Of a stretch of 64,000 bases of DNA, positions 1 through 64,000 are shown in pieces. Numbering within the stretch: position 1 is the first letter of the stretch; each line of letters begins with the position of its first letter. Under the pieces are notes generated by a model that saw only the letters and a list, made by a program, of their open reading frames with translations, did no database searches and had not been told where the DNA came from. The position numbers and the translations under genes were made by a program. The DNA comes from Daucus carota subsp. sativus (lineage: Eukaryota > Streptophyta > Magnoliopsida > Apiales > Apiaceae), in contig NC_030383.2 in assembly GCF_001625215.2 (NCBI RefSeq), positions 63,788,949 to 63,852,948 on the forward strand, in the 5' to 3' direction.

Positions 1-476
1 AGTAACGTGTAAAAAGTCAATAGGTACTAATTCTCTGGCCCAATTTGTTTTTCTAATGGTACCAGCCCAATAACATCAGCCTGTAAGCTATATTTCAATA
101 TGATCCACTTAGATCAACAGGTACAAGAAGTTGAATTTGGTGAACAAAAGATTCCTAAAAGAACACATGTCAGGCCCAAATTAAATGTTACAGTAATAAA
201 GTGTTTGTATTCAAAAAAATATATATTTATTTTAGAAAAAGTTACATGATGCCAACATCCTATTCTAATTAAAATCACATGAATGCTGTTACGGAGTCTC
301 ATTGTCCAACAGGTTCCTATTCTAATTCATATCATCATTTTCCTCGATATATTTCAGATGCTATCTATGAGCTATCTAATGCCATTGACACCGAAATTTT
401 GCAATTTGGATGCACAAAAACATCGTATTATATTTTTCTTCTTATTATTATGAGGTAATTATATCGCGCGAAAGTA
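1..476. other. Intergenic, no gene seen
   Basis: AT-rich sequence with only short chance open frames. I see no exon, RNA gene or recognisable transposon end here. Confidence 0.5.
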
Positions 477-707
477 CTACTTCTGTTTTGAAATATAAGT
501 CGTTTGATTTTTTGACACACATTTTGAGGTCCTTTGACCGCATAGCTAAAATCATTATTTTTGAAATTTTCTTTTTCTGAATAAAAATATATAATTAATA
601 TTTAATTTGGGAATATTTTTTTTAAAAATAACCATTTTAACTAAGCGGTCAAAAGACTTAGAGATGTGTGCCAAAAAGTCAAACAACCTATATTTCCATG
701 GAGGGAG
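477..707. mobile_element. Foldback MITE, Stowaway-like
   Basis: The two halves are long imperfect inverted repeats of each other: the left arm reads CTACTTCTGTTTTGAAATAT and the right arm read backwards begins CTCCCTCCATGGAAATATA. Further inside, both arms share a GTTTGA stretch, a CACACAT motif and a CTTTTGACCGC-like motif. TA lies on both sides (475-476 and 708-709), as expected for a Tc1/mariner-related Stowaway element. It has no coding capacity. Confidence 0.7.
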
Positions 708-731
708 TATACGTTTATTTCTTTGCAGATA

Positions 732-1035
732 CTCCCTCCGTCCCTTTTTATCTGTCCATTTTGGAAAAAAGAACACATACCAAGGAATAATTGATTGTAT
801 GAACTTTTTCATTAAATACCTCTAATTAATATCTTGAAAATGGTGGAATACCCCTACTTTATGTCTTGAAAACATGAATTCAACCAAGTTTTAAATAAGT
901 CAAGCCTTGAAAATTGAAATTATGGAGATATATTTGAAAAACAATCATTAAATTAGTTTTGAAAGTATAAATGGACAGATAAATAGGGACAAATTTTTAC
1001 TTCCAAAGTGGACAGATAAATAGGGACGGAGGGAA
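732..1035. mobile_element. Stowaway-like MITE
   Basis: It starts CTCCCTCCGTCCCTTTTTAT and ends with the inverse, ATAAATAGGGACGGAGGGAA, between TA dinucleotides at 730-731 and 1036-1037. The internal part is AT-rich with no coding capacity. It lies only 24 bases from the preceding MITE, so the two insertions are nearly back to back. Confidence 0.85.
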
Positions 1036-1245
1036 TACTTTCGTAGTTCTTAACAATTATGAAGGGTCTGAACGAAAAAATTGTAAGAGATTTTGAGTAC
1101 TTGTCTAGAAAAAATTGTACAAGACGTTGAGAACTAAATCTTCTAAAATCTTACCCTCACTCGAAAGTTAAATAAGAGTATCATATTGAAAACCAATACC
1201 TCCAAAATATTAAATTGTTAGATAAAAACCCCATATTTATCTTAA

Positions 1246-1475
1246 ACTTCCTCTATTTTTTTATATGTTACGTTTAATTTGGGCACATACCTTTAAGAGG
1301 GTTGACCGGCTAGTAAAATTTGTTATTTTTAAGTGATTTTTTTTGTGAATTAAAATTTTGATTATATATTTTTATTCAGAAAAAATTCAAAAATAATATT
1401 TGTAACTAACCGATCAAAGCACTTAATAGTGTGTGTCAAAAAGTCAAACATCATATATTAAAAAACAGATAGAAT
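1246..1475. mobile_element. Degenerate foldback MITE
   Basis: The arms at about 1247-1345 and 1380-1474 are imperfect inverted repeats: both contain a TTGACCGGCTAG or CTAACCGATCAA-type motif and a GTTTAATTTGG or AAAGTCAAAC-type motif. It resembles the element at 477-707 but is more diverged, so it is probably an older relative. The exact ends are uncertain by a few bases. Confidence 0.5.
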
Positions 1476-1638
1476 ACTGCATGTATCTTAACACGAGACA
1501 TGCACAAAAATCATCCTCTTAAAATTCCCGGATGCAACCAAACAAGCACTTAGTCGTCCCTCCCCCCTCCACTCTGTCATCGGAGTCCGGCAAATAATTT
1601 CTCATGACTCTTCCCAAAATTTCATCCTATGTTTCGAG

Positions 1639-2220
1639 TACTGGTGGCAATCGTTTCGTTTCGTATACTTTCATTTCGTATATTTTCGTGTTTCGTGTAC
1701 TCAAAAGTGAAACCCGTATCCGCTCGTTATTAATTTTGTGTACCTAATTTGAAACCCGTATCCGATCCGAATCGTTTCGTGTATATTTCGTGTACTTTTT
1801 GTGTATATTATATATAAGAATATTAATATATTTTTAATCAAAAAATGAATTTAATATATATTTTCCTTTATAAATTTATTAAATGTGAATGATATATTTA
1901 TATATGTATACAATTCTCTATAAATTTAATAATGTATCTACAATATATATCCACACATACATATAAATATATACTTTTTACTCAATTATATATTTAATAT
2001 ATCATAACATATATATAATAAATATTATCTACAAATATTTCGTGTACTTTCGTGTATTTCGTGTACCCCAAATGAAAACCCATATCCGACACGAAATCTA
2101 TCGTGTAATTTCGTGTTCGTGTACTTTCATGTTTCGTGTATCGAAAATCAAAACCCATATCCATTTTTTTCGTGTCGTTTCATTTCGTGTTAGCGTGTCA
2201 CGTGTCAAATTGCCAGCCTA
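1639..2220. mobile_element. Non-autonomous hAT-like element rich in TTTCGTGT
   Basis: The left end TACTGGTGGCAATCG and the inverse of the right end TAGGCTGGCAATTTG form short inverted termini. The flanks GTTTCGAG (1631-1638) and GTTTCAAT (2221-2228) look like a decayed 8-base target duplication, the hAT size. The inside is built from degenerate TTTCGTGTAC units near both ends around an AT-rich core, a composition typical of plant non-autonomous hAT elements. No transposase frame is present. Confidence 0.6.
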
Positions 2221-2228
2221 GTTTCAAT

Positions 2229-3364
2229 GCATCACCTCCCAGTCGAATAAATTCAAAATTTTCGTACACAAAGATTCTTTACTTTGAGAAAAGGGACTCA
2301 TATGATGAAAGTTAATTTAGATTTTAATTTGAGCGTTATCTTTTGTATTGTAATGAGGTAGTGTTGTAGGGTAGGGGGAGAAGTATATGTGAATAATGTA
2401 ATCATCTCTTTGCGGTTGCAAGTGGGTGGTTGATTATTCTAATTGAGCCAATAATTAATCGTAAAATGTGCGACAGAGACTTGGCGGGAAACGTTTTTAT
2501 TGGACGTTGTGAACCAAAGATTCGCTCTACGAGGATAGTAGGACACATGAAATCAATTAGTCTCTATCTCCGGTTCTAGACGCTTTTTTATTGTCTATGA
2601 GAAATTCATAGGATTTGGAAATGAAATAATACTGTAGTAAATTTGTTTTTTACGATGTTCAATTTATTAGATTAAATTTATGTATTTGCTATATATCAAA
2701 AATTGTATATATTTAAATAACATGACAGATAAATAATTAATTTTAATTAAATAATCAATATATACACGATATTCCGTTGTTAATAGAGGCTCATAATTCG
2801 GCTAAGTAGTGACCGGCCAAAATTTTGATGTTTTGAGTTTAATAGTATAGTATAAATTTATAAATAGTTAAAAAATAAAAAGGTAACTTACTATCATTAA
2901 GATATATAAATATTATAAAATAACTGAAAGACAAATATGAAGTAAAATACAAAATATATATTAACAAATGTGCATCTTCTTAATAGACAATAAAATTAGT
3001 TATTATTTATACTACTGATTTACAATATATAAAAAATATTATAAATAGATAATAAGTTGTAAAAACTAAATTTTTGTGAGAAAGTATAATAAGTTAAAAT
3101 TAATTAAAATTCAACTCGTTAATATTAAAATGTTAATAAAATTATATTAAAATTTAAATAATAAATTACGAATTATATACTTAGTAGTTCTTGACACGGA
3201 TTAAAGACTGGTATTATTAAAGCTCAGTTGCACAATACTAAAATTTCCATAATTTTGCGGCACGAAATGTTGTCTCTGGTGTCTTTACAGTAGATTAGAT
3301 GTTACAGAGAGAGACCATATAGGGTAACTAGTTAATCTCTACATAACCATAATCAGGTTCCTAA
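2229..3364. other. AT-rich intergenic stretch
   Basis: Very AT-rich, especially 2640-3200. I see no exon-like frame, RNA gene or clear transposon end. Confidence 0.5.
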
Positions 3365-3365
3365 A

Positions 3366-4183
3366 GGCAAACCCAGCAGTGATCCAAAGATCCAAATTTG
3401 AGGCATTATTGCCCCATATTCTTCTTCAGCAGTGATCAAAAAGTGATCCAACTTTGGATCAGTGAATAGTACTGATCCAAATTTGGATCACCACTGTTCA
3501 CTGATCCAAATTTGGATCACCTACTTTATTATAAAATAATGATTTTGTTATTTTTATATCTTTCGTTTATCGAGTTTAAAATGAATTTATGATTATTAAT
3601 ATTTAATTAATAATAGTTTATAATTAATAATTAATAAAATTGATGTTTTAGTAAAAAATTAGAATAATAAGAAAGCAAATTTCATTGAAATTAAAAAAAG
3701 AGTACATTACATGCATAAAATAAAAAGTACATAAAATGCATAAAATAAAATTACAATACCGGAAAATGACTAGAAAATAGTACGATAAATATAAAATTTG
3801 ATTTAGTCGAACCGATTATTTTTGTTTCCTCTGAGATGATCAATTTATTGTCCGTAGCTATTCATATCATTTGGAAATCCTTGAGCTTTATCTTCATTTT
3901 TTTGATTTTGAGATACTTTGATCGATTTTAAAAATAATAATTAAATTATATAATTAAATATAATATGAGTGGTTAATAATGATTAAAAATTAAATTTAAG
4001 ATTAAATAGATTAATATAATTTTTTTTTTGCCACGGATTAATATAAAATTTAAATAATATAATATACAAAAAATAATTTGGATCAGAATTTGGATCACGT
4101 TGCTGGAGTTGGTCAGAAATTTGGATCAGTTGGTGATCCAAATTTGGATTTTTGGATCACAACTGCTGGAGATGGCCTGAGGT
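3366..4183. mobile_element. MITE-like element rich in GATCCAAATTTGGATC
   Basis: The left part (about 3366-3520) holds several copies of the palindromic unit TGATCCAAATTTGGATCA, and the right part (about 4080-4180) holds inverse copies of the same unit. The outer ends are inverse: CCCAGCAGTGATCCAA on the left and TTGGATCACAACTGCTGG on the right, followed by AGATGGCCT. The middle is AT-rich. I could not find a convincing target duplication, so the family is unassigned (hAT or Mutator-like are possible). Confidence 0.55.
4009..4046 (-). mobile_element. Micro-retroposon: T10-GCCACG with target duplication
   Basis: An 11-base direct repeat, GATTAATATAA (4009-4019 and 4036-4046), flanks 16 inserted bases made of ten T followed by GCCACG. 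Read on the minus strand this is CGTGGC plus a poly(A) tail, the form expected of an extremely 5'-truncated SINE or LINE copy. Confidence 0.6.
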
Positions 4184-4948
4184 GTGAGAATAAAGTTACC
4201 AAAGTAAAGACAAATCTAGAGCCTAGAGATGTATGACAACCATGAAAAGGAGCAAAACCGACGAGATAAAATTTCTTGTATTAAGATACTACTGTTGGTA
4301 TTTCTAGCCACTGAAACTTAAAACTTACTCCCTCCATCCCTCCCATTTCTTTATATTTTCCTTTTCCGGATGTCACATCCAATTCTTTACATTTCAAAAC
4401 TTACTCAAAATAGTCAATGGGTCCCACCACTTCTTCACTTTTCTTTCCTTTTCACACTACTTTTACTCCACTATCTTCTTTTTATACATTAAAAATCAAT
4501 GGGTCCACCACTTCACTCACTTTTCTTTCTCTTTTCCACTACTTTATACATATTTCTTAACCTCCGTGTCCAACCTAAACGATAAGAAATGAGAGGGACG
4601 GAGGTAGGGGAGAGCATGGGTCGGTTCGGTCCGGTTTTTGGATAAAACCGGAACCGCAACCATATATCTCCGGTTTTTAAAATCGAAAACCGCAACCGCC
4701 GGTTCGGATTCGGTTTCGGTTTGAAAAACCTCGGTTCGGTTGTAAACGGTTCGGTTTCGGTTACAAAACCGACAAATATATAAACGACAAAATAAATACA
4801 AAATAGGCTGATAATTGCAATACAAAAATATATAAATTTACATCGTAATTTAACACAAATAATAGGAGGAATGCATTTTATGTTTCAGGCTTGCAGATGA
4901 GAGAATCAAGTTAGAATTTCATAAAAAGATGATTTAAGTTTCCACATT

Positions 4949-4997
4949 TAGCTAAATATTTCTTTTTTTTTTTTTTTGACGGATAGCTAAATATTTC
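4949..4997 (-). mobile_element. Micro-retroposon: T15-GACGGA with target duplication
   Basis: A perfect 14-base direct repeat, TAGCTAAATATTTC (4949-4962 and 4984-4997), flanks 21 bases consisting of fifteen T followed by GACGGA. On the minus strand this reads TCCGTC plus poly(A). It lies inside the hAT-like element, so it came later. Confidence 0.7.
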
Positions 4998-5219
4998 ACT
5001 TCTGCCAAAATCACAAAGGATTGTGTATTGCTTGCCTCCCCATCCTAGATCATAGATATAAAAATAAAAAGGTCCAAAACCAGTGATGGACTATCTAATA
5101 AAAAGTATCATAATGTCAGGTTAATATTTCAGTAAGCAGGGGCCTGGAAGTATAAACTAATGCAGATGTGGAGTAAATAAATTGGATATAACAAATCTCA
5201 GTTGTTATATATATATAAA

Positions 5220-6660
5220 CTAGTTGAGAAGCCGCACGTTGCGGCGGCCTATAAAAATTATATTAACGATCTAATAATAATATTTGTAGAATGCAATAAT
5301 TTTGTGACTGTATATAAAAAATATATTAATGATTAAAAATTAATATATCTAGGATAAATTAAATTTTATATTATAAAAATCTTGATGTAATGTCAATACT
5401 AATATATAAAATTGCAAAATTAGACTATAATTCATATTGAAAATATGAAAATAAATTTCTACACGTAATTAACAATTTAAAGCACGACAAATCTTAATTT
5501 TATTTGTGTTTTTTTTTAAAAAGTATTCATGTACTTACATTGTCACCTTCCTCCAATTTTTTTGGATTGATTGTGCACAAAAACATCTAACTTAAATCTG
5601 TGCGATAGCGGTCTATAACTACCCTTACTTGCCACAACCTTTATTTTTTAATACTGTATGAACAGTCTTCACTTAAAAGTTGTTTGAACTGAGCAAACAG
5701 ATAATGCATGAATAATATTTTCTTGTGTGCAAAGTAAATCATATAAAAATTAACAACAACAAACATGTCCGATGAACAAAACAAATTTTATAAAAGAATA
5801 ACAAACAAACATACATCACTAATAGTTAATTTATTGATATCATCCATCAATATCATGTCAAGACTATATTTTTCTCCCGTGTTTGGATTTGTCGACTCCC
5901 ACGTAGCGGTCTATAACTACTTTTGCTTACAACAACCTTTATTTTTTTTAATACTGTATAAACAGCCTTCACCAGAAGAACGGCAACACCGAGTTAGAAA
6001 TCGAGCAAAAGAACTATCACCAGAGAGAGCTAGGGTTGTGATACCGAGAGAGAAGGTTGTGTTAAGATGATCCAAAACCCTACAACCTACAGGGGTATTT
6101 ATAGGTGTAGAGAGACTTGTGTGCTACTATTTCCCATAATTAAATAATTTGAAACAAAATCAGATTAAAACTTTCAAACAGCTATATTCCATAAATAATT
6201 TGAAACAAAATCAGATTCTGAAACTTGCTTCTAATATATCCGAAACTAAAAAAAGCAGTTCTAATTTTTGATATTTTTCATCTGAAAATTTCAGGAAATT
6301 AGAAAAATAAAACGGAGCGATTTGAGAGGCGCCACCTACACACCCCTCGCTCCTCCTTTATATAGAAACAAAATCAAATTAAAACTTTCAAGCTACTATA
6401 TTCCATAAATAATCTGAAACAAAATCAGATTATATAGAAATAAAATCAAATTAAAACTTTCAAACTACTATATTCCATAAATAATCTGAAACAAAATCAG
6501 ATTCTGAAACTTGCTTCTAATATATCCGAAACTAAAAAAGGTAGTTCTAATTTTTGGTATTTTTCATCTAAAAATTGCAGAAAATTAGAAAAATAGAACG
6601 GAGCGATGTGAGATGCGCCACCTACACGCCCCTCGCTTCTCCTTTATATAAGTATATTGA
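5220..6660 (-). mobile_element. Non-autonomous Helitron
   Basis: On the minus strand the 3' end is at 5220: it ends in CTAG preceded by a GC-rich hairpin (GCCGCA and TGCGGC, 5231-5244). The 5' end is at 6660, starting TCAATATACTTATATAAAGG and followed by the GC-rich GAGGGGCG region. The flanks are A on the left and T on the right, as for insertion into an AT dinucleotide. No Rep/helicase frame is present. The 5' part is duplicated inside (about 6130-6366 and 6370-6660), and a second internal repeat pairs about 5570-5670 with 5875-5970. Confidence 0.75.
6130..6660. repeat. Tandem duplication of the Helitron 5' terminal region
   Basis: Two similar units, about 6130-6366 and 6370-6660, each contain the AACAAAATCAGATT motif, the CTTGCTTCTAATATATCCG motif, a CGGAGCGAT motif and a terminal GCGCCACCTACAC plus CTCGCT block that ends in TTTATATA. 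Each therefore carries a Helitron-like 5' terminus. The right unit also has a partial extra repeat of the CAGATTATATAGAAA part. Confidence 0.8.
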
Positions 6661-6895
6661 TTATATATAAAATATTTATTATTTGATTATATTTTAATAA
6701 CCGGTTCGGTTCGGTTTTATCGGTTCGGTTGAGACGTATAACCGGAACCCAACCATTAAGTTCGGATCGGTTTTAAAATTTTCGGTTTCGGTTTCGGTTC
6801 GGTTTTGTTCGGATCGGTTTTTCCCGGTTTTCTTCGGTTTCGGTTCGGTTTCGGTTTTAATTCGGTTTTTTGCTCAGCCCTAGACGGAGGGAGTA

Positions 6896-7587
6896 TGAAT
6901 TAAGATGGTTTTGAATTTTGATTGACTTATATTCTTTGATAATGATATACTCCTTATATTTACAACAACCACACCAACCAAAACCATCCAAATTCATGAA
7001 ATTTAATACTTAGCATGTACTCGTGGACGGACACTAGAAAAAGAAAACAATTATGCAGAAATTTTGTAAAAATTGTCAAAACTTCATGGTCACTATCTTC
7101 AATTTTTTTTTTTTGACGAAACACTATCTTCAATTTTAATTCGACAGAAAGAGACCTTAATTTTAAGGACGGAATGAAATTACAGAACTTTCTGTATCCT
7201 TCTCTCTCTCAAACTCTAACCTCCGTTAAAATTTTTTGAGAGACTTTCATAAGTTTACATTTTTCACCGGCGAAAAGTCTTAATTCTTTCGTTTTCCGTT
7301 TTCCTGTTACATGATTTTCATGGGTTTGATTTAATTTTGAAAGTTATTCTAAGATCGCATTTATGATCGATTCTTTAGAACAGTCTGCTGATAAGTGAAA
7401 TAATTTAATCAGTAATACGAACTCAAATAGCAACTAGCAATACATTCTACATAGTAAAGCAGAAGTTGTAGCATATAAATGATGGATTAGTGTGTTAATT
7501 GTACGGAAAGCCAGAAATTAGGGGACATTAGATTACAAAAAGGACAACGAGCATTCCAATGAGATGAGCAGCAGCACAATTTAGTTA
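6896..7587. other. Intergenic, no gene seen
   Basis: No exon or RNA gene is recognisable. The only clear structure is the small poly(T) insertion at 7091-7137. Confidence 0.45.
7091..7137 (-). mobile_element. Micro-retroposon: T8-GACGAAA with target duplication
   Basis: A perfect 16-base direct repeat, CACTATCTTCAATTTT (7091-7106 and 7122-7137), flanks 15 bases of eight T followed by GACGAAA. Because the target duplication itself ends in T, the tail length is ambiguous. On the minus strand it reads TTTCGTC plus poly(A). Confidence 0.65.
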
Positions 7588-7846
7588 CTCCCTCCGTCCC
7601 AAAAAGCTTTTCTCGTTTGATATGTCGGGACTGTTCATAACATGAGACAAATGACTAATTTACGTCTAATCTATAATACTAAATATAGTCATGAGTGATC
7701 TTGTTGGGTTCGTATTTACGAGTACTTTAATACAGTGAAATTTTTATATTTAATACTAATATAAAATTAAAGATATTAATGATCAAAAGTGTGTGTTGGC
7801 AAACGTGAAAAGGAGAAACAGGAAAAGTATTTAGGGACGGAGGGAG
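7588..7846. mobile_element. Stowaway-like MITE
   Basis: It starts CTCCCTCCGTCCCAAAAAGC and ends TTTAGGGACGGAGGGAG between TA dinucleotides (7586-7587 and 7847-7848). The body differs from the other MITEs here, so it is another subfamily sharing the same termini. Confidence 0.85.
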
Positions 7847-7848
7847 TA

Positions 7849-9167
7849 GTGATTAGCATCATTTTACATACTCTTATACAGACTACTACAGTACAACATG
7901 TCTCAGTCTCGAAATCCCATGCATCTTTCACCTTTTCAGCTCTCAAAATTTGAGCATGTGTGCAGTTTTCACCTTCCCATCATCTCATGTTTCTCTTCTA
8001 TTTTTAGGAACCTAACTTTTCCATGTTTTGCCTTGGATTCTCCCTGTTAATTGCAGGCATTACACTTGCAATCATGATATTTTGAGAAGTCAAGATTTGT
8101 GGATACAAGTGAAAAAACAGAAGGACTTGTAAAATGGAATAGAAGACCTGTAATTTTAGAATATAATATGATATTTATAAGATATTCTCTTAATATTTTG
8201 AGTTTTTGGATGAAATAGTCACTTAATTTGAAAATAGAGCTCAAAGCATGTGGCAGGAGATCTGCAACTCCCAATATTTATATATTTAATCATGCATACA
8301 AAGATAACATTATGTTCCAAATAAGAACCGATTTAATCTACTCTCGACCTAAAAATGATATTTTGTATAAGAATGATGTTAGAATATTACATAACTATCT
8401 GATAAGGAACTGTCATGTAAGATTTGTGAATAAAGTTAAATTTTATGTGTTATGTTTTCACTTATTTTGAGATTTATTAAAATGAATACTTTACTAAAAA
8501 GAGGGGAAAATCATTCTTCATCATCTAATCAAGATATTTTATAGAAAATCAATGAATGTGATTCAATTGTCAAAACTAAGTTTGTTTAAGAAAGTAAAGA
8601 AATTAGTCTAAAACGGAAAATAACTATTCAATTTTTTTTTTTTTGCTATAACTATACAAATTTTTGGTGAGTAGGATATATTAAATGATAAAAATCATTG
8701 ACATGATATTTTATATTTTATTATAATTATAATATTTCGGTTGATTGAATTCAGTTGCACCAAGTTACATGTGAGTCGAACAAGAGGTCAACCATTTTTA
8801 TTATCCTTTGAATTTTACATTCCATCGCTTGTCTCTGGGCAGCAAATTAACAAAATCGTTTGCGAACCAAATTCGATTACGATTCCGTTGATTTAGTTAA
8901 AAACATGAGAATTCTTTTAATTAGTGAATGATTTCAACCGAGTTTTTGTTTATTCATTTTGAGCTTCGCTGGCTTGATTTGGGATCGGCTCAAATACGAC
9001 TCGGACTCGTTTAATTCCCAAGATAAAACTTTTATTCAGATTATTTTTAAATTTAAAATGTTATAAATAATTTATATATATTAAAATGAATATATCAAAA
9101 CCATCATCCTCGAAGAACTCGACATGAACGATGAAATGTAGAGAAGACAATAACGAATGAATACTCG
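7849..9167. other. Intergenic, no gene seen
   Basis: No exon-like frame with splice sites is recognisable. It contains the small poly(T) insertion near 8621-8660. Confidence 0.45.
8621..8660 (-). mobile_element. Probable micro-retroposon: poly(T)-GCTA
   Basis: The near-identical flanks TAACTATTCAA and TAACTATACAA surround about thirteen T followed by GCTA. One mismatch in the duplication makes this call weaker than the three perfect cases at 4009, 4949 and 7091. Confidence 0.45.
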
Positions 9168-9646
9168 GTGGGTGTTTGGGAGCGTAGCTTATGAGCTTAA
9201 AAGCACACAAAAGCCAACTTCCGCTTTTTATACCTCCGTTTGGCAAATGTTGCTAAAGGCTTAAAAGAACGAAAATAAGCTCCGAAAAAAAGTTAGGAAT
9301 CCTAACTTTTTTTGTGATCCAACTTCTTCTTATTTCGAACAAGAAACCTAGCTTCTTTTTCTTCTAATGCAGGGTTTTAAATTTTGTATTTAGTAAAATA
9401 TTTCATGTATTAACAATAAAAGGTCTATAATTATAATTTATTTTGAAAAAAAACAAATTATTATATTAGAAAATTATCAAACTATACCAACTTATAAGTT
9501 AAGTTATCCAAACACTTGAAAAACTTATAAGTCACGCCATCCAAACACTTATGTTAGCTTTTAAGTTTAGACCTGCTTCTCATTTATAATCCACTTCTTT
9601 ACTTTAAGCAATAAGTCACTTATTTTAAATTCAGCCAAACGACCCC
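9168..9646. mobile_element. MITE-like element with GTTTGG termini
   Basis: The left end GTGGGTGTTTGGGAGC and the inverse of the right end GGGGTCGTTTGGCTGA form short inverted termini. The inside carries inverse copies of AAAAG and ATAAGTCACTTAT-type motifs. The target duplication is not resolved, so the superfamily is uncertain. Confidence 0.5.
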
Positions 9647-10860
9647 TTATATTTGTGAGCCTGGTGTAAATATTTGGTGGTCATGAACTCATGATAATGT
9701 GAAAGTGATATAAGCTATTAGTGTAAGTGTATTATTTTTATGATAGTTAGATACTGATCTGAATGTAAGTTTTAGATCTATAAATCATATTTTATGATCG
9801 AATTGCGGTTGATCGACTAAAAACATGCTATAATTGTTTTTGAGCGTAAATATCGTTGAGGAAAAATTATGTACAAATTGCTTGTGCACAATTTTATTGT
9901 GTTTGAAATCAGTTCGGTTTGAGTTGTTCGTTAGCAAACTCGTGGTTGTCTCATTTATTAAAAAACGGATTTGAAAATTACATTTTGTTTGATTGTGAAA
10001 CTCAAATAGATTTGACCTCGTTTTAGATGAAATTTGACTTGTTTCGGTTCGTTTGCAACCTCATCATGCATGCTAACTTCTTGAAACTGAATTCCATTAG
10101 ATAGCAGCGACTTGTGTTTGTTACTCACACCATTTGAGTTTCAAAGAAAACGTCTTCAAATGCGTGATTAAAAACCTTAATTAAGCCCCTACTCTGTAAA
10201 TATCTCAAGACATAATTATAAATATTACAAAAGATATGTAATAATAAATTATGTTATTTATTACTAGTAAAAATTTTAAGATTTTTTTTTCATTTCACAA
10301 AGACAAGTGACATTTCAGAAACGCATAAAATTTTGAGATAGTGGAGAAATTTTAAACCAATCAATAAACTGCGTATCAAAGATAGTGATATGATGATAAA
10401 GTATAATTTTTAAGATAGCAAAACACAGGCAATCAAAATGAATATCGATAAATAAAAAATTTAATATTATAAATTTTCATTCAAATCTCTCCGTATAACG
10501 TGTAGCTAACTAAAAATCGGGGTTGTTTATATTACCAAATAATATCATAATTTGGTTAATAATATTACTTAATATATTTAATATCTGATATTTGTTATTT
10601 GTTTTAAATATTATATAAGCTCGCATAGATAACACACTCCAAAAACTACCTATTGTACAATATTTTTTTATTTTTCTTTATAAATAAACATATTATAATA
10701 AAACCTAATTTTTTGTTAATTCTATCATGAATTTTATATTAATTCATAAAATATTTAATTTTTATAAACTACCACGACATAATTTATACACAAGATTTTA
10801 GGATACCTATTTATTGCCAAAATATTATTATATAAATATGTAAACTCCACCCGAAATAAT
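9647..10860. other. Intergenic, upstream of the KRP gene
   Basis: AT-rich sequence with no gene-like structure visible. Confidence 0.45.
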
Positions 10861-10987
10861 TTCCAAAATGCGATACATGTGTGTATAAAATATACACACC
10901 CTACAAAGTACACATACTCTATATTGGAGGGTACTATTCCCCTGACCTTAACCCTAAAACTTTACCAACTCCTATTCATATACCCAC

Positions 10988-11110
10988 CCCCTTTCTCATT
11001 TTTCCCTCCTCTCTCTCCATCTTTCATCTCTCTCTCCTATCTTTCTCTATCTCTCCCATCTCTCTCTCTGCTCTTTCCATCTCTCTCATCTCTCTCTCAC
11101 AACCCATATA
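10988..11110 (+). promoter_or_regulatory. CT-rich tract and TATA-like box before the KRP gene
   Basis: A long CTCTCT and CTCCCT pyrimidine tract (about 10988-11100) is followed by CATATAAAAATCC near 11104, about 50 bases before the chosen start codon. Pyrimidine patches next to a TATA-like element are a common plant core-promoter arrangement. The transcription start is not visible directly. Confidence 0.45.
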
Positions 11111-11155
11111 AAAATCCAATCTTTATCACTTTTTAGCCAAGAAAATACAGTATCA

Positions 11156-13682
11156 ATGGGAAAGTACATGAGAAAAGCCAAAGTAACAAGTGACATAGCA
11201 GTGATGGAGCTCTCTCAATCCTCTCTTGGTGTCAAAACCCGGGCAAAAACCCTATCTTTACAGAAGCTTGAAGCTGCTAATTCAATTCAAGACTCTTCTT
11301 GTTACCTTCAATTGAGAAACAGGAGGCTTGAGAAGACTAGTGAGGCTGTCAAGACTCAGAAATCTGGGGGGGTTAAGCAAAACCCAGATGGGAATTTGAA
11401 GGTTTTGGAGGGAAAATCAAGAAGTTTGAATTCGGGTTCTGTCGGGTCGGAGTCGGGTCGGAAGGGGAAGCATGAAAAGGGGTGTGAAATTGGGAGAAAT
11501 GAGGAGGTGGGGTGTGGTGATTTTGGTGTGGAAGCTTCATTCGGGGAGAATAATTTGGAGTTTGATGCTAGAGAAAGGTATACAAAATTTCAATATATGT
11601 TTCTTTGTATATCTGTGCATGCATGTTATGTTTTTGATTTCTCTGCTTTTAGCTTTTCACAAAATCTATTTTTTTGTGGGTTTGTTTGCCTTTTTAAAAA
11701 TATAGATAATTTGTTTCAATTTATAGTTTAAAGATGTGATATGTGAATTTGAGGGGTTTGGTGAATTTGTTTATGTGGTATTTAAAACATTTCCTATGAA
11801 GGTTTGATATATGATATCGTGAATTTTTATTTTTATTTTTGAAATTTTATGTTTCAATTGTAACTTGAAGATTTATTTTGAGGATTTGACATGATTTTTG
11901 GGGGGTTTGGTGGGTTTTTTAAAGAAGTGTTCTTTAGGAGAATTTTGATACCTTATTCAAAAAAGAGTTGTTTTTTCTTTCCCTTTTGCATAGGTATTGT
12001 AGAGTGGTAGTGGTAGGTACCACTTAACTTACAACAGAGAGAAAGGAAAGGGTTGTTGTTGCATGTATATATGAAATATACAAATATGTTTAACTCCTTT
12101 TGGTTATGGTACTTGATACTTTCATTCAGTGTTCCACTTGTTAAGTTGAGCAATTGAAGAAGAATTTTTTGCCTCATCTTTTTAGTTTTTGTTTCTTGAT
12201 TTTGAACTTTGTACTACTTCCCACCATGTTTGATTAATTGTAATGTATTTAAATTTGCTAACCTTTTTCGTTCATGTTTACATGGTGTTGCTATATGTTC
12301 TTGAACTTTTTATTGTCTGGGCTTATTTTTTCTGCGGGATTGTAATTATGTACAAAATGCTATTGTGAGATAAATTCCTCCACCCAAACCACTTGACAGA
12401 CCCCCTTAGAGTTAGATAAGAAGTGCCTAGTTAATTTATCTTTCACGAAAACTATGTTGAATATTGCAACTGTACAAGTTCAACTTGAGATTTTGCTTTT
12501 TTAGAAAATCCAATAAATTGCCTTAATTTTGAGATAAAATTTTAGGTATAGAAAGGCAAATCACTCTTGTGAATCGTGAATTTAGGCATGGGATCTTTTG
12601 ATATTCTTTAGTTTCGAAGATACTTACTGTAAATAGCTTGTAATGTTTGATATTTTTCACGTTTTCATATGTTGTGGTATACAGTATAATGTGAGAAACT
12701 TAAAGCATATAAGCTGATAAACAATCTTGGTACTGGACCACTCTTAGCCCCACATGGTATCTTCAATACTTGATACGTCAAGCAAACTCAATCCTGAGAT
12801 AACTTTCATTACCTTGGTGTAATTTTGAATGCCGTATATAATGTAATCAATGTCAATAGAGGTTCAGCTAGTAACTACTTTTATGTTGCAATCCATTTAT
12901 GATGATTAAATTGCTTGAATGAGGAGAATCCAAAGTTTTCTTTTTCAGAGTTTTGAATGCATACAAGAAGAAAATAGAAATCTCTTTTCTATTATTTGAA
13001 TATTGGATTCACTGAAATCTTTTGAATTGGAAAGCCTTCTTCTCTTTGATTGGACAGGCAGTTATTAATTTGCTGCCTCATTTGTGGTTTGCAATGATGT
13101 ATCATATGCATGGGACCCTTTGTTGAAGAACTACAAGTAACAACTATTGTCGTTTTTATATCTAAAAATAGTGCAATACTCTTTACTTGTATTATGCACC
13201 TTATGAAAATGTAGCATTTAATGTATAACCGTTGTAATGGAGTATTACTATGTTTCTATTGCTGAGTATTTAAATATTGCAACAGGGGCACCAGGGAAAG
13301 CACACCGTGTAGCTTGATAAGGGGTTCAGACAGTATCGGGAATCCTGGTTCTAGTACGAAGCCAAGAAGTTTAGCTGCATCTGATCGACTCACTCATAAT
13401 TCCATACAACAAGATATTCCAAGTACTCATGAGATTGAAGAGTTCTTTGCCTTTGCCGAGCAGCAACAACAGAAACGTTTTATTGAGAAGTACGTTACAA
13501 CCTCTATGTCATAGTAAATCACTAATTTTATATCTTGTACCTGCTGTTTATTGCTTCAAGTTTATTATCATATACCTTATAGTTAATTAATTAATATATG
13601 TTTTTTTTCCAGGTACAACTTCGATGTTGTGAATGATACACCCCTCCCTGGGAGGTACGAGTGGGTGAGGGTATCCCCCTAA
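11156..13682 (+). CDS. KRP3: Cyclin-dependent kinase inhibitor, KRP/ICK family (KRP3-like)
   Basis: This protein binds and inhibits CDK-cyclin complexes in the nucleus and so restrains the cell cycle. Exons by frame and GT-AG sites: 11156-11577, 13286-13489 and 13613-13682, giving 231 residues, a normal KRP length. The N-terminus MGKYMRKAKVT, the central SSCYLQLRNRRLEK segment and the TPCSLI motif are family hallmarks. The last ~45 residues form the CDK/cyclin-binding domain, with EIEEFFAFAEQQQQKRF, EKYNFD and the end PLPGRYEWVRVSP. The middle is Gly/Ser/Lys-rich and looks disordered. Intron 1 is about 1.7 kb; the last intron splits the EKY codons. The start is the first ATG after the TATA-like box. 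The KRP3 assignment rests on the N-terminal and central motifs and on gene order next to the NPH3 and L13a genes. Confidence 0.93.
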
Positions 13683-16240
13683 GCAGGACAGGTGACTTAC
13701 ATTGCTGCTAAATGACTTAGAGCTAGGAGTAGTGGTTGCTTAGTTTGTATCATCCTTTAGGACCTTATGTAAAAAGGAAACAAGGGCATCGAAATGTGTA
13801 ACTTAATGATCTGAAACTTAACAGGGCCAAAAGGGTGACACTAACCTATTGGAAGCAGATGTGAAAAGTATAATGTAACTTTAGGTTTTGGTGGTCCAAT
13901 CATTGTAACTTACAAATGCTCATAAAGGAGTCACCTGGTTATTTCATCAAAGAATCTTTTACCTATTATTCTCCTCCTTTTTCATATTAATTTGTAGTAT
14001 TGTCTCTGATTATGAACCAGTCTTTTTTATGAATATCATCTTCTACTAGAAATGCCGTAGACAGGATTATCGTAGTTTTAGACCTTGTTCATGTGGGTTT
14101 TGATATTTTTATCGAAACCTCGAACCTTTGATGATCTTTTTCCTTGTTAATCCTGTCTCAGTCTCTCTTTATAAATTGTCTGTCTCCATCCTGCTTAAAA
14201 GCCAAGCAGTTAAAAAGAAGTGTGCAAGTGGCCCTTCTTTGTTTTTTAAGATCTGGTGCAAGGTCTTGTTAGTTCCATCTCTGGTGGGGTTTGGCTCAGA
14301 AAATATTGGCATATTATTGAGGGTTTTCAGTTTCTGCAACATTTCAGAAGCTGTAATCTCAGTGGCCATGGGGTGTTGAAGCTTATTATTGTTACTGGGT
14401 TTTGTCATTTTGCTAGACTTGTTATGGTGGATAATAAAGCTGCTCAGTAGGGGCAGCAAAATCAAGAATAGGTATTTAATGCAGGTAGATGAATATTGAA
14501 AGCTGAGGAGGAGTCTGTTTTTTGTGTGAATAAATTGTTGCCTGTTCTACATGTAACATTGGTGTACTGGTTTGCAGTGTTTGCATCAAATTTGTAACTG
14601 CTATGCTTGTGTGCATTGTGCAACCTAGATTTGATGTACATTTCTCACCCAACATGGCACTAATAATTTTTCGGATTTCTCGGGCAAATATCAACAATCA
14701 TGTTTTAGTTAGTTGACAAATTTCTATCGACTCTGAAGTCCGATATCATTATTAATGATGACCTTCATACAAAAATCTTTTACCAAACTAAAAAATAGTT
14801 ATGGATGCAATCTTCACCAATAAAAATCTTCTACATACCTAAAAAATAGTTATGGGCATACACTAGAATGACTTCTAATCTATTTATATGTATTGCATGC
14901 ATGTAAAGAGATTGATCGGACGGTATATACTCGATTCCTTTTATGAGATGTCTGAATAAAAAACGCCTTTTATGAGATTGATGTTGAATTTTGTCTGGAT
15001 AAAAGATGGTTATGGGTTTGAGTGTATATACACAACCGGTTCACCAGTACTTTAGTATGCCGGTTCATGGGTTCTAAATTATATAATCATAATCGATATT
15101 ATCTTTTTCTTTTACGGATTGTTCATGGTTTAAGTGGATATGTGGATTCATGGGTTCTGAATTATATAAATGTAGTTATTATTAGTTTTTTACGGATTAT
15201 TCATGGTTCAAGTGGTTTTTCATGGGTTGAGTCTTTTAGGATTATTCATAGTTTAAGCGGATTTTATGAGTTGAGTTGGTTATTCTTGATTCAAGCGGGT
15301 TTCAATAATCAATGAAAAATAAACCGAACCGGAAAATGAACAAAACCTCCCATTTGGTCATACCTATAGGCTATAACTGAAGTTCACTAGCTGCATGTGT
15401 ATGAAATTGAAGATAGGATGGAAATTACTGCCACACTGGACTTTCATATACTTCATATGAAATGTTCACGGGTGGCAGTTGTGCAGGGAGCAACTTTGAC
15501 TGATCTTATGCTATAACTTCTAGCAGTTGGGAGATGTATACTAAACACTGGAATACTTGTTTCGAGATGTATTATCATATTTTTTTCGAGAATATCATCT
15601 TTCGACATAACTCTCTATAATTCTTAATCAATAGTAGTGGTATACTAAACTCTCGCTAAAAAAAATAGTGTGAAAATACTATTTTCACGATGTATTATCG
15701 AGGATATAAGATATTATCTTCCGACATAACACTTTACAATTCATATGCGATCATCATCATAAATTTTACAACCTTGTATGATTCATAATCAATCAACAGT
15801 GTAAAATGAGTCGGTTTAGAATCGGGTCCTCGTGCAAGAAAAGGGATCCTAAGTATATAACTGTTTAATTCATTTTCGTGTGTCCTGTAACTATCGTACC
15901 TCATTAAAGATGGTTTAAGAAAGAAACCGACCACCTTGCTATCCTGTGAGATACGTCATTGCTACATTCATCTGGATCAAACAGTCAAAGTCACAAGCCA
16001 CCGCCCAAGAACTGCTTATCTGCAGCAGAGGGCCTATGAATTCAAATACACCATTATTAGGATCTCTACATATCTTTAAGTTTATGTACTAGGTTGGATT
16101 CCTCTGCTAAATTTCGAGGACCAACTTCTGTCAAAGGAAAGGAATCTTAAGAAGTAAGGTAATGGGTCCAAGACGATCGATTATAAGCAGCATACATTCA
16201 GCGCAAAAAATTGTTAGATGGTAAAATTCTTAGTATGAGT
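13683..16240. other. 3' flank of the KRP gene and intergenic DNA
   Basis: The first few hundred bases are probably the KRP 3' untranslated region. Open frames near 14128-14465 lie on both strands and lack family features or splice support. Apart from the short tandem repeat at 15064-15215, I see nothing gene-like. Confidence 0.45.
15064..15215. repeat. Two-copy tandem repeat, period about 83
   Basis: The unit starting TTCATGGGTTCT (15064) recurs at 15147. Both copies contain AATTATATAA, a TTTTACGGATT motif and TTCATGGTT. The copies have diverged clearly, so the duplication is not recent. No function is apparent. Confidence 0.55.
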
Positions 16241-16248
16241 GATTTTTG

Positions 16249-16443
16249 CATCAAAAATCTAGAATTGACGTCATCCAACAAAAAAAAGCGCTGATAATAT
16301 GTTGCATCATACGTATGTCAGGGATCCGAACTCTAATATCCCTGCATTTTCATCAAAAATCTAGAATTAATGTCATCCAACAGAATAAAAACGCCGATAA
16401 TATGCTGCATCATACGTATGTCAGGGATCCGAACACTAATATC
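16249..16443. repeat. Two-copy tandem repeat, period 102
   Basis: CATCAAAAATCTAGAATT starts both copies (16249 and 16351). They share GTCATCCAACA, CATCATACGTATGTCAGG and the end GATCCGAAC-CTAATATC. About ten differences separate them. Confidence 0.8.
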
Positions 16444-16708
16444 ATATAATTTCGACCCTTGTATTGTGCAGAAAGTATATATCCATCCTTGTATTGTGGA
16501 AAAATGCAAGATGTATTTCTTGCATTTTTCGCACGAACACTTGGTCACAACCAACATTAGTCGTAGAGCTTGACCAACACATATATAGGTCTTATTAATC
16601 ATTTTTGACACAAAGTAGCACCTTTCATGCAAAATTCAGATATAAAATGCAGATGATTGAAAATTGCAGACTATCACTGATTGCTTGAAAAACAAAGATT
16701 ATGTTGTA

Positions 16709-17231
16709 CTCCCTCCGTCCCTTTTTACATGTCCTTTTTGAAAAAAAAAAATTGTCCCAAATTACTTGTTCACTTCTCTTTTCAAAGCAACTTTTTGTAT
16801 GTTTTTCCAAAATGTAACAACTTCCAATGTTTGACTAGCATATACTCCCTCCGTCCCTTTTTACATGTCCACTTTGACTTTTGACCAGTCAAATTGACTT
16901 TATTTTGACTGAACTTTACATGTATCAGATAATTGAGAAAAATAATAAAAATTATATCAATAGAAAGTACATTTAGTGTATTTTAATACGCAACTTTCAG
17001 ATTTTAAAAATAATGAGTAGATAATTTGTAATATTTAGTCAAAAATTGGTCAATTTGACTCCTCGAAATGCATAATGGACATGTAAAAGGGGACGGAGGG
17101 AGTATATATACACAACTCTATCTAATTCATTACATTTATTAGGGATATGTATGAAAACAAGATATCCACCTAACCTTTTCTTAAAATGCGTTATTTTTTC
17201 AAAAGGGACAAGTAAAAAGGGACGGAGGGAG
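16709..17231. mobile_element. Stowaway-like MITE interrupted by a second MITE
   Basis: The outer termini CTCCCTCCGTCCCTTTTTAC (16709) and GGGACGGAGGGAG (ending 17231) lie between TA dinucleotides at 16707-16708 and 17232-17233. Taking out the inner MITE at 16845-17102 leaves about 265 bases, the usual size here. Confidence 0.85.
16845..17102. mobile_element. Inner Stowaway-like MITE
   Basis: It has the same outer 20 bases as its host element but a different body, with a TTTTGACTTTTGACCAGTCAA-like arm and its inverse at the other end. TA flanks it at 16843-16844 and 17103-17104. This shows two subfamilies were active at different times. Confidence 0.85.
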
Positions 17232-17232
17232 T

Positions 17233-17820
17233 ACTATACATCTCTGTATCTGAAATCTGTCAATCAAGTTTATTGGCAACTCTTTCCCTTGTAAATATGC
17301 TCTGCTTGTCTTGTGAATGTCTGCCTTTCCCAATGTAGTTGTTTATATGTTTCAACAGGCATCTTGGCTGGCAATTGTCCCTGTTGTTAAATTCAGAGCC
17401 AAAATCATGTCAATTCTTGGCTTATCTGCAGATTGAATGCACTTTCCTGTGTTGCAGCTCTTTTTCTGCCCAGTTATCATCTTTTAAGACATTTTTCGAG
17501 TTCCTGAATTGAATGTTGGACGTCTAGTTTTCCGGTGAATGAAAAGATATCAAGATGAAATGTCAAAAGATTGATCAAAAATCGAGATCTTAGATGGCAT
17601 GTAATTAGAAGCTATTATTGAGAAGAACTGATTAAAGAACAACGAGAACCATAATGACAAACATTATACATTGTGTATTTATAACAGTTGCTATAGATGT
17701 CACACAATGTGAAAAGATAACATGTGAGAACCAGAGCATGATAAAGTGGGATCAAGTGGCTAAAGTACAACAATTTAGGTTCCATACAGGTGAACCCGGA
17801 AATGTGTGAAAAATGATCTT
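17233..17820. other. Intergenic, downstream of the BSD gene
   Basis: No coding exon is recognised. Part of it may be the 3' untranslated region of the minus-strand BSD gene. Confidence 0.4.
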
Positions 17821-17854
17821 CTCCGGGTACTTGGAGATTCACAGAATTTTTAAT

Positions 17855-17948
17855 CTTCTATCGTTGTGATGTATCCATTCACAGTTGCATGTACCCAATT
17901 CTGAATTCTTTTGCACATTTCTTTTGCACTGGTGATGTCAAGCCATCC
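17855..17948 (-). other. Possible alternative 3' exon of the BSD gene
   Basis: A good acceptor (TTTCAG at 17949-17954) opens a minus-strand stretch with two long open frames. One reads GWLDITSAKEMCKRIQNWVH and on to a stop; the other can be joined in frame from a GTAAAT donor that overlaps the normal stop codon of exon 4 (exon end 18078). It may be a 3' untranslated exon or an alternative C-terminus. Confidence 0.35.
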
Positions 17949-18073
17949 CTGAAAGGCAAAATAGATCTTTAAGTTAACCAACTATAAAGCCAGGAAGGAA
18001 GGAAATGTTATAAAGGAGTTCACTTACACCGTAATATGAAGGGTTCTAAACTTCTGTTACAAGGAGTCAGAAT

Positions 18074-20626
18074 TTACGTTGTTCCTAGTTTTGTTTCTGA
18101 CATTTCGACTTCATAAGCACTAGTATCTGAACCATTCTGTGTCTCTAGTTTCATTTGATTAAGCTTGTGTAGTCTTACAGCGCGAAGCTCATATCTGATA
18201 AATTGTCAGGGAAGAAGATGCCAGAGTTAAATGATAACACTCAGAAAAGCAGATATCAGTTTTTTTTTTATGATACACATGAAAATGAAATAAAACTGTA
18301 TGCAACACTGCTAGCTTCAAGTACACTAGCATAACTCAACCCCCTATTCCTCACATGCTGCACTTCTGGCCAACATTCATGAAATCTAACATGTTCATGT
18401 ACACACCTCAGCTGTACCACGTTAAGAGAACATAATTAGGTTTAAACTAAAGGCTTGGGCAGTTGGGCTTAGTTGACTGGGCATAAAATTTGTGCAGGAA
18501 TTTACTAATCAAAATGTATCTCATGAAGTGACGAAGGTCGATGTAGGAGCTAATATTGACATTATATTTTCATTCACATGCCTTCAAATAGAAACAGTTT
18601 AAGATGTTTTTTAAGGACCACTGGAAGGATAAAATAGCATCACAAATTAATATCGACATATACTGTAGGTTACTTGAAAGCTAACGACTAGAACCACAGG
18701 TCACTGGAATTCTCCAGATGTAATAGTTGGTCAATGTTTTGGGTGGAAATTGTAATAATTCAGATATTTTAAAACAAAGTTAAAGTTTCTACAAAAATAA
18801 AAATATCCATATATGTGTTTCCAGGCCAGATTCATGTGAAACAGTAAATAGGAATACACTGTAAAAGTATAGAAAAATCATAGGGACATGATCGAACTTT
18901 CTATAACCACAACAAAGATGATTAATAAGTGCGAACCAGCAAGAGGCGTATGAAATAAAAGGAGAAGAAAGAAGAAACTAGCTTTTCAGTCTCAGATAAG
19001 TGGGGATGATAAACACAGCACCTCCTTAAAAGAAGCAGAGATGGAATCTGAAAGACTCCCATAATTTAGAGCATATTAAGACTTACTCGGCCAAAATGTT
19101 CTTAGCAAGCGTAAAGTATATTCTCCAGAAGTCTCGCTCTTTCAAGTAGCGTGGACACAGCTTGAATCTAAGTTGTGACAGTTCCTGAAAGGATAGAGTT
19201 CGATGCATAAGTTTCCAACTATAAAGCAAGCTGAGGCAGAAAGTATATAAGCCTAGCTACAACAGCTAAGAACAGCCATCCAAATTAATGTCATGTTTTG
19301 AGAAAATTTCCGGGTCACATTCACTAAAATCATGTGTCCTGGATAAAATAGTCTTTAAATCTAAAAGACACAAGCAGAATGCAGATTAATGTCACACCTG
19401 GAAACTAAAGCCCAACATCAGAACAAAAACTTGTCAATATACTTACTTTTTCCACTTGCTCTCCTAACTAAATTCAGATGTCAATAACATAAGATGAAAA
19501 CGCTCCTTTTGGTTGGAGAGAATTAAATGGATGAAGAAAAAAAATGAAATCTATACTAGGTATATACTAGTGCAGGCAATTCATTTATAATCTCCATTGT
19601 TTCTTTTATTCCATTGATAAATTCTAAACTATCAATTGCGCCGATGAACAATAATAAGACTAAAACTCCATTCATATATACTTTCCACAAAATTAGAAAA
19701 CTCGGACAATTAGTTTTATATTTTACATGTCGTTCCTACGGTCCTACCATATTAGGCTGTTACTTTTTTTTCCAACCGAATGAAGTACTATAAAATAGGA
19801 AGACTTATACAGCACCGATGCAAGATAACAACATAAAGCCACAAACTTAAAAATAGCAGCTACTGTATAAGTTATAACAAAAAAACATAAATTCCATTGA
19901 ACTCACTTTGCTGAACCAATAATTTCTCACAAATAACAAGAGTATAAGAGAAAATAAACAAAAGGAAACCTTGGATTTGGAGAGGACAAGAATAGCATGC
20001 TGCTGTTGCCATTCAGACAAATCATTGCGTATTCCGGAAGATTTTGAAGTTGCATCATCACCACAATTAGCTCCTCCCTCTTCATCTGAAAACTGAACAC
20101 CACTTATAATCCAGTGATAAAATTAATCATATAAGGTATCAATATATTCACACACTCCGTTAAAATTCAACACAAACTCAAATATTAAAACCGAGAGAGA
20201 GAGAGAGGAGGGGGAGAGGGAGAGGGAGAGAGAGGGGGGGGGGGGGGGGGAGAGGGAGAGAGAGAGAGGCATAACCTAAGTACCTAACTAAGAATCAATA
20301 TTCAACAAAAACAAAAACAAAAACATAATCAGCTAGTAAACACCCCCAAATAAAAATCAACACAAGCAAACACATATTCAGCTAGTAAACACCCTATAAT
20401 CACACAAACAAGAGCTTATATATAAAAATTCTAAACCTTGAAGTGGGTAATTTCTGAAAGTATCAAGACTGAAGGAGCTGATAAGATTAATCAAATCATC
20501 ATTAACTCCGTAATTTTCACCATTATCTTGAACAATTGATTGATGGGAACTTTCATTTTTGGAAAAAGATTTGATCTTTATGGGTGTTGAAAGACTTCTA
20601 CGAACCCATGAATACACATTCTCCAT
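18074..20626 (-). CDS. BSD domain-containing protein
   Basis: The BSD domain is a short helical module found in TFIIH-type transcription factors and in small plant proteins of unknown role. Exons on the minus strand: 20437-20626, 19970-20085, 19087-19184 and 18074-18194, giving 174 residues. It starts MENVYSWVRRSLSTPIK; the domain spans roughly residues 75-135 and contains DLSEWQQQHAILVLSKSKE, LCPRYLKERDFW and the diagnostic FW-RIYFTL segment. The C-terminal YELRAVRLHKLNQMKLE helix precedes an acidic YEVEMSETK tail, as I recall for the related Arabidopsis proteins. An in-frame ATG nine codons upstream (20653) is a possible alternative start. TGGGCC near 20718 resembles a promoter site II element. 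Intron 1 holds a long GA/G-rich tract. A further exon may exist at 17870-17948. Confidence 0.85.
20193..20270. repeat. GA/G-rich simple repeat in a BSD-gene intron
   Basis: Runs of GA and GGGAGA units surround an uninterrupted run of about 18 G. It lies in intron 1 of the BSD gene. The G run may be length-variable or imprecisely assembled. Confidence 0.9.
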
Positions 20627-20769
20627 CTCTCTGCAGTTCTGGGGAGAAAACAAGAACGGTGAAGAGAGAGAAGGCTAGGGAACTGGGTTTGGGTCAGAAA
20701 GGGGATAGTTTTATTTTGGGCCGGGTTTGAGTTAAAGCCCAAATGAGAAATAGCCCTAAGGTTCATGTT

Positions 20770-21336
20770 TCATGCTTGCAAAATGATGGGAAGAAAAACA
20801 CAAAAAATAAAAAACCCCTTTTTTTAATATATAATTTATTATTTTTGTATTAATTACGTATTAAATGTATCCGAAACGTAAAGGATTCTTGACAATTTCT
20901 GAAATAAAGTGCTAGTACCTGAAAAAATGTTCAGAGGTTTTTTTCTTTCTCAAACTCAGTTTACTACGATTGATTCACTTCATGCTAATAATAATAAGAT
21001 CTCCGCAACCGATTTTTTGAATGTCAGAAAGTAGATATAAGTTAAAATATATTCGAAATGAAAATAAGGTTATTTGATAAAAATGCAACACACATATTTT
21101 TATTATCATTGAGAATTATTAATTTGTGATATTATTAAAATTATATGTCTAAACATGATTTTTTTTTAAAGATTGTTGTCTTATTATATTGTTGAAATCA
21201 GTTACTTTTTGATCAAATGATTTTTAAAGAATTTTAATTTTTTTAAAAAGTATTAGATAGCGAGATTTATCTATTCTATTTGAACTTAGCTATGAAATTA
21301 ACGTATTTCATCTTGTTTTCTCAGGGAAAAAACGTA
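20770..21336. other. Upstream region of the BSD gene
   Basis: AT-rich DNA beyond the minus-strand BSD promoter, with no gene or transposon end recognised before the MITE at 21337. Confidence 0.45.
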
Positions 21337-21613
21337 CTCCCTCCGTCCCAATCATTTCTTTACACTTTTCTTTTTGGGATGTCCCATCCAATTCTTTGCA
21401 TTTCAAAACTTACCAAAAATAGTCAATGGGTCCCACCACTTCTCCACTTTTCTTTCCTTTTCACACTACTTTTACTTCACAGCTTTTTATACATTAAAAA
21501 TCAATGGGTCCCACCACTTTACCCACTTTTCTTCCTTTTTTCCACTACTTTATACATATTCCTTAGCCTCCGTGCCCAACCCATTTGATAAGAAATGGGT
21601 GGGACGGAGGGAG
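21337..21613. mobile_element. Stowaway-like MITE, intact
   Basis: CTCCCTCCGTCCCAATCATT at the start and GGGTGGGACGGAGGGAG at the end lie between TA dinucleotides (21335-21336 and 21614-21615). It is the same subfamily as the split copy at 4328 and includes the shared CAATGGGTCCCACCACTT motif twice. It serves as the uninterrupted reference for that nest. Confidence 0.9.
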
Positions 21614-22018
21614 TATTTCATTTTGCGACTCCGATCAATGGATCATGCGGACACTCGAGAACTCTAGGAAAAAAACAATTATGCCTGTCTATAGACATTG
21701 TGGTCTCTAGGCAACTTTTAAGGTGAATGCAACTCAAAAGTTCGCTTTTCCTTTTATTGTTGAGTTTGTTTTATGGTATCTCACTTAATACACTGGTTGG
21801 GAACCAAAAATAATTTTCGCTTTCTGATTTTTTCATTTCTTGACTTATTTGTAAAAAAAATAGAAGTATTTTTAAAAAACTGTTTTTTTTCCAAACACTT
21901 TATTAACTAATTTATTTTTTTCTTCTACCTTTCATTTCTTTATTTTAAGCAAAAAGTCACTTTTTAAACCTTGACCAAACGGTCCTAAGTGCCCTGCTTA
22001 ATAATTCACCCCAATTAT

Positions 22019-22239
22019 AGGACTGTTTGGGTTATCTTAAAAGAAGTGACTTTTTGCTTATAGCAAAGAAGTGGAGTAGAAGTGAGAAGTAAATAAGTTA
22101 ATAAAGTGTTTGTAAAAGAAGCAGAAGCTGTGAGAGAGAATTTAGAATTCTCAGCTTTTTAAAAGTGCTTCTACTTTTTTAGACAAACGGGTGAAGAGAA
22201 GTAGAAACCAGAAGCACTTCTCTCAACTAAACAGGCCCT
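22019..22239. mobile_element. Small MITE with AGGNCTGTTT termini
   Basis: The left end AGGACTGTTTGGGTTA and the inverse of the right end AGGGCCTGTTTAGTTG are inverted termini. The inside contains inverse AAGAAGTGACTTTTTGCT and AGAAGTGCTTCT-like stretches. A related right end, CCAAACGGTCCTAAGTG, occurs just upstream at about 21980 and may mark a second, poorly kept copy (about 21770-21995). Target duplications are unclear. Confidence 0.5.
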
Positions 22240-25200
22240 ATATACGATGCCCATGACTTGATAATACAGTACTGTAGTCTTGAGTCTCTTGACTCTTGAT
22301 AAAAGAATCGTGGGTCATGTTGGGATAGGCAGACCATATATGTGTAACGTGCTTGTTGGTTTGACCAAGATTTTACTCCATAAGCAATTAAGCAGTGAAG
22401 CTCGAGCACAACCCCCCATCTCAGTTTACTTGTAATCTTATTTGCCCAAAACCCAAGTCACCTACGGTCTCCATACCTTCCATCTTACGCTTCAGCTTGT
22501 ATATAACAATCATAGGATGCCTTTCTAAATATTCCCTTCACATCTCGTACCGTGCTGGACGGTCTTGTTCTGTTTATAGACGGACAAGATTATTATTCGA
22601 GAAATGAGGAGCGTGTATATGTAAATTAAGATAATATAAACTGATTTTGATTAGAATCCGGAAAATTTTGATTTAGACCGTAGATGGGTTTCATCCTCGT
22701 TAGTCTGTCCTGGTTCGGCCTCGGGAATTTATTGCCGTTGCTCAAAGATGACTCCGCATGCTATTTACCGAGTTGAGTGATCATGACTTCATGAGCAAGT
22801 CGGTCATTACTCATTCACAAGAGCATGCGCAATACACAAAAAAGTATCCACCAATTTCTAACAGAGTTTATTTTGCATGTTTATATTCCTCGTCAAAATG
22901 GTATCGAGTGCACAAGTTCTCCCGTCACCAGAGTTCGCGAGAGTTTTCAAAATAAAATCTCGAAAAATAATAGTAAGTAGACACTTGACTATCACACGAA
23001 GCAGGACATAAGTCGTTTTCCGAATAATAAAGGCAGGCATTTTCTGAGGACCTACACTGCATGCATGTTTTGGAGGTAATTGAGAAAGGAACTAGATAGT
23101 ATGCAGATTTTGACTTAATTGCTGATATAAATTTGTTCTCATTTGCAGATATAAGAACAGTTGAATGCTAGCTGTGGTGAGTAGTGGAAGTGATAATAAT
23201 GCATATCAAAGGCCATGATTGCAGAGCTTTCATATCAGAGGTAAGACATATGGGACCTGATGCAACTATTGATACAATATGACCCTCCATTTGTGGGGAA
23301 GCAATCATATAAAAATTAAGCTAAATTTTAAAAATCCCACCGTCTAGATCTCTATGAATTTTACTTCAATTCTGCTTTTACCTTCGCATGCTTGTTGTCT
23401 CAAGTCTCATGGTGGTTGTCTCAGTCTGTGCGAAAGATTTTACACAAACGGTTAATTTAAAGCGGAAACCCTGCTTTTAACTTGGCCGATACTCCTCTTA
23501 TCTTGGTAGCAAGAGGTTAAGTACAGACATAAGTACTAGCATATGATCCATTTGGGTTTTCCTCTGACAGTTAGATTTTTAGATGGACTGGTTGTGAACA
23601 TGGTATCAGAGTTCTAATTTGGTGGAAGTCTCAAGATTGATTCTCTGTCACCCCCAATATTCTCATAATATAATATGGACTAGCATATGATCCATTTGGG
23701 TTTTCCTCTGATAGTTAGATTTTTAGATGGACAGGTTGTGAACATGGTATCAGAGTTCTAATTTGGTGGAAGTCTCAAGATTGATTCTCCCTCACCTCCA
23801 ATATTCTCATAATATAATATGGACGCAAAAGCATTAATTGCCACAAAGATAGGCATCCATGGTTTCGAGTGAGGGGAATGCTGAAATATGGTATAATATC
23901 CATTTGGGGCCTTTCACTAACACCCTTAGATCTTAGATTGATTCGTTCTCAGCGCGGAAATTACACTACTTCTTTGATAATCTATTCAACCAACAGAGCA
24001 TTACTCTTAACTCTTCCAACTAAATAAACAGCACTCTAAATAGCTGTGATATGTTTATTTTGCTGGCCTACACACATTAACAGATAACATATATAAATTA
24101 GGTTTGGTGATAAGACAGACAATCTTTATCAACAGACAAGGTTTTAGTTTTACAGTCATGCATTTCACTATTCACACCTTAAACATTTTTATTCCTTTAT
24201 TATCATGTCTGATCCTTTGAATTCTTCCTCTTTATCTTGTCACAAGCTTTAAATAGCATATCCTAAGATTAACCAGAATGATCTCTCATAATTATTACAC
24301 CTGTGTTTGATAAACTTGTTCTGACACCGAATCCTGTATCATTCTTCCTGTGGTAGATGCCAGTTACAGAAATTCTGATACTCATACACACAATTTCCGA
24401 TGGGTTTATATCCAAGTGTCCACCGTTTCTCACCAAAAAACTATCAAGTGCCTACCTGATCTCCACGAGGACTCATCTTAACCACTAGAATCATATATCC
24501 TTATGTTAAATTTTGAAAATTAGGTAACAAAAATTTTAGTGGAATTCTAACCTGTAGATGATGTGTAAACCACATGGATTATATAAAAGAACTAAAACCA
24601 AATTTTATAAAGAAATATAAAAAGATTGGAGCAAAAACGTGATTTGTTTTTTTAACTTTTTCATTAATATTTATTCAAGATTTAACAGAGTGATATATAT
24701 AGAGTGATTATAATGGCTTAAATGAGTTCAATTAAGATCGAGTAATCATTTGATAGTTTTTGACTCGAAAGATGAACACTTTGATATAATACCCGATTTT
24801 GACTGAAACTTGAACGATCGACTTCTACGCGAAATTTACAAGCATGCCTACATGATATAATTATTTGTTTGAGGGGACTAGACAAATGGTGAAAATTGTC
24901 ATGACTGATATTCCTGCTTTACTTTTAGCCAGAGCTTTTGACAAATTTTTCTGAAATAACAAAAGTTACAATCCCACTCCTTTCTTTACGCCTATTGACT
25001 TGCTTAGATTTAACAATACATAACTGTAGAGACAATTCAGCTATATATAATGTATGAGAATTTAAAAGTTGTAGCCATGACCCACCTCCCAGGCCCTTTG
25101 CTTTGGACTGTTGCATTCTATGATTTGCAAACCACTTATTTGACAAAAATGGCCAAATTTTTGTACCAACTGAAACATCTCCAACTGTGTCTTTATACTC

Positions 25201-25291
25201 CTCTTTACTCACTTCTCTTAACCACATTGTGCTGTTTTTTTTTTATCTGCAAAAAACCCTTGTTTCTATCTTGGTTTTCTTGTATCTGTTC
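22240..25291. other. Intergenic and promoter region of the NPH3 gene
   Basis: No exon is recognisable in 22240-24900 apart from the repeat at 23535-23824. The last ~250 bases should contain the NPH3-gene promoter; a TATATATAATG motif near 25041 is a candidate TATA box. Confidence 0.4.
23535..23824. repeat. Two-copy tandem repeat, period 144, with a TGGTATCAGAG motif
   Basis: Two copies (23535-23678 and 23679-23824) differ at only a handful of bases. Each contains TGGTATCAGAGTTCTAA, which resembles the primer-binding motif beside LTR-retrotransposon ends. No LTR pair or coding part is visible, so at most this is a small fossil fragment that was tandemly duplicated. Confidence 0.75.
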
Positions 25292-28200
25292 ATGGACAAG
25301 CACCAGCAGCAGCAGTTGTCGTTGGCCAAGTGTTCGCGGCAGCAACAGCGATACAGTGAATGGTTTGTTTGTCTTTTGTTTTCGTAATTATGGTGTTACG
25401 TTTTTTTTGATAATTAAACACACTCCGTTAAGTGGATAGAGGCGGATATCATCTGACGAAGAGGTCATTGGTTAGAGCGTTAAGGTTTAGTTCAATGATA
25501 GATCTCTTGTTTAATGAAGTATTGGTTTATTTGGTTATGATTGGTTTCTGTAATGTTTGGTTAAGTACTTGTCATATTAGGCTAGCTTTGTCCTTGCATA
25601 AAAAGGTGAAGTGATGTTAGTTTTTTTGCAATTCTTTATGAATATATATGTTTGTTTGTTCTGGAGATGCCAAAAGGTTGTTGTTTCTTTGAAAGATTGT
25701 GAAAGATCAACAGCAACAACAAAAAATTGGAAATTTAAGTTGTGCATCAGATATTTAGGAACGCGAAGGACGATTTTTAGATCTTCTGCAGGAATACTAA
25801 GATAACGTTTACTCGGAAATTGTCATAAGTCCAGTCTTAATAAAATGAATTCGAAGAAGTGATTCGTATATGTATGGAGAACGTAACAGATAAAAAGTTG
25901 CACCAAATTTTTTGATAAATTTCTCCCTGAGTTATTTCCATTTTTCGGATGAACAGCAAGAGTTAAGCTAAACTTACCTGATAGTTTTAAATGATACAAT
26001 TCTAGTTAGGTGTAGTCTTCTAAGACAATAGTTTATACTTCCTCTGTTTTCTTCCCCTCGAATTGTGTGGATTTTCCAACCTTATTTGTGACTATCAATT
26101 TCAATTTCAGGATATTCAGAGATGTTCCAAGTGATATAACAATTGAAGTTAATGGAGGAGCATTTGCGCTGCACAAGGTAATTTCCTGTTCTCATTTAAC
26201 AGATTCTGAAAACACAATTGTCGAGGAGTCTCTTGTGGCAGCATAAGATCTGTAATGGTTCCTGGTTGCATTCGGCTGATGAAATATTTTACATATCTGA
26301 ACTCTACCCTTCAAGCGTATGCACTCGGTTGATTACAAAATATTTTGGGGGGAGAAGAAATTGTATCATGGTTTTTATTACCTTGTCTTTATTGCTTGCC
26401 CGTGAATGCAATTAGAATTGCTCAATTGCAGTAGAATTCTTAATATTGAGATAGCTTTCTGTACATTGTTATATGCAGTTTCCTCTTGTGTCTCATAGTG
26501 GGAGAATCCGAAAGTTGGTAGCAGAACACAGGGATCCGGATATTTCAAGAATAGAACTTTTGAGCCTGCCAGGAGGTGCAGAGTCATTTGAGCTGGCTGC
26601 CAAATTCTGTTATGGCATTAATTTTGAGATTACACCTGCAAATGTTGCTCAACTTCTTTGTGTATCAGATTACCTCGAAATGGTTGAAGGTTTCTCAAAT
26701 AACAATCTTGGTTCTCGGGCTGAAGAATATCTTGAAAGTATAGTCTGCAAGAACCTTGAAATGTGTGTTGAAGTTCTGCAACAATGTGAAAGCCTACTTC
26801 CTCTTGCTGATGAGCTGAACATTGTTAGCCGGTGCATTGACGCTATAGCATCCAAAGCCTGTGTTGAGCAAATTGCTTCAAGCTTCTCTCGCTTGGAGTA
26901 TAGTAGCTCAGGAAGACTTCATATGAACCGGCAAGCTAAGTGTGAAGGAGACTGGTGGATTGATGATTTGTCTGTTCTCCGGATTGATTTGTATCAGAGA
27001 GTCATAGCAGCTATGAAATGTCGTGGAGTGAGGCCAGAAAGTATAGGCGCGTCTCTCATTAATTATGCACAGAAAGAATTGACAAAAAAATCCACCTTCT
27101 GGAGTTCAACCAATCCGCCAAAAGCTGACCTGGTTGCTGGCTCAACTGCACATGAAAGACTTGTCGTCGAGACTATTGTCAGCCTCCTGCCAGCTGAGAA
27201 GCCGGCTATTCCAATCACCTTCCTTTTTGGCTTACTACGTAGTGCTGTGATGCTGGATTGCTCTGTTGCTTCTAGGCTTGATCTTGAAAGGCGAATTGGC
27301 TCCCAATTAGACATAGCTACTCTCGACGATCTCTTAATCCCTTCCTTTCACCATTCCAGTGACACATTATTTGATGTCGACACTGTTCACAGAATCCTGG
27401 TTAGTTTTTCTCAGCAAGATGACAGTGAGGATGATATGGAAGATGGCTCACTCTTCGAATCTGATGGCCCTGATTCGCCATCTCAAACTGCATTCGTCAA
27501 AGTCTCAAAATTAGTGGATAATTACCTGTCAGAAATTGCTCCTGATGCAAACCTCAAGCTAAACAAGTTTATAGCCATTGCAGAAACTTTACCAGCTCAT
27601 GCACGAACAGTCCATGATGGTCTATACCGAGCTATCGATGTTTACCTCAAAGTATGTATTAAAACTTCATCCTAATTCAGCACTTCAATGAAAGTGATAT
27701 TGATATTCATTTATTTATTTTAAATTTACTCAAATGGCACGATTGGATAGCCCAAGTGGTTAAGGGTTTATCCTCTGTTGGCCCAGGTTGTGGGTTCGAC
27801 TCTGGCTCCCCTCGGTTACTAACAAATCAGATATTCTAATTGCAGGCGCATCAAGGCTTGTCGGATCAGGACAAGAAAAAGCTCTGCAAATTGGTTGATT
27901 TTCAGAAACTTTCACAAGAAGCAGGAGCTCATGCAGCCCAAAACGAACGCCTCCCACTCCAATCAATGGTCCAAGTCCTTTACTTCGAACAGCTGAGACT
28001 CCGAAACGCCTTGTCCTGCTCCTACCCCGAGGATGACCACAAGCCTGTCCACAATTCCTGGCGGATCAGCAGTGGAGCTCTCAGTGCTGCAATGTCTCCG
28101 CGAGACAATTATGCCTCATTGAGACGAGAGAATCGTGAGCTGAAGCTGGAGCTAGCGCGACTGCGCATGAGACTAAATGATCTGGAGAAGGATCATGTTT

Positions 28201-28379
28201 GCATGAAAAGGCACATGGAGAAGTCTAGTTCTTATAATTTTATGAGTTCCTTCTCTAGGAAATTTAGCAGACTGAACTTTTTTGCGAATAGTTCTTCAAG
28301 AGGGTCGAGTTCTCCGTCGAAGAACTCACAGAGAACGAATTCGAAGGTGACTGAAAGAACAGTACCGAGTATACTCTAG
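25292..28379 (+). CDS. BTB/POZ and NPH3 domain-containing protein (NRL family)
   Basis: NRL proteins are plant-specific plasma-membrane or cytosolic adaptors, thought to link CUL3 ubiquitin ligases and light or auxin signalling to their targets. Exons: 25292-25362, 26111-26177, 26479-27651 and 27846-28379, giving 614 residues. A Gln-rich N-terminus leads into the BTB domain (about residues 24-125: WIFRDVPSDITIEVNG, then FPLVSHSGRIRKLV). The NPH3 domain (about 195-460) includes the GDWWIDDLSVLRIDLYQRV block and, across the last intron, YLK-AHQGLS. A coiled coil (about 527-563) and a Ser-rich tail end the protein, as usual. The first intron is about 750 bases. By sequence and gene order it matches At5g48800 of Arabidopsis as I remember it; the exact substrate is unknown. 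Intron 3 holds a SINE fragment. Confidence 0.95.
27735..27845 (+). mobile_element. tRNA-derived SINE fragment in NPH3-gene intron 3
   Basis: GATTGGATAGCCCAAGTGGT and GGGTTCGACTCTGGCTC, A-box-like and B-box-like motifs, match the complete SINE at 28773-28904. The similarity continues weakly (AGATATTCTAATTGCAG against AGATACTAATTTGTAAGG) and stops exactly at the 3' splice site of intron 3. The 3' tail of the SINE is missing. Confidence 0.7.
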
Positions 28380-28772
28380 CTGTTTAGTCTGCAGAGTTCT
28401 TCAGCTGATTGTGCTGAGTAGTTGTAATGGCTTTTCCTTTTGTGTATACCTGGTTTTAAGATAGTCTATCTCTCCTGCATTTTATACATTTGTTTTTACT
28501 TTTTAGTAATTCAACGTGATCCCGGTTTGATTTGGTTCGTGTGGATAGTCAAACAGGAACTAAACCGGAATCAAACCGAATAATTACTATTATTCAAAAT
28601 TTTAAATCAATTTGTAACCCGTAACTTAACTCATCCGAACGGCTTGGTTTCATATATAACTCGGTTTGGATTAGTAGATTTTGTGATTTATGATTTTAAA
28701 CAATATTTTAATTTTAATATTTTAACTTTCATTCTTTTATTACATTACATACAATTGAGAATAAAATTATTC
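28380..28772. other. 3' flank of the NPH3 gene
   Basis: Probable 3' untranslated region, then AT-rich DNA. No other gene is seen. Confidence 0.5.
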
Positions 28773-28904
28773 GAGCACGATTGGATAGCCCAAGTGGTAG
28801 GTTTATCCTCCGTTGTCCCCGGAGACCCGGGTTCGACTCTGGCTCACCCGAAAAGTATTAGAACAGATACTAATTTGTAAGGCATATAAGCCTCAAAAAA
28901 AGAG
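28773..28904 (+). mobile_element. tRNA-derived SINE, apparently complete
   Basis: An 11-base direct repeat, TAAAATTATTC (28762-28772 and 28905-28915), flanks the element. Inside are a tRNA-like head with TAGCCCAAGTGG and GGTTCGACTCTGG boxes, a tail GGCATATAAGCC and a short A-rich end. Relatives lie at 27735, 41248 and 48452. Confidence 0.85.
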
Positions 28905-28915
28905 TAAAATTATTC

Positions 28916-29370
28916 ATTCATATATGTTAAAATAGTCAACTTAAATAACTATAATGAACTTATAACTAATTAATATAAATAACTATATAATAATTTTTAA
29001 TATTTTATAGAACACATATAAAATATTAATATGTCTTAAAAATTTAATATTTTGTATAAATGATGAGATAACACATAACAACTATAACATATTTTATACG
29101 TGTATCTGTTTTTACATGTATATATACGTGGTTTAAATTTAAAACGGTTCTTGAAATGAAACTAACTCATAAATTGTAATATTTATAAAATAGTCAAATT
29201 ATAGTATGAACAGAACGACATCTCGATTTAGATCTGGATTAAATTAAAATCGAAACAAATCATTCTAATCATGCGGTTCAATTCGGACCGTGATTACCAC
29301 ACCAAATTAATTATTGTATTTTTGTTACGAAAATGATTAAAGAAAAATGTGTATATACACGTCGAAACAA
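28916..29370. other. AT-rich intergenic stretch
   Basis: No gene or repeat structure is recognisable before the L13a promoter elements. Confidence 0.5.
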
Positions 29371-29376
29371 ATCCAT

Positions 29377-29541
29377 TTGGGCCTCGGAGCCCAACTGATT
29401 TCCCAAACCCTAGCCCAAACAGAACACACACGACATTGCTATATACACTACTCAAAAACCCTACCTCGCCGCTCTGATACAATCTCCTTCACATCCAGAG
29501 AGAGATCAGCGAGAGAGAGGGAGAGATCAAGAGAGAGAGAC
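29377..29541 (+). promoter_or_regulatory. Ribosomal-protein-type promoter and 5' leader of L13a
   Basis: A TTGGGCC site II-like element (29377-29383) and telo-boxes AAACCCTAG (29405-29413) and AAACCCTAC (29456-29464) precede a GA-rich leader (29499-29540). This pairing is known from plant ribosomal protein and other growth-linked genes, where it supports coordinated expression in dividing cells. Confidence 0.7.
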
Positions 29542-29542
29542 A

Positions 29543-31560
29543 ATGGTTAACGGATCAGGAATATGCGCGAAGCAAGTGGTGGTGGACGCTCGACACCACA
29601 TGCTGGGACGATTGGCCTCGATAATCGCGAAGGAGTTGCTCAACGGCCAGAAAGTGGTGGTGGTGAGGTGCGAGGAGATCTGTTTGTCTGGCGGACTTGT
29701 TAGGCAGAAGATGAAGTATTTGAGGTTTTTGAGGAAGAGGATGAACACGAAGCCGTCGCATGGGCCTATTCATTTCCGCGCTCCTGCTAAAATCCTTTGG
29801 CGCACTATCCGTGGGTACGTATGTCGTATGTTTCATTGAATTGAGAGTGAGAGAGAGAGAGAGAGAGAGAAGTATAGTTAGTTTTTCAAAATCTGTTAAA
29901 TGCTTAAAATGTCATACAGAGAGAGTGAGAGAATGTGAGAGAGAGAGAAGTTTAATTTGTTTTTTAATCTGTCAAACATGTAAATGTCATTGTGTGGGGT
30001 TAATCACTTGATTGTTGATGAATTAGCTAGTGACTGTTTCAGATTAGTGTTAAATTGATTTGCTATTTTGTGTGTTATTGCGCCAAAATTAGCTTGTGAC
30101 ATTTTGTGATCCGTTTAAATACTTTGCTATTGTGTGAAGTTTAATTAGGTCTTCTAATCCGTTAATTGATGTATTTATGTCCTCTAATTGTGTGATTGTT
30201 GAATTAGTTATTGGCATTTTAGATTTAAACCTGCTACTATATGACATTTATGTGTGTGTACTATGTATAATTGCTTGATTGTTCGCTAACTTGAGTGGAT
30301 AATGGCTTTGTTTTATCTGTACTGTACGGCATTTATATATTTATACATGTGTGGGTGTGTGTGTTGATCAAGATTATTGAGTATCTAGTTTTATAGCTTC
30401 TTGTGTGTTAGTGATTGCTAGTTGAGTAAATAAGCCGTTATTGGCTAGCTTAAAGAGTGTTGATAGTTCTACTGTGTGTGTGTATCTGAGTGATTGCTTG
30501 ATTGATAGTGAGGATGTTTTTGGTGACGGGGTTATTTATTGTTTAGTTGCTATTGTATAAAATTTATGTCTAGTAGTGTGTGTGTGGGTGTGTAATTGCT
30601 TGATCAGACAATGAGGATATGGTCTGTGTCAAGTGCAAGTAGGTTGTAATTTGTTGTTATTTTTTAGGTACATTTTTGATTATGTGTGATCATTTGATAG
30701 GCAGCTATTGCATTAGGCACACATAGCGAGTCAATTGGGAAATTGTTGAAGAAATATGTTCAGAAATTTTTACTCAGTTGTTGAAATGCTACTGTATGAC
30801 ATTTAATATATGTTATGTGTGTATGCTTTATTTAGGCTGCTGCACTGTACACATTGCTATTTTTGGTGAAAGTATGAAGTATGACAATTTAAGAATTTTG
30901 GTATTTAGAAAGTTTGCTTTACTTAATTTGTAATCATTGGAAAATACAGGATGATTCCACACAAGATTAAGAGGGGAGCAAATGCCCTGGCTAGGTTGAA
31001 GGTGTATGAAGGAGTTCCTCCTCCATATGACAAGATGAAGAGGATGGTCATTCCTGATGCTCTCAAGTGAGTTATTGTATTCAGTTATTTTAAAGATTGC
31101 AGTGAGGATCGGAAATGAAATGTTAACTGTTCTTGTTTTCCATAAATTACTATAAATTCTTGGGTTGTCCACGTATTCTTTGCAGGGTTTTGAGGCTTCA
31201 GGCTGGCCACAAGTACTGTTTGCTCGGACAGCTATCAGCTGAGGTTGGATGGAACTACTATGATACCATCAAGGTAAACCAACTTATATGTACACTATAC
31301 AAGAGATCACCTATGTGTAGTCTATAAAGTTGAATCTATTATAGTTTTGAATACGGAATAATAGCTTTGGTAAGCCTATCAGAAATACATCTAAGCTCTT
31401 GTGTATATATCCGCAGGAACTTGAGGCAAAGAGGAAGGAAAGGGCCCAGGTTGCGTATGAGAAGAAGAAGCAGTTGAACAAGCTAAGGGTCAAGGCTGAG
31501 GCAGCCGCAGATGAGAAGTTAGGTTCTCAGTTGGATATCATTGCCGCTGTCAAGTACTAG
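29543..31560 (+). CDS. RPL13A: 60S ribosomal protein L13a (uL13)
   Basis: A structural protein of the large cytosolic ribosomal subunit. Exons: 29543-29814, 30950-31066, 31186-31273 and 31417-31560, giving 206 residues, the family length. The N-terminal [19 protein letters not shown] block, [20 protein letters not shown], then [17 protein letters not shown] and the Lys-rich C-terminal helix ending DIIAAVKY are all typical. The long first intron (about 1.1 kb) is common in plant ribosomal protein genes. Site II and telo-box elements upstream fit a growth-regulated promoter. The start is the first ATG after the GA-rich leader and matches the family N-terminus. It faces the minus-strand DUF295 gene tail to tail. 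Confidence 0.97.
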
Positions 31561-32399
31561 ATTTGTCTCGGGAACAGTTAGTGGCGAAACGCTTTTGTTA
31601 AATTTTTGGCACATCAATTTTATCTTGAATATGTTATTAAGAAAAGAGAGTTTTCTTTCATGGTTTGATGTTTGGAATGATAATTGTGATATTGGTGAGT
31701 TTAGTGATGTTTTTTGATGCCACCAGTGTAGTATATGATGAATGTTGGTACAGTTCCGCAGTACCAACATTTTTTTTTTCAGAATACTGCCCCATTACCC
31801 CTGCTATTTTTTTTAAAATGGTTAAGAAAATGTAGCTTAACCTAACCAACAGCATATAATTGATTTTTTATTTTTTTTGCTGAGTGCTTATTTGGCAAAC
31901 AAGGCTTCTCGCTTTTATTGTCAAGAAGCTGACATGTACTTTTCTCGAGCCAGAAGTTTTTCTCGAGCAAAGTATTTATAAGAACGGTCTTTCTAATGTG
32001 TGCCCAAGGGCACACAATAAGCACAAATTTTCATGAAAATAGCTTGTTTTGATTGGTGCAATTGATGTGAATGCAGGGGGGCCATTTACATTTATTATCC
32101 ATCCACCAATCAAAAGCTAGATTTCACATGGAAGTTAGTGACTATTGTGTGCCCCTGGGCACACCATAGAAAATTCGTTTCAGGACTTTTCCTTTTTCGT
32201 CAAACAGTTTAATCATTTATAAGTCTTAATTGCTAATCACTCGTATATGAGTAAGATTTCATTAAAAGACAAAACAAGATGATATTCATATTCTAAAGAA
32301 TCTGCATTCTAAACAATTTGTAGCAGAAAAAATATCTTATAACATATCTTGATAATCAGAGAGTTAAACTATTTAGTACATAATGCTATAATGTTAAGC
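31561..32399. other. Spacer between convergent genes
   Basis: It contains the L13a 3' region, the small MITE at 31997-32167 and the 3' region of the DUF295 gene. No further coding exon is seen. Confidence 0.5.
31997..32167. mobile_element. Small MITE with self-palindromic TGTGCCC termini
   Basis: The left end ATGTGTGCCCAAGGGCACAC and the inverse of the right end ATGGTGTGCCCAGGGGCACA are inverted termini that are also palindromic within themselves, and both continue with AATA. The element is about 171 bases. I could not resolve the target duplication or the superfamily. Confidence 0.65.
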
Positions 32400-33515
32400 T
32401 CAAACAGCGGAGACTTTCTGATCAATCCAAACTGGCGGTGGCACCATCCTTCTGATCTCAAATATCTCCTCGACATTTTTGTCACTCAAGCTGAAGATAC
32501 CCATGTCATGGCCTCCATACAAGTCATGTTCATGAATGTTGATATGATCCCAATGATCATCCGTAAAATAGATGGAATTTCCTCGACAGTCTGGAATGTC
32601 AGAAGCCGCGAAGGACACTGACTCATTAAGCCCCAGAAACAAGGCCTGATCATCCAACGAATCGATCCTCACCCACTTCCTCAACCTCATATCAAGCTTG
32701 TGCACATAGAAGTTCTTGGTCTTGTAGGGCAAAACCAAGTGAGAGTACACTTCATCATCAAGCAAAGCTCCTTCGTTCACAACCTCGCCATTTTCTCTGA
32801 CAAATTCCCCAGTGATCCTTATCACAAGAAGCAGATTCCCTTTTGATTCGACTAAGTAAGAGTTACTAGTGTAAAGATCTCTCAAATTAGGCTCCAATTC
32901 CACCACGCGGTCCAGACACTTGGTCTCAATCCTCAAATTCTTGACAAATCCTCCTTCGGTGCCAGACCTTAAGTCCCAAACATCAACAAAACCCGAAGTT
33001 AACAAGGCGAAAACAGAATCCTGATTACTCAACACGTCAGAGTAGCTCCCACCCGAGGATTTGAGATCAATCCACTTGTTTCCCTCGTCTTGATCACCAC
33101 ACGTTGACAAGAAAGCAACCTTGTAATCACACACTCCGTACAGAAACACAACTCCATACTTCTCACCAGAGGAGCCCGGACTCAAAGTAAGAACTGCTTT
33201 ACTGATCCACCTAGTACAAAAACCCGAGGGACGGGCACACGAAGGCAGAACAATCTTCCTCACATTGCCTGACAAGGGACTAAAAATTGACAAAGAACCT
33301 TCATTAGTCTGATCACTATGATCCAAAATCAACCAGCCTTTCGACGATCCAACACATCGACTACTCTGATCACTCTTTGCCCTCGAATTTGCCTGGCTTA
33401 TTTTCGAACCAGACACATTGTACAAGTCACATTGTTGATTGTAATCATCCTGCACTGGCATTATCAGTACCGGAGGTTTTCGAGGTTTCGAAAGAGCTGC
33501 ATTGTTGACAGACAT
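32400..33515 (-). CDS. DUF295/KIB-type beta-propeller protein, no F-box seen
   Basis: A 371-residue intronless frame. It shows the plant DUF295 (KIB1-4 beta-propeller) pattern: a GSSKGWLILDH motif, LSIFSPLSGNVRKIVLPS, repeated VFLYGVCDYKVAFLS and LLVIRITGEFV-type strands, then FYVHKLDMRLRKWVRIDSL, an ALFLGLNESVSFAASD motif, a GNSIYFTDDHW motif and a C-terminal PPPVWIDQ. Many relatives carry an N-terminal F-box and act as SCF substrate receptors. Here the N-terminus is Lys/Pro- and Ser-rich with no F-box helix pattern, so it may be a family member without an F-box. Convergent with the L13a gene. Function unknown. Confidence 0.85.
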   Translation of the reverse strand: MSVNNAALSKPRKPPVLIMPVQDDYNQQCDLYNVSGSKISQANSRAKSDQSSRCVGSSKGWLILDHSDQTNEGSLSIFSPLSGNVRKIVLPSCARPSGFCTRWISKAVLTLSPGSSGEKYGVVFLYGVCDYKVAFLSTCGDQDEGNKWIDLKSSGGSYSDVLSNQDSVFALLTSGFVDVWDLRSGTEGGFVKNLRIETKCLDRVVELEPNLRDLYTSNSYLVESKGNLLLVIRITGEFVRENGEVVNEGALLDDEVYSHLVLPYKTKNFYVHKLDMRLRKWVRIDSLDDQALFLGLNESVSFAASDIPDCRGNSIYFTDDHWDHINIHEHDLYGGHDMGIFSLSDKNVEEIFEIRRMVPPPVWIDQKVSAV

Positions 33516-34479
33516 TGTAAATTTGTAACACAGAGGGCTATGTGAAAAATAGTTTGCGCGTAAGAAGATTTATAGGATGTTTGAAACTCGAAAGGAGGCA
33601 AATTCGAGTAAGATTCGGAAAGTGAATCATTCTGTGTGAAAAATCATTATCTGTTGTTATGTAATTTTCAATAGAAGAGATTTTTAAGTTCGATCTTAGC
33701 TAGGACTAGGAGAGGGTTAATTTTGCTTTTATAAATCATCGTAGAATCCGAAACCTTTTGTGATTAGGTAATGCTTGGTAATTATGGGAAAACAAGTAAG
33801 GTTGAATGGTATTAGAGGAAGTCAAGAAGTAGGGAAAATAAACATATATAGCATAATTAGTTGCCATCTTTGTAGTTTACTAGAAAAATATATATTGTTT
33901 TCGATACAAATATATTTGTGGAATTTAATATTGTTGTTGCAGATGGTATAATTTTTTACTGAAAAAACATGTGAAAAACGGTATGATAAATCCAAAAACA
34001 GTTTTTCCGAGCAATTGTTTTGATCTCAAAACCTGTTTTTGAGAAATTATATTCTTTGGTGCTTTTGGAAAAACTGCTTTGGAAAAAAACTGTTATTCAA
34101 TAAGAAGCTGTCATGTATTTTACTATCAAATCTCATTAAAAATATTAATTTATATTATAATAAAAAATATATAAATGTCAAAAAAATTATCAAATAATTA
34201 TCTGACTTCAAACAACACTTTTTTGATCAATTTTTTTTGAAGCATATCAAATTTCAATAGCACTTTCAAACGTAACATGTCCCGGCATATCATATGTCAT
34301 TCGAAATATTTGTACTCTTCTCTTTTTTTAATGTAATTATTTTTGAGAACAGCGTAAGCTCTCTGTTGTATGAGCATCAATATTTTAACATGATTACCTT
34401 TTTAAAAATAATTTATTATGATTCTACATTGCTTAACGGATAAGTTGAAAGGAAAATATTTAAATTAATATATGTCTGG
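33516..34479. other. Upstream region of the DUF295 gene
   Basis: Promoter and 5' region of the minus-strand DUF295 gene, then AT-rich DNA with no recognised feature. Confidence 0.45.
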
Positions 34480-34578
34480 AGGTCAAGGCTGAGGTAGCCG
34501 CAGAGACAAAGTGAGGTTCTCAGACTCAATTGGATATCATAGTCTCGGCTAAGCACTAATAATTTGTCTTGCAGAACC
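34480..34578 (+). pseudogene. Fragment of the L13a last exon and 3' end
   Basis: About 100 bases match 31485-31580 of the L13a gene, from the GGTCAAGGCTGAGG stretch through the stop region to ATTTGTCT. The copy has an in-frame TGA, small insertions and substitutions, so it cannot code. The matched part contains no intron, so one cannot tell whether it came from DNA or from mRNA. Confidence 0.8.
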
Positions 34579-36020
34579 AGAGAAATATGAGTTTTATTAC
34601 ATATTTGACGTAGAGTCAAACTGGAGACCTTCATCAAACCGAGTTCTGATACCATGTTGCAAACCAGTTCTTCTAAAATCTTAAGTTATTAGAGAAGAAC
34701 ATAAATAGATATTATGCTATATTTTATCGCGATAAAAAATTTCGTATCCTCTGAAAATTGGAATACTTCATTCTCAAAGAGAATGCAGGTGTCCCTTCTG
34801 TCAATTTGATCAAGAAAATCATATATGGATTCTTCAGGAAAGTCGAAAAACAAACATTAATGCTGCAGAAAAGGAACAACTGATATAACTAGTGCAGAAC
34901 TATGCTCGAACGTTGTCTATTTTTCTGTTAACTGTTTTCTTTTAAGCTCACTAATTTAATGTATTTTTCTTGGTATCATTTTTTTTTTGTTGAGCTTGTT
35001 TTGATCCTTTTGCAGAGAAAAACAAGAATTACTTTAGTTTACTACCTACCGGTGACTTTAGTTGAATCTTTGTTTGAATTTATTATGTCATCAGAAGCTA
35101 ACATCTTGTCAGTGACTTGGATCTTGAAAAAACATACTGATCAATTTTCAGCAGGTTGGTTACCTGTGCAATCAAATGAAATGACAAAATCATGGTGTCC
35201 AACTCGCCATTTTGAATATCACCATGAGAAAAGTAGGAGTGTCCAATGACAAAATGATGTTACAAAATTCGACTATCATGGAGATTACCATGAAAAAGTA
35301 GGAGGGTCGACGCTTAAGTACAATAAATTGTTTTTCTTTTCTATTTTTTTATTCAAAATTTTGTGGTTTAGTTTGCGCTTGTTCCTTTATTGAACATTTT
35401 CTCGATACTAGAGAGGAGAGGGTCCGTTAGCTCGATGACCTCCGGCCTACCTCTGGGACCATAGTGGTCAAGACTCAAGCTAGGAGCCTGGGTCTGCTCA
35501 GGTAAAAAGTGAAAACAAAAAGTTCAATAATTGTCTGAGCTGCATGCTATGTTATAGGAAAAGCTAGTGTCCTTGTATTCAAAACATTTACGATAAGCAA
35601 TTACAGATGACGTCTTGGTCAGATGGTATCTCCCTCGTTCTGGTTACCCGAGGTAAGAACTTGAGCACATAGTGGAGGTGGTTGTTTTTGAAACACTTTC
35701 CCCCCCTCTCCTTTTTGTACAATTTCCACCTAACGGCATAAAAAAATAATCATCATTGTCTTTGATCATCACCTCTGTCTCTCCTTCCACGCCTTCATCA
35801 TAACTAATAAATTTATGTATAAATGTAATTTTCCTTAATGCTTCATCATATGCTAATGGAAACACTTGCTTTACTCAACCTCTCTAATTAAAACCCATCT
35901 TTTGCATGCCTGTTCTTTATTAAAGCAAGCAAAGCTAAGAGCTTTTTCCTACTCAGCCCTTGAATGAGCTTGGAGGGCTTCTTTGGAATTTAAATTCACA
36001 TTTTTCGGTTTCTCTCCTTC
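34579..36020. other. Intergenic and promoter region of the receptor kinase
   Basis: No gene is recognised. Minus-strand TGGTATCAGAAC near 34650 recalls the motif in the repeat at 23535 but nothing else retrotransposon-like is present. The last few hundred bases should hold the kinase promoter. Confidence 0.4.
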
Positions 36021-39000
36021 ATGGGCCTGCAATTTCTTGTCTGGTTTGAGATTTTATTTCTCTTTGGTTGCTGCAAATTCGCTTTCTGTGACCAAAATGG
36101 TGAGTGTTTCCTACTTGTTTTGAATTCTTTAGTAGACATTCAAGAACTAGTTAGTACATTTTGCTGATATAGTGCTGATTGATCAGGTTTCTTGAGTTTA
36201 TCCTGTGGAGGAACTGAGAATTTTGTCGATTCTTCCAACATTACTTGGACACCAGATAGTACTTATGTGACTACTGGCACAACAAGCACTGCTAATTTCC
36301 CCGAGGGTAACTCTTCATCACTTATCCCAATTCGGTTTTTCCCTGAGTCGAAAGGTAGAAAGTGCTACTGGCTTCCAATAAAGAATGCGTCATCACTTGT
36401 TCTTGTTCGGGCCAAATTTGTGTACAAGAACTACGATGGACTTGCAAAGCCCCCTACGTTTTCTGTTTCTCTGGGAACGGCTATGGCTACTACTATAAAC
36501 CTTGCCAATGCTGATCCATGGACTGAAGAATTTTTATGGCCTGTAAACAAAGATTTTCTTTCTTTGTGTCTGAATTCAATCCCAGATGGTGGATTTCCTG
36601 TTATTTCATCAGTTGAGGTCCGGCCACTTCCTGAAGGAGCTTACGCCAGTAGTTTGCAGGATTCGCCTAATAAGTCACTTAGGAAGTGCTATCGCATTAA
36701 CTGTGGTTACACAAATGGATCTCTGCGGTATGAAATTTTCACTTCACATTTCCTTGTCTGTCAACTGTCAAGTCTTAAAAAAATGCCACATTTGTTTGAT
36801 TTTTAGGTACCCTTTGGATCAGTATGATCGTATATGGGAAGCAGATCAGGACTATACTCCCTTCCACTTATCAACTAGCTTTGATATTCAAACCGCCTTC
36901 AACTTGTCAAGCGACGATCTGAGTCTTCCATTATCCGTTCTTCAGACAGCAAGAGTCTTGACACGAAGAGAGGACTTGACGTATAATCTTCCTCTTAGTA
37001 GCATACTAGGAGACTATAGTATAGTTCTCTATTTTGCAGGCATTCTTCCCGTGTCCCCTACATTTGATGTGCTAATCGACGGAAGCCTTTTTCAGTCAAA
37101 CTATACAGTGAGGAGTGGTGAAGTCAGTAGCTTATCTTTTACCCTTTTTGGAACAAATAACATGAACATCACGTTGAAAAGCACGAGTTTCTACCCTCTG
37201 CTGAGTGCAATTGAGGTGTTTGAGATAGTATACATTCCTGCACCGTCTTCTACAACAACAGGTTTTGTTGCTTTTTTCATGTAATGCAAGGTCTTATAAT
37301 GCATTTTACGTCTTCCAGCTCATAACGAACAATTTCCTTTTTCAGTTTCAGCACTGCAGGTTATTCAAAAGTCGACTGGTATGAATCTGGGATGGGAAGA
37401 TGATCCCTGCTATCCAATGCCATGGGATCACATTGGCTGCACCGGCAGTCTGGTTACTTCACTGTATGCAGTTTTAGTATTGTTCGTATAATTGATCTTT
37501 CTGTTTCTTGGTTTCTGATCTTTGTTTTCTGAATTTCCTCACTCAGGGATCTCTCTAATATCATCTTGAGATCAATTGGCCCAAGATTTGGCGATCTACT
37601 GGATCTTCAGATCCTGTAAGATTCTTGGTTTCACAATACAATGTGCTGTTTAATGCTCTTGTAGCGGTCATCTTCCATGATGTCTAATGTGTTTCGTGCC
37701 ATACTGACAGAGATTTGCATAATACATCACTTGGTGGAGCTATCCAAAACCTCGGTAGCCTGCAACAACTTGAAAAACTGTAATGCTTTTAAGCTAATTA
37801 TGTTCCTATAGCATAGTTCCTTATGTTCTGAAGCGCTAATTGGAATAACATCTGCAGGAATTTAAGTTTCAATCAGCTGAAATCCTTCGGTTCAGAGCTA
37901 GAAGACTTGGTAAATCTTCAAGTACTGTAAGTTTAGAGATTTAACTCTATTTGATTTGGAAGGAGCTGATCCTTATGAACAGATTATAGTACTAATTCTT
38001 TATATTGTTATATGAAGGGACTTGCGAAACAATAGTTTAGACAGTACAGTTCCTGACAGCCTGGGACAGTTAAAGAACCTTCACTTGCTGTAAGTACAAT
38101 AGCCCGAAACTCAACAGAAGGTCACCTGTTATGTATGAAGCAAACTTTTAATCGTGTATTTAATTTATAGAAATTTGGAGAATAACAAACTGAAGGGCAC
38201 TCTTCCTCAATCTCTGAACAGCCGCGCTTTGGATATTAGGTATGCTGATGATAATATTATGGCATGTTTATATGATTTTATCTGACTGATCATTTCTGAG
38301 CAGAACATCGGGAAATCTCTGCGTCTCCTTTTCCATGTCCACCTGCAATGATGCTGATGTGTCGAGGAATTCTTCAATAGAAGCGCCTCAAGTTACACTC
38401 TTTACTACGCCAAAGAAGCGTAGTGGCCACATCCATATTGTAGTAGTACTTGCAGCAGTCGGAGGAGTTATATTCGCGCTTGTCATTGTTTCTATTGCAG
38501 TGTTAATGTATGTGAAGAGAAAGGACAAAGGAGTCGCATATAAAGAAAGTATGAATTTACCTTTGCTAAGTTCTATTCCCTCCGTCCCTTTTCAGTGGTC
38601 CTCTTTTGACTCTCAACGGTCAAATTGACTATTTTTTTCTCAATGATATAATATAAATAAAGTTCAGTCAAACTGTAGTCAATTTGACCATTGAAAGTTA
38701 AAACTGGACAACTAAAAATGGACGGAGGGAGTATTATTGATCTATTCACCGAGTTGATTTACATAAATTTGAGCAGGCATGGATATGCGGGACTGCATTG
38801 CAGCAAAATCATATTCCTACAGAGAAATTAAAGCAGCTACGAAGAATTTTAAGGACGTTATAGGCAGAGGAGGTTTCGGATCTGTTTTTGTTGGGAAATT
38901 TCCCAGCGGGAAGCAAGTAGCTGTGAAAGTACGATATGATAACAGTCAACTTGGTGATGATGCATTTATCAATGAGGTCCATACCCAAACCTTACTCAGC

Positions 39001-40393
39001 ATAAACTGTTTTTCTTCATAGGATCGGATGATTGAGACGTGTTTTGAAATTGTGAAATGCCTAACAGGTGTGCCTTCTATCGCGAATTAGCCATCAGAAT
39101 CTTGTATCACTGGAAGGATTCTGTCATGAATCAAAGCAACAAATACTTGTCTATGAGTACTTACCTGGCGGATCACTGGCTGATAATCTTTATGGTACAT
39201 TAGTAGCTTCTTCACAATTGTTTCAGCTTCTGAGATTTTAAGGCCTAACGCGTACTCTTTTCAGGAGCTAAGAGTAAAAGAGTGACATTAGGCTGGGGCA
39301 TGAGATTGAAGATTGCTGTTGATGCCGCAAAAGGTATAATCCAATTTTTCTTCGGGTCATTTCAACATCTTATATGCTTTGCACCACCAAAACTGAACCG
39401 CGCCTTATTTTTTGAAAGCATTGGACTACTTGCACAATGGTAGTGAGCCACGGATCATACACCGTGATGTGAAGTCAAGTAATATACTATTGGACAAGGA
39501 GATGAACGCTAAAGTCTGCGACTTTGGCCTATCAAAACAAGTAACTCAAGCAGATGCATCTCATGTCACCACTGTTGTCAAGGGCACTGCTGGATATCTT
39601 GATCCCGAGTAAGTTTTCTTATTGCTACCTGAGGCGGATCTAGGAAGAGGCACGGAGGACACTTGTCCCCCTAAATTTTTTTTTTTTTTACATTTTTTCA
39701 CCATTCAAAATTTTACAAAATTATAGAAGTGCCCTCATAAAATTTAAAAATATATAGGTGTTTTCCGAAAATTTGCTTGGTGCGAATCCTAGATCCGCCC
39801 CTGGGCCTACCTGGTCACTATATAGTTATGACAGATCCCACATTGTCTTCATTCTCTGTTATTTCTCCACAGATACTATGCTACACAACAATTAACCGAG
39901 AAGAGTGACATCTTCAGTTTCGGGGTAGTTCTTCTGGAGCTTATCTGTGGCCGCGAGCCTTTGAGTCGTGCTGGAGCTCCTGATTCTTTCAATTTAGTTT
40001 TATGGGTACATTTGAACCTCGATTAAGTAATAACTGATAAAATAATATCCTCAGTAAAATAATATTTTTTTCTGGCCCCAGCATAACGCAGATAGTGTAT
40101 TTTTACTATCTATAAAATACGTTATTACATTAAAGAGGTTTAACTGTAATTCACAGTTGACGGTTTTACTGCAGGCTAAGCCGTACCTGCAAGCGGGTGC
40201 ATTTGAGATTGTGGATGAGCAACTGAAGGGGACTTTTGCAGACGAGAGCATGCACAAGGCGGCGGCCATTGCTGCAAGGTCCGTCGAGAGGGATGCAGCA
40301 CAGAGGCCGAATATTGCAGAGGTATTAGCAGAGCTAAAGGAAGCCTACAGCATCCAGCTTTCTTATCTTGCTACTGCTGGAACTGGAAGCTGA
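36021..40393 (+). CDS. Malectin-like, LRR receptor-like serine/threonine kinase (At5g48740-like)
   Basis: A predicted plasma-membrane receptor kinase. Sixteen exons: 36021-36099, 36187-36727, 36807-37261, 37346-37463, 37547-37615, 37711-37779, 37858-37926, 38018-38089, 38171-38239, 38304-38548, 38777-38976, 39068-39194, 39265-39333, 39419-39608, 39873-40005 and 40175-40393; 907 residues. Signal peptide about 1-24 ([19 protein letters not shown]), malectin-like region about 28-355 and LRRs about 375-512, with five consecutive exons of 69-72 bases each encoding one repeat. One transmembrane helix lies at about 558-583. The kinase (about 619-885) has the GRGGFG loop (625-630), Lys646 in AVK, HRD (742-744) and DFG (762-764), so it looks active and is an RD kinase. 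Ligand unknown. Introns hold a MITE (38576) and a hAT-like fragment (39632). Sequence and gene order both point to At5g48740. Confidence 0.93.
38576..38731. mobile_element. Short Stowaway-like MITE in receptor-kinase intron 10
   Basis: TTCCCTCCGTCCCTTTTCAG at the start and TGGACGGAGGGAG at the end lie between TA (38574-38575 and 38732-38733). Its 156 bases make up most of the 228-base intron. The arms share the GGTCAAATTGACT motif and its inverse. Both splice sites lie outside it. Confidence 0.85.
39632..39803. mobile_element. hAT-like MITE in receptor-kinase intron 14
   Basis: AGGCGGATCTAGGA on the left and TCCTAGATCCGCCCCTG on the right are inverse. CTACCTG occurs on both sides (39625-39631 and 39807-39813), perhaps a decayed target duplication. 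The inside has a poly(T) run and AT-rich DNA. Confidence 0.6.
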
Positions 40394-42300
40394 TTATGTG
40401 CAAAAGAGTATAGTATGTTCATTAGTTTTGTTCAAATCAAGCATTAAGGTTTTAGTTGGTTTCTTTTGTTGCAAAGAGTATCTGGTATGGAGACCAATCT
40501 TAAAGTCGAATCTATATTTATATGGTAATGTATACCAAAAATTCATAAACTGGGGACTATGTATTTTTCTTTTTATAAAACTTTTAGGCTTATATGCCGT
40601 GTTCTGGTCCCCGCAATCACGTGCTTGGCACGTTTTAAGTGACATATATATTGTTTTTGACTTTTGGATTAATATCTGACGGTCAATATTATAATATTTT
40701 TTTAATATGTTTAGCGACTTTTAATTATTGGATGAGTAAATGATTATTTGTCAGTAAAACTAAGTCGAAATGGGTATTTACTTGTCGAGCGGTTAAAAAA
40801 AACCGAACAGTTTAAAAAATGTTATAATCTAATCACCGGATTTAAGACAAAAATAATAGTTTATCACTTAAAAAGCCTTTACCTGATTGATTGTTGAACC
40901 GAAATCTTATATATTTTCTAAATATATGTTTTAATAGAGTCGATCGAATGTCCAAGAACAAGAGAGATAAATCCAAGATATGGCTATTCAAATCGGGAAA
41001 AAACCATAAATTGGATGTATGATGGTAAGTGGACGATTTTTGAAATTGTGCCACACACAAGCACCACTGATGTCTGATTATGGAGAGTAGTAAAATTTCT
41101 TCATTCAAAATAATTGGGCTTACATTACCAGGCTTTCTAACCCTAAACCAATTGTACACCGAAATAACAAGTCACAATTGTTGGCAGGCTTATTAATAAG
41201 CCCATCAAACATTGAAAAATATCTTACATAATCTTTTACCCGGTAGCATTTTTTTTGACAATGCAAACTTATATGCCTTCTAAATTAATATTTGTTCTAA
41301 TAATTTTATTTTTGAGATGAGTTGAACTTGAATATCCCGGCACATGATCAGTAGTTAAATTTATGCAACAATCGTACCAATAAAAAACACAAAGACAATC
41401 TCATATTTTATTCATTAAAAAGGCCTTTAAATACCCCTGCCACAACCATGCAAATGTCGGGAGGATAAAGATAATAATAATAAAAAAGATCATTTAAAAT
41501 TTGAATCCATAATTAAACAAATAAAAGCAGCATAATCTTTGACCATCAGGTAGAATACTTCTATGAACCATTTTAAGATTAAAAAAGGGTAGACTCTAAA
41601 AACAAAGCATTCCAATGTTCGAGTATATATACACAAACACACTCATCCACTAACTAAACCACTAACCATATATTAACAACATAATTCCAAATAATTAAAC
41701 ATCCGGTGAGTGGCAATATGGTAGTTATCTGAAATTACAAGGTCAAACTACGAGGTCAATCTTCCTTTAACTTCTACAAACTGGATAATTTATTCCACTA
41801 CACTGCCTGTTTACGCAGAGTTAGAATCAGAATCTGATTTATTGAAAGAAAATCTGAAAATATCATGAAATAATTTAAAATTAACTAATGATAAAATTAT
41901 CAAATTCATAATTAAAATGACATGAGTATCAAATTAACAAAATAAAACTTGTCTATTGTGATATTAATGATGTAATAGTTTAGAATAATTTAATTAAAAA
42001 GATTAACACAAGTCTAATAGTTTATAAATATTATTAGAATTATAATCAATAAAAATAGGCTATGGATAATTTATATTTTTTAATTGATTTTGTAGCTTTA
42101 TTATTTTATTAAGTTGTAGCAATTTTATTCTTTTATATTTAAATATTCAATTTCATTAAATTTATCTAATTTAAATGATTGACCAGAAATTAAACACATA
42201 TCTGATCTCTTCACCAAAATTACAGAAAAGCCCAGCTCATAATGTAGCATAACTAATCAAATGTCAATTCTACCCCTACACACCAAGCGTCTCCACTTCT
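40394..42300. other. Intergenic, AT-rich
   Basis: The start is the kinase 3' untranslated region. Except for the SINE-like piece at 41248-41345 I see no feature, and no exon with family similarity. Confidence 0.45.
41248..41345 (-). mobile_element. SINE 3' part, diverged
   Basis: Read on the minus strand, ATTAGAACAAATATTAATTT and AAGGCATATAAG match the 3' part of the SINE at 28773-28904, followed by TTGTC and eight A. The tRNA-like head is missing or unrecognisable. Confidence 0.5.
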
Positions 42301-42329
42301 TCATTTCTATTTATTTCGCCATCACCCAC

Positions 42330-42423
42330 ACTCTCAACCTCCATTACCCACACTTCCTGCATTTTCTCTCTCTAAAAACACACACTTCTCTCTCCTAGGG
42401 TTTCTTTGTTTCTCTCTCTAGAA
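42330..42423 (+). promoter_or_regulatory. Pyrimidine-rich leader of the glyoxalase-like gene
   Basis: CTCTCTCT and TTCTCTCTC patches and a CCTAGGGTTT motif (inverse of AAACCCTAGG, telo-box-like) lie just before the start codon. Confidence 0.45.
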
Positions 42424-43302
42424 ATGGCGCAAGAGGTAGCCAAGAACGGCGACGCACTCAACGGAGCTGCCACGAAGACAGCGACATTCTCGGCGATGAA
42501 GCCGCAGCTGTTCGTGGAGGCGTCGAAAGCAAACGACGCCGTTGAGTTCTACAAGGCCGCGTTTGGAGCTGAAGAGATCAGCCGCGTCACTCATCCGAAG
42601 CGTAAGGCTGACCAGGAGCTCCCTCTCGTCATCTCCGCTCAACTTAAGCTCGGCGACTCCGTTTTCATCGTCTCCGACGATTCTGCCGCTCCGTAAGCTC
42701 TTAGATCTCCCTTTTTTCGCTTAATCGTCTTGTTTTCTCGAAGATCTGTGCGTTTAACGTCGTTTTTGCGATGATTATTCGTATTTCACTATTTGTATCT
42801 GTACGTGTCGTTTTTGCGTTTCTGATGTCGTTTTGGTGATGATTAAGCGCTTTTTACGTATATTTACGATTTCTCTTCTTATAATCGCTTTTTGAAGTTA
42901 TTTTCCGATGATTAATCGTATTTTACTGTTCATATGTCTTATATATGCGCGTCTATACACGGTTTTGTATTATTTACATGCTCACATATTATAATCATTT
43001 TGTCTGTTGTGCTTTTGCGGTTTTGATTTTTAACAGAAATTTCAACAACTTTTTTGTATGTCTCTGTATGTATGTATAGATTGAAGAGCGTTACTGGAAG
43101 CGTTTTCTGTTTGGAGAGTGAGGAGATCGACGTCGCGGTCGAGAAGGCGGTGAAGGCCGGCGGCGTAAGCGTCGGAGAACAGACTGAAGGCGACGGCGCG
43201 TGCTGCGGAGGGCGCGTGGGGACAGTTAAGGATCCGTACGGCAATATCTGGATGATCTGCTCTCCTGCTGCAAAGAAGGCTGGTGCTGACGTGGAAGCAT
43301 AG
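42424..43302 (+). CDS. Glyoxalase/VOC-fold protein (At5g48480-like)
   Basis: Two exons, 42424-42692 and 43080-43302, encode 163 residues. The fold is the vicinal-oxygen-chelate type: KPQLFVEASKANDAVEFYKA, then FGAEEISRVTHPKRK, AQLKLGDSVFIVSDD, and in exon 2 VTGSVFCLESEEIDVAVEKA and GRVGTVKDPYGNIWMI. It resembles the plant proteins often annotated as lactoylglutathione lyase family. The short length and the poor match to the metal-ligand positions of true glyoxalase I, as I remember them, leave catalytic activity open. The first ATG follows a CT-rich leader; an in-frame ATG exists slightly upstream (42406). Gene order supports orthology with At5g48480. Confidence 0.9.
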
Positions 43303-44082
43303 GAGCCGTCGGATTTTTACTGTTTAATTTAACTGTAGTAGTGAAGTTGAAATATGAACGAGTCTACTGTCTAGTGGGGTAGTAAATGATTTTAACCTGA
43401 TGGGTTTAAAATGGCTCTGTAAACTGACCGGAACAAGTTGCTTTTGCTATATATTTTAATCTTTTATCGTCATGATTTACAGCGAGTTTACTTTTGGTTA
43501 CAACATGTTTTAAATTGGAGTTCACTTTATTGGGCTGATAAACAAACAACACGTAGTGGATAAGATGGGGTGTCTTACGTGAAGCAGCTGCTTATTTGTT
43601 TATTCTTTCTCCATTCTCTATGCACTTTATTTCTCCTACTTTTATTTTTTTTATTAAAATCGTCTTTGCCTACTTTTATTTTTTATTAAAAATCGTCTTT
43701 GCTGGGAAAAAAATTTACAAACTGAGTTTGTTTTGTCATCAAGATTTTCATTTAATTTTGTCGGATGAATTGGATTGTTTTGTGCTGTTCAAAACTTTTG
43801 TAGAGTTTATCTTTCATATGATGCCAAACATTTTTCGTGCGGTATTGATGTCTAATGTTTTTCGTATTATATTGTTGTGTTGTGTATTTTTTGACACTGT
43901 ATATCAAAATATAAAAGAATAATGGTTAGGTTCAACAAAAAAAATTTGATTATCATATAAATTAGAGTTCAAGTCATAAAATTTTCAGTTAATATAAAAT
44001 TTAACTAGATTTAGATATGATACTTTTAGCACCTTAAAATATGTGTCAAAAAATAAATATAGTTAAAATCTTCCCTCTGTAT
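43303..44082. other. 3' flank of the glyoxalase-like gene
   Basis: Probable 3' untranslated region and AT-rich DNA. The 108-residue open frame near 43596 is Phe/Leu-rich, has no family features and looks like chance. Confidence 0.45.
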
Positions 44083-44565
44083 CCTGCAACAACTTGAAAA
44101 ACTGTAATGCTTGTAAGCTTATGTTCCTATAGCATAGTTAACATCTGCAGGAATTTAAGTTTCAATCAGCTGAAAATTCTTCGGTTCATAACTAGAAGAC
44201 TTGGTTAATCTTCAAGTACTGTGAGTTCGAGGATTAAACTCTATTTGATTTGGAAGGAAATGATCCTTATGAACATATTATAGTACTAAATCGTTATATT
44301 GTTATATGAAGGGACTTACGAAACAATAGTTCAGATAATACAACAGCCTGAAGTGCATTTTATCAATAGTTCTAGTACTAGAAACTCTCCTGTTATATGT
44401 GAATCAAAGCAGCAAATACTTGTTTGAGTTCTTACCTGGTATATCATTGGCTGATAACCTTTATGGTATATTAGTAGCTTCTTCGCAATTGTTTTAGCTT
44501 CCGAGATTGCACTCATTTCAGGAGCTAAAAGTAAAAGAGTGACATTAGGCTGGGGCATGGGTCAT
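44083..44565 (+). pseudogene. Partial genomic copy of the malectin/LRR kinase
   Basis: The first part (44083-44345) matches 37760-38060 of the receptor kinase gene across exons and introns, including the 69-base LRR exons. The second part (about 44390-44565) matches 39125-39302, across the exon 12/13 boundary. About 1 kb between the parts is missing, and there are frame-breaking changes. Introns are kept, so it arose by DNA duplication. It lies just past the 3' end of the minus-strand VTT gene. Confidence 0.85.
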
Positions 44566-44744
44566 AAAGAAAGTAAAATCATCAAATATAAAATGAGGGG
44601 CATGAATTTGCTATACATTGTTCAATGTTTGTATCTGAAAAATATTTCTACCTATAATCTATAAAACCCAAGCAAGACATGGGGGGAAATATTATGTGGC
44701 AGGAACTATGCAAAATTACGAATGTCATCCCTGTATATGTGTCA

Positions 44745-44812
44745 GGTGTTTGGCAGGATCGATCTTATGCAGTTTCTGGGTGTTTGGCAGGATCGATTTT
44801 ATGCAGTTTCTG
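44745..44812. repeat. Two-copy 34-base tandem repeat
   Basis: GGTGTTTGGCAGGATCGAT occurs at 44745 and 44779, each followed by TTATGCAGTTTCTG with a single difference. It lies just downstream of the VTT-gene stop codon, probably in its 3' untranslated region. Confidence 0.85.
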
Positions 44813-44846
44813 GTTCGGCTGGAATGGACAAGATCGTGAAGAAAGA

Positions 44847-47800
44847 TTAGCTGGAGTAGCGCTGTCGGAGATATAAGAACAATGCTGTTAAAGCCGCTGC
44901 AGCATATGGGACTAAAGTCCATATACCCTGCATAATATAAAATTTAGATTATTGTATAATTAAGTATAATCAGTTACAGCTGTGGATTCAAGATATTAAT
45001 TTTTACCACTACGGTCGCCACGGTTGCAACAGCAAAAGCTGGACGCTCTCGCAATAAGAATCCAATCCCCAACTGAGCTCAAAAGGACGATTATAGAACA
45101 GCATTAGCTAACCAGAAACGCAGAGCTAGAAACTTCAGGCGTTAACATTTTTTTTTTCAATTTCTATTTTTGCGCAAATTTGTAAGACAAAGATAGAACA
45201 TTAAAACATATTAAGGTGATGATCATATCATCAAGTGCTTAGGTGAAATATATGAATGGTGAAGCTTTTCCAAGTAATGCAATCACCTGGAGCGGAAGAG
45301 TAATCAACCCACCACAACAGACACCAGCAAAGAAAAACTCTGGAGATATGCCCTGCAAGTAAAGTAGAGTAATTTTAACAAACTATTAAGGCACTCAACA
45401 TTCTGTGTTTCTTTTATTGACTTGTGAGTGGATTAAAAGTCTTGGTATCCAACAACAGGAAACGATAGCGGATAGACTTCTAAAGATGTGAAACACGTAT
45501 TAAGGAGAGTTACCAGTGCCCCTGCAAGGAAAGCTGTTGGATTTCTCACTCCAAGGGAGAAACGTTCAACTACATATCAAATGTACAAATCGTCAATAAA
45601 AGGAACAAGAGTGAAGACAGACATAATTAGCATGCATCTGGCTGTTACACCAGATACAAAGGTTATAAAGACAAGTATTACATAATTATCTCCCCCGCTC
45701 TTATCATTCTCAGTATTGATTGGGAATAAGTATAGACATAGCCGTACAACTCAATTTGAACTTGAATTATCGAGTCTATCCATCAACAAGTAAATGCCGG
45801 GGGGGGGGGGGGGGGTTATAAGTTTGGCCTGGGGGATTGAACCAGTGACTTGACCTTAAATTTTCAACCCAAGCTCAACCAACCATTTAAGTTTAGGGGG
45901 CTTCAGTTGCAACTATACATCATTGAGGGCGGTTTCACTGACATGATTACGCACATATATTTGAGTTCAGATTAAAAAAAATAAAGGAACAACAAAATTA
46001 TGCACTTCAAAGCTTGAACTCACCAAAGCCTATAAGATTCCCATATTTTTGAACATTACGTGTGATGCTCACTGCTTTCTCTTTTCCTATACCTAACTGC
46101 AGAGGACATCAGGATGCACACTTTAGCTTCGATAAAATAGGTCAACCCACATATGTTAGTTTTGTGTCGGGTAAAGCTAAAAGCAAGCCATAATGAACAA
46201 ACCTTTGAACACACATCATTCGTGGTCCCGGATGTCCTGAAGAACTTACCAATGTAAAATGGTACCATATCACTGATGCATACTCCCCTGAGATTCAAGT
46301 TATGTTTTAAAGAGACACAGGTTAGGTCGGTAACAGTTTATTAAACTAAAAATTAAATGGATGTATTCGAACAAGATAAATTTGGCTATTACCAGTACAC
46401 CCACAAAACTGTAGATGCTATATATGACGCATTTCTGGTAAAAGATTCAGCGAATGACAGCCATGTCCCATCCAAAGTCAGCCTCCGTGCCAAAGAGATG
46501 CCAACCTAGAGCATTTTTAGAAAAACGTTTAACTTTAAAGTAAACTGTTCATAACACCACAAATATGAAACCGAACACTTGATTAGACTATAAAGGCGAG
46601 CCACTAGTTTATGCGAATAGGAATACCAGTACAAAGGACAGACCCATATATTTAAAGCTTCTTCACTGATGAAAAGCCCAAATCCTGCAGCCATTAGTAA
46701 CCAAAAGTAGACCCACCTGCATTACGAAAATACATTGGCATTGTAAAGGACCCGTACTATTATAATTAGAAATCAAAGACAAGTAGTTTTACTGCCATAT
46801 ATATGGCAATACTACCTATAGATATTTAACTAGTGTACCAGGGTCCAGGGGTGGAGGTGAAGTGCAACTATAAAGATGAGACTCAGAGTTTTTAATAAAG
46901 AATGAAAATTAGGTTTGCACAGTTTCAATGAAGTGACAAGAAAACCAATATGCCTTTAATAAACTATAATATTTAGACTTATATCAGGCATGCCAAGGGT
47001 GAAAAAAACTAATGTCATGTAGCAGATACCATACCCTGGAGCAGATTGTGGAAGCATAACTCTGTATCCGAAAGCTTTGAATGTAAAAACATTGTTTGCA
47101 TCTAAAGTGGAAGATGATGAATCCTTAACGAGATATTGAATTCCAAGAGAAGGTCCTTGACCAGGCTGCTTGAGATAGATTGATAGTAGGGTAATCGTTG
47201 CAGCTATACCTAGGGCTATTGCCAACTTTGCAAGGAATGAATTTCCTGGCCCTGTGGCTGTCTTTACCCGAGGCACTAGTAAATCATTAATCTCTTTATC
47301 TTGACCATCTGGAGTATCAACAGATTTAGCAGTCTCGTAATTCTCCGCATCCTCATGCTGGAAACTTCTAATCCTATAGGACAATAACTGAGATATGAAA
47401 CTTCATTTTTTTTAAGTAATATAGTAAATGGGTGTTAATTCTTAATATTAATTACAAAAGTGAAAATGCAGTATCTACATAGACGTATTGAAATAACAAA
47501 ATTGAATACAGTTGCTATAGGTACAGAAAAATGCATTTACAAATTACATGCTAATCATCTCGTATATATAAATATGATATGAGGAACTAGACTGTGAACA
47601 CTACTTATCGATGACTTTTAAGTTTTAGCAAGATTTTGAGCGTACCAAAAAAATGATCTTGATAATGTAAAAGCCTCTAACATATGTTCTATCTTGATAG
47701 GGCAAATTGATGATAAATGTGAATCAGGGATTTCAATTTTACTCTAACATTGTATTCAATATATATCAATATCTTTCAAGTGACAAGACCCGGTTCTTAA

Positions 47801-48728
47801 TCAATGCCCCCACGTCCCTAACACTAACAAAGGGGAAGTAGAAAGGAGATAGACCATTATCGCTAGGCTATCCCCGAATCCTCATATATATATATATATA
47901 TATATCATATCATGAGAATTGAACACTTCCACTTAAAATGAACTTCTTGTTGATGGCGTATGGCCTTTACTAATGAATTGATTTCGTTTCAAAACCCTTC
48001 TATCATTCGACAATGGCCAGCTAAGCGAGATGATATTAACTACTTGTAAACACCAAATATGATCTCATACAGTTCAATTCACATTCTAATCTCAAATAAG
48101 GGTCCTGTTCCCTGACCATCGGTTGTCAGGGAACATTTACCCAACACACTGTGTCCCAGCCGTTGGATCGACAGGATCGACAGTGTCGATCCAACGGCTG
48201 GGACACAGTGTGTTGGGTAAATGTTCCCTGACAACCGATGGTCAGGGAACATGACCCCTCAAATAAACAACTTCAAAACAGACTAAAGAGGATAATTGGC
48301 AAACAAACATTCTACTAACAGAACACTCTCTGTTTGTGTGTCTATGCAATTGCATATACATACCAATCTGCTTGTTATACTAATAATAAAACATAAACCC
48401 ATGAAAACACTTTTATATACAACTTAAAAAAAGAAGAAGCAAGAACTTATATCTTGTCAGGTTCTGGTTTCGATTCTGGCTCACACCCAGATTTGTTTTT
48501 CAGAACAAATACACATTTGCAGGCCATATAAGCCTAATTATTCAAAAAAGAAACAAAATTTCAGCAGCATCAAGAAGAGTGGAGTTACCTCAAATGGGGC
48601 AAAAGAGTGAGCCTTCTTGGTGGGCTAGCAAGAACATTGAATCTTGAAAAGTAAAGGGGGGAGTGATGAGAAAAAAATGGTGGCGAAAGAAGAGATTTTG
48701 CAGGAGAAGAAGCAGTGAGAAGCAGCAT
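44847..48728 (-). CDS. DedA/VTT (SNARE-associated type) membrane protein, probably plastid-targeted
   Basis: Ten exons on the minus strand: 48589-48728, 47035-47373, 46644-46716, 46393-46505, 46203-46287, 46024-46096, 45514-45569, 45287-45352, 45007-45072 and 44847-44927; 363 residues. DedA/VTT proteins are polytopic membrane proteins linked to lipid scrambling or transport. The N-terminus (MLLLTASSPAKSLLSPPFF and following ~30 residues) is Ser/Arg-rich and lacks acidic residues, like a plastid transit peptide. A helix near FLAKLAIALGIAATITLLSI, then WVYFWLLMAAGFGLFISEEA, the reentrant segment GVCISDMVPFYIGK, the key ERFSLGVRNPTAF motif (the family's F-R-x-x-G-x-R region) and GVCCGGLITLPLQLGIGFLL follow. 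Intron 1 (1.2 kb) contains a Mutator-type foldback element and a SINE piece. Cargo and exact compartment are inferred, not shown. Confidence 0.85.
45798..45815. repeat. Poly(G) run
   Basis: About 18 consecutive G in intron 6 of the VTT gene. The true length is uncertain, because such runs vary and sequence badly. Confidence 0.8.
48100..48257. mobile_element. Mutator-type foldback MITE, near-perfect hairpin
   Basis: Two arms of about 74 bases are inverse copies with one mismatch seen, around a 10-base loop (about 48174-48183). The outer ends are GGGTC(C/A)TGTTCCCTGACC. An exact 9-base direct repeat, CTCAAATAA (48091-48099 and 48258-48266), flanks it; nine bases is the Mutator target-duplication size. 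It lies in intron 1 of the VTT gene. The near-identity of the arms suggests a recent insertion. Confidence 0.9.
48452..48548 (+). mobile_element. 5'-truncated SINE in VTT-gene intron 1
   Basis: GGTTTCGATTCTGGCTCACA, AATACACATTTGCAGG and GGCCATATAAGCCTAATTATT match the second half of the SINE at 28773-28904. The tRNA-like head is largely missing. Confidence 0.65.
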
Positions 48729-49492
48729 TGAAGACCAAACTCAAGTGGGGTCAAACACAAACTAACATCAAGTTAACTAGCTCTGTAGTTGGGAACAAGA
48801 ATGAGTGGCTTGGCACTTGGCAGTTGGCAGGCTCGGTAGATTTGATGTTGCTCACATGTGGTTGGTTTTTATGGGTTTGAATGGTCAACTTGTTTTAACT
48901 TTTGACTTAAAATGAGGAGATGAAAGGGGTAACTTTTTTTAGTGATTAATTACCCTTTTGATATATTTAAGGAAGTTAAAATAATTTTAAAAACGACTTT
49001 CATATTTAAGGAAGTTGCTACATATTTTAACATCAAACTTATCAAAAGATTAATTTTTATAGTATTATAATTTAAAATATTAAATTTATCATCAAGAACA
49101 GTTTTAAGAGTATCTTCGACGTTAGAAATTTTTTAGCAAAAAATCAGATATCATAATAGAAAATATAGATGATATATATAAGAAAAATACTTCAAAAGAC
49201 ATTCTCATTAGCAAAAACATAATCAAACCTGACAAGATTCCACGTCATTACTATCATAAAAAATAATATATTATATTTATAACAACTTAAAATAATAATT
49301 AACTATCAGTTTTATAATATTATACTAGTTTATAATATTAAATTAACTATCAAAGACCTTTCTAATGTAATTATTTTTCCTCACAAGGGAACAATTTCCA
49401 AACTTATAAGCCTAACAATTTCCAAACTACTTTCATTACAAGCTTGGCCCAACTTGCAACAGACTGTTACATGAAAGAAAACCAGCTTATCA
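48729..49492. other. Upstream of the VTT gene; AT-rich intergenic
   Basis: It includes the minus-strand VTT promoter side. Nothing else recognised. Confidence 0.45.
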
Positions 49493-50560
49493 TTGGCGTC
49501 ACTGGAACAACTAAACCCTAGCCACTCCCTTCTGATTTGCTCTATGAAATATTTTCTGGCGTGCCTGTCAAGTATCTTCTTCGCTCTAGATGCCTATCCA
49601 AGCATTGGTGCTCTCTTATCGACAGCACTCATGATTTCGTCAAAAAAACACATAAAAAAATCCATTGAATGCAACAATGGTGGGCTCATTATGCGGCTAG
49701 ACCAAAAATTTTACTTGGCAGATCACGAGTCTTTGCATGAGGATCTTAGTAATGCAGTATAAATTGATGATCCACTCGAGAGTCTTCACTTTCGAACTGT
49801 TTTGGTCGGCTCTGCTAACGGCTTAGTGTGCTTTTCAAAAGATTTTGTAGGAAGTGCAAAAGGCTGCCGGTTGAACCAGATGTTATGCAATCTTTTTATT
49901 ATAATCTCGACACGTGCCTATGTGGCTTCGGATATGATTGTGTGAGTGATGACTACAAGGTTGTCAAGGTTTCAGTGCGTCATAGTTTTACGACATTATG
50001 GTCTTGGTGTATAGCCTGAAGACCGACTCATGGACACGTATCAAAAAAATTCGGTTATCAGAACACATATGCTTTAAAGATCAGTGGGGAAGGTTTGCCA
50101 GTTGAGCTCTATACTGGCCAGCGATTTACAGAGAAGAAGAAAATAGTTGCTTAATTATCGTTCGTTTCGATCTCGGGCTAGAACAATTTACAGAGATTGT
50201 AGATTCTGTCAAGGCTCAGGATTATTTAAGTTCTGAGAGACTGGTTGCCTTTGGAGGCAGCCTTCACATCCTCGACTACAGGAAATCTCGTGTCAACGTG
50301 TCTCGAATAAATGACTATGGCATGAAAAATCCTCGAATCAATTTATTTTCTGTGAATGACAGTGAATTCCGAGGCTTTGGTCTGAGGCCTCTTGCTTATT
50401 CAAAGAGTCGCGAGGAAGTTCTTGTACAGGTGGATTACAAGGATCTTATCTGGTACCACCTTCAAAGCGAGGTGGTTGGGAAGGTCTGTACTCGAAATTA
50501 TGTTAATTCACACCCGTATACTGAGAGTCTTTTCCTGTTCACCCAGGGAAAGTATTAGTA
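49493..50560 (+). pseudogene. F-box/FBA pseudogene
   Basis: The F-box (DLLYEIF, VPVKYLLRSRCLSKHWCSLI at about 49536-49620) and later FBA pieces (YLADHESLHEDL, then CGFGYDCVSDDYKVVKVSV, and GLRPLAYSKSREEVLVQVDY) are spread over different frames with stop codons between them. It is a decayed relative of the gene at 51457. The final TESLFLFTQGK piece marks the old C-terminus. Confidence 0.85.
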
Positions 50561-50754
50561 GCAGCCATCACATGAGACAGAATCAAAGGAACTGCTGCAG
50601 GAGAAATCTCCTGCAATCTTAATTATGTTGTATCTTAATTCAGTCTATCTATCCCATGTATGATATTTTAGATTCTTATCAAAAATTATATATGAAAAAA
50701 TTTTGTTTTAATATTTTTTTCGCGTCATTAGACTGAATATATTTTACACAACTA

Positions 50755-51185
50755 GAATTACAGGAAAAGCGGCAAATTTCAACCCAAAAGAACGGGTCGA
50801 ATTTAATTATTTCTGACCGAAACTAGTCACATGATCTTAATAGTTTCGACCACTCCAACAACAATCAAAAATTACTAGACGGTTGAAAATTATATTTGAC
50901 TGAATAACTTCGACCAACCGGAACCGCTTGTGGTGGTCGAATATAAATTGAAAACTTCAGTTGGAAAAAAATTGAAACACTCCTTTTTACTAAAAGAATT
51001 TAAACTCCCTCGGTTTTTTTGTTGGTCGAAAATATAATTTCAACTGTCTAAAAGATTCCCCCATTTTTATTTTTGAAAAATTGAAATTCCCTCAATTTTG
51101 CACCAGTAAAAAATAAATTATTTTCGATGGCGTTTCACGATCGAAAATTATCGAAGTTACTAGACCAATTTTTCAAAAAATTGAA
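50755..51185. repeat. Region with repeated TTCGACC/GGTCGAA motifs, unclassified element
   Basis: Copies of GGTCGAA and TTTCGACC-like units occur on both strands, as in the subterminal regions of some CACTA elements. No clear ends or target duplication could be defined. Confidence 0.3.
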
Positions 51186-51456
51186 ATCAAACTAATCTGA
51201 TCCGATATCATTTGAATCCGATAAAACTAAATGGAGAAGGATAGAGATCTAACAAATCCAAGTCTGAACCTTATACAAATATCAGTCGTTAATTTTTGAT
51301 AAATAATATTTGGACCGATCGGATCAGCTGGCCCAAAAAAACCCTTTGCTAATTGGTTTAAAAGAAAATCACGTTGATATATCTACCCCAACCGTCCTCA
51401 GTTCCTCTTCCCTGTCCTTTGCACCTACGAAACCCTAAACCCTAGAATTTAATACA

Positions 51457-52650
51457 ATGACAATTTCCAACGACTTAATTTATGAAATACTTCGCCGCGT
51501 TCCCGTCAAGCATCTTCTTCGTTGTCGATGTGTATCGAAAAGTTGGTGTTCTCTAATCGATAGTCCCGAATTCGTCAAAATACATATGCATGAAAATGTC
51601 CATGCAGTGATTAACGGTGGCCTCATTATTAGTCAACCCAAAAAGTTATGCTTGGCTGATTACGAGTCTTTGCATGATGATGTTACTAATCCTATAGAAA
51701 TCGTTGATCCCGTGATTAAGAGCCTTCTTTCTGATGCTAAGTTGGTTGGCTCGGTCAATGGCTTGGTATGCTTTTGTTTAAGAAATTATGATGTGATATT
51801 GATGAATCCTTCTACCAGGAAGTGGATCACGCTGCCCGTGGAACCGCATGAGCTGCGGCGTAAATTTTTTAATCATGATTTTGGGGTACTTAAAGGCGGA
51901 TTTGGATATGATCCTGTGAGTGATGATTACAAGTTTGTGAAATTGAGAATGTCTGATAATCCTTTTGGTAAAATTATTGTCACGGTGTATAGTGCTAGAA
52001 CTAATTCATGGAAACATATTAGGAATGCTAGGTTATCGAGAAATGTTTATTTGAAAGATGAATGGGGGATGTTTGCAGGTGGAGCTCTGTACTGGAAGGC
52101 AAGAGATTTTGGGAAAAAGAGTGAAAGAGGAAAAGGTAGTGAAATCATTGTTGGTTTCGATCTCGGGCTAGGACAGTTTAGGGCGGTTGCTTCGGATAGT
52201 AATTGTTGGAGTCTGCGTGATTTTGGAGGCTATCTTTACACCCTTGATAACTCCAAATCTCGTGTAGATGTGTTTCAGAGGAATTACCATAGCGCGGAAA
52301 ATCCTTGGTCCACGGCATTCTCAATTATGGGTAGAAATGTATTTGGAGTCAATGGTGTTAGACCTCTTATGTATTCAGAGAGTCTTGGGGAAGTTCTTAT
52401 CCTTGTCGATTGCAAAAGGCCTGTGTGGTACCACCTTGAAAGTGAGAGAGTTAAGAAAGTTAGGCTTAATCGGATTCGAAGATTGATCACATCGGATGCA
52501 GAATTTTACACTGAGAGTCTATTTCAATTCCCCAAAGACAGGGAGCCGCAGAATCTATTACATGAAATAAGTGGGACGAAGCAACAACAGAAAAAGAGGG
52601 AAACAACAGCTGAAGTGGCGAATTCAAAGAGGAAAAAACGGCTGAATTGA
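51457..52650 (+). CDS. F-box protein with FBA (F-box associated) domain
   Basis: A single-exon frame of 397 residues. The F-box is at residues 3-42 (SNDLIYEILRRVPVKHLLRC, then RCVSKSWCSLIDSPEFVKIH), the part that docks to SKP1 in an SCF ubiquitin ligase. The rest is the FBA type-1 propeller-like domain: GLVCFCLRNYDVILMNPSTR, then KWITLPVEP, GGFGYDPVSDDYKFVKL, VYSARTNSWKHI and GGALYWKARDFGKKS, and FDLGLGQFRAV. This is the CPR1-like layout. The C-terminus is Lys-rich (KKRETTAEVANSKRKKRLN) and could act as a nuclear signal. Target protein unknown. An AAACCCTAAACCCTAG telomere-like box precedes the start. The whole unit with its flanks is duplicated at about 54650-56580. Confidence 0.92.
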   Translation: MTISNDLIYEILRRVPVKHLLRCRCVSKSWCSLIDSPEFVKIHMHENVHAVINGGLIISQPKKLCLADYESLHDDVTNPIEIVDPVIKSLLSDAKLVGSVNGLVCFCLRNYDVILMNPSTRKWITLPVEPHELRRKFFNHDFGVLKGGFGYDPVSDDYKFVKLRMSDNPFGKIIVTVYSARTNSWKHIRNARLSRNVYLKDEWGMFAGGALYWKARDFGKKSERGKGSEIIVGFDLGLGQFRAVASDSNCWSLRDFGGYLYTLDNSKSRVDVFQRNYHSAENPWSTAFSIMGRNVFGVNGVRPLMYSESLGEVLILVDCKRPVWYHLESERVKKVRLNRIRRLITSDAEFYTESLFQFPKDREPQNLLHEISGTKQQQKKRETTAEVANSKRKKRLN

Positions 52651-53230
52651 CGAATTCTCTGTGCAAGCATGGAATCAAAATAAAATAGGCTTCCTAATCG
52701 GTATTAGGATCGACCAATTGCCTAAGATCTGGTTGTTTTTAGTATTACCTATTAATTTGCGCAGACATCTATTAATCTTATATTATTTTCTCTTCTGTTG
52801 TCCTGTTATTTATTTGTCAAACAGGACGAGCCAGCTCTGTCGTAATATTTGTCGAAAGTGGACAGCCACCGGAACCAATTGGCATATCAGGAGCAGTTGA
52901 AACAGGCTACAAGCTGCAGAAAGCCATCACATGAGACAGAATCAAAGGAACAGATGCAGGAGAAACGTCGTTAATTATGTTATAAGAGTATTTATAAATC
53001 AACCCAGGACATTAATCCCCAGGACATTAATCCTGTTTTTTTTGGACAAATCTTGTAGTATATTTTTCGTAGCCTGTAGTTGTGCTATTATCACTCTGGG
53101 GATGAAAACGTCATTGATTTTGCTTATTGCTGGAAATGCGAAACATATAAATTCAAACAATTGGCCAGATCCACATTAAGCATCGATATGTAATATTAGA
53201 TTTGATATAATATTAGATTGTATACTTAAC

Positions 53231-54015
53231 ATGACGATTCCTCGTGATTTGATTTGTTGAATACTTTGTCGCGTACCAGTCAAGTACCTTCTTTGTTGCA
53301 GATTAGAGTCTTTTCTCACAGTTGATGATTCTCAGCTGTTCGATTCTGTCTTGTACTAAGTCGAATAAAAATCTTGTTTTAATTTTCAATCCTTCTACTA
53401 AGAAGTCCATAGTGCTGCCTGTGGTACCGTTTAATTGAAGTGTGAGCTCTGGACTGGCCAGCAATGGATGTGAAGGAAGAATTTACGGGGGTGTATTGGA
53501 TTGGGATTTTAAAGCATTTTTTTGCATTCATGAAATCCGAGGGTATTCGATTGGGATTGTTTGAAATCCATTAAAATTTTGAGGTATTCGATTGAGATTT
53601 TAAATTATGCTACAAAATCTGGTGGTATTCAATTGGGATTGTTTAAAATCCAATAAAATCTGTTGGTATTCAATTGAGATTGTTTAAAATCCATTAAAAT
53701 CTGATGGTATTCAATTGCTGATGGATTTTTTTAGACTTCATAAAATGATGGATTTTGTGACATTCTTTAGTGTATTTTAAGTTTTTTGAAATCTCATCAA
53801 AATCCATCGGATTTTGAAGCATTGTGCCTAAATCTTATCAACTCTGTGACATTTTATCAAGAATCCGCACAAAATCAAAATCACATACAATCCATTAAAA
53901 TCCATACCCTAAAAACAATCCATTAAAATCCATACCCTAAAAACAATCCATTAAAATCCCAATCGAATACACCCCTCTTAGTTCGTTTTGATCTCGGATA
54001 GAATAGTTTGGAGAA
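53231..54015 (+). pseudogene. F-box pseudogene with internal deletions, split by a MITE
   Basis: It matches the pseudogene at 58577 in three blocks: the F-box start (about 53240-53305), a middle block that starts at TAGAGTCTTTTCTCACAG and ends near 53445, and a short block around GAGCTCTGGACTGGCCAGCA. The parts between are deleted. The MITE-like insertion at 53488-53975 then separates the last bases (GTTCGTTTTGATCTCGGA, about 53981-53998). The first deletion junction falls on a shared GATTA/GAT stretch. Confidence 0.85.
53488..53975. mobile_element. MITE-like element with GGGGTGTATT termini
   Basis: It begins GGGGTGTATTGGATTGGGAT and ends with the inverse, ATCCCAATCGAATACACCCC. The interior repeats GGTATTCGATTGGGATT-like units on the left and ATCCATTAAAATCC units on the right, so most of it can fold back. 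The target duplication is not clear. It sits inside the F-box pseudogene. Confidence 0.75.
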
Positions 54016-54640
54016 TGAATATAATTTTATTATAAAATTATAGTTTCAAAATTTATGAAATTTAATTTTTAGATTCATAATTTGAAAAATTCAATAAAAT
54101 AAGACTATAAATTTTATAACTTTTGAAAATATGAATTGTAATTTTTCTAAATTGTATTTGTCTATAGTTGTTATTTTGAATATATAAAATCGTACTACTT
54201 TTACGATTGCTAAATAAGAAAAAGAATTGTATTACCTTTATAATCTTTGAACCTGATTTTTAGATTATAATTTTATTTTCTATTCAAATTTAAGAAAATT
54301 ATAAGACTAAATCGAATAATTCTTGACACGATACATCACTTATTTTGAATAAATAAAATCCCACTCATTTTATGATTCCTAAATAAAAATAATAATTATA
54401 TTACCTTTAAAATATTCTTTGAACCTAAAAAATAATTGTTTTTCTTATAACGTAAATTATCTCAAACCAAAAATGTACTCTGTGTACCTCGCTTAGAGCA
54501 AGGTCAGGAGATTTAATTAGAATTTAATATTATATTAAATTGGATATGAACCAATTTTTTAAAAATTCAAAATCAAACTATAATCCGATCCCATCTTATG
54601 TAATTTTTATTTTTTAACCAATCCCATCTTATTTAATTTG
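54016..54640. other. AT-rich spacer in the F-box cluster
   Basis: No feature recognised before the duplicated unit begins near 54650. Confidence 0.45.
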
Positions 54641-54887
54641 ATTTTGATAAAACTAAATAGAAAAGTCTAACAAATCCAACTCCGAACCTTATATGAATAC
54701 CAGTCGGTTAATTTTTAATAAATAAAATTTGGACGTATCGGATCAGCTGGCACCAAAAAACCTTTTGCTAATTGGTTTCGGTTCATGGATAAAAGAAAAT
54801 CACGTTGATCTATCTACCCCAACCCTCCTCAGTTCCTCTTCCCTGTCCTTTGCACCTACGAAACCCTAAACCCTAGAATTTAATACA

Positions 54888-56054
54888 ATGACAATTTCCA
54901 ACGACTTAATTTATGAAATACTTCGCCGCGTTCAGGTCAAGCATCCTCTTCGTTGTCGATGTGTATCGAAAGGTTGGTGTTCTCTAGCTAATTGATAGTC
55001 CCGAATTTGTCAAAATTCATATGCATGAAAACATCCATGCAGTGAAAAACGGTGGCCTCATTATTAGACAATTCGGAAAGTTATACTTGGCTGATTACGA
55101 GTCTTTGCATGATGATGTTAGTACTAATCCTATAGAAATCGTTGATCCCGTGATTAAGAGTGATGCTAAGTTGGTCGGCTCGGCCAATGGCTTGGTGTGC
55201 TTTTATACAAGTAATTATAATGTGATATTGATGAATCCTTCTACCAGGAAGTGCATAACGCTGCCCGGGAACCGTATGGGATGCGGCCTACATTTTGTCA
55301 TAAGTACTTTGGGTTATGTATAGGCGGATTTGGATATGATCATGTGAGTGATGATTACAAGTTTGTGAAATTGGGAATGTGTGGTAATCGTTTTGCTGAA
55401 ATTATTGTCACGGTTTATAGTGTTAGAACTAATTCATGGACGCATATTCAGAATGCTAGGTTATCGAGGGATATTTACTTGAATGATCAATGGGGGAGGT
55501 TTGCAGGTGGAGCTCTGTACTGGAAGGCAATAGATTTTGGAAAAAAGACTGAAATCATTGTTGGTTTCGATCTCGGGCTAGGACAATTTAGGGAGGTTGC
55601 TTGGCCGGCCGATAGAAATTTTTGGAATCTGTATGGTTTTGGAGACAATCTTTACACCCTGAAGTATTCCAAATCTCCTGTAGATGTGTTTCAGATGAAT
55701 GACTATAGCGCGGAAAAACCTTGGTCCAAGGCATTCACAGTTATGGGTAAAAATGTATTCGACTATGGTTTTAAACCTCTTATGTATTCAGAGGGTCTTG
55801 GGGAAGTTCTTATCCTTGTAGATAACAAAAGGCCTGTGTGGTACCACCTTGAAAGTAAGAGAATTAAGGAAGTTAGGATTAATCCGATTCCAAGATTGAC
55901 GTCGGATGCAGAATTTTACACTGAGAGTCTTTTCCAATTCCCCAAAGACAGGCAGCCGCAGAATCTATTACGTGGAATAAGAGGGACGAAGCAACAACAG
56001 AACAAGAGGGAAACAACAGCTCAAGTGGCGAATTCAAGAGGAAAAAACAGCTGA
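54888..56054 (+). pseudogene. F-box/FBA pseudogene, tandem copy of the 51457 gene
   Basis: It is nearly identical in layout to the gene at 51457, including the 5' flank with its telomere-like box and the 3' flank. It has a 4-base insertion just after WCSLA (about 54985-54992), which breaks the F-box frame, and a 1-base deletion near 55265 inside the first FBA block. Otherwise 55021-55323 and 55251-56054 remain open in two different frames. A short FBA-only product from 55251 is conceivable but unproven. Confidence 0.9.
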
Positions 56055-56987
56055 ATTAACGAATCAAAATAAAATTAGGCTTCCTAATTGGTATTAGGAT
56101 CGACCAATCTCCTAAAATCTGGTTGTTTTTAGTATTACCTATTAATTTGTGCAAACATATATTAATCTTAGTTTTTCTCTTCTTTAGTCCTGTAATTTAT
56201 TTGTCAAACAGGATGAGCCAGCTCTGCAGTAGTATTTGTCGAAGGTGGACAGCCAGCGGAACCAATTGGCACATCAGGAGCTGTTGAAACAGGCTATAAT
56301 TAAGCTGCAGAAAGCCATCACATGAGACAGAATCAAAGGAACAGATGCAGGAGAAACGTCGTTAATTATGTTATGTCCTCAGTCTATCCTGTGTATGGTT
56401 CTTTACTGGCTTTCAGTACTTTCTAAGAGTATTTTTTTGGACATTAATCCTGTGTTTTTTTGGACAAATCTTTTAGCATATTTTTCGTAGCCTGTAGTTG
56501 TGCTATTGTCATTCTGGAGATGAAAACTTCATTGATTTTGCTTATTGCTGGGAAATACGAAATATATATAATACTAGATTTCATATAATGTTTGGGTGAA
56601 AGCGGCAAACTGTTATATTGAGTCCGTTTCTTAATTACCAAGGAGGTTTTGTCGAATTGTTCTCGTTGAGATCACCTGGGCTGTGCGAACCAGGGGAAGA
56701 GATCAAAATAGAGACTTTGAGATAAATTTGCACAATCAAGCAGTGATCATCTGAAGAGGTAGCTAGGGCAGTTTTTATGAAAATGTACTACACGAATTTC
56801 ACAATAGTCACCACATTAGAAAACATAACACTAGTTACTTGTTTGCTAGTCAGCCCCATCACATAGATTCTACTCAACTGTTATTTACTGGGAAAAAGAC
56901 CATCATGTAATTACATGACCAGTCCCACTCAAAGCCGGCCGGGCGAGGCTAATCCAACCAAAGTCCGGTTGAGCAAGAAAAGTCAAT

Positions 56988-57184
56988 AAATTATTTTTTG
57001 ACGGGTTTCGGTCAAAATAATTTATTGTCAACCGTTCTGCGGTCGGTCAAAGATAGATTAGTCGAAAATAAAAAACCGGTTAAAAATATATTATTTTTTA
57101 CTATTGTTTTTACCGTGGTTTTCGACTGGCTCGACCAATATTGGCCGAAAATAATTTTCAAACATTTTTTGTCAAAAAATTGAA
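56988..57184. repeat. Imperfect foldback sequence with TTTTTTGAC ends
   Basis: AATTATTTTTTGACGGG on the left pairs imperfectly with the inverse of GTCAAAAAATTGAA on the right. The interior has GGTCAAAATAATTT and CCGAAAATAATTTT, again inverse. It may be a MITE remnant related to the region at 50755. Confidence 0.45.
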
Positions 57185-57390
57185 TATTATTCAAAATTGA
57201 AATTACCCCCTTGCGGTGAAGATATTATCATGTTATAGTCCCGACTCATTTCAACTTCTGGTTCTATCACTCGTGTATATGAGCAACATAACCGGGCTGC
57301 ATTTGCACAAAAATAAACTTTAATTGAAGACAAACTTTTTAAGGTGTTTAATTATTAAAATTTTAAAGGATGGAAGATACTACGTGTAAA

Positions 57391-57610
57391 GATTAAGAGA
57401 ATTTGTTAGAATAAGGATCCGGAAAAGAAAGGAGGAAGGAATATTTGAATCCAGTGATTTTTTTTTTCAGAGGACGAGTTCTGCTGAGAATTCCGTGAGT
57501 ATGCAAATTTACATGGGGAAATATGGTAAATATATGGAAGCTGTTTGAAATCATATCGATATTTTTTAGCAGCTTCGGAAAGGAATTAAGAGACCATAGA
57601 GAATGCAAAA
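57391..57610. repeat. Dispersed repeat shared with 59813-59945
   Basis: AGATTAAGAGAATTT, GGATCCGGAAA, GGAGGAAGGA, GGACGAGTTCTGCTGAGA and GGAATTAAGAG occur in the same order at 59813-59945. The copy here has about 80 extra bases before the last block. It may be the 3' flank of a lost F-box copy. Confidence 0.7.
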
Positions 57611-57631
57611 ATGTCCTGGGCTTATGCCCTT

Positions 57632-58038
57632 AGAGCATCTCCGATATCTCCAATGCCGTTGACTATAATGATTGGCTAAATTGGATATGTAAGACATTAT
57701 CTAAAATTTGCTGAACTTGTAAGACATTTTGCTTCGATGGTATTGGATATATTGGTTGGCTATAATTTAAAAATAGTATGTTATTAATATTTTGAATTAT
57801 TATAAATAGAATATATCACTTTAATATAGTAATAAGTGATGTGTAATCTTCCTACACAGATTTTCTTACAGACCTGTAGCGGATCGACAAATATAGTCAT
57901 TCATAGTAGGTTGGCTATAATTATAGATAACAGGTGGGGATGGTTGGAGCGTGAATTTTTGAAGCCATTAGTTATAATTTTTATTTTTGGCGTTGACAAT
58001 TAGGATTTTAGCCAAGGGGTCTTCATGGTTAGGGATGC
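57632..58038. mobile_element. MITE with TTAGAGCATC termini
   Basis: TTAGAGCATCTCCGATATC on the left and the inverse TAAGAGCATCCCTAACCATG on the right are a terminal pair common in plant MITEs. The interior is AT-rich with a TTGGCTATAATT motif twice. The target duplication is short or lost. Confidence 0.65.
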
Positions 58039-58169
58039 TCTTACAGACCATAATCAAAACAAAGCCATAATCCATAAAACCAAGCATAATTACTAACAAT
58101 AACTACTACTTAATAAACTGCAGGGAGGATTAAAAGAGACTGTAGAACAGAGAGAATAGAAGACATGCC

Positions 58170-58385
58170 CTAGTCGATATCGAGCAAATCCTCCACCATC
58201 GCTGCCGCTGGAACTTCCCCCCCTTCTGGTGCCTCTGCATTGGCTACGCCTTCCTCTTCATGGTCTTCTCCATGCAACACCACTTCTTCTTCCTGCAGCT
58301 GCAGGTAGTCCTCGTCCAAAACCTGAAAATTACCTCCGATGGAACCAAGCCCCATGTCGAGATGCCAGAGTTCACTGACATGCAT
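58170..58385 (-). pseudogene. Unrecognised acidic C-terminus-like frame
   Basis: A minus-strand frame reads HLDMGLGSIGGNFQVLDED, then a Glu-rich segment, and ends VEDLLDID before a stop. The composition and the ordered acidic tail look like a genuine protein C-terminus. A TTTTCAG site (58321-58327) could be a splice acceptor. Upstream no in-frame continuation was found. It could be a gene fragment or a chance frame; I do not recognise the family. Confidence 0.3.
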
Positions 58386-58576
58386 ATTATTTGTATAAAT
58401 GGAATCAATCCTGCATTCCCAACTAGATTTGGATTACCTAACATTTTCCTTATTAATAACTAACCAATAAATCAGAAATAAACCGGCCCAAACCGACCCG
58501 AACTCCACATAGCTAGCTATCTACCCTAACATACTAGTCCTTTGATCTGCAACTACAAAACCCCATGCTTGCTATC

Positions 58577-59530
58577 ATGATGATTCCTCGTGACTTGATT
58601 TATGAAATACTTTGTCGCGTACCAGTCAAGTACCTTCTTTGTTGCAGATGTGTAGCCAAGCGTTGGTGCTCTCTTAAGTCTTAATGATAGCACTGATTTC
58701 ATCAAAAACCACAGCAAAGCATCCATCGAGTGTGGAGGTATCATTATTCGAGCATTTAATAAATTATACTTGGCTGATTATGAGTCTTTGTATGATGGCA
58801 ATGCTGCAGAATCGGATGGCCGATTAGAGTCTTTTCTCACAGTTGATGAGTCTCAGTTGTTCGACTCTGTCAATGGCTTAGTGTGCTGTACTAAATCGAA
58901 TCAAAATATTGTTTTAATTTTCAATCCTTCTACTAGGAAGTCCATAATGTTACCTGTGGTACCGTTTGATTGGCAGATTTCTTTTGATTACTGCTTTGAT
59001 AAACATCTATGTGGCTTCGGGTATGATCATGTCAACGATGAATACAAGATTGTTAAGATTGCTCTGCTCTATCGTTCCTCAATATTGCATGACATTATGG
59101 TAATAATGTACAGCTTTAAGACTAATTCGTGGACACGTATTGAGAATGTTCGTTTATCGAAAGGCGTTCAGTTCAAAGAGAGGCGTGGGAGGTTTGCAAG
59201 TGGAGCTCTGTACTGGCCTGCAACTGATATGAAGGAAGACAATAGTTGTTCTGTCATTGTTCGTTTTGATCTCGGACTAGAGCAGTTTGGAGAATTTGAA
59301 GCATCTTTCGAGGGTAAGGATATAGATTTGGAGAGACTAGTTGCTTTTGAAGGTAGCATTCATGTCTCTGAATACAACTCTTGCGGTGTGGATTTGTCTG
59401 AAATAAACGACTAGGCGATGAAAACGCCTAAGTTCAAGGTATCATTGGATGAAAAGTACAGAGGATGTGTTATTAGGCCTCTTGCTTATTCAAAGAATCG
59501 CCAGGAAGTTCTTGTACAGGTGGATTTTTT
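58577..59530 (+). pseudogene. F-box/FBA pseudogene, recently broken
   Basis: The F-box (IPRDLIYEILCRVPVKYLL, CCRCVAKRWCSL) is open to about 58675, where a short insertion shifts the frame. A long FBA frame follows at 58770-59414 (GLVCCTKSNQNIVLIFNPST, then CGFGYDHVNDEYKIVKIA and FDLGLEQFGEF). A TAG at 59412 comes in the middle of the domain, after which RPLAYSKNRQEVLVQVD continues in another frame until the similarity stops at about 59525. The missing C-terminus means it is truncated as well. The 53231 pseudogene is a deleted copy of it. Confidence 0.85.
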
Positions 59531-60044
59531 GCTAGCTTTTGTAATTATCATCTCTGTCGAATTCTGTTTTCTTCGGTTCATATAAATTGTTTTTCTGATT
59601 AATTAATAAATTTCTTTCTCTATCTTCATTAGTTTTCCTCTTAGTAGTCCTTTTCCAATTTAAGCCTGTAAACAGAGATTGTTGGGCTAGTAATGCACAT
59701 CTGAATTTTTGATATACGCGGATGGCATCTTGCAGCTTGATCTTACAGTGCTAAGTTTGAAGCGGAAACTCAGTTAGTCTTTGAAAAATGTTAATCTGGG
59801 TATGTTTCATATAGATTAAGAGAATTTATTAGAATTAGGATCCGGAAAGTGAAGGAGGAAGGAGTATTTGAATATGATTAATTATTGTCAAGGACGAGTT
59901 CTGCTGAGACTCCGTCAGAGGAATTAAGAGGCTACAGACAGTCTGAACATCATCAGAACAAAATTATCTTTAGAAAGCAAAGGCTTGCATTCATATTTGT
60001 ATACATTTTAAAAATATACTCTTGTGTATTTATGTTTAAACACT
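59531..60044. other. Spacer between F-box pseudogene and XTH gene
   Basis: It contains the second copy of the dispersed repeat (59813-59945) and the 3' side of the minus-strand XTH gene. Confidence 0.45.
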
Positions 60045-61272
60045 TCAATTTCGAGGCAACTGGCACTCCGGGTGATTCTGTTGTCTTTCCTTGTCTAAGC
60101 AATAATCATAAACCACATGCTTCTCTCTGAAGATTTGATGCATCTTCTGTTCATGCGGGGTGAGATCTTTCTGTAAATTCCAATGGAGGTTAGGTGATAG
60201 GCATTCTTGATTCATACTTGTGTTCTGTGATTTACAACCATGTATGCCGAATCTTCTGTAACTACTAACGAATGGTCCTTGCTTCCAGTCCACGGTTCCG
60301 GCCCAGTCTCCTGTCCATACGCTAGCCTCGGTGTGCATCGGATTTGAAATATAATTCACTCCCTTGTCTGTGTAGTTCTTGTATACTCGAACCGGAATTT
60401 TATCTACATAAAACCTGCACCAGTATTAGAATTTCAGAAATCAAGTTTTTATCAGTACGGGAGTCTTGTGTAGTGAGGAGAAACAACGCTACTTTTTATG
60501 ACTACGGGAGTCTTGTGTAGTGAGTAGAAATTACGGGTATTTTTTATAAGTACGGGAGTCTTGTGTAGTGAGTAGAAACTGCGGGTACTGAAAAATATAT
60601 AACTATAAGACGGATGATGAACTTACACAACCATATATGGGTTCCAGAGAATTTCATAGAGATGAAAGTCCTTTCGAGGATCAAACCAGAGTTGATACCT
60701 TTCTTCTCTACTCCCCGAATCACCTGCAAATATATTCGTCTGCAAACCGCCACCAGCGAATTCAAAGTCGAGTTCATCATGATTTCCCGGGTTAGAACTA
60801 TCCGGAGCTGAAGTCAGCTGCATGCCAATAAATCACACCTAGTAATTAAAACGAGAGTAAATTACAGGGGTGTGGCTACAATAATATCACTCGAATAAAA
60901 ACATACGTAGAAGCATATTATGATTCCCGAAGTACTATTCGCATCCGGTAATTTCATCCTAATACCAAATTTTCCAGAGCCATACTCCGAAATCGATCTG
61001 AATCCGGCCCCTGCCATGCAACAACAAATTTAGCCATGCAGAAAAATATCGAATAATATTTAACGTAGCACATATATATTTGTCGAACCTCCAGAGTACT
61101 GATCAAGCAGTAGTTGCACTTCCTTATCGTTGTCAACACGAGTGATATGATTCAATCCCCATAACGAAAAATAATTCTGATCGAAGCTGACATCATCCGC
61201 GGGACCTCCACTGACAAAGCTGACAAAAACAAGAAGAGAAAAGCCAAAGATTTCGAGAAAATGTGAAGCCAT
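60045..61272 (-). CDS. XTH: Xyloglucan endotransglucosylase/hydrolase (GH16)
   Basis: Secreted enzyme that cuts and rejoins xyloglucan in the cell wall. Exons on the minus strand: 61089-61272, 60907-61010, 60627-60817 and 60045-60414; 282 residues, the usual XTH size. A signal peptide (about 1-22: FLEIFGFSLLVFVSFVSG) leads to the GH16 domain. The catalytic motif reads NHDELDFEFAG (residues 108-118), with the two key glutamates E111 and E115 and D113 present; most XTHs have HDEIDFEFLG. The N-glycosylation site that usually follows is absent. The C-terminal part has the family's FYVDKIPVRVYKN block, then WTGDWAGTVDWKQGPF and two Cys pairs (HGCKS...QECL, DYCLD...PEC). A secreted wall-modifying enzyme is expected; the variant motif leaves substrate preference open. 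Confidence 0.9.
60456..60598. repeat. Three-copy minisatellite, period about 48, in an XTH intron
   Basis: TACGGGAGTCTTGTGTAGTG starts at 60456, 60503 and 60551, each followed by AG-AGAAA and an ACG or GCGGGTA part. It fills most of the last intron of the XTH gene. Confidence 0.85.
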
Positions 61273-62700
61273 TGTAGTATAAATCAGTGATGGATGTTTT
61301 AATGCATGAGTTTAAGAAGCAAATATGAGTGTTTATATAGAGGCCTTACGGACAAGGTACACATTTCATATATAGGATAAATGAATGAAATAAATTGACA
61401 CAGATTTGCTTCGGATTTCGACATTTTTCCATTCCGAGTTGATATTTGAGATCATTTTCCGCGTGTTGCTTTAGCTGTAAGAAGAATATAATTAATTGTT
61501 AAGTATTTTATAGATGAGCCATATGAGGATAAAATTCACAATTTGGGGATGGGGCAATTGATATGAAAGATGGCATGTCACTTAATTGCGGTTTACCTGG
61601 TTCACGTAGTTTGCAGGCTATTACATGAGCTCGCGGGTTTACCCGATGCGCACCCGAAGCTGCGGGTTCCTGCGTAAAAAAAAAAAAAAAAACTCAGAAT
61701 AACTGGTGCAGGTAGTAGAATACGGCTCTGTAAGAAAATATTACTATGTTCTAAATAGATTTCGTGGAACTTGAGGTGGATAAGAAGAATGGACAAGTAG
61801 TGACTGCTTCCACGGTTTAACAAAATTTAATCCAGAATATGTTTTTCTCATGTTATTGCATGTAACTGAGTGTCAACTTAATACCTTGTTGATACAAAGA
61901 AGAATTTCTTTCTTTAATATATCAAGTCAAATTATATTATTAATATAAGATTTTTTGAGAGTCCAATAAAATATCCATGAGGGTTGCATCTTCTTGACCT
62001 AAAATGAACAATATCATACTAACGTTCTTGACCTGGTAGAGTTGATCCTGGGGTTGAGCAGCAAATTATAGTGACGATATTTGAATCATAGAATTAATGT
62101 TAGGAGCTCGGGTAGAAACTATGGATTCATCTTTCAGGGGGCAAGAATCTAGAGTTAATACCAATCAATAAATTGGAACAACTTCGTAAGTAAATCAATA
62201 TATAAATCGAAAAGATCCGATTCAGTCAAGTTTTAAATTTAAATGTAAAATTTGTTGAAATTGAGAAAAGTCTTTCTGACAAGTTTCGCTCAAATAAATC
62301 AATCTTGAACTGAGAAGGGATTCTAGACCACACCTGAATCCAAGTTTCACGTTATCAAAAAATTATTCATAACATCTGAGTCATAAAATTGGTGTCACTC
62401 TGGTCATGTTTAAATGAATGAGCAGAATGAAATTCGATTGAACATGAGTCTAAATTTTTACGTTTCTTCAGGAACATTTTCTCCAACCTCCCTCCCTCAA
62501 GCAAGAGCACAAATTTCAGGAAGAAATATTCTCATTTTTCCAACTTGCAATGAAAAATGTAAACAGGAAAAACTGTTTTGGAGCATGGAAAAGATAAATC
62601 GGGAAATCAGACTAAAGCTTTTAAGTTACTGATAGGGTACATTGCTGTGTTACGATAACCTAGGACATTTGATTGGCTGGTTTTGAAATTCAAAACTAGT
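61273..62700. other. Intergenic between XTH and the last gene
   Basis: It holds the XTH promoter side, the SINE piece at 61591-61692 and no recognised exon. Confidence 0.45.
61591..61692 (+). mobile_element. SINE 3' part with poly(A) tail
   Basis: GTTTACCTGGTTCACGTAG, GCGGGTTTACCCGATGCGCA and GCTGCGGGTTCCTGCGT, followed by 17 A, match the 3' part of a widespread plant tRNA-derived SINE type as I remember it. It differs from the SINE family at 28773. The head is missing. Confidence 0.6.
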
Positions 62701-63286
62701 ATTCACAAAAATTTCATTAGGCTTCAGCCATAACAATGATCACTAATTTCTAAATACAAAATGGCATTATACATGGGGTTGATCTATGGGCCAAAAATTA
62801 AGAACCTCTCCATATACGAGCTTATATGAGCATGGGAGGGTGAAGATATTATAAACTATCCCAAAGGGGTGAAAACCCTGTACAGGAGGTGCATCTATAT
62901 TAGTCCCTATCTTCCCTGAATCCTAAAGTAATGGTAATGTACATTGTCCCCGAAACTAACCCTACCCTATCATTTCAATCGAGTCTATTCGAGCTGTGGA
63001 TATAACAATAATCAACCCCTGCCACTTGTATTGCCATGATGAAACTATGAGCTTCATCTGCACAAAGCCACAAATCACCGATACTGTTAGTAATGCTGTT
63101 CCACAATGCAACTATCATTGCTGACAGCAGGTATCATAGTAATCGCAATGTAACTACTATTTGTAATATGGAGCAGACCTACATGTTGTTGCAACAAAGG
63201 CATGCTGAAGCGACTACAGAAAGATCAGAGTTCCTAGGATTTGCTCAATCTGCCAAAATTCTTCAATTTGACAGAGTTGTGGAGGG
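62701..63286 (-). other. Probable 3' untranslated region of the Gln-rich protein gene
   Basis: No coding exon is recognised. The location directly after the minus-strand stop codon suggests a long 3' untranslated region. Confidence 0.4.
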
Positions 63287-64000
63287 CTAAGAACTACTAC
63301 CCCCTCCTTGTAGAATTAGTGATTGTTCTTCTGATTGTTGTTTTAATTCCTCCGGTTGCTGCTCCAATGGAGGCGGCGGTTGCAGCTGTGAGGGCTCTTC
63401 CGACCACTGTACATCACCATCATGAGCAACATGAGGCAAGCTCACTAAAGATTGGATTTTTTCTGTTCCTTGACCATGCTGGTCAAGGGGCTCAATAGGA
63501 GGATTAGTCAAAGGTGGAGAGTCAGCAGAACCAATTGCTGTCACAGGATTAGAACTACAGGAATCAGAAACATGTTCTGATGCCTTCCGCAGAACAGTCG
63601 AAGCAGGCTCTAAGCTAATATGAACATCTCTAGCTTGAAGTTTGTTGGCATGGTCATGGTTAACTTGCCGGTTCTGATGAAGCAATATCTGAACAGGAGA
63701 CTGAGTTTGATTTACAATCTTCGAGAATGGCTGCGACAATTTATGCTGCTGCTGGTTTGATGGAACAGCCTGACTAGAATTAGATGTTGGACCAGCTACG
63801 ACTGATGGAACATGATTTTGATGGCTATTTTCAGAATGTGCACGAGTTTGTTGGTTTTGCTTTTGCTGGGCCTGAGGTTGAGGAGAAAAATGGGATGGTG
63901 CTGACTGCTTCTGAGGCTGAACAGAATTTAATCCTGACCCGGAATACAATTCTTCCCCTTGGATCACCTGCACATTCTCCTCTCCTTTCTCTGCAATATG
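63287..64000 (-). CDS. C-terminal exon of a large Gln/Pro-rich protein, possibly EAF1-like
   Basis: A minus-strand frame, open to the window edge (64000), ends at 63287-63289. It is rich in Gln, Pro, Ser and His (SHFSPQPQAQQKQNQQ, SQLQPPPPLEQQPEELKQQ), without any folded domain, and starts near VQVIQGEELYSGSG. Such a tail fits the C-terminus of plant EAF1-type (NuA4 complex) chromatin proteins, but other large nuclear Gln-rich proteins would look alike. The frame may begin at a splice acceptor close to 63991. The gene is cut by the window end, so its main domains are outside. Confidence 0.55.
   Translation of the reverse strand, partial: HIAEKGEENVQVIQGEELYSGSGLNSVQPQKQSAPSHFSPQPQAQQKQNQQTRAHSENSHQNHVPSVVAGPTSNSSQAVPSNQQQHKLSQPFSKIVNQTQSPVQILLHQNRQVNHDHANKLQARDVHISLEPASTVLRKASEHVSDSCSSNPVTAIGSADSPPLTNPPIEPLDQHGQGTEKIQSLVSLPHVAHDGDVQWSEEPSQLQPPPPLEQQPEELKQQSEEQSLILQGGGSSS

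Follow-up and report, generated by a model that had tools for sequence, protein, structure and literature searches.

A Helitron within a hAT-like element within a Stowaway-like MITE in the carrot genome

Plant hAT elements carry an 8-bp target duplication, short terminal inverted repeats (TIRs) and subterminal repeats, and plant Helitrons have CTRR ends and insert between A and T. For carrot, Stowaway TIRs like those considered here have been described in the DcSto elements, and nested insertions into DcSto1 (primer sequence TACTCCCTCCGTCCCACC) are reported in the same source, involving DcSto2 and a Tourist-like MITE (PMC3695323). A word search of the main text of a 2025 review of plant MITEs does not return the word 'nested' (PMC12595863). 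Here we describe a locus within a 64,000-nt stretch of carrot DNA (the window) in which a Helitron lies inside a hAT-like element that itself lies inside a Stowaway-like MITE. The nested transposons are real and ordinary, another example of a familiar kind, and with a probability of about 0.96 they record four or more separate insertions at a single plant locus (MITE, hAT element, Helitron and a 21-nt insertion). Related copies were surveyed in the carrot assembly that holds the window (441 Mb, 11 contigs).

The window is gene-bearing, 8 of the 10 long ORFs that were scanned (out of 14 listed) matching NPH3, KIB1-4, malectin-like or F-box families and the other 2 giving no family match, while the ORF list of the window contains no frame above 101 aa (ATG, GTG or TTG start) that overlaps the nest. 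Elsewhere in the window a Stowaway lies within a Stowaway at 16707-17233 (TIRs of the outer element at 16707 and 17233, those of the inner one at 16843 and 17104, each pair with TA flanks), and further Stowaway-type TIR pairs, with up to two mismatches per TIR, are seen at 730-1037, 7586-7848 and 38574-38733.

Layers of the nest and their order

The outermost layer is a Stowaway-like MITE on the plus strand, flanked by its TA target duplication (4326-4327 on the left and 6894-6895 on the right) and divided into a left part (4328-4604), which includes one copy of GACGGAGG, and the final three bases GAG (6891-6893). Its right terminal repeat is broken by the hAT-like element (4605-6882). The TA duplication, the CTCCCTCCRTCCC TIRs, the short body and the high copy number are those of a Stowaway, and exact GGGACGGAGGGAGTA words number 11,246 in the genome. 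An uninterrupted MITE of the same family is present at 21337-21613 (plus strand), and the alignment of the two, proposed in the preliminary description, gives 87% identity, a value at which their placement in the same subfamily holds loosely. The left part also aligns to 29 further copies from a genome query that gave 44 matches (best 40 of 2,928 first-look candidates scored). Of these 29 copies (L002-L030, the window's own locus excluded), 28 are flanked by TA at both ends, and the exception (L024) has TT at one. Three copies (L004, L005 and L022) have identical flanks, the MITE thus riding there in a larger repeat or duplication, and are therefore not independent loci. Relative to the majority of the 29 copies the broken MITE carries 22 substitutions in 280 aligned bases and the MITE at 21337 carries 10 in 277, but the copies were chosen by likeness to the latter, so the comparison favours it, and part of the 22 differences may represent subfamily differences rather than age.

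The second layer is a non-autonomous hAT-like element on the plus strand with ends TAGGGGAGAGCA and TAGGGCTGAGCA, alike at 10 of their first 12 letters. The left part (4605-5219) carries the TIR TAGGGGAGAGCA and CGGTTCGG-type subterminal repeats, and the right part (6661-6882) ends in ...TGCTCAGCCCTA. Assignment to hAT follows from these short TIRs and from the exact 8-bp duplication of GACGGAGG, of which the first copy occupies 4597-4604 and the second 6883-6890 (both plus strand). Used as a genome query, the left part gave 45 matches (best 40 of 497 first-look candidates scored), including three near-full-length siblings (L032, L033 and L034). L032 and L033 are full-length copies, each bounded by its own perfect 8-bp duplication, and at the Helitron site their sequence is continuous and agrees exactly with the prediction from the joined flanks of the window. 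Among the 29 other hAT loci (L032-L060, the window's and L061 excluded) 24 have an 8-bp duplication that is exact or has one mismatch; of these, 23 were obtained by a duplication scan (20 exact) and one, L034, with CATGTATA on both sides, was read by eye; for the other five (L036-L039 and L050) no duplication was found within roughly 1.5 kb beyond the match. Gaps aside, the hAT part of the window shows 0 substitutions in 802 compared bases relative to L032 and 3 in 801 relative to L033. This near identity makes the hAT insertion and everything inside it, the Helitron included, look recent, and together with the 22 substitutions in 280 bases of the MITE these figures are in keeping with insertion of the MITE before the hAT element. 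As a separate observation, hAT-type ends (TAGGGGTGAGCA) recur on C1 at about 8.38-8.65 Mb, many of them at a spacing of about 5.3-5.5 kb, a pattern that suggests an arrayed repeat whose unit contains a hAT-like end.

The third layer is a non-autonomous Helitron on the minus strand (5220-6660), which reads from a 5' TC (6660-6659) to a 3' CTAG (5223-5220) preceded by a hairpin that is confirmed by folding, and is bordered by A (5219) and T (6661). The empty sites in L032 and L033 demonstrate that it entered between A and T with no target duplication, a trait that together with TC, the CTRR-type end and the hairpin places the element among the Helitrons. The genome query gave 72 pieces (best 40 of 1,981 first-look candidates scored), and the survey of ends comprises 15 non-window places, each matched as a single piece spanning query positions 1-1440. 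These copies start with TC and end with CTAG in 15 of 15 cases each, and have A upstream in 14 of 15 (L069/L070 has G) and T downstream in all 15. Internally, the window copy contains a partial tandem duplication (6151-6364 and 6437-6650, 214-nt copies 286 bp apart). A 72-nt unit is present in three copies within 6144-6650, a region where several other Helitron copies show overlapping pieces.

In a comparison with 12 sampled copies over 1,415 gap-free columns, 14 substitutions are private to the Helitron of the window. Had these arisen in place they would exceed what is expected from the host hAT element, with its 0 substitutions in 802 bases relative to L032, and the two divergence figures stand in some tension. 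The simplest account is that most of the private substitutions were inherited from a source copy outside the sample; alternatively, the hAT copies may have been homogenised.

The sibling L034 (also L097; C7) is the same hAT element carrying an insertion of about 2.7 kb (at about 24661866-24664569; length from coordinates). This insertion starts with TC and ends with CTAG on the strand opposite to the hAT element, has A and T as its neighbours and lies 6 bp from the site of the window Helitron. Its ends are the only ground for calling it Helitron-like. It contains Stowaway-like terminal words and may therefore hold further elements. The two neighbouring sites looked like a hot spot for Helitron-like insertions, with a chance of about 0.03 of such closeness for two random AT sites of the element, but this reading was set aside, since a liking for AT-rich tracts may explain the proximity.

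Since nesting fixes the order of the layers, the MITE inserted first, the hAT element second and the Helitron third. The preliminary description had arrived at these three layers, their boundaries and this order from the window itself, and all stand up to comparison with independent copies. Its coordinates are exact to the base, and the TA around the MITE, the exact 8-bp GACGGAGG duplication and the A/T flanks and TC and CTAG ends of the Helitron can all be read directly. It had further predicted that other genomic copies would share the same exact ends, which they do for the hAT and Helitron layers, and that hAT copies free of the Helitron would show the joined site, which is what L032 and L033 do; these uninterrupted siblings bear out the order. 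The number of events is where it fell short, as a fourth insertion had been missed.

A fourth insertion within the hAT-like element

Relative to L032, L033 and L034 the hAT-like element of the window has 35 extra bases within 4949-4997. They are accounted for by 15 T followed by GACGGA, placed between two exact copies of the 14-bp TAGCTAAATATTTC, the first at 4949-4962 and the second, recognised by repeat comparison in the window, at 4984-4997 (both plus strand); each of the three siblings has one copy only. The inserted 21 nt (4963-4983) read on the minus strand as TCCGTC followed by 15 A. Poly(A) together with a target duplication of variable length is the usual mark of target-primed reverse transcription of the LINE/SINE type, and with 15 A, a 14-bp duplication and absence from three siblings the insertion is probably a 5'-truncated target-primed retro-insertion. 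It is too short for assignment to a retroelement family, and a search for its source returned no second T7+GACGGA in the window or in the compared loci (the matches at L031 and L062 are the same place). The alternative that the 21 nt are filler DNA left when a staggered break was repaired, and not a retro-insertion, is the less probable of the two but deserves some weight: the insertion is very short and its 6-nt head TCCGTC has no source in the window or the compared loci, yet a 15-nt poly(A) next to an exact 14-bp duplication is, from general knowledge, what target-primed reverse transcription usually leaves. Under either mechanism the 21-nt insertion and the Helitron both postdate the insertion of the hAT element, and the order at the locus is MITE, then hAT element, then, in either order, Helitron and 21-nt insertion.

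Position of the hAT-like element in the MITE terminal repeat

The preliminary description stated that the hAT-like element chose the TIR of the MITE as its target. The position inside the TIR is as described, but 'chose' goes beyond the data, in which a preference is at most suggested. We regard it as unlikely that hAT transposases favour Stowaway terminal repeats (GGGACGGAGG) and that the location of the element is not accidental, and we are equally doubtful that transposases of several hAT families would favour the Stowaway TIR, in particular GACGGAGG, as an integration target. What speaks for such a preference is a second case. The junction of GACGGAGG with TAGGGNNRAGCA is found twice in the genome, in the window and at L061 (C3:9009290), where a 1,012-bp hAT-type element occupies the identical GACGGAGG site in another MITE and is flanked by an exact duplication. 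L061 has no substantial internal match to the window hAT element (best E 0.003) and would represent a hAT-type element of another family, and its host, a different MITE, is 68-69% alike to the window MITEs. A looser scan for the junction returns eight places, compared with 1 for a reversed control pattern, and 5 of the 8, namely the window, L061, L093, L094 and L095, are in a TIR or in sequence resembling one (the last three called TIR-like from the near MITE end alone). L093 has an exact CTCCCTCC duplication and L094 has GGACGGAG/GGACGGAA with 1 mismatch, both in TIR-like sequence, and L095 is placed there by one end, no second end being found within 5.9 kb. Other candidates were rejected as TIR insertions: C1:43697975 and C1:43711309 are identical in sequence, probably a single event that was later duplicated, and lie beyond a complete TIR, and L096 lies beside a TIR and not in it, no second copy of its 8-bp flank being found at a hAT end.

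The post hoc statistics for a target preference are weak. Expectations were calculated for uniform insertion from 15,188 GGACGGAGG words and from 1,925 hAT-type ends, reduced by the 53 of the control. They amount to 0.032 insertions at the identical position, where 2 are seen (P about 0.0005, post hoc), but one of the two is the window finding itself, and without the window P rises to about 0.03. When seven TIR positions are taken together and the window is left out, 1 insertion is seen relative to 0.23 expected (P about 0.20), and L094 and L095, which do not have the exact counted word, are therefore not comparable with these expectations. A control for the MITE interior (GGGTCCCAC and its reverse complement) is underpowered, giving 0 hAT ends among 4,772 copies; with about 66,800 oriented sites in the interior and about 106,300 in the TIR, a zero count would arise with a chance of about 0.09 given five TIR matches and about 0.23 given the three with the exact word.

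Two further points count against a preference. The hAT elements and Stowaways may share open chromatin, and GACGGAGG does not have the commonest letters of hAT duplications, which are T at position 2 (13/24) and A at position 7 (12/24) in a tally of 24 duplications that includes L061. In a separate check, the flanks of 30 hAT loci (L032-L061) were compared with the two window MITEs (400 bp to the left and to the right, or the 5' flank alone for loci where no duplication was found, and short or low-mismatch matches not counted). A position inside a MITE is seen for L061 only, and L057 is about 180 bp away from one. No work on a hAT preference for Stowaway TIRs was found among the titles and abstract openings of the matches listed in a limited literature search. 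If the preference were true, the abundant Stowaway ends would act as landing sites that draw in hAT elements and disable MITEs, and the recurrent hAT insertions in Stowaway TIR sequence pose a question for a full genome annotation.

Finally, movement of the hAT element and the Helitron as one unit, with the Helitron already inside when the hAT element landed in the MITE, is highly improbable, for although the window alone offers nothing against it and a Helitron-bearing hAT element could be mobile as a whole, only the window has this Helitron among the four near-full-length matches to which the comparison applies (best 40 of 497 scored, the remaining hAT matches covering the outer part of the element only), L032 and L033 being without a Helitron and L034 having other Helitron-like ends 6 bp away.

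Separate insertions and comparison with known systems

Four separate insertions lead to the following series, in which the enzymes are inferred for every step. The Stowaway-like MITE inserted at TA, and the non-autonomous hAT element then entered the right TIR of this MITE, duplicating GACGGAGG, presumably by cut-and-paste with hAT transposase supplied in trans. The non-autonomous Helitron entered the right part of the hAT element, where an AT-rich tract offered a site with A on one side and T on the other, and made no target duplication, and a 5'-truncated poly(A) fragment, if it is indeed of retro-origin, would have been reverse-transcribed into the hAT element with duplication of 14 bp. The biology of such a nest is already familiar; the value of the locus is that a base-exact insertion series with uninterrupted siblings provides a usable test case for transposon annotators.

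Each of the three main layers resembles a described kind of element. The hAT-like element is like non-autonomous plant hAT elements of the Ac/Ds superfamily in its 8-bp duplication, short TIRs and subterminal repeats. The Helitron is like other non-autonomous plant Helitrons in its TC start, hairpin, CTAG end, A/T site, lack of target duplication and many copies, but differs from the usual ones in its internal partial tandem duplications. The MITE, whose family majority begins CTCCCTCCGTCCCACCC (29 copies), resembles carrot DcSto1 as far as that family is characterised by size (DcSto1-rs 274 bp), TA duplication, the TIR CTCCCTCCGTCCCACC and high copy number (PMC3695323). This likeness is one of size, ends and copy number, and the locus differs from the DcSto1 nests reported in that source in that the inserted element is a hAT element, is positioned inside the TIR and is itself interrupted.
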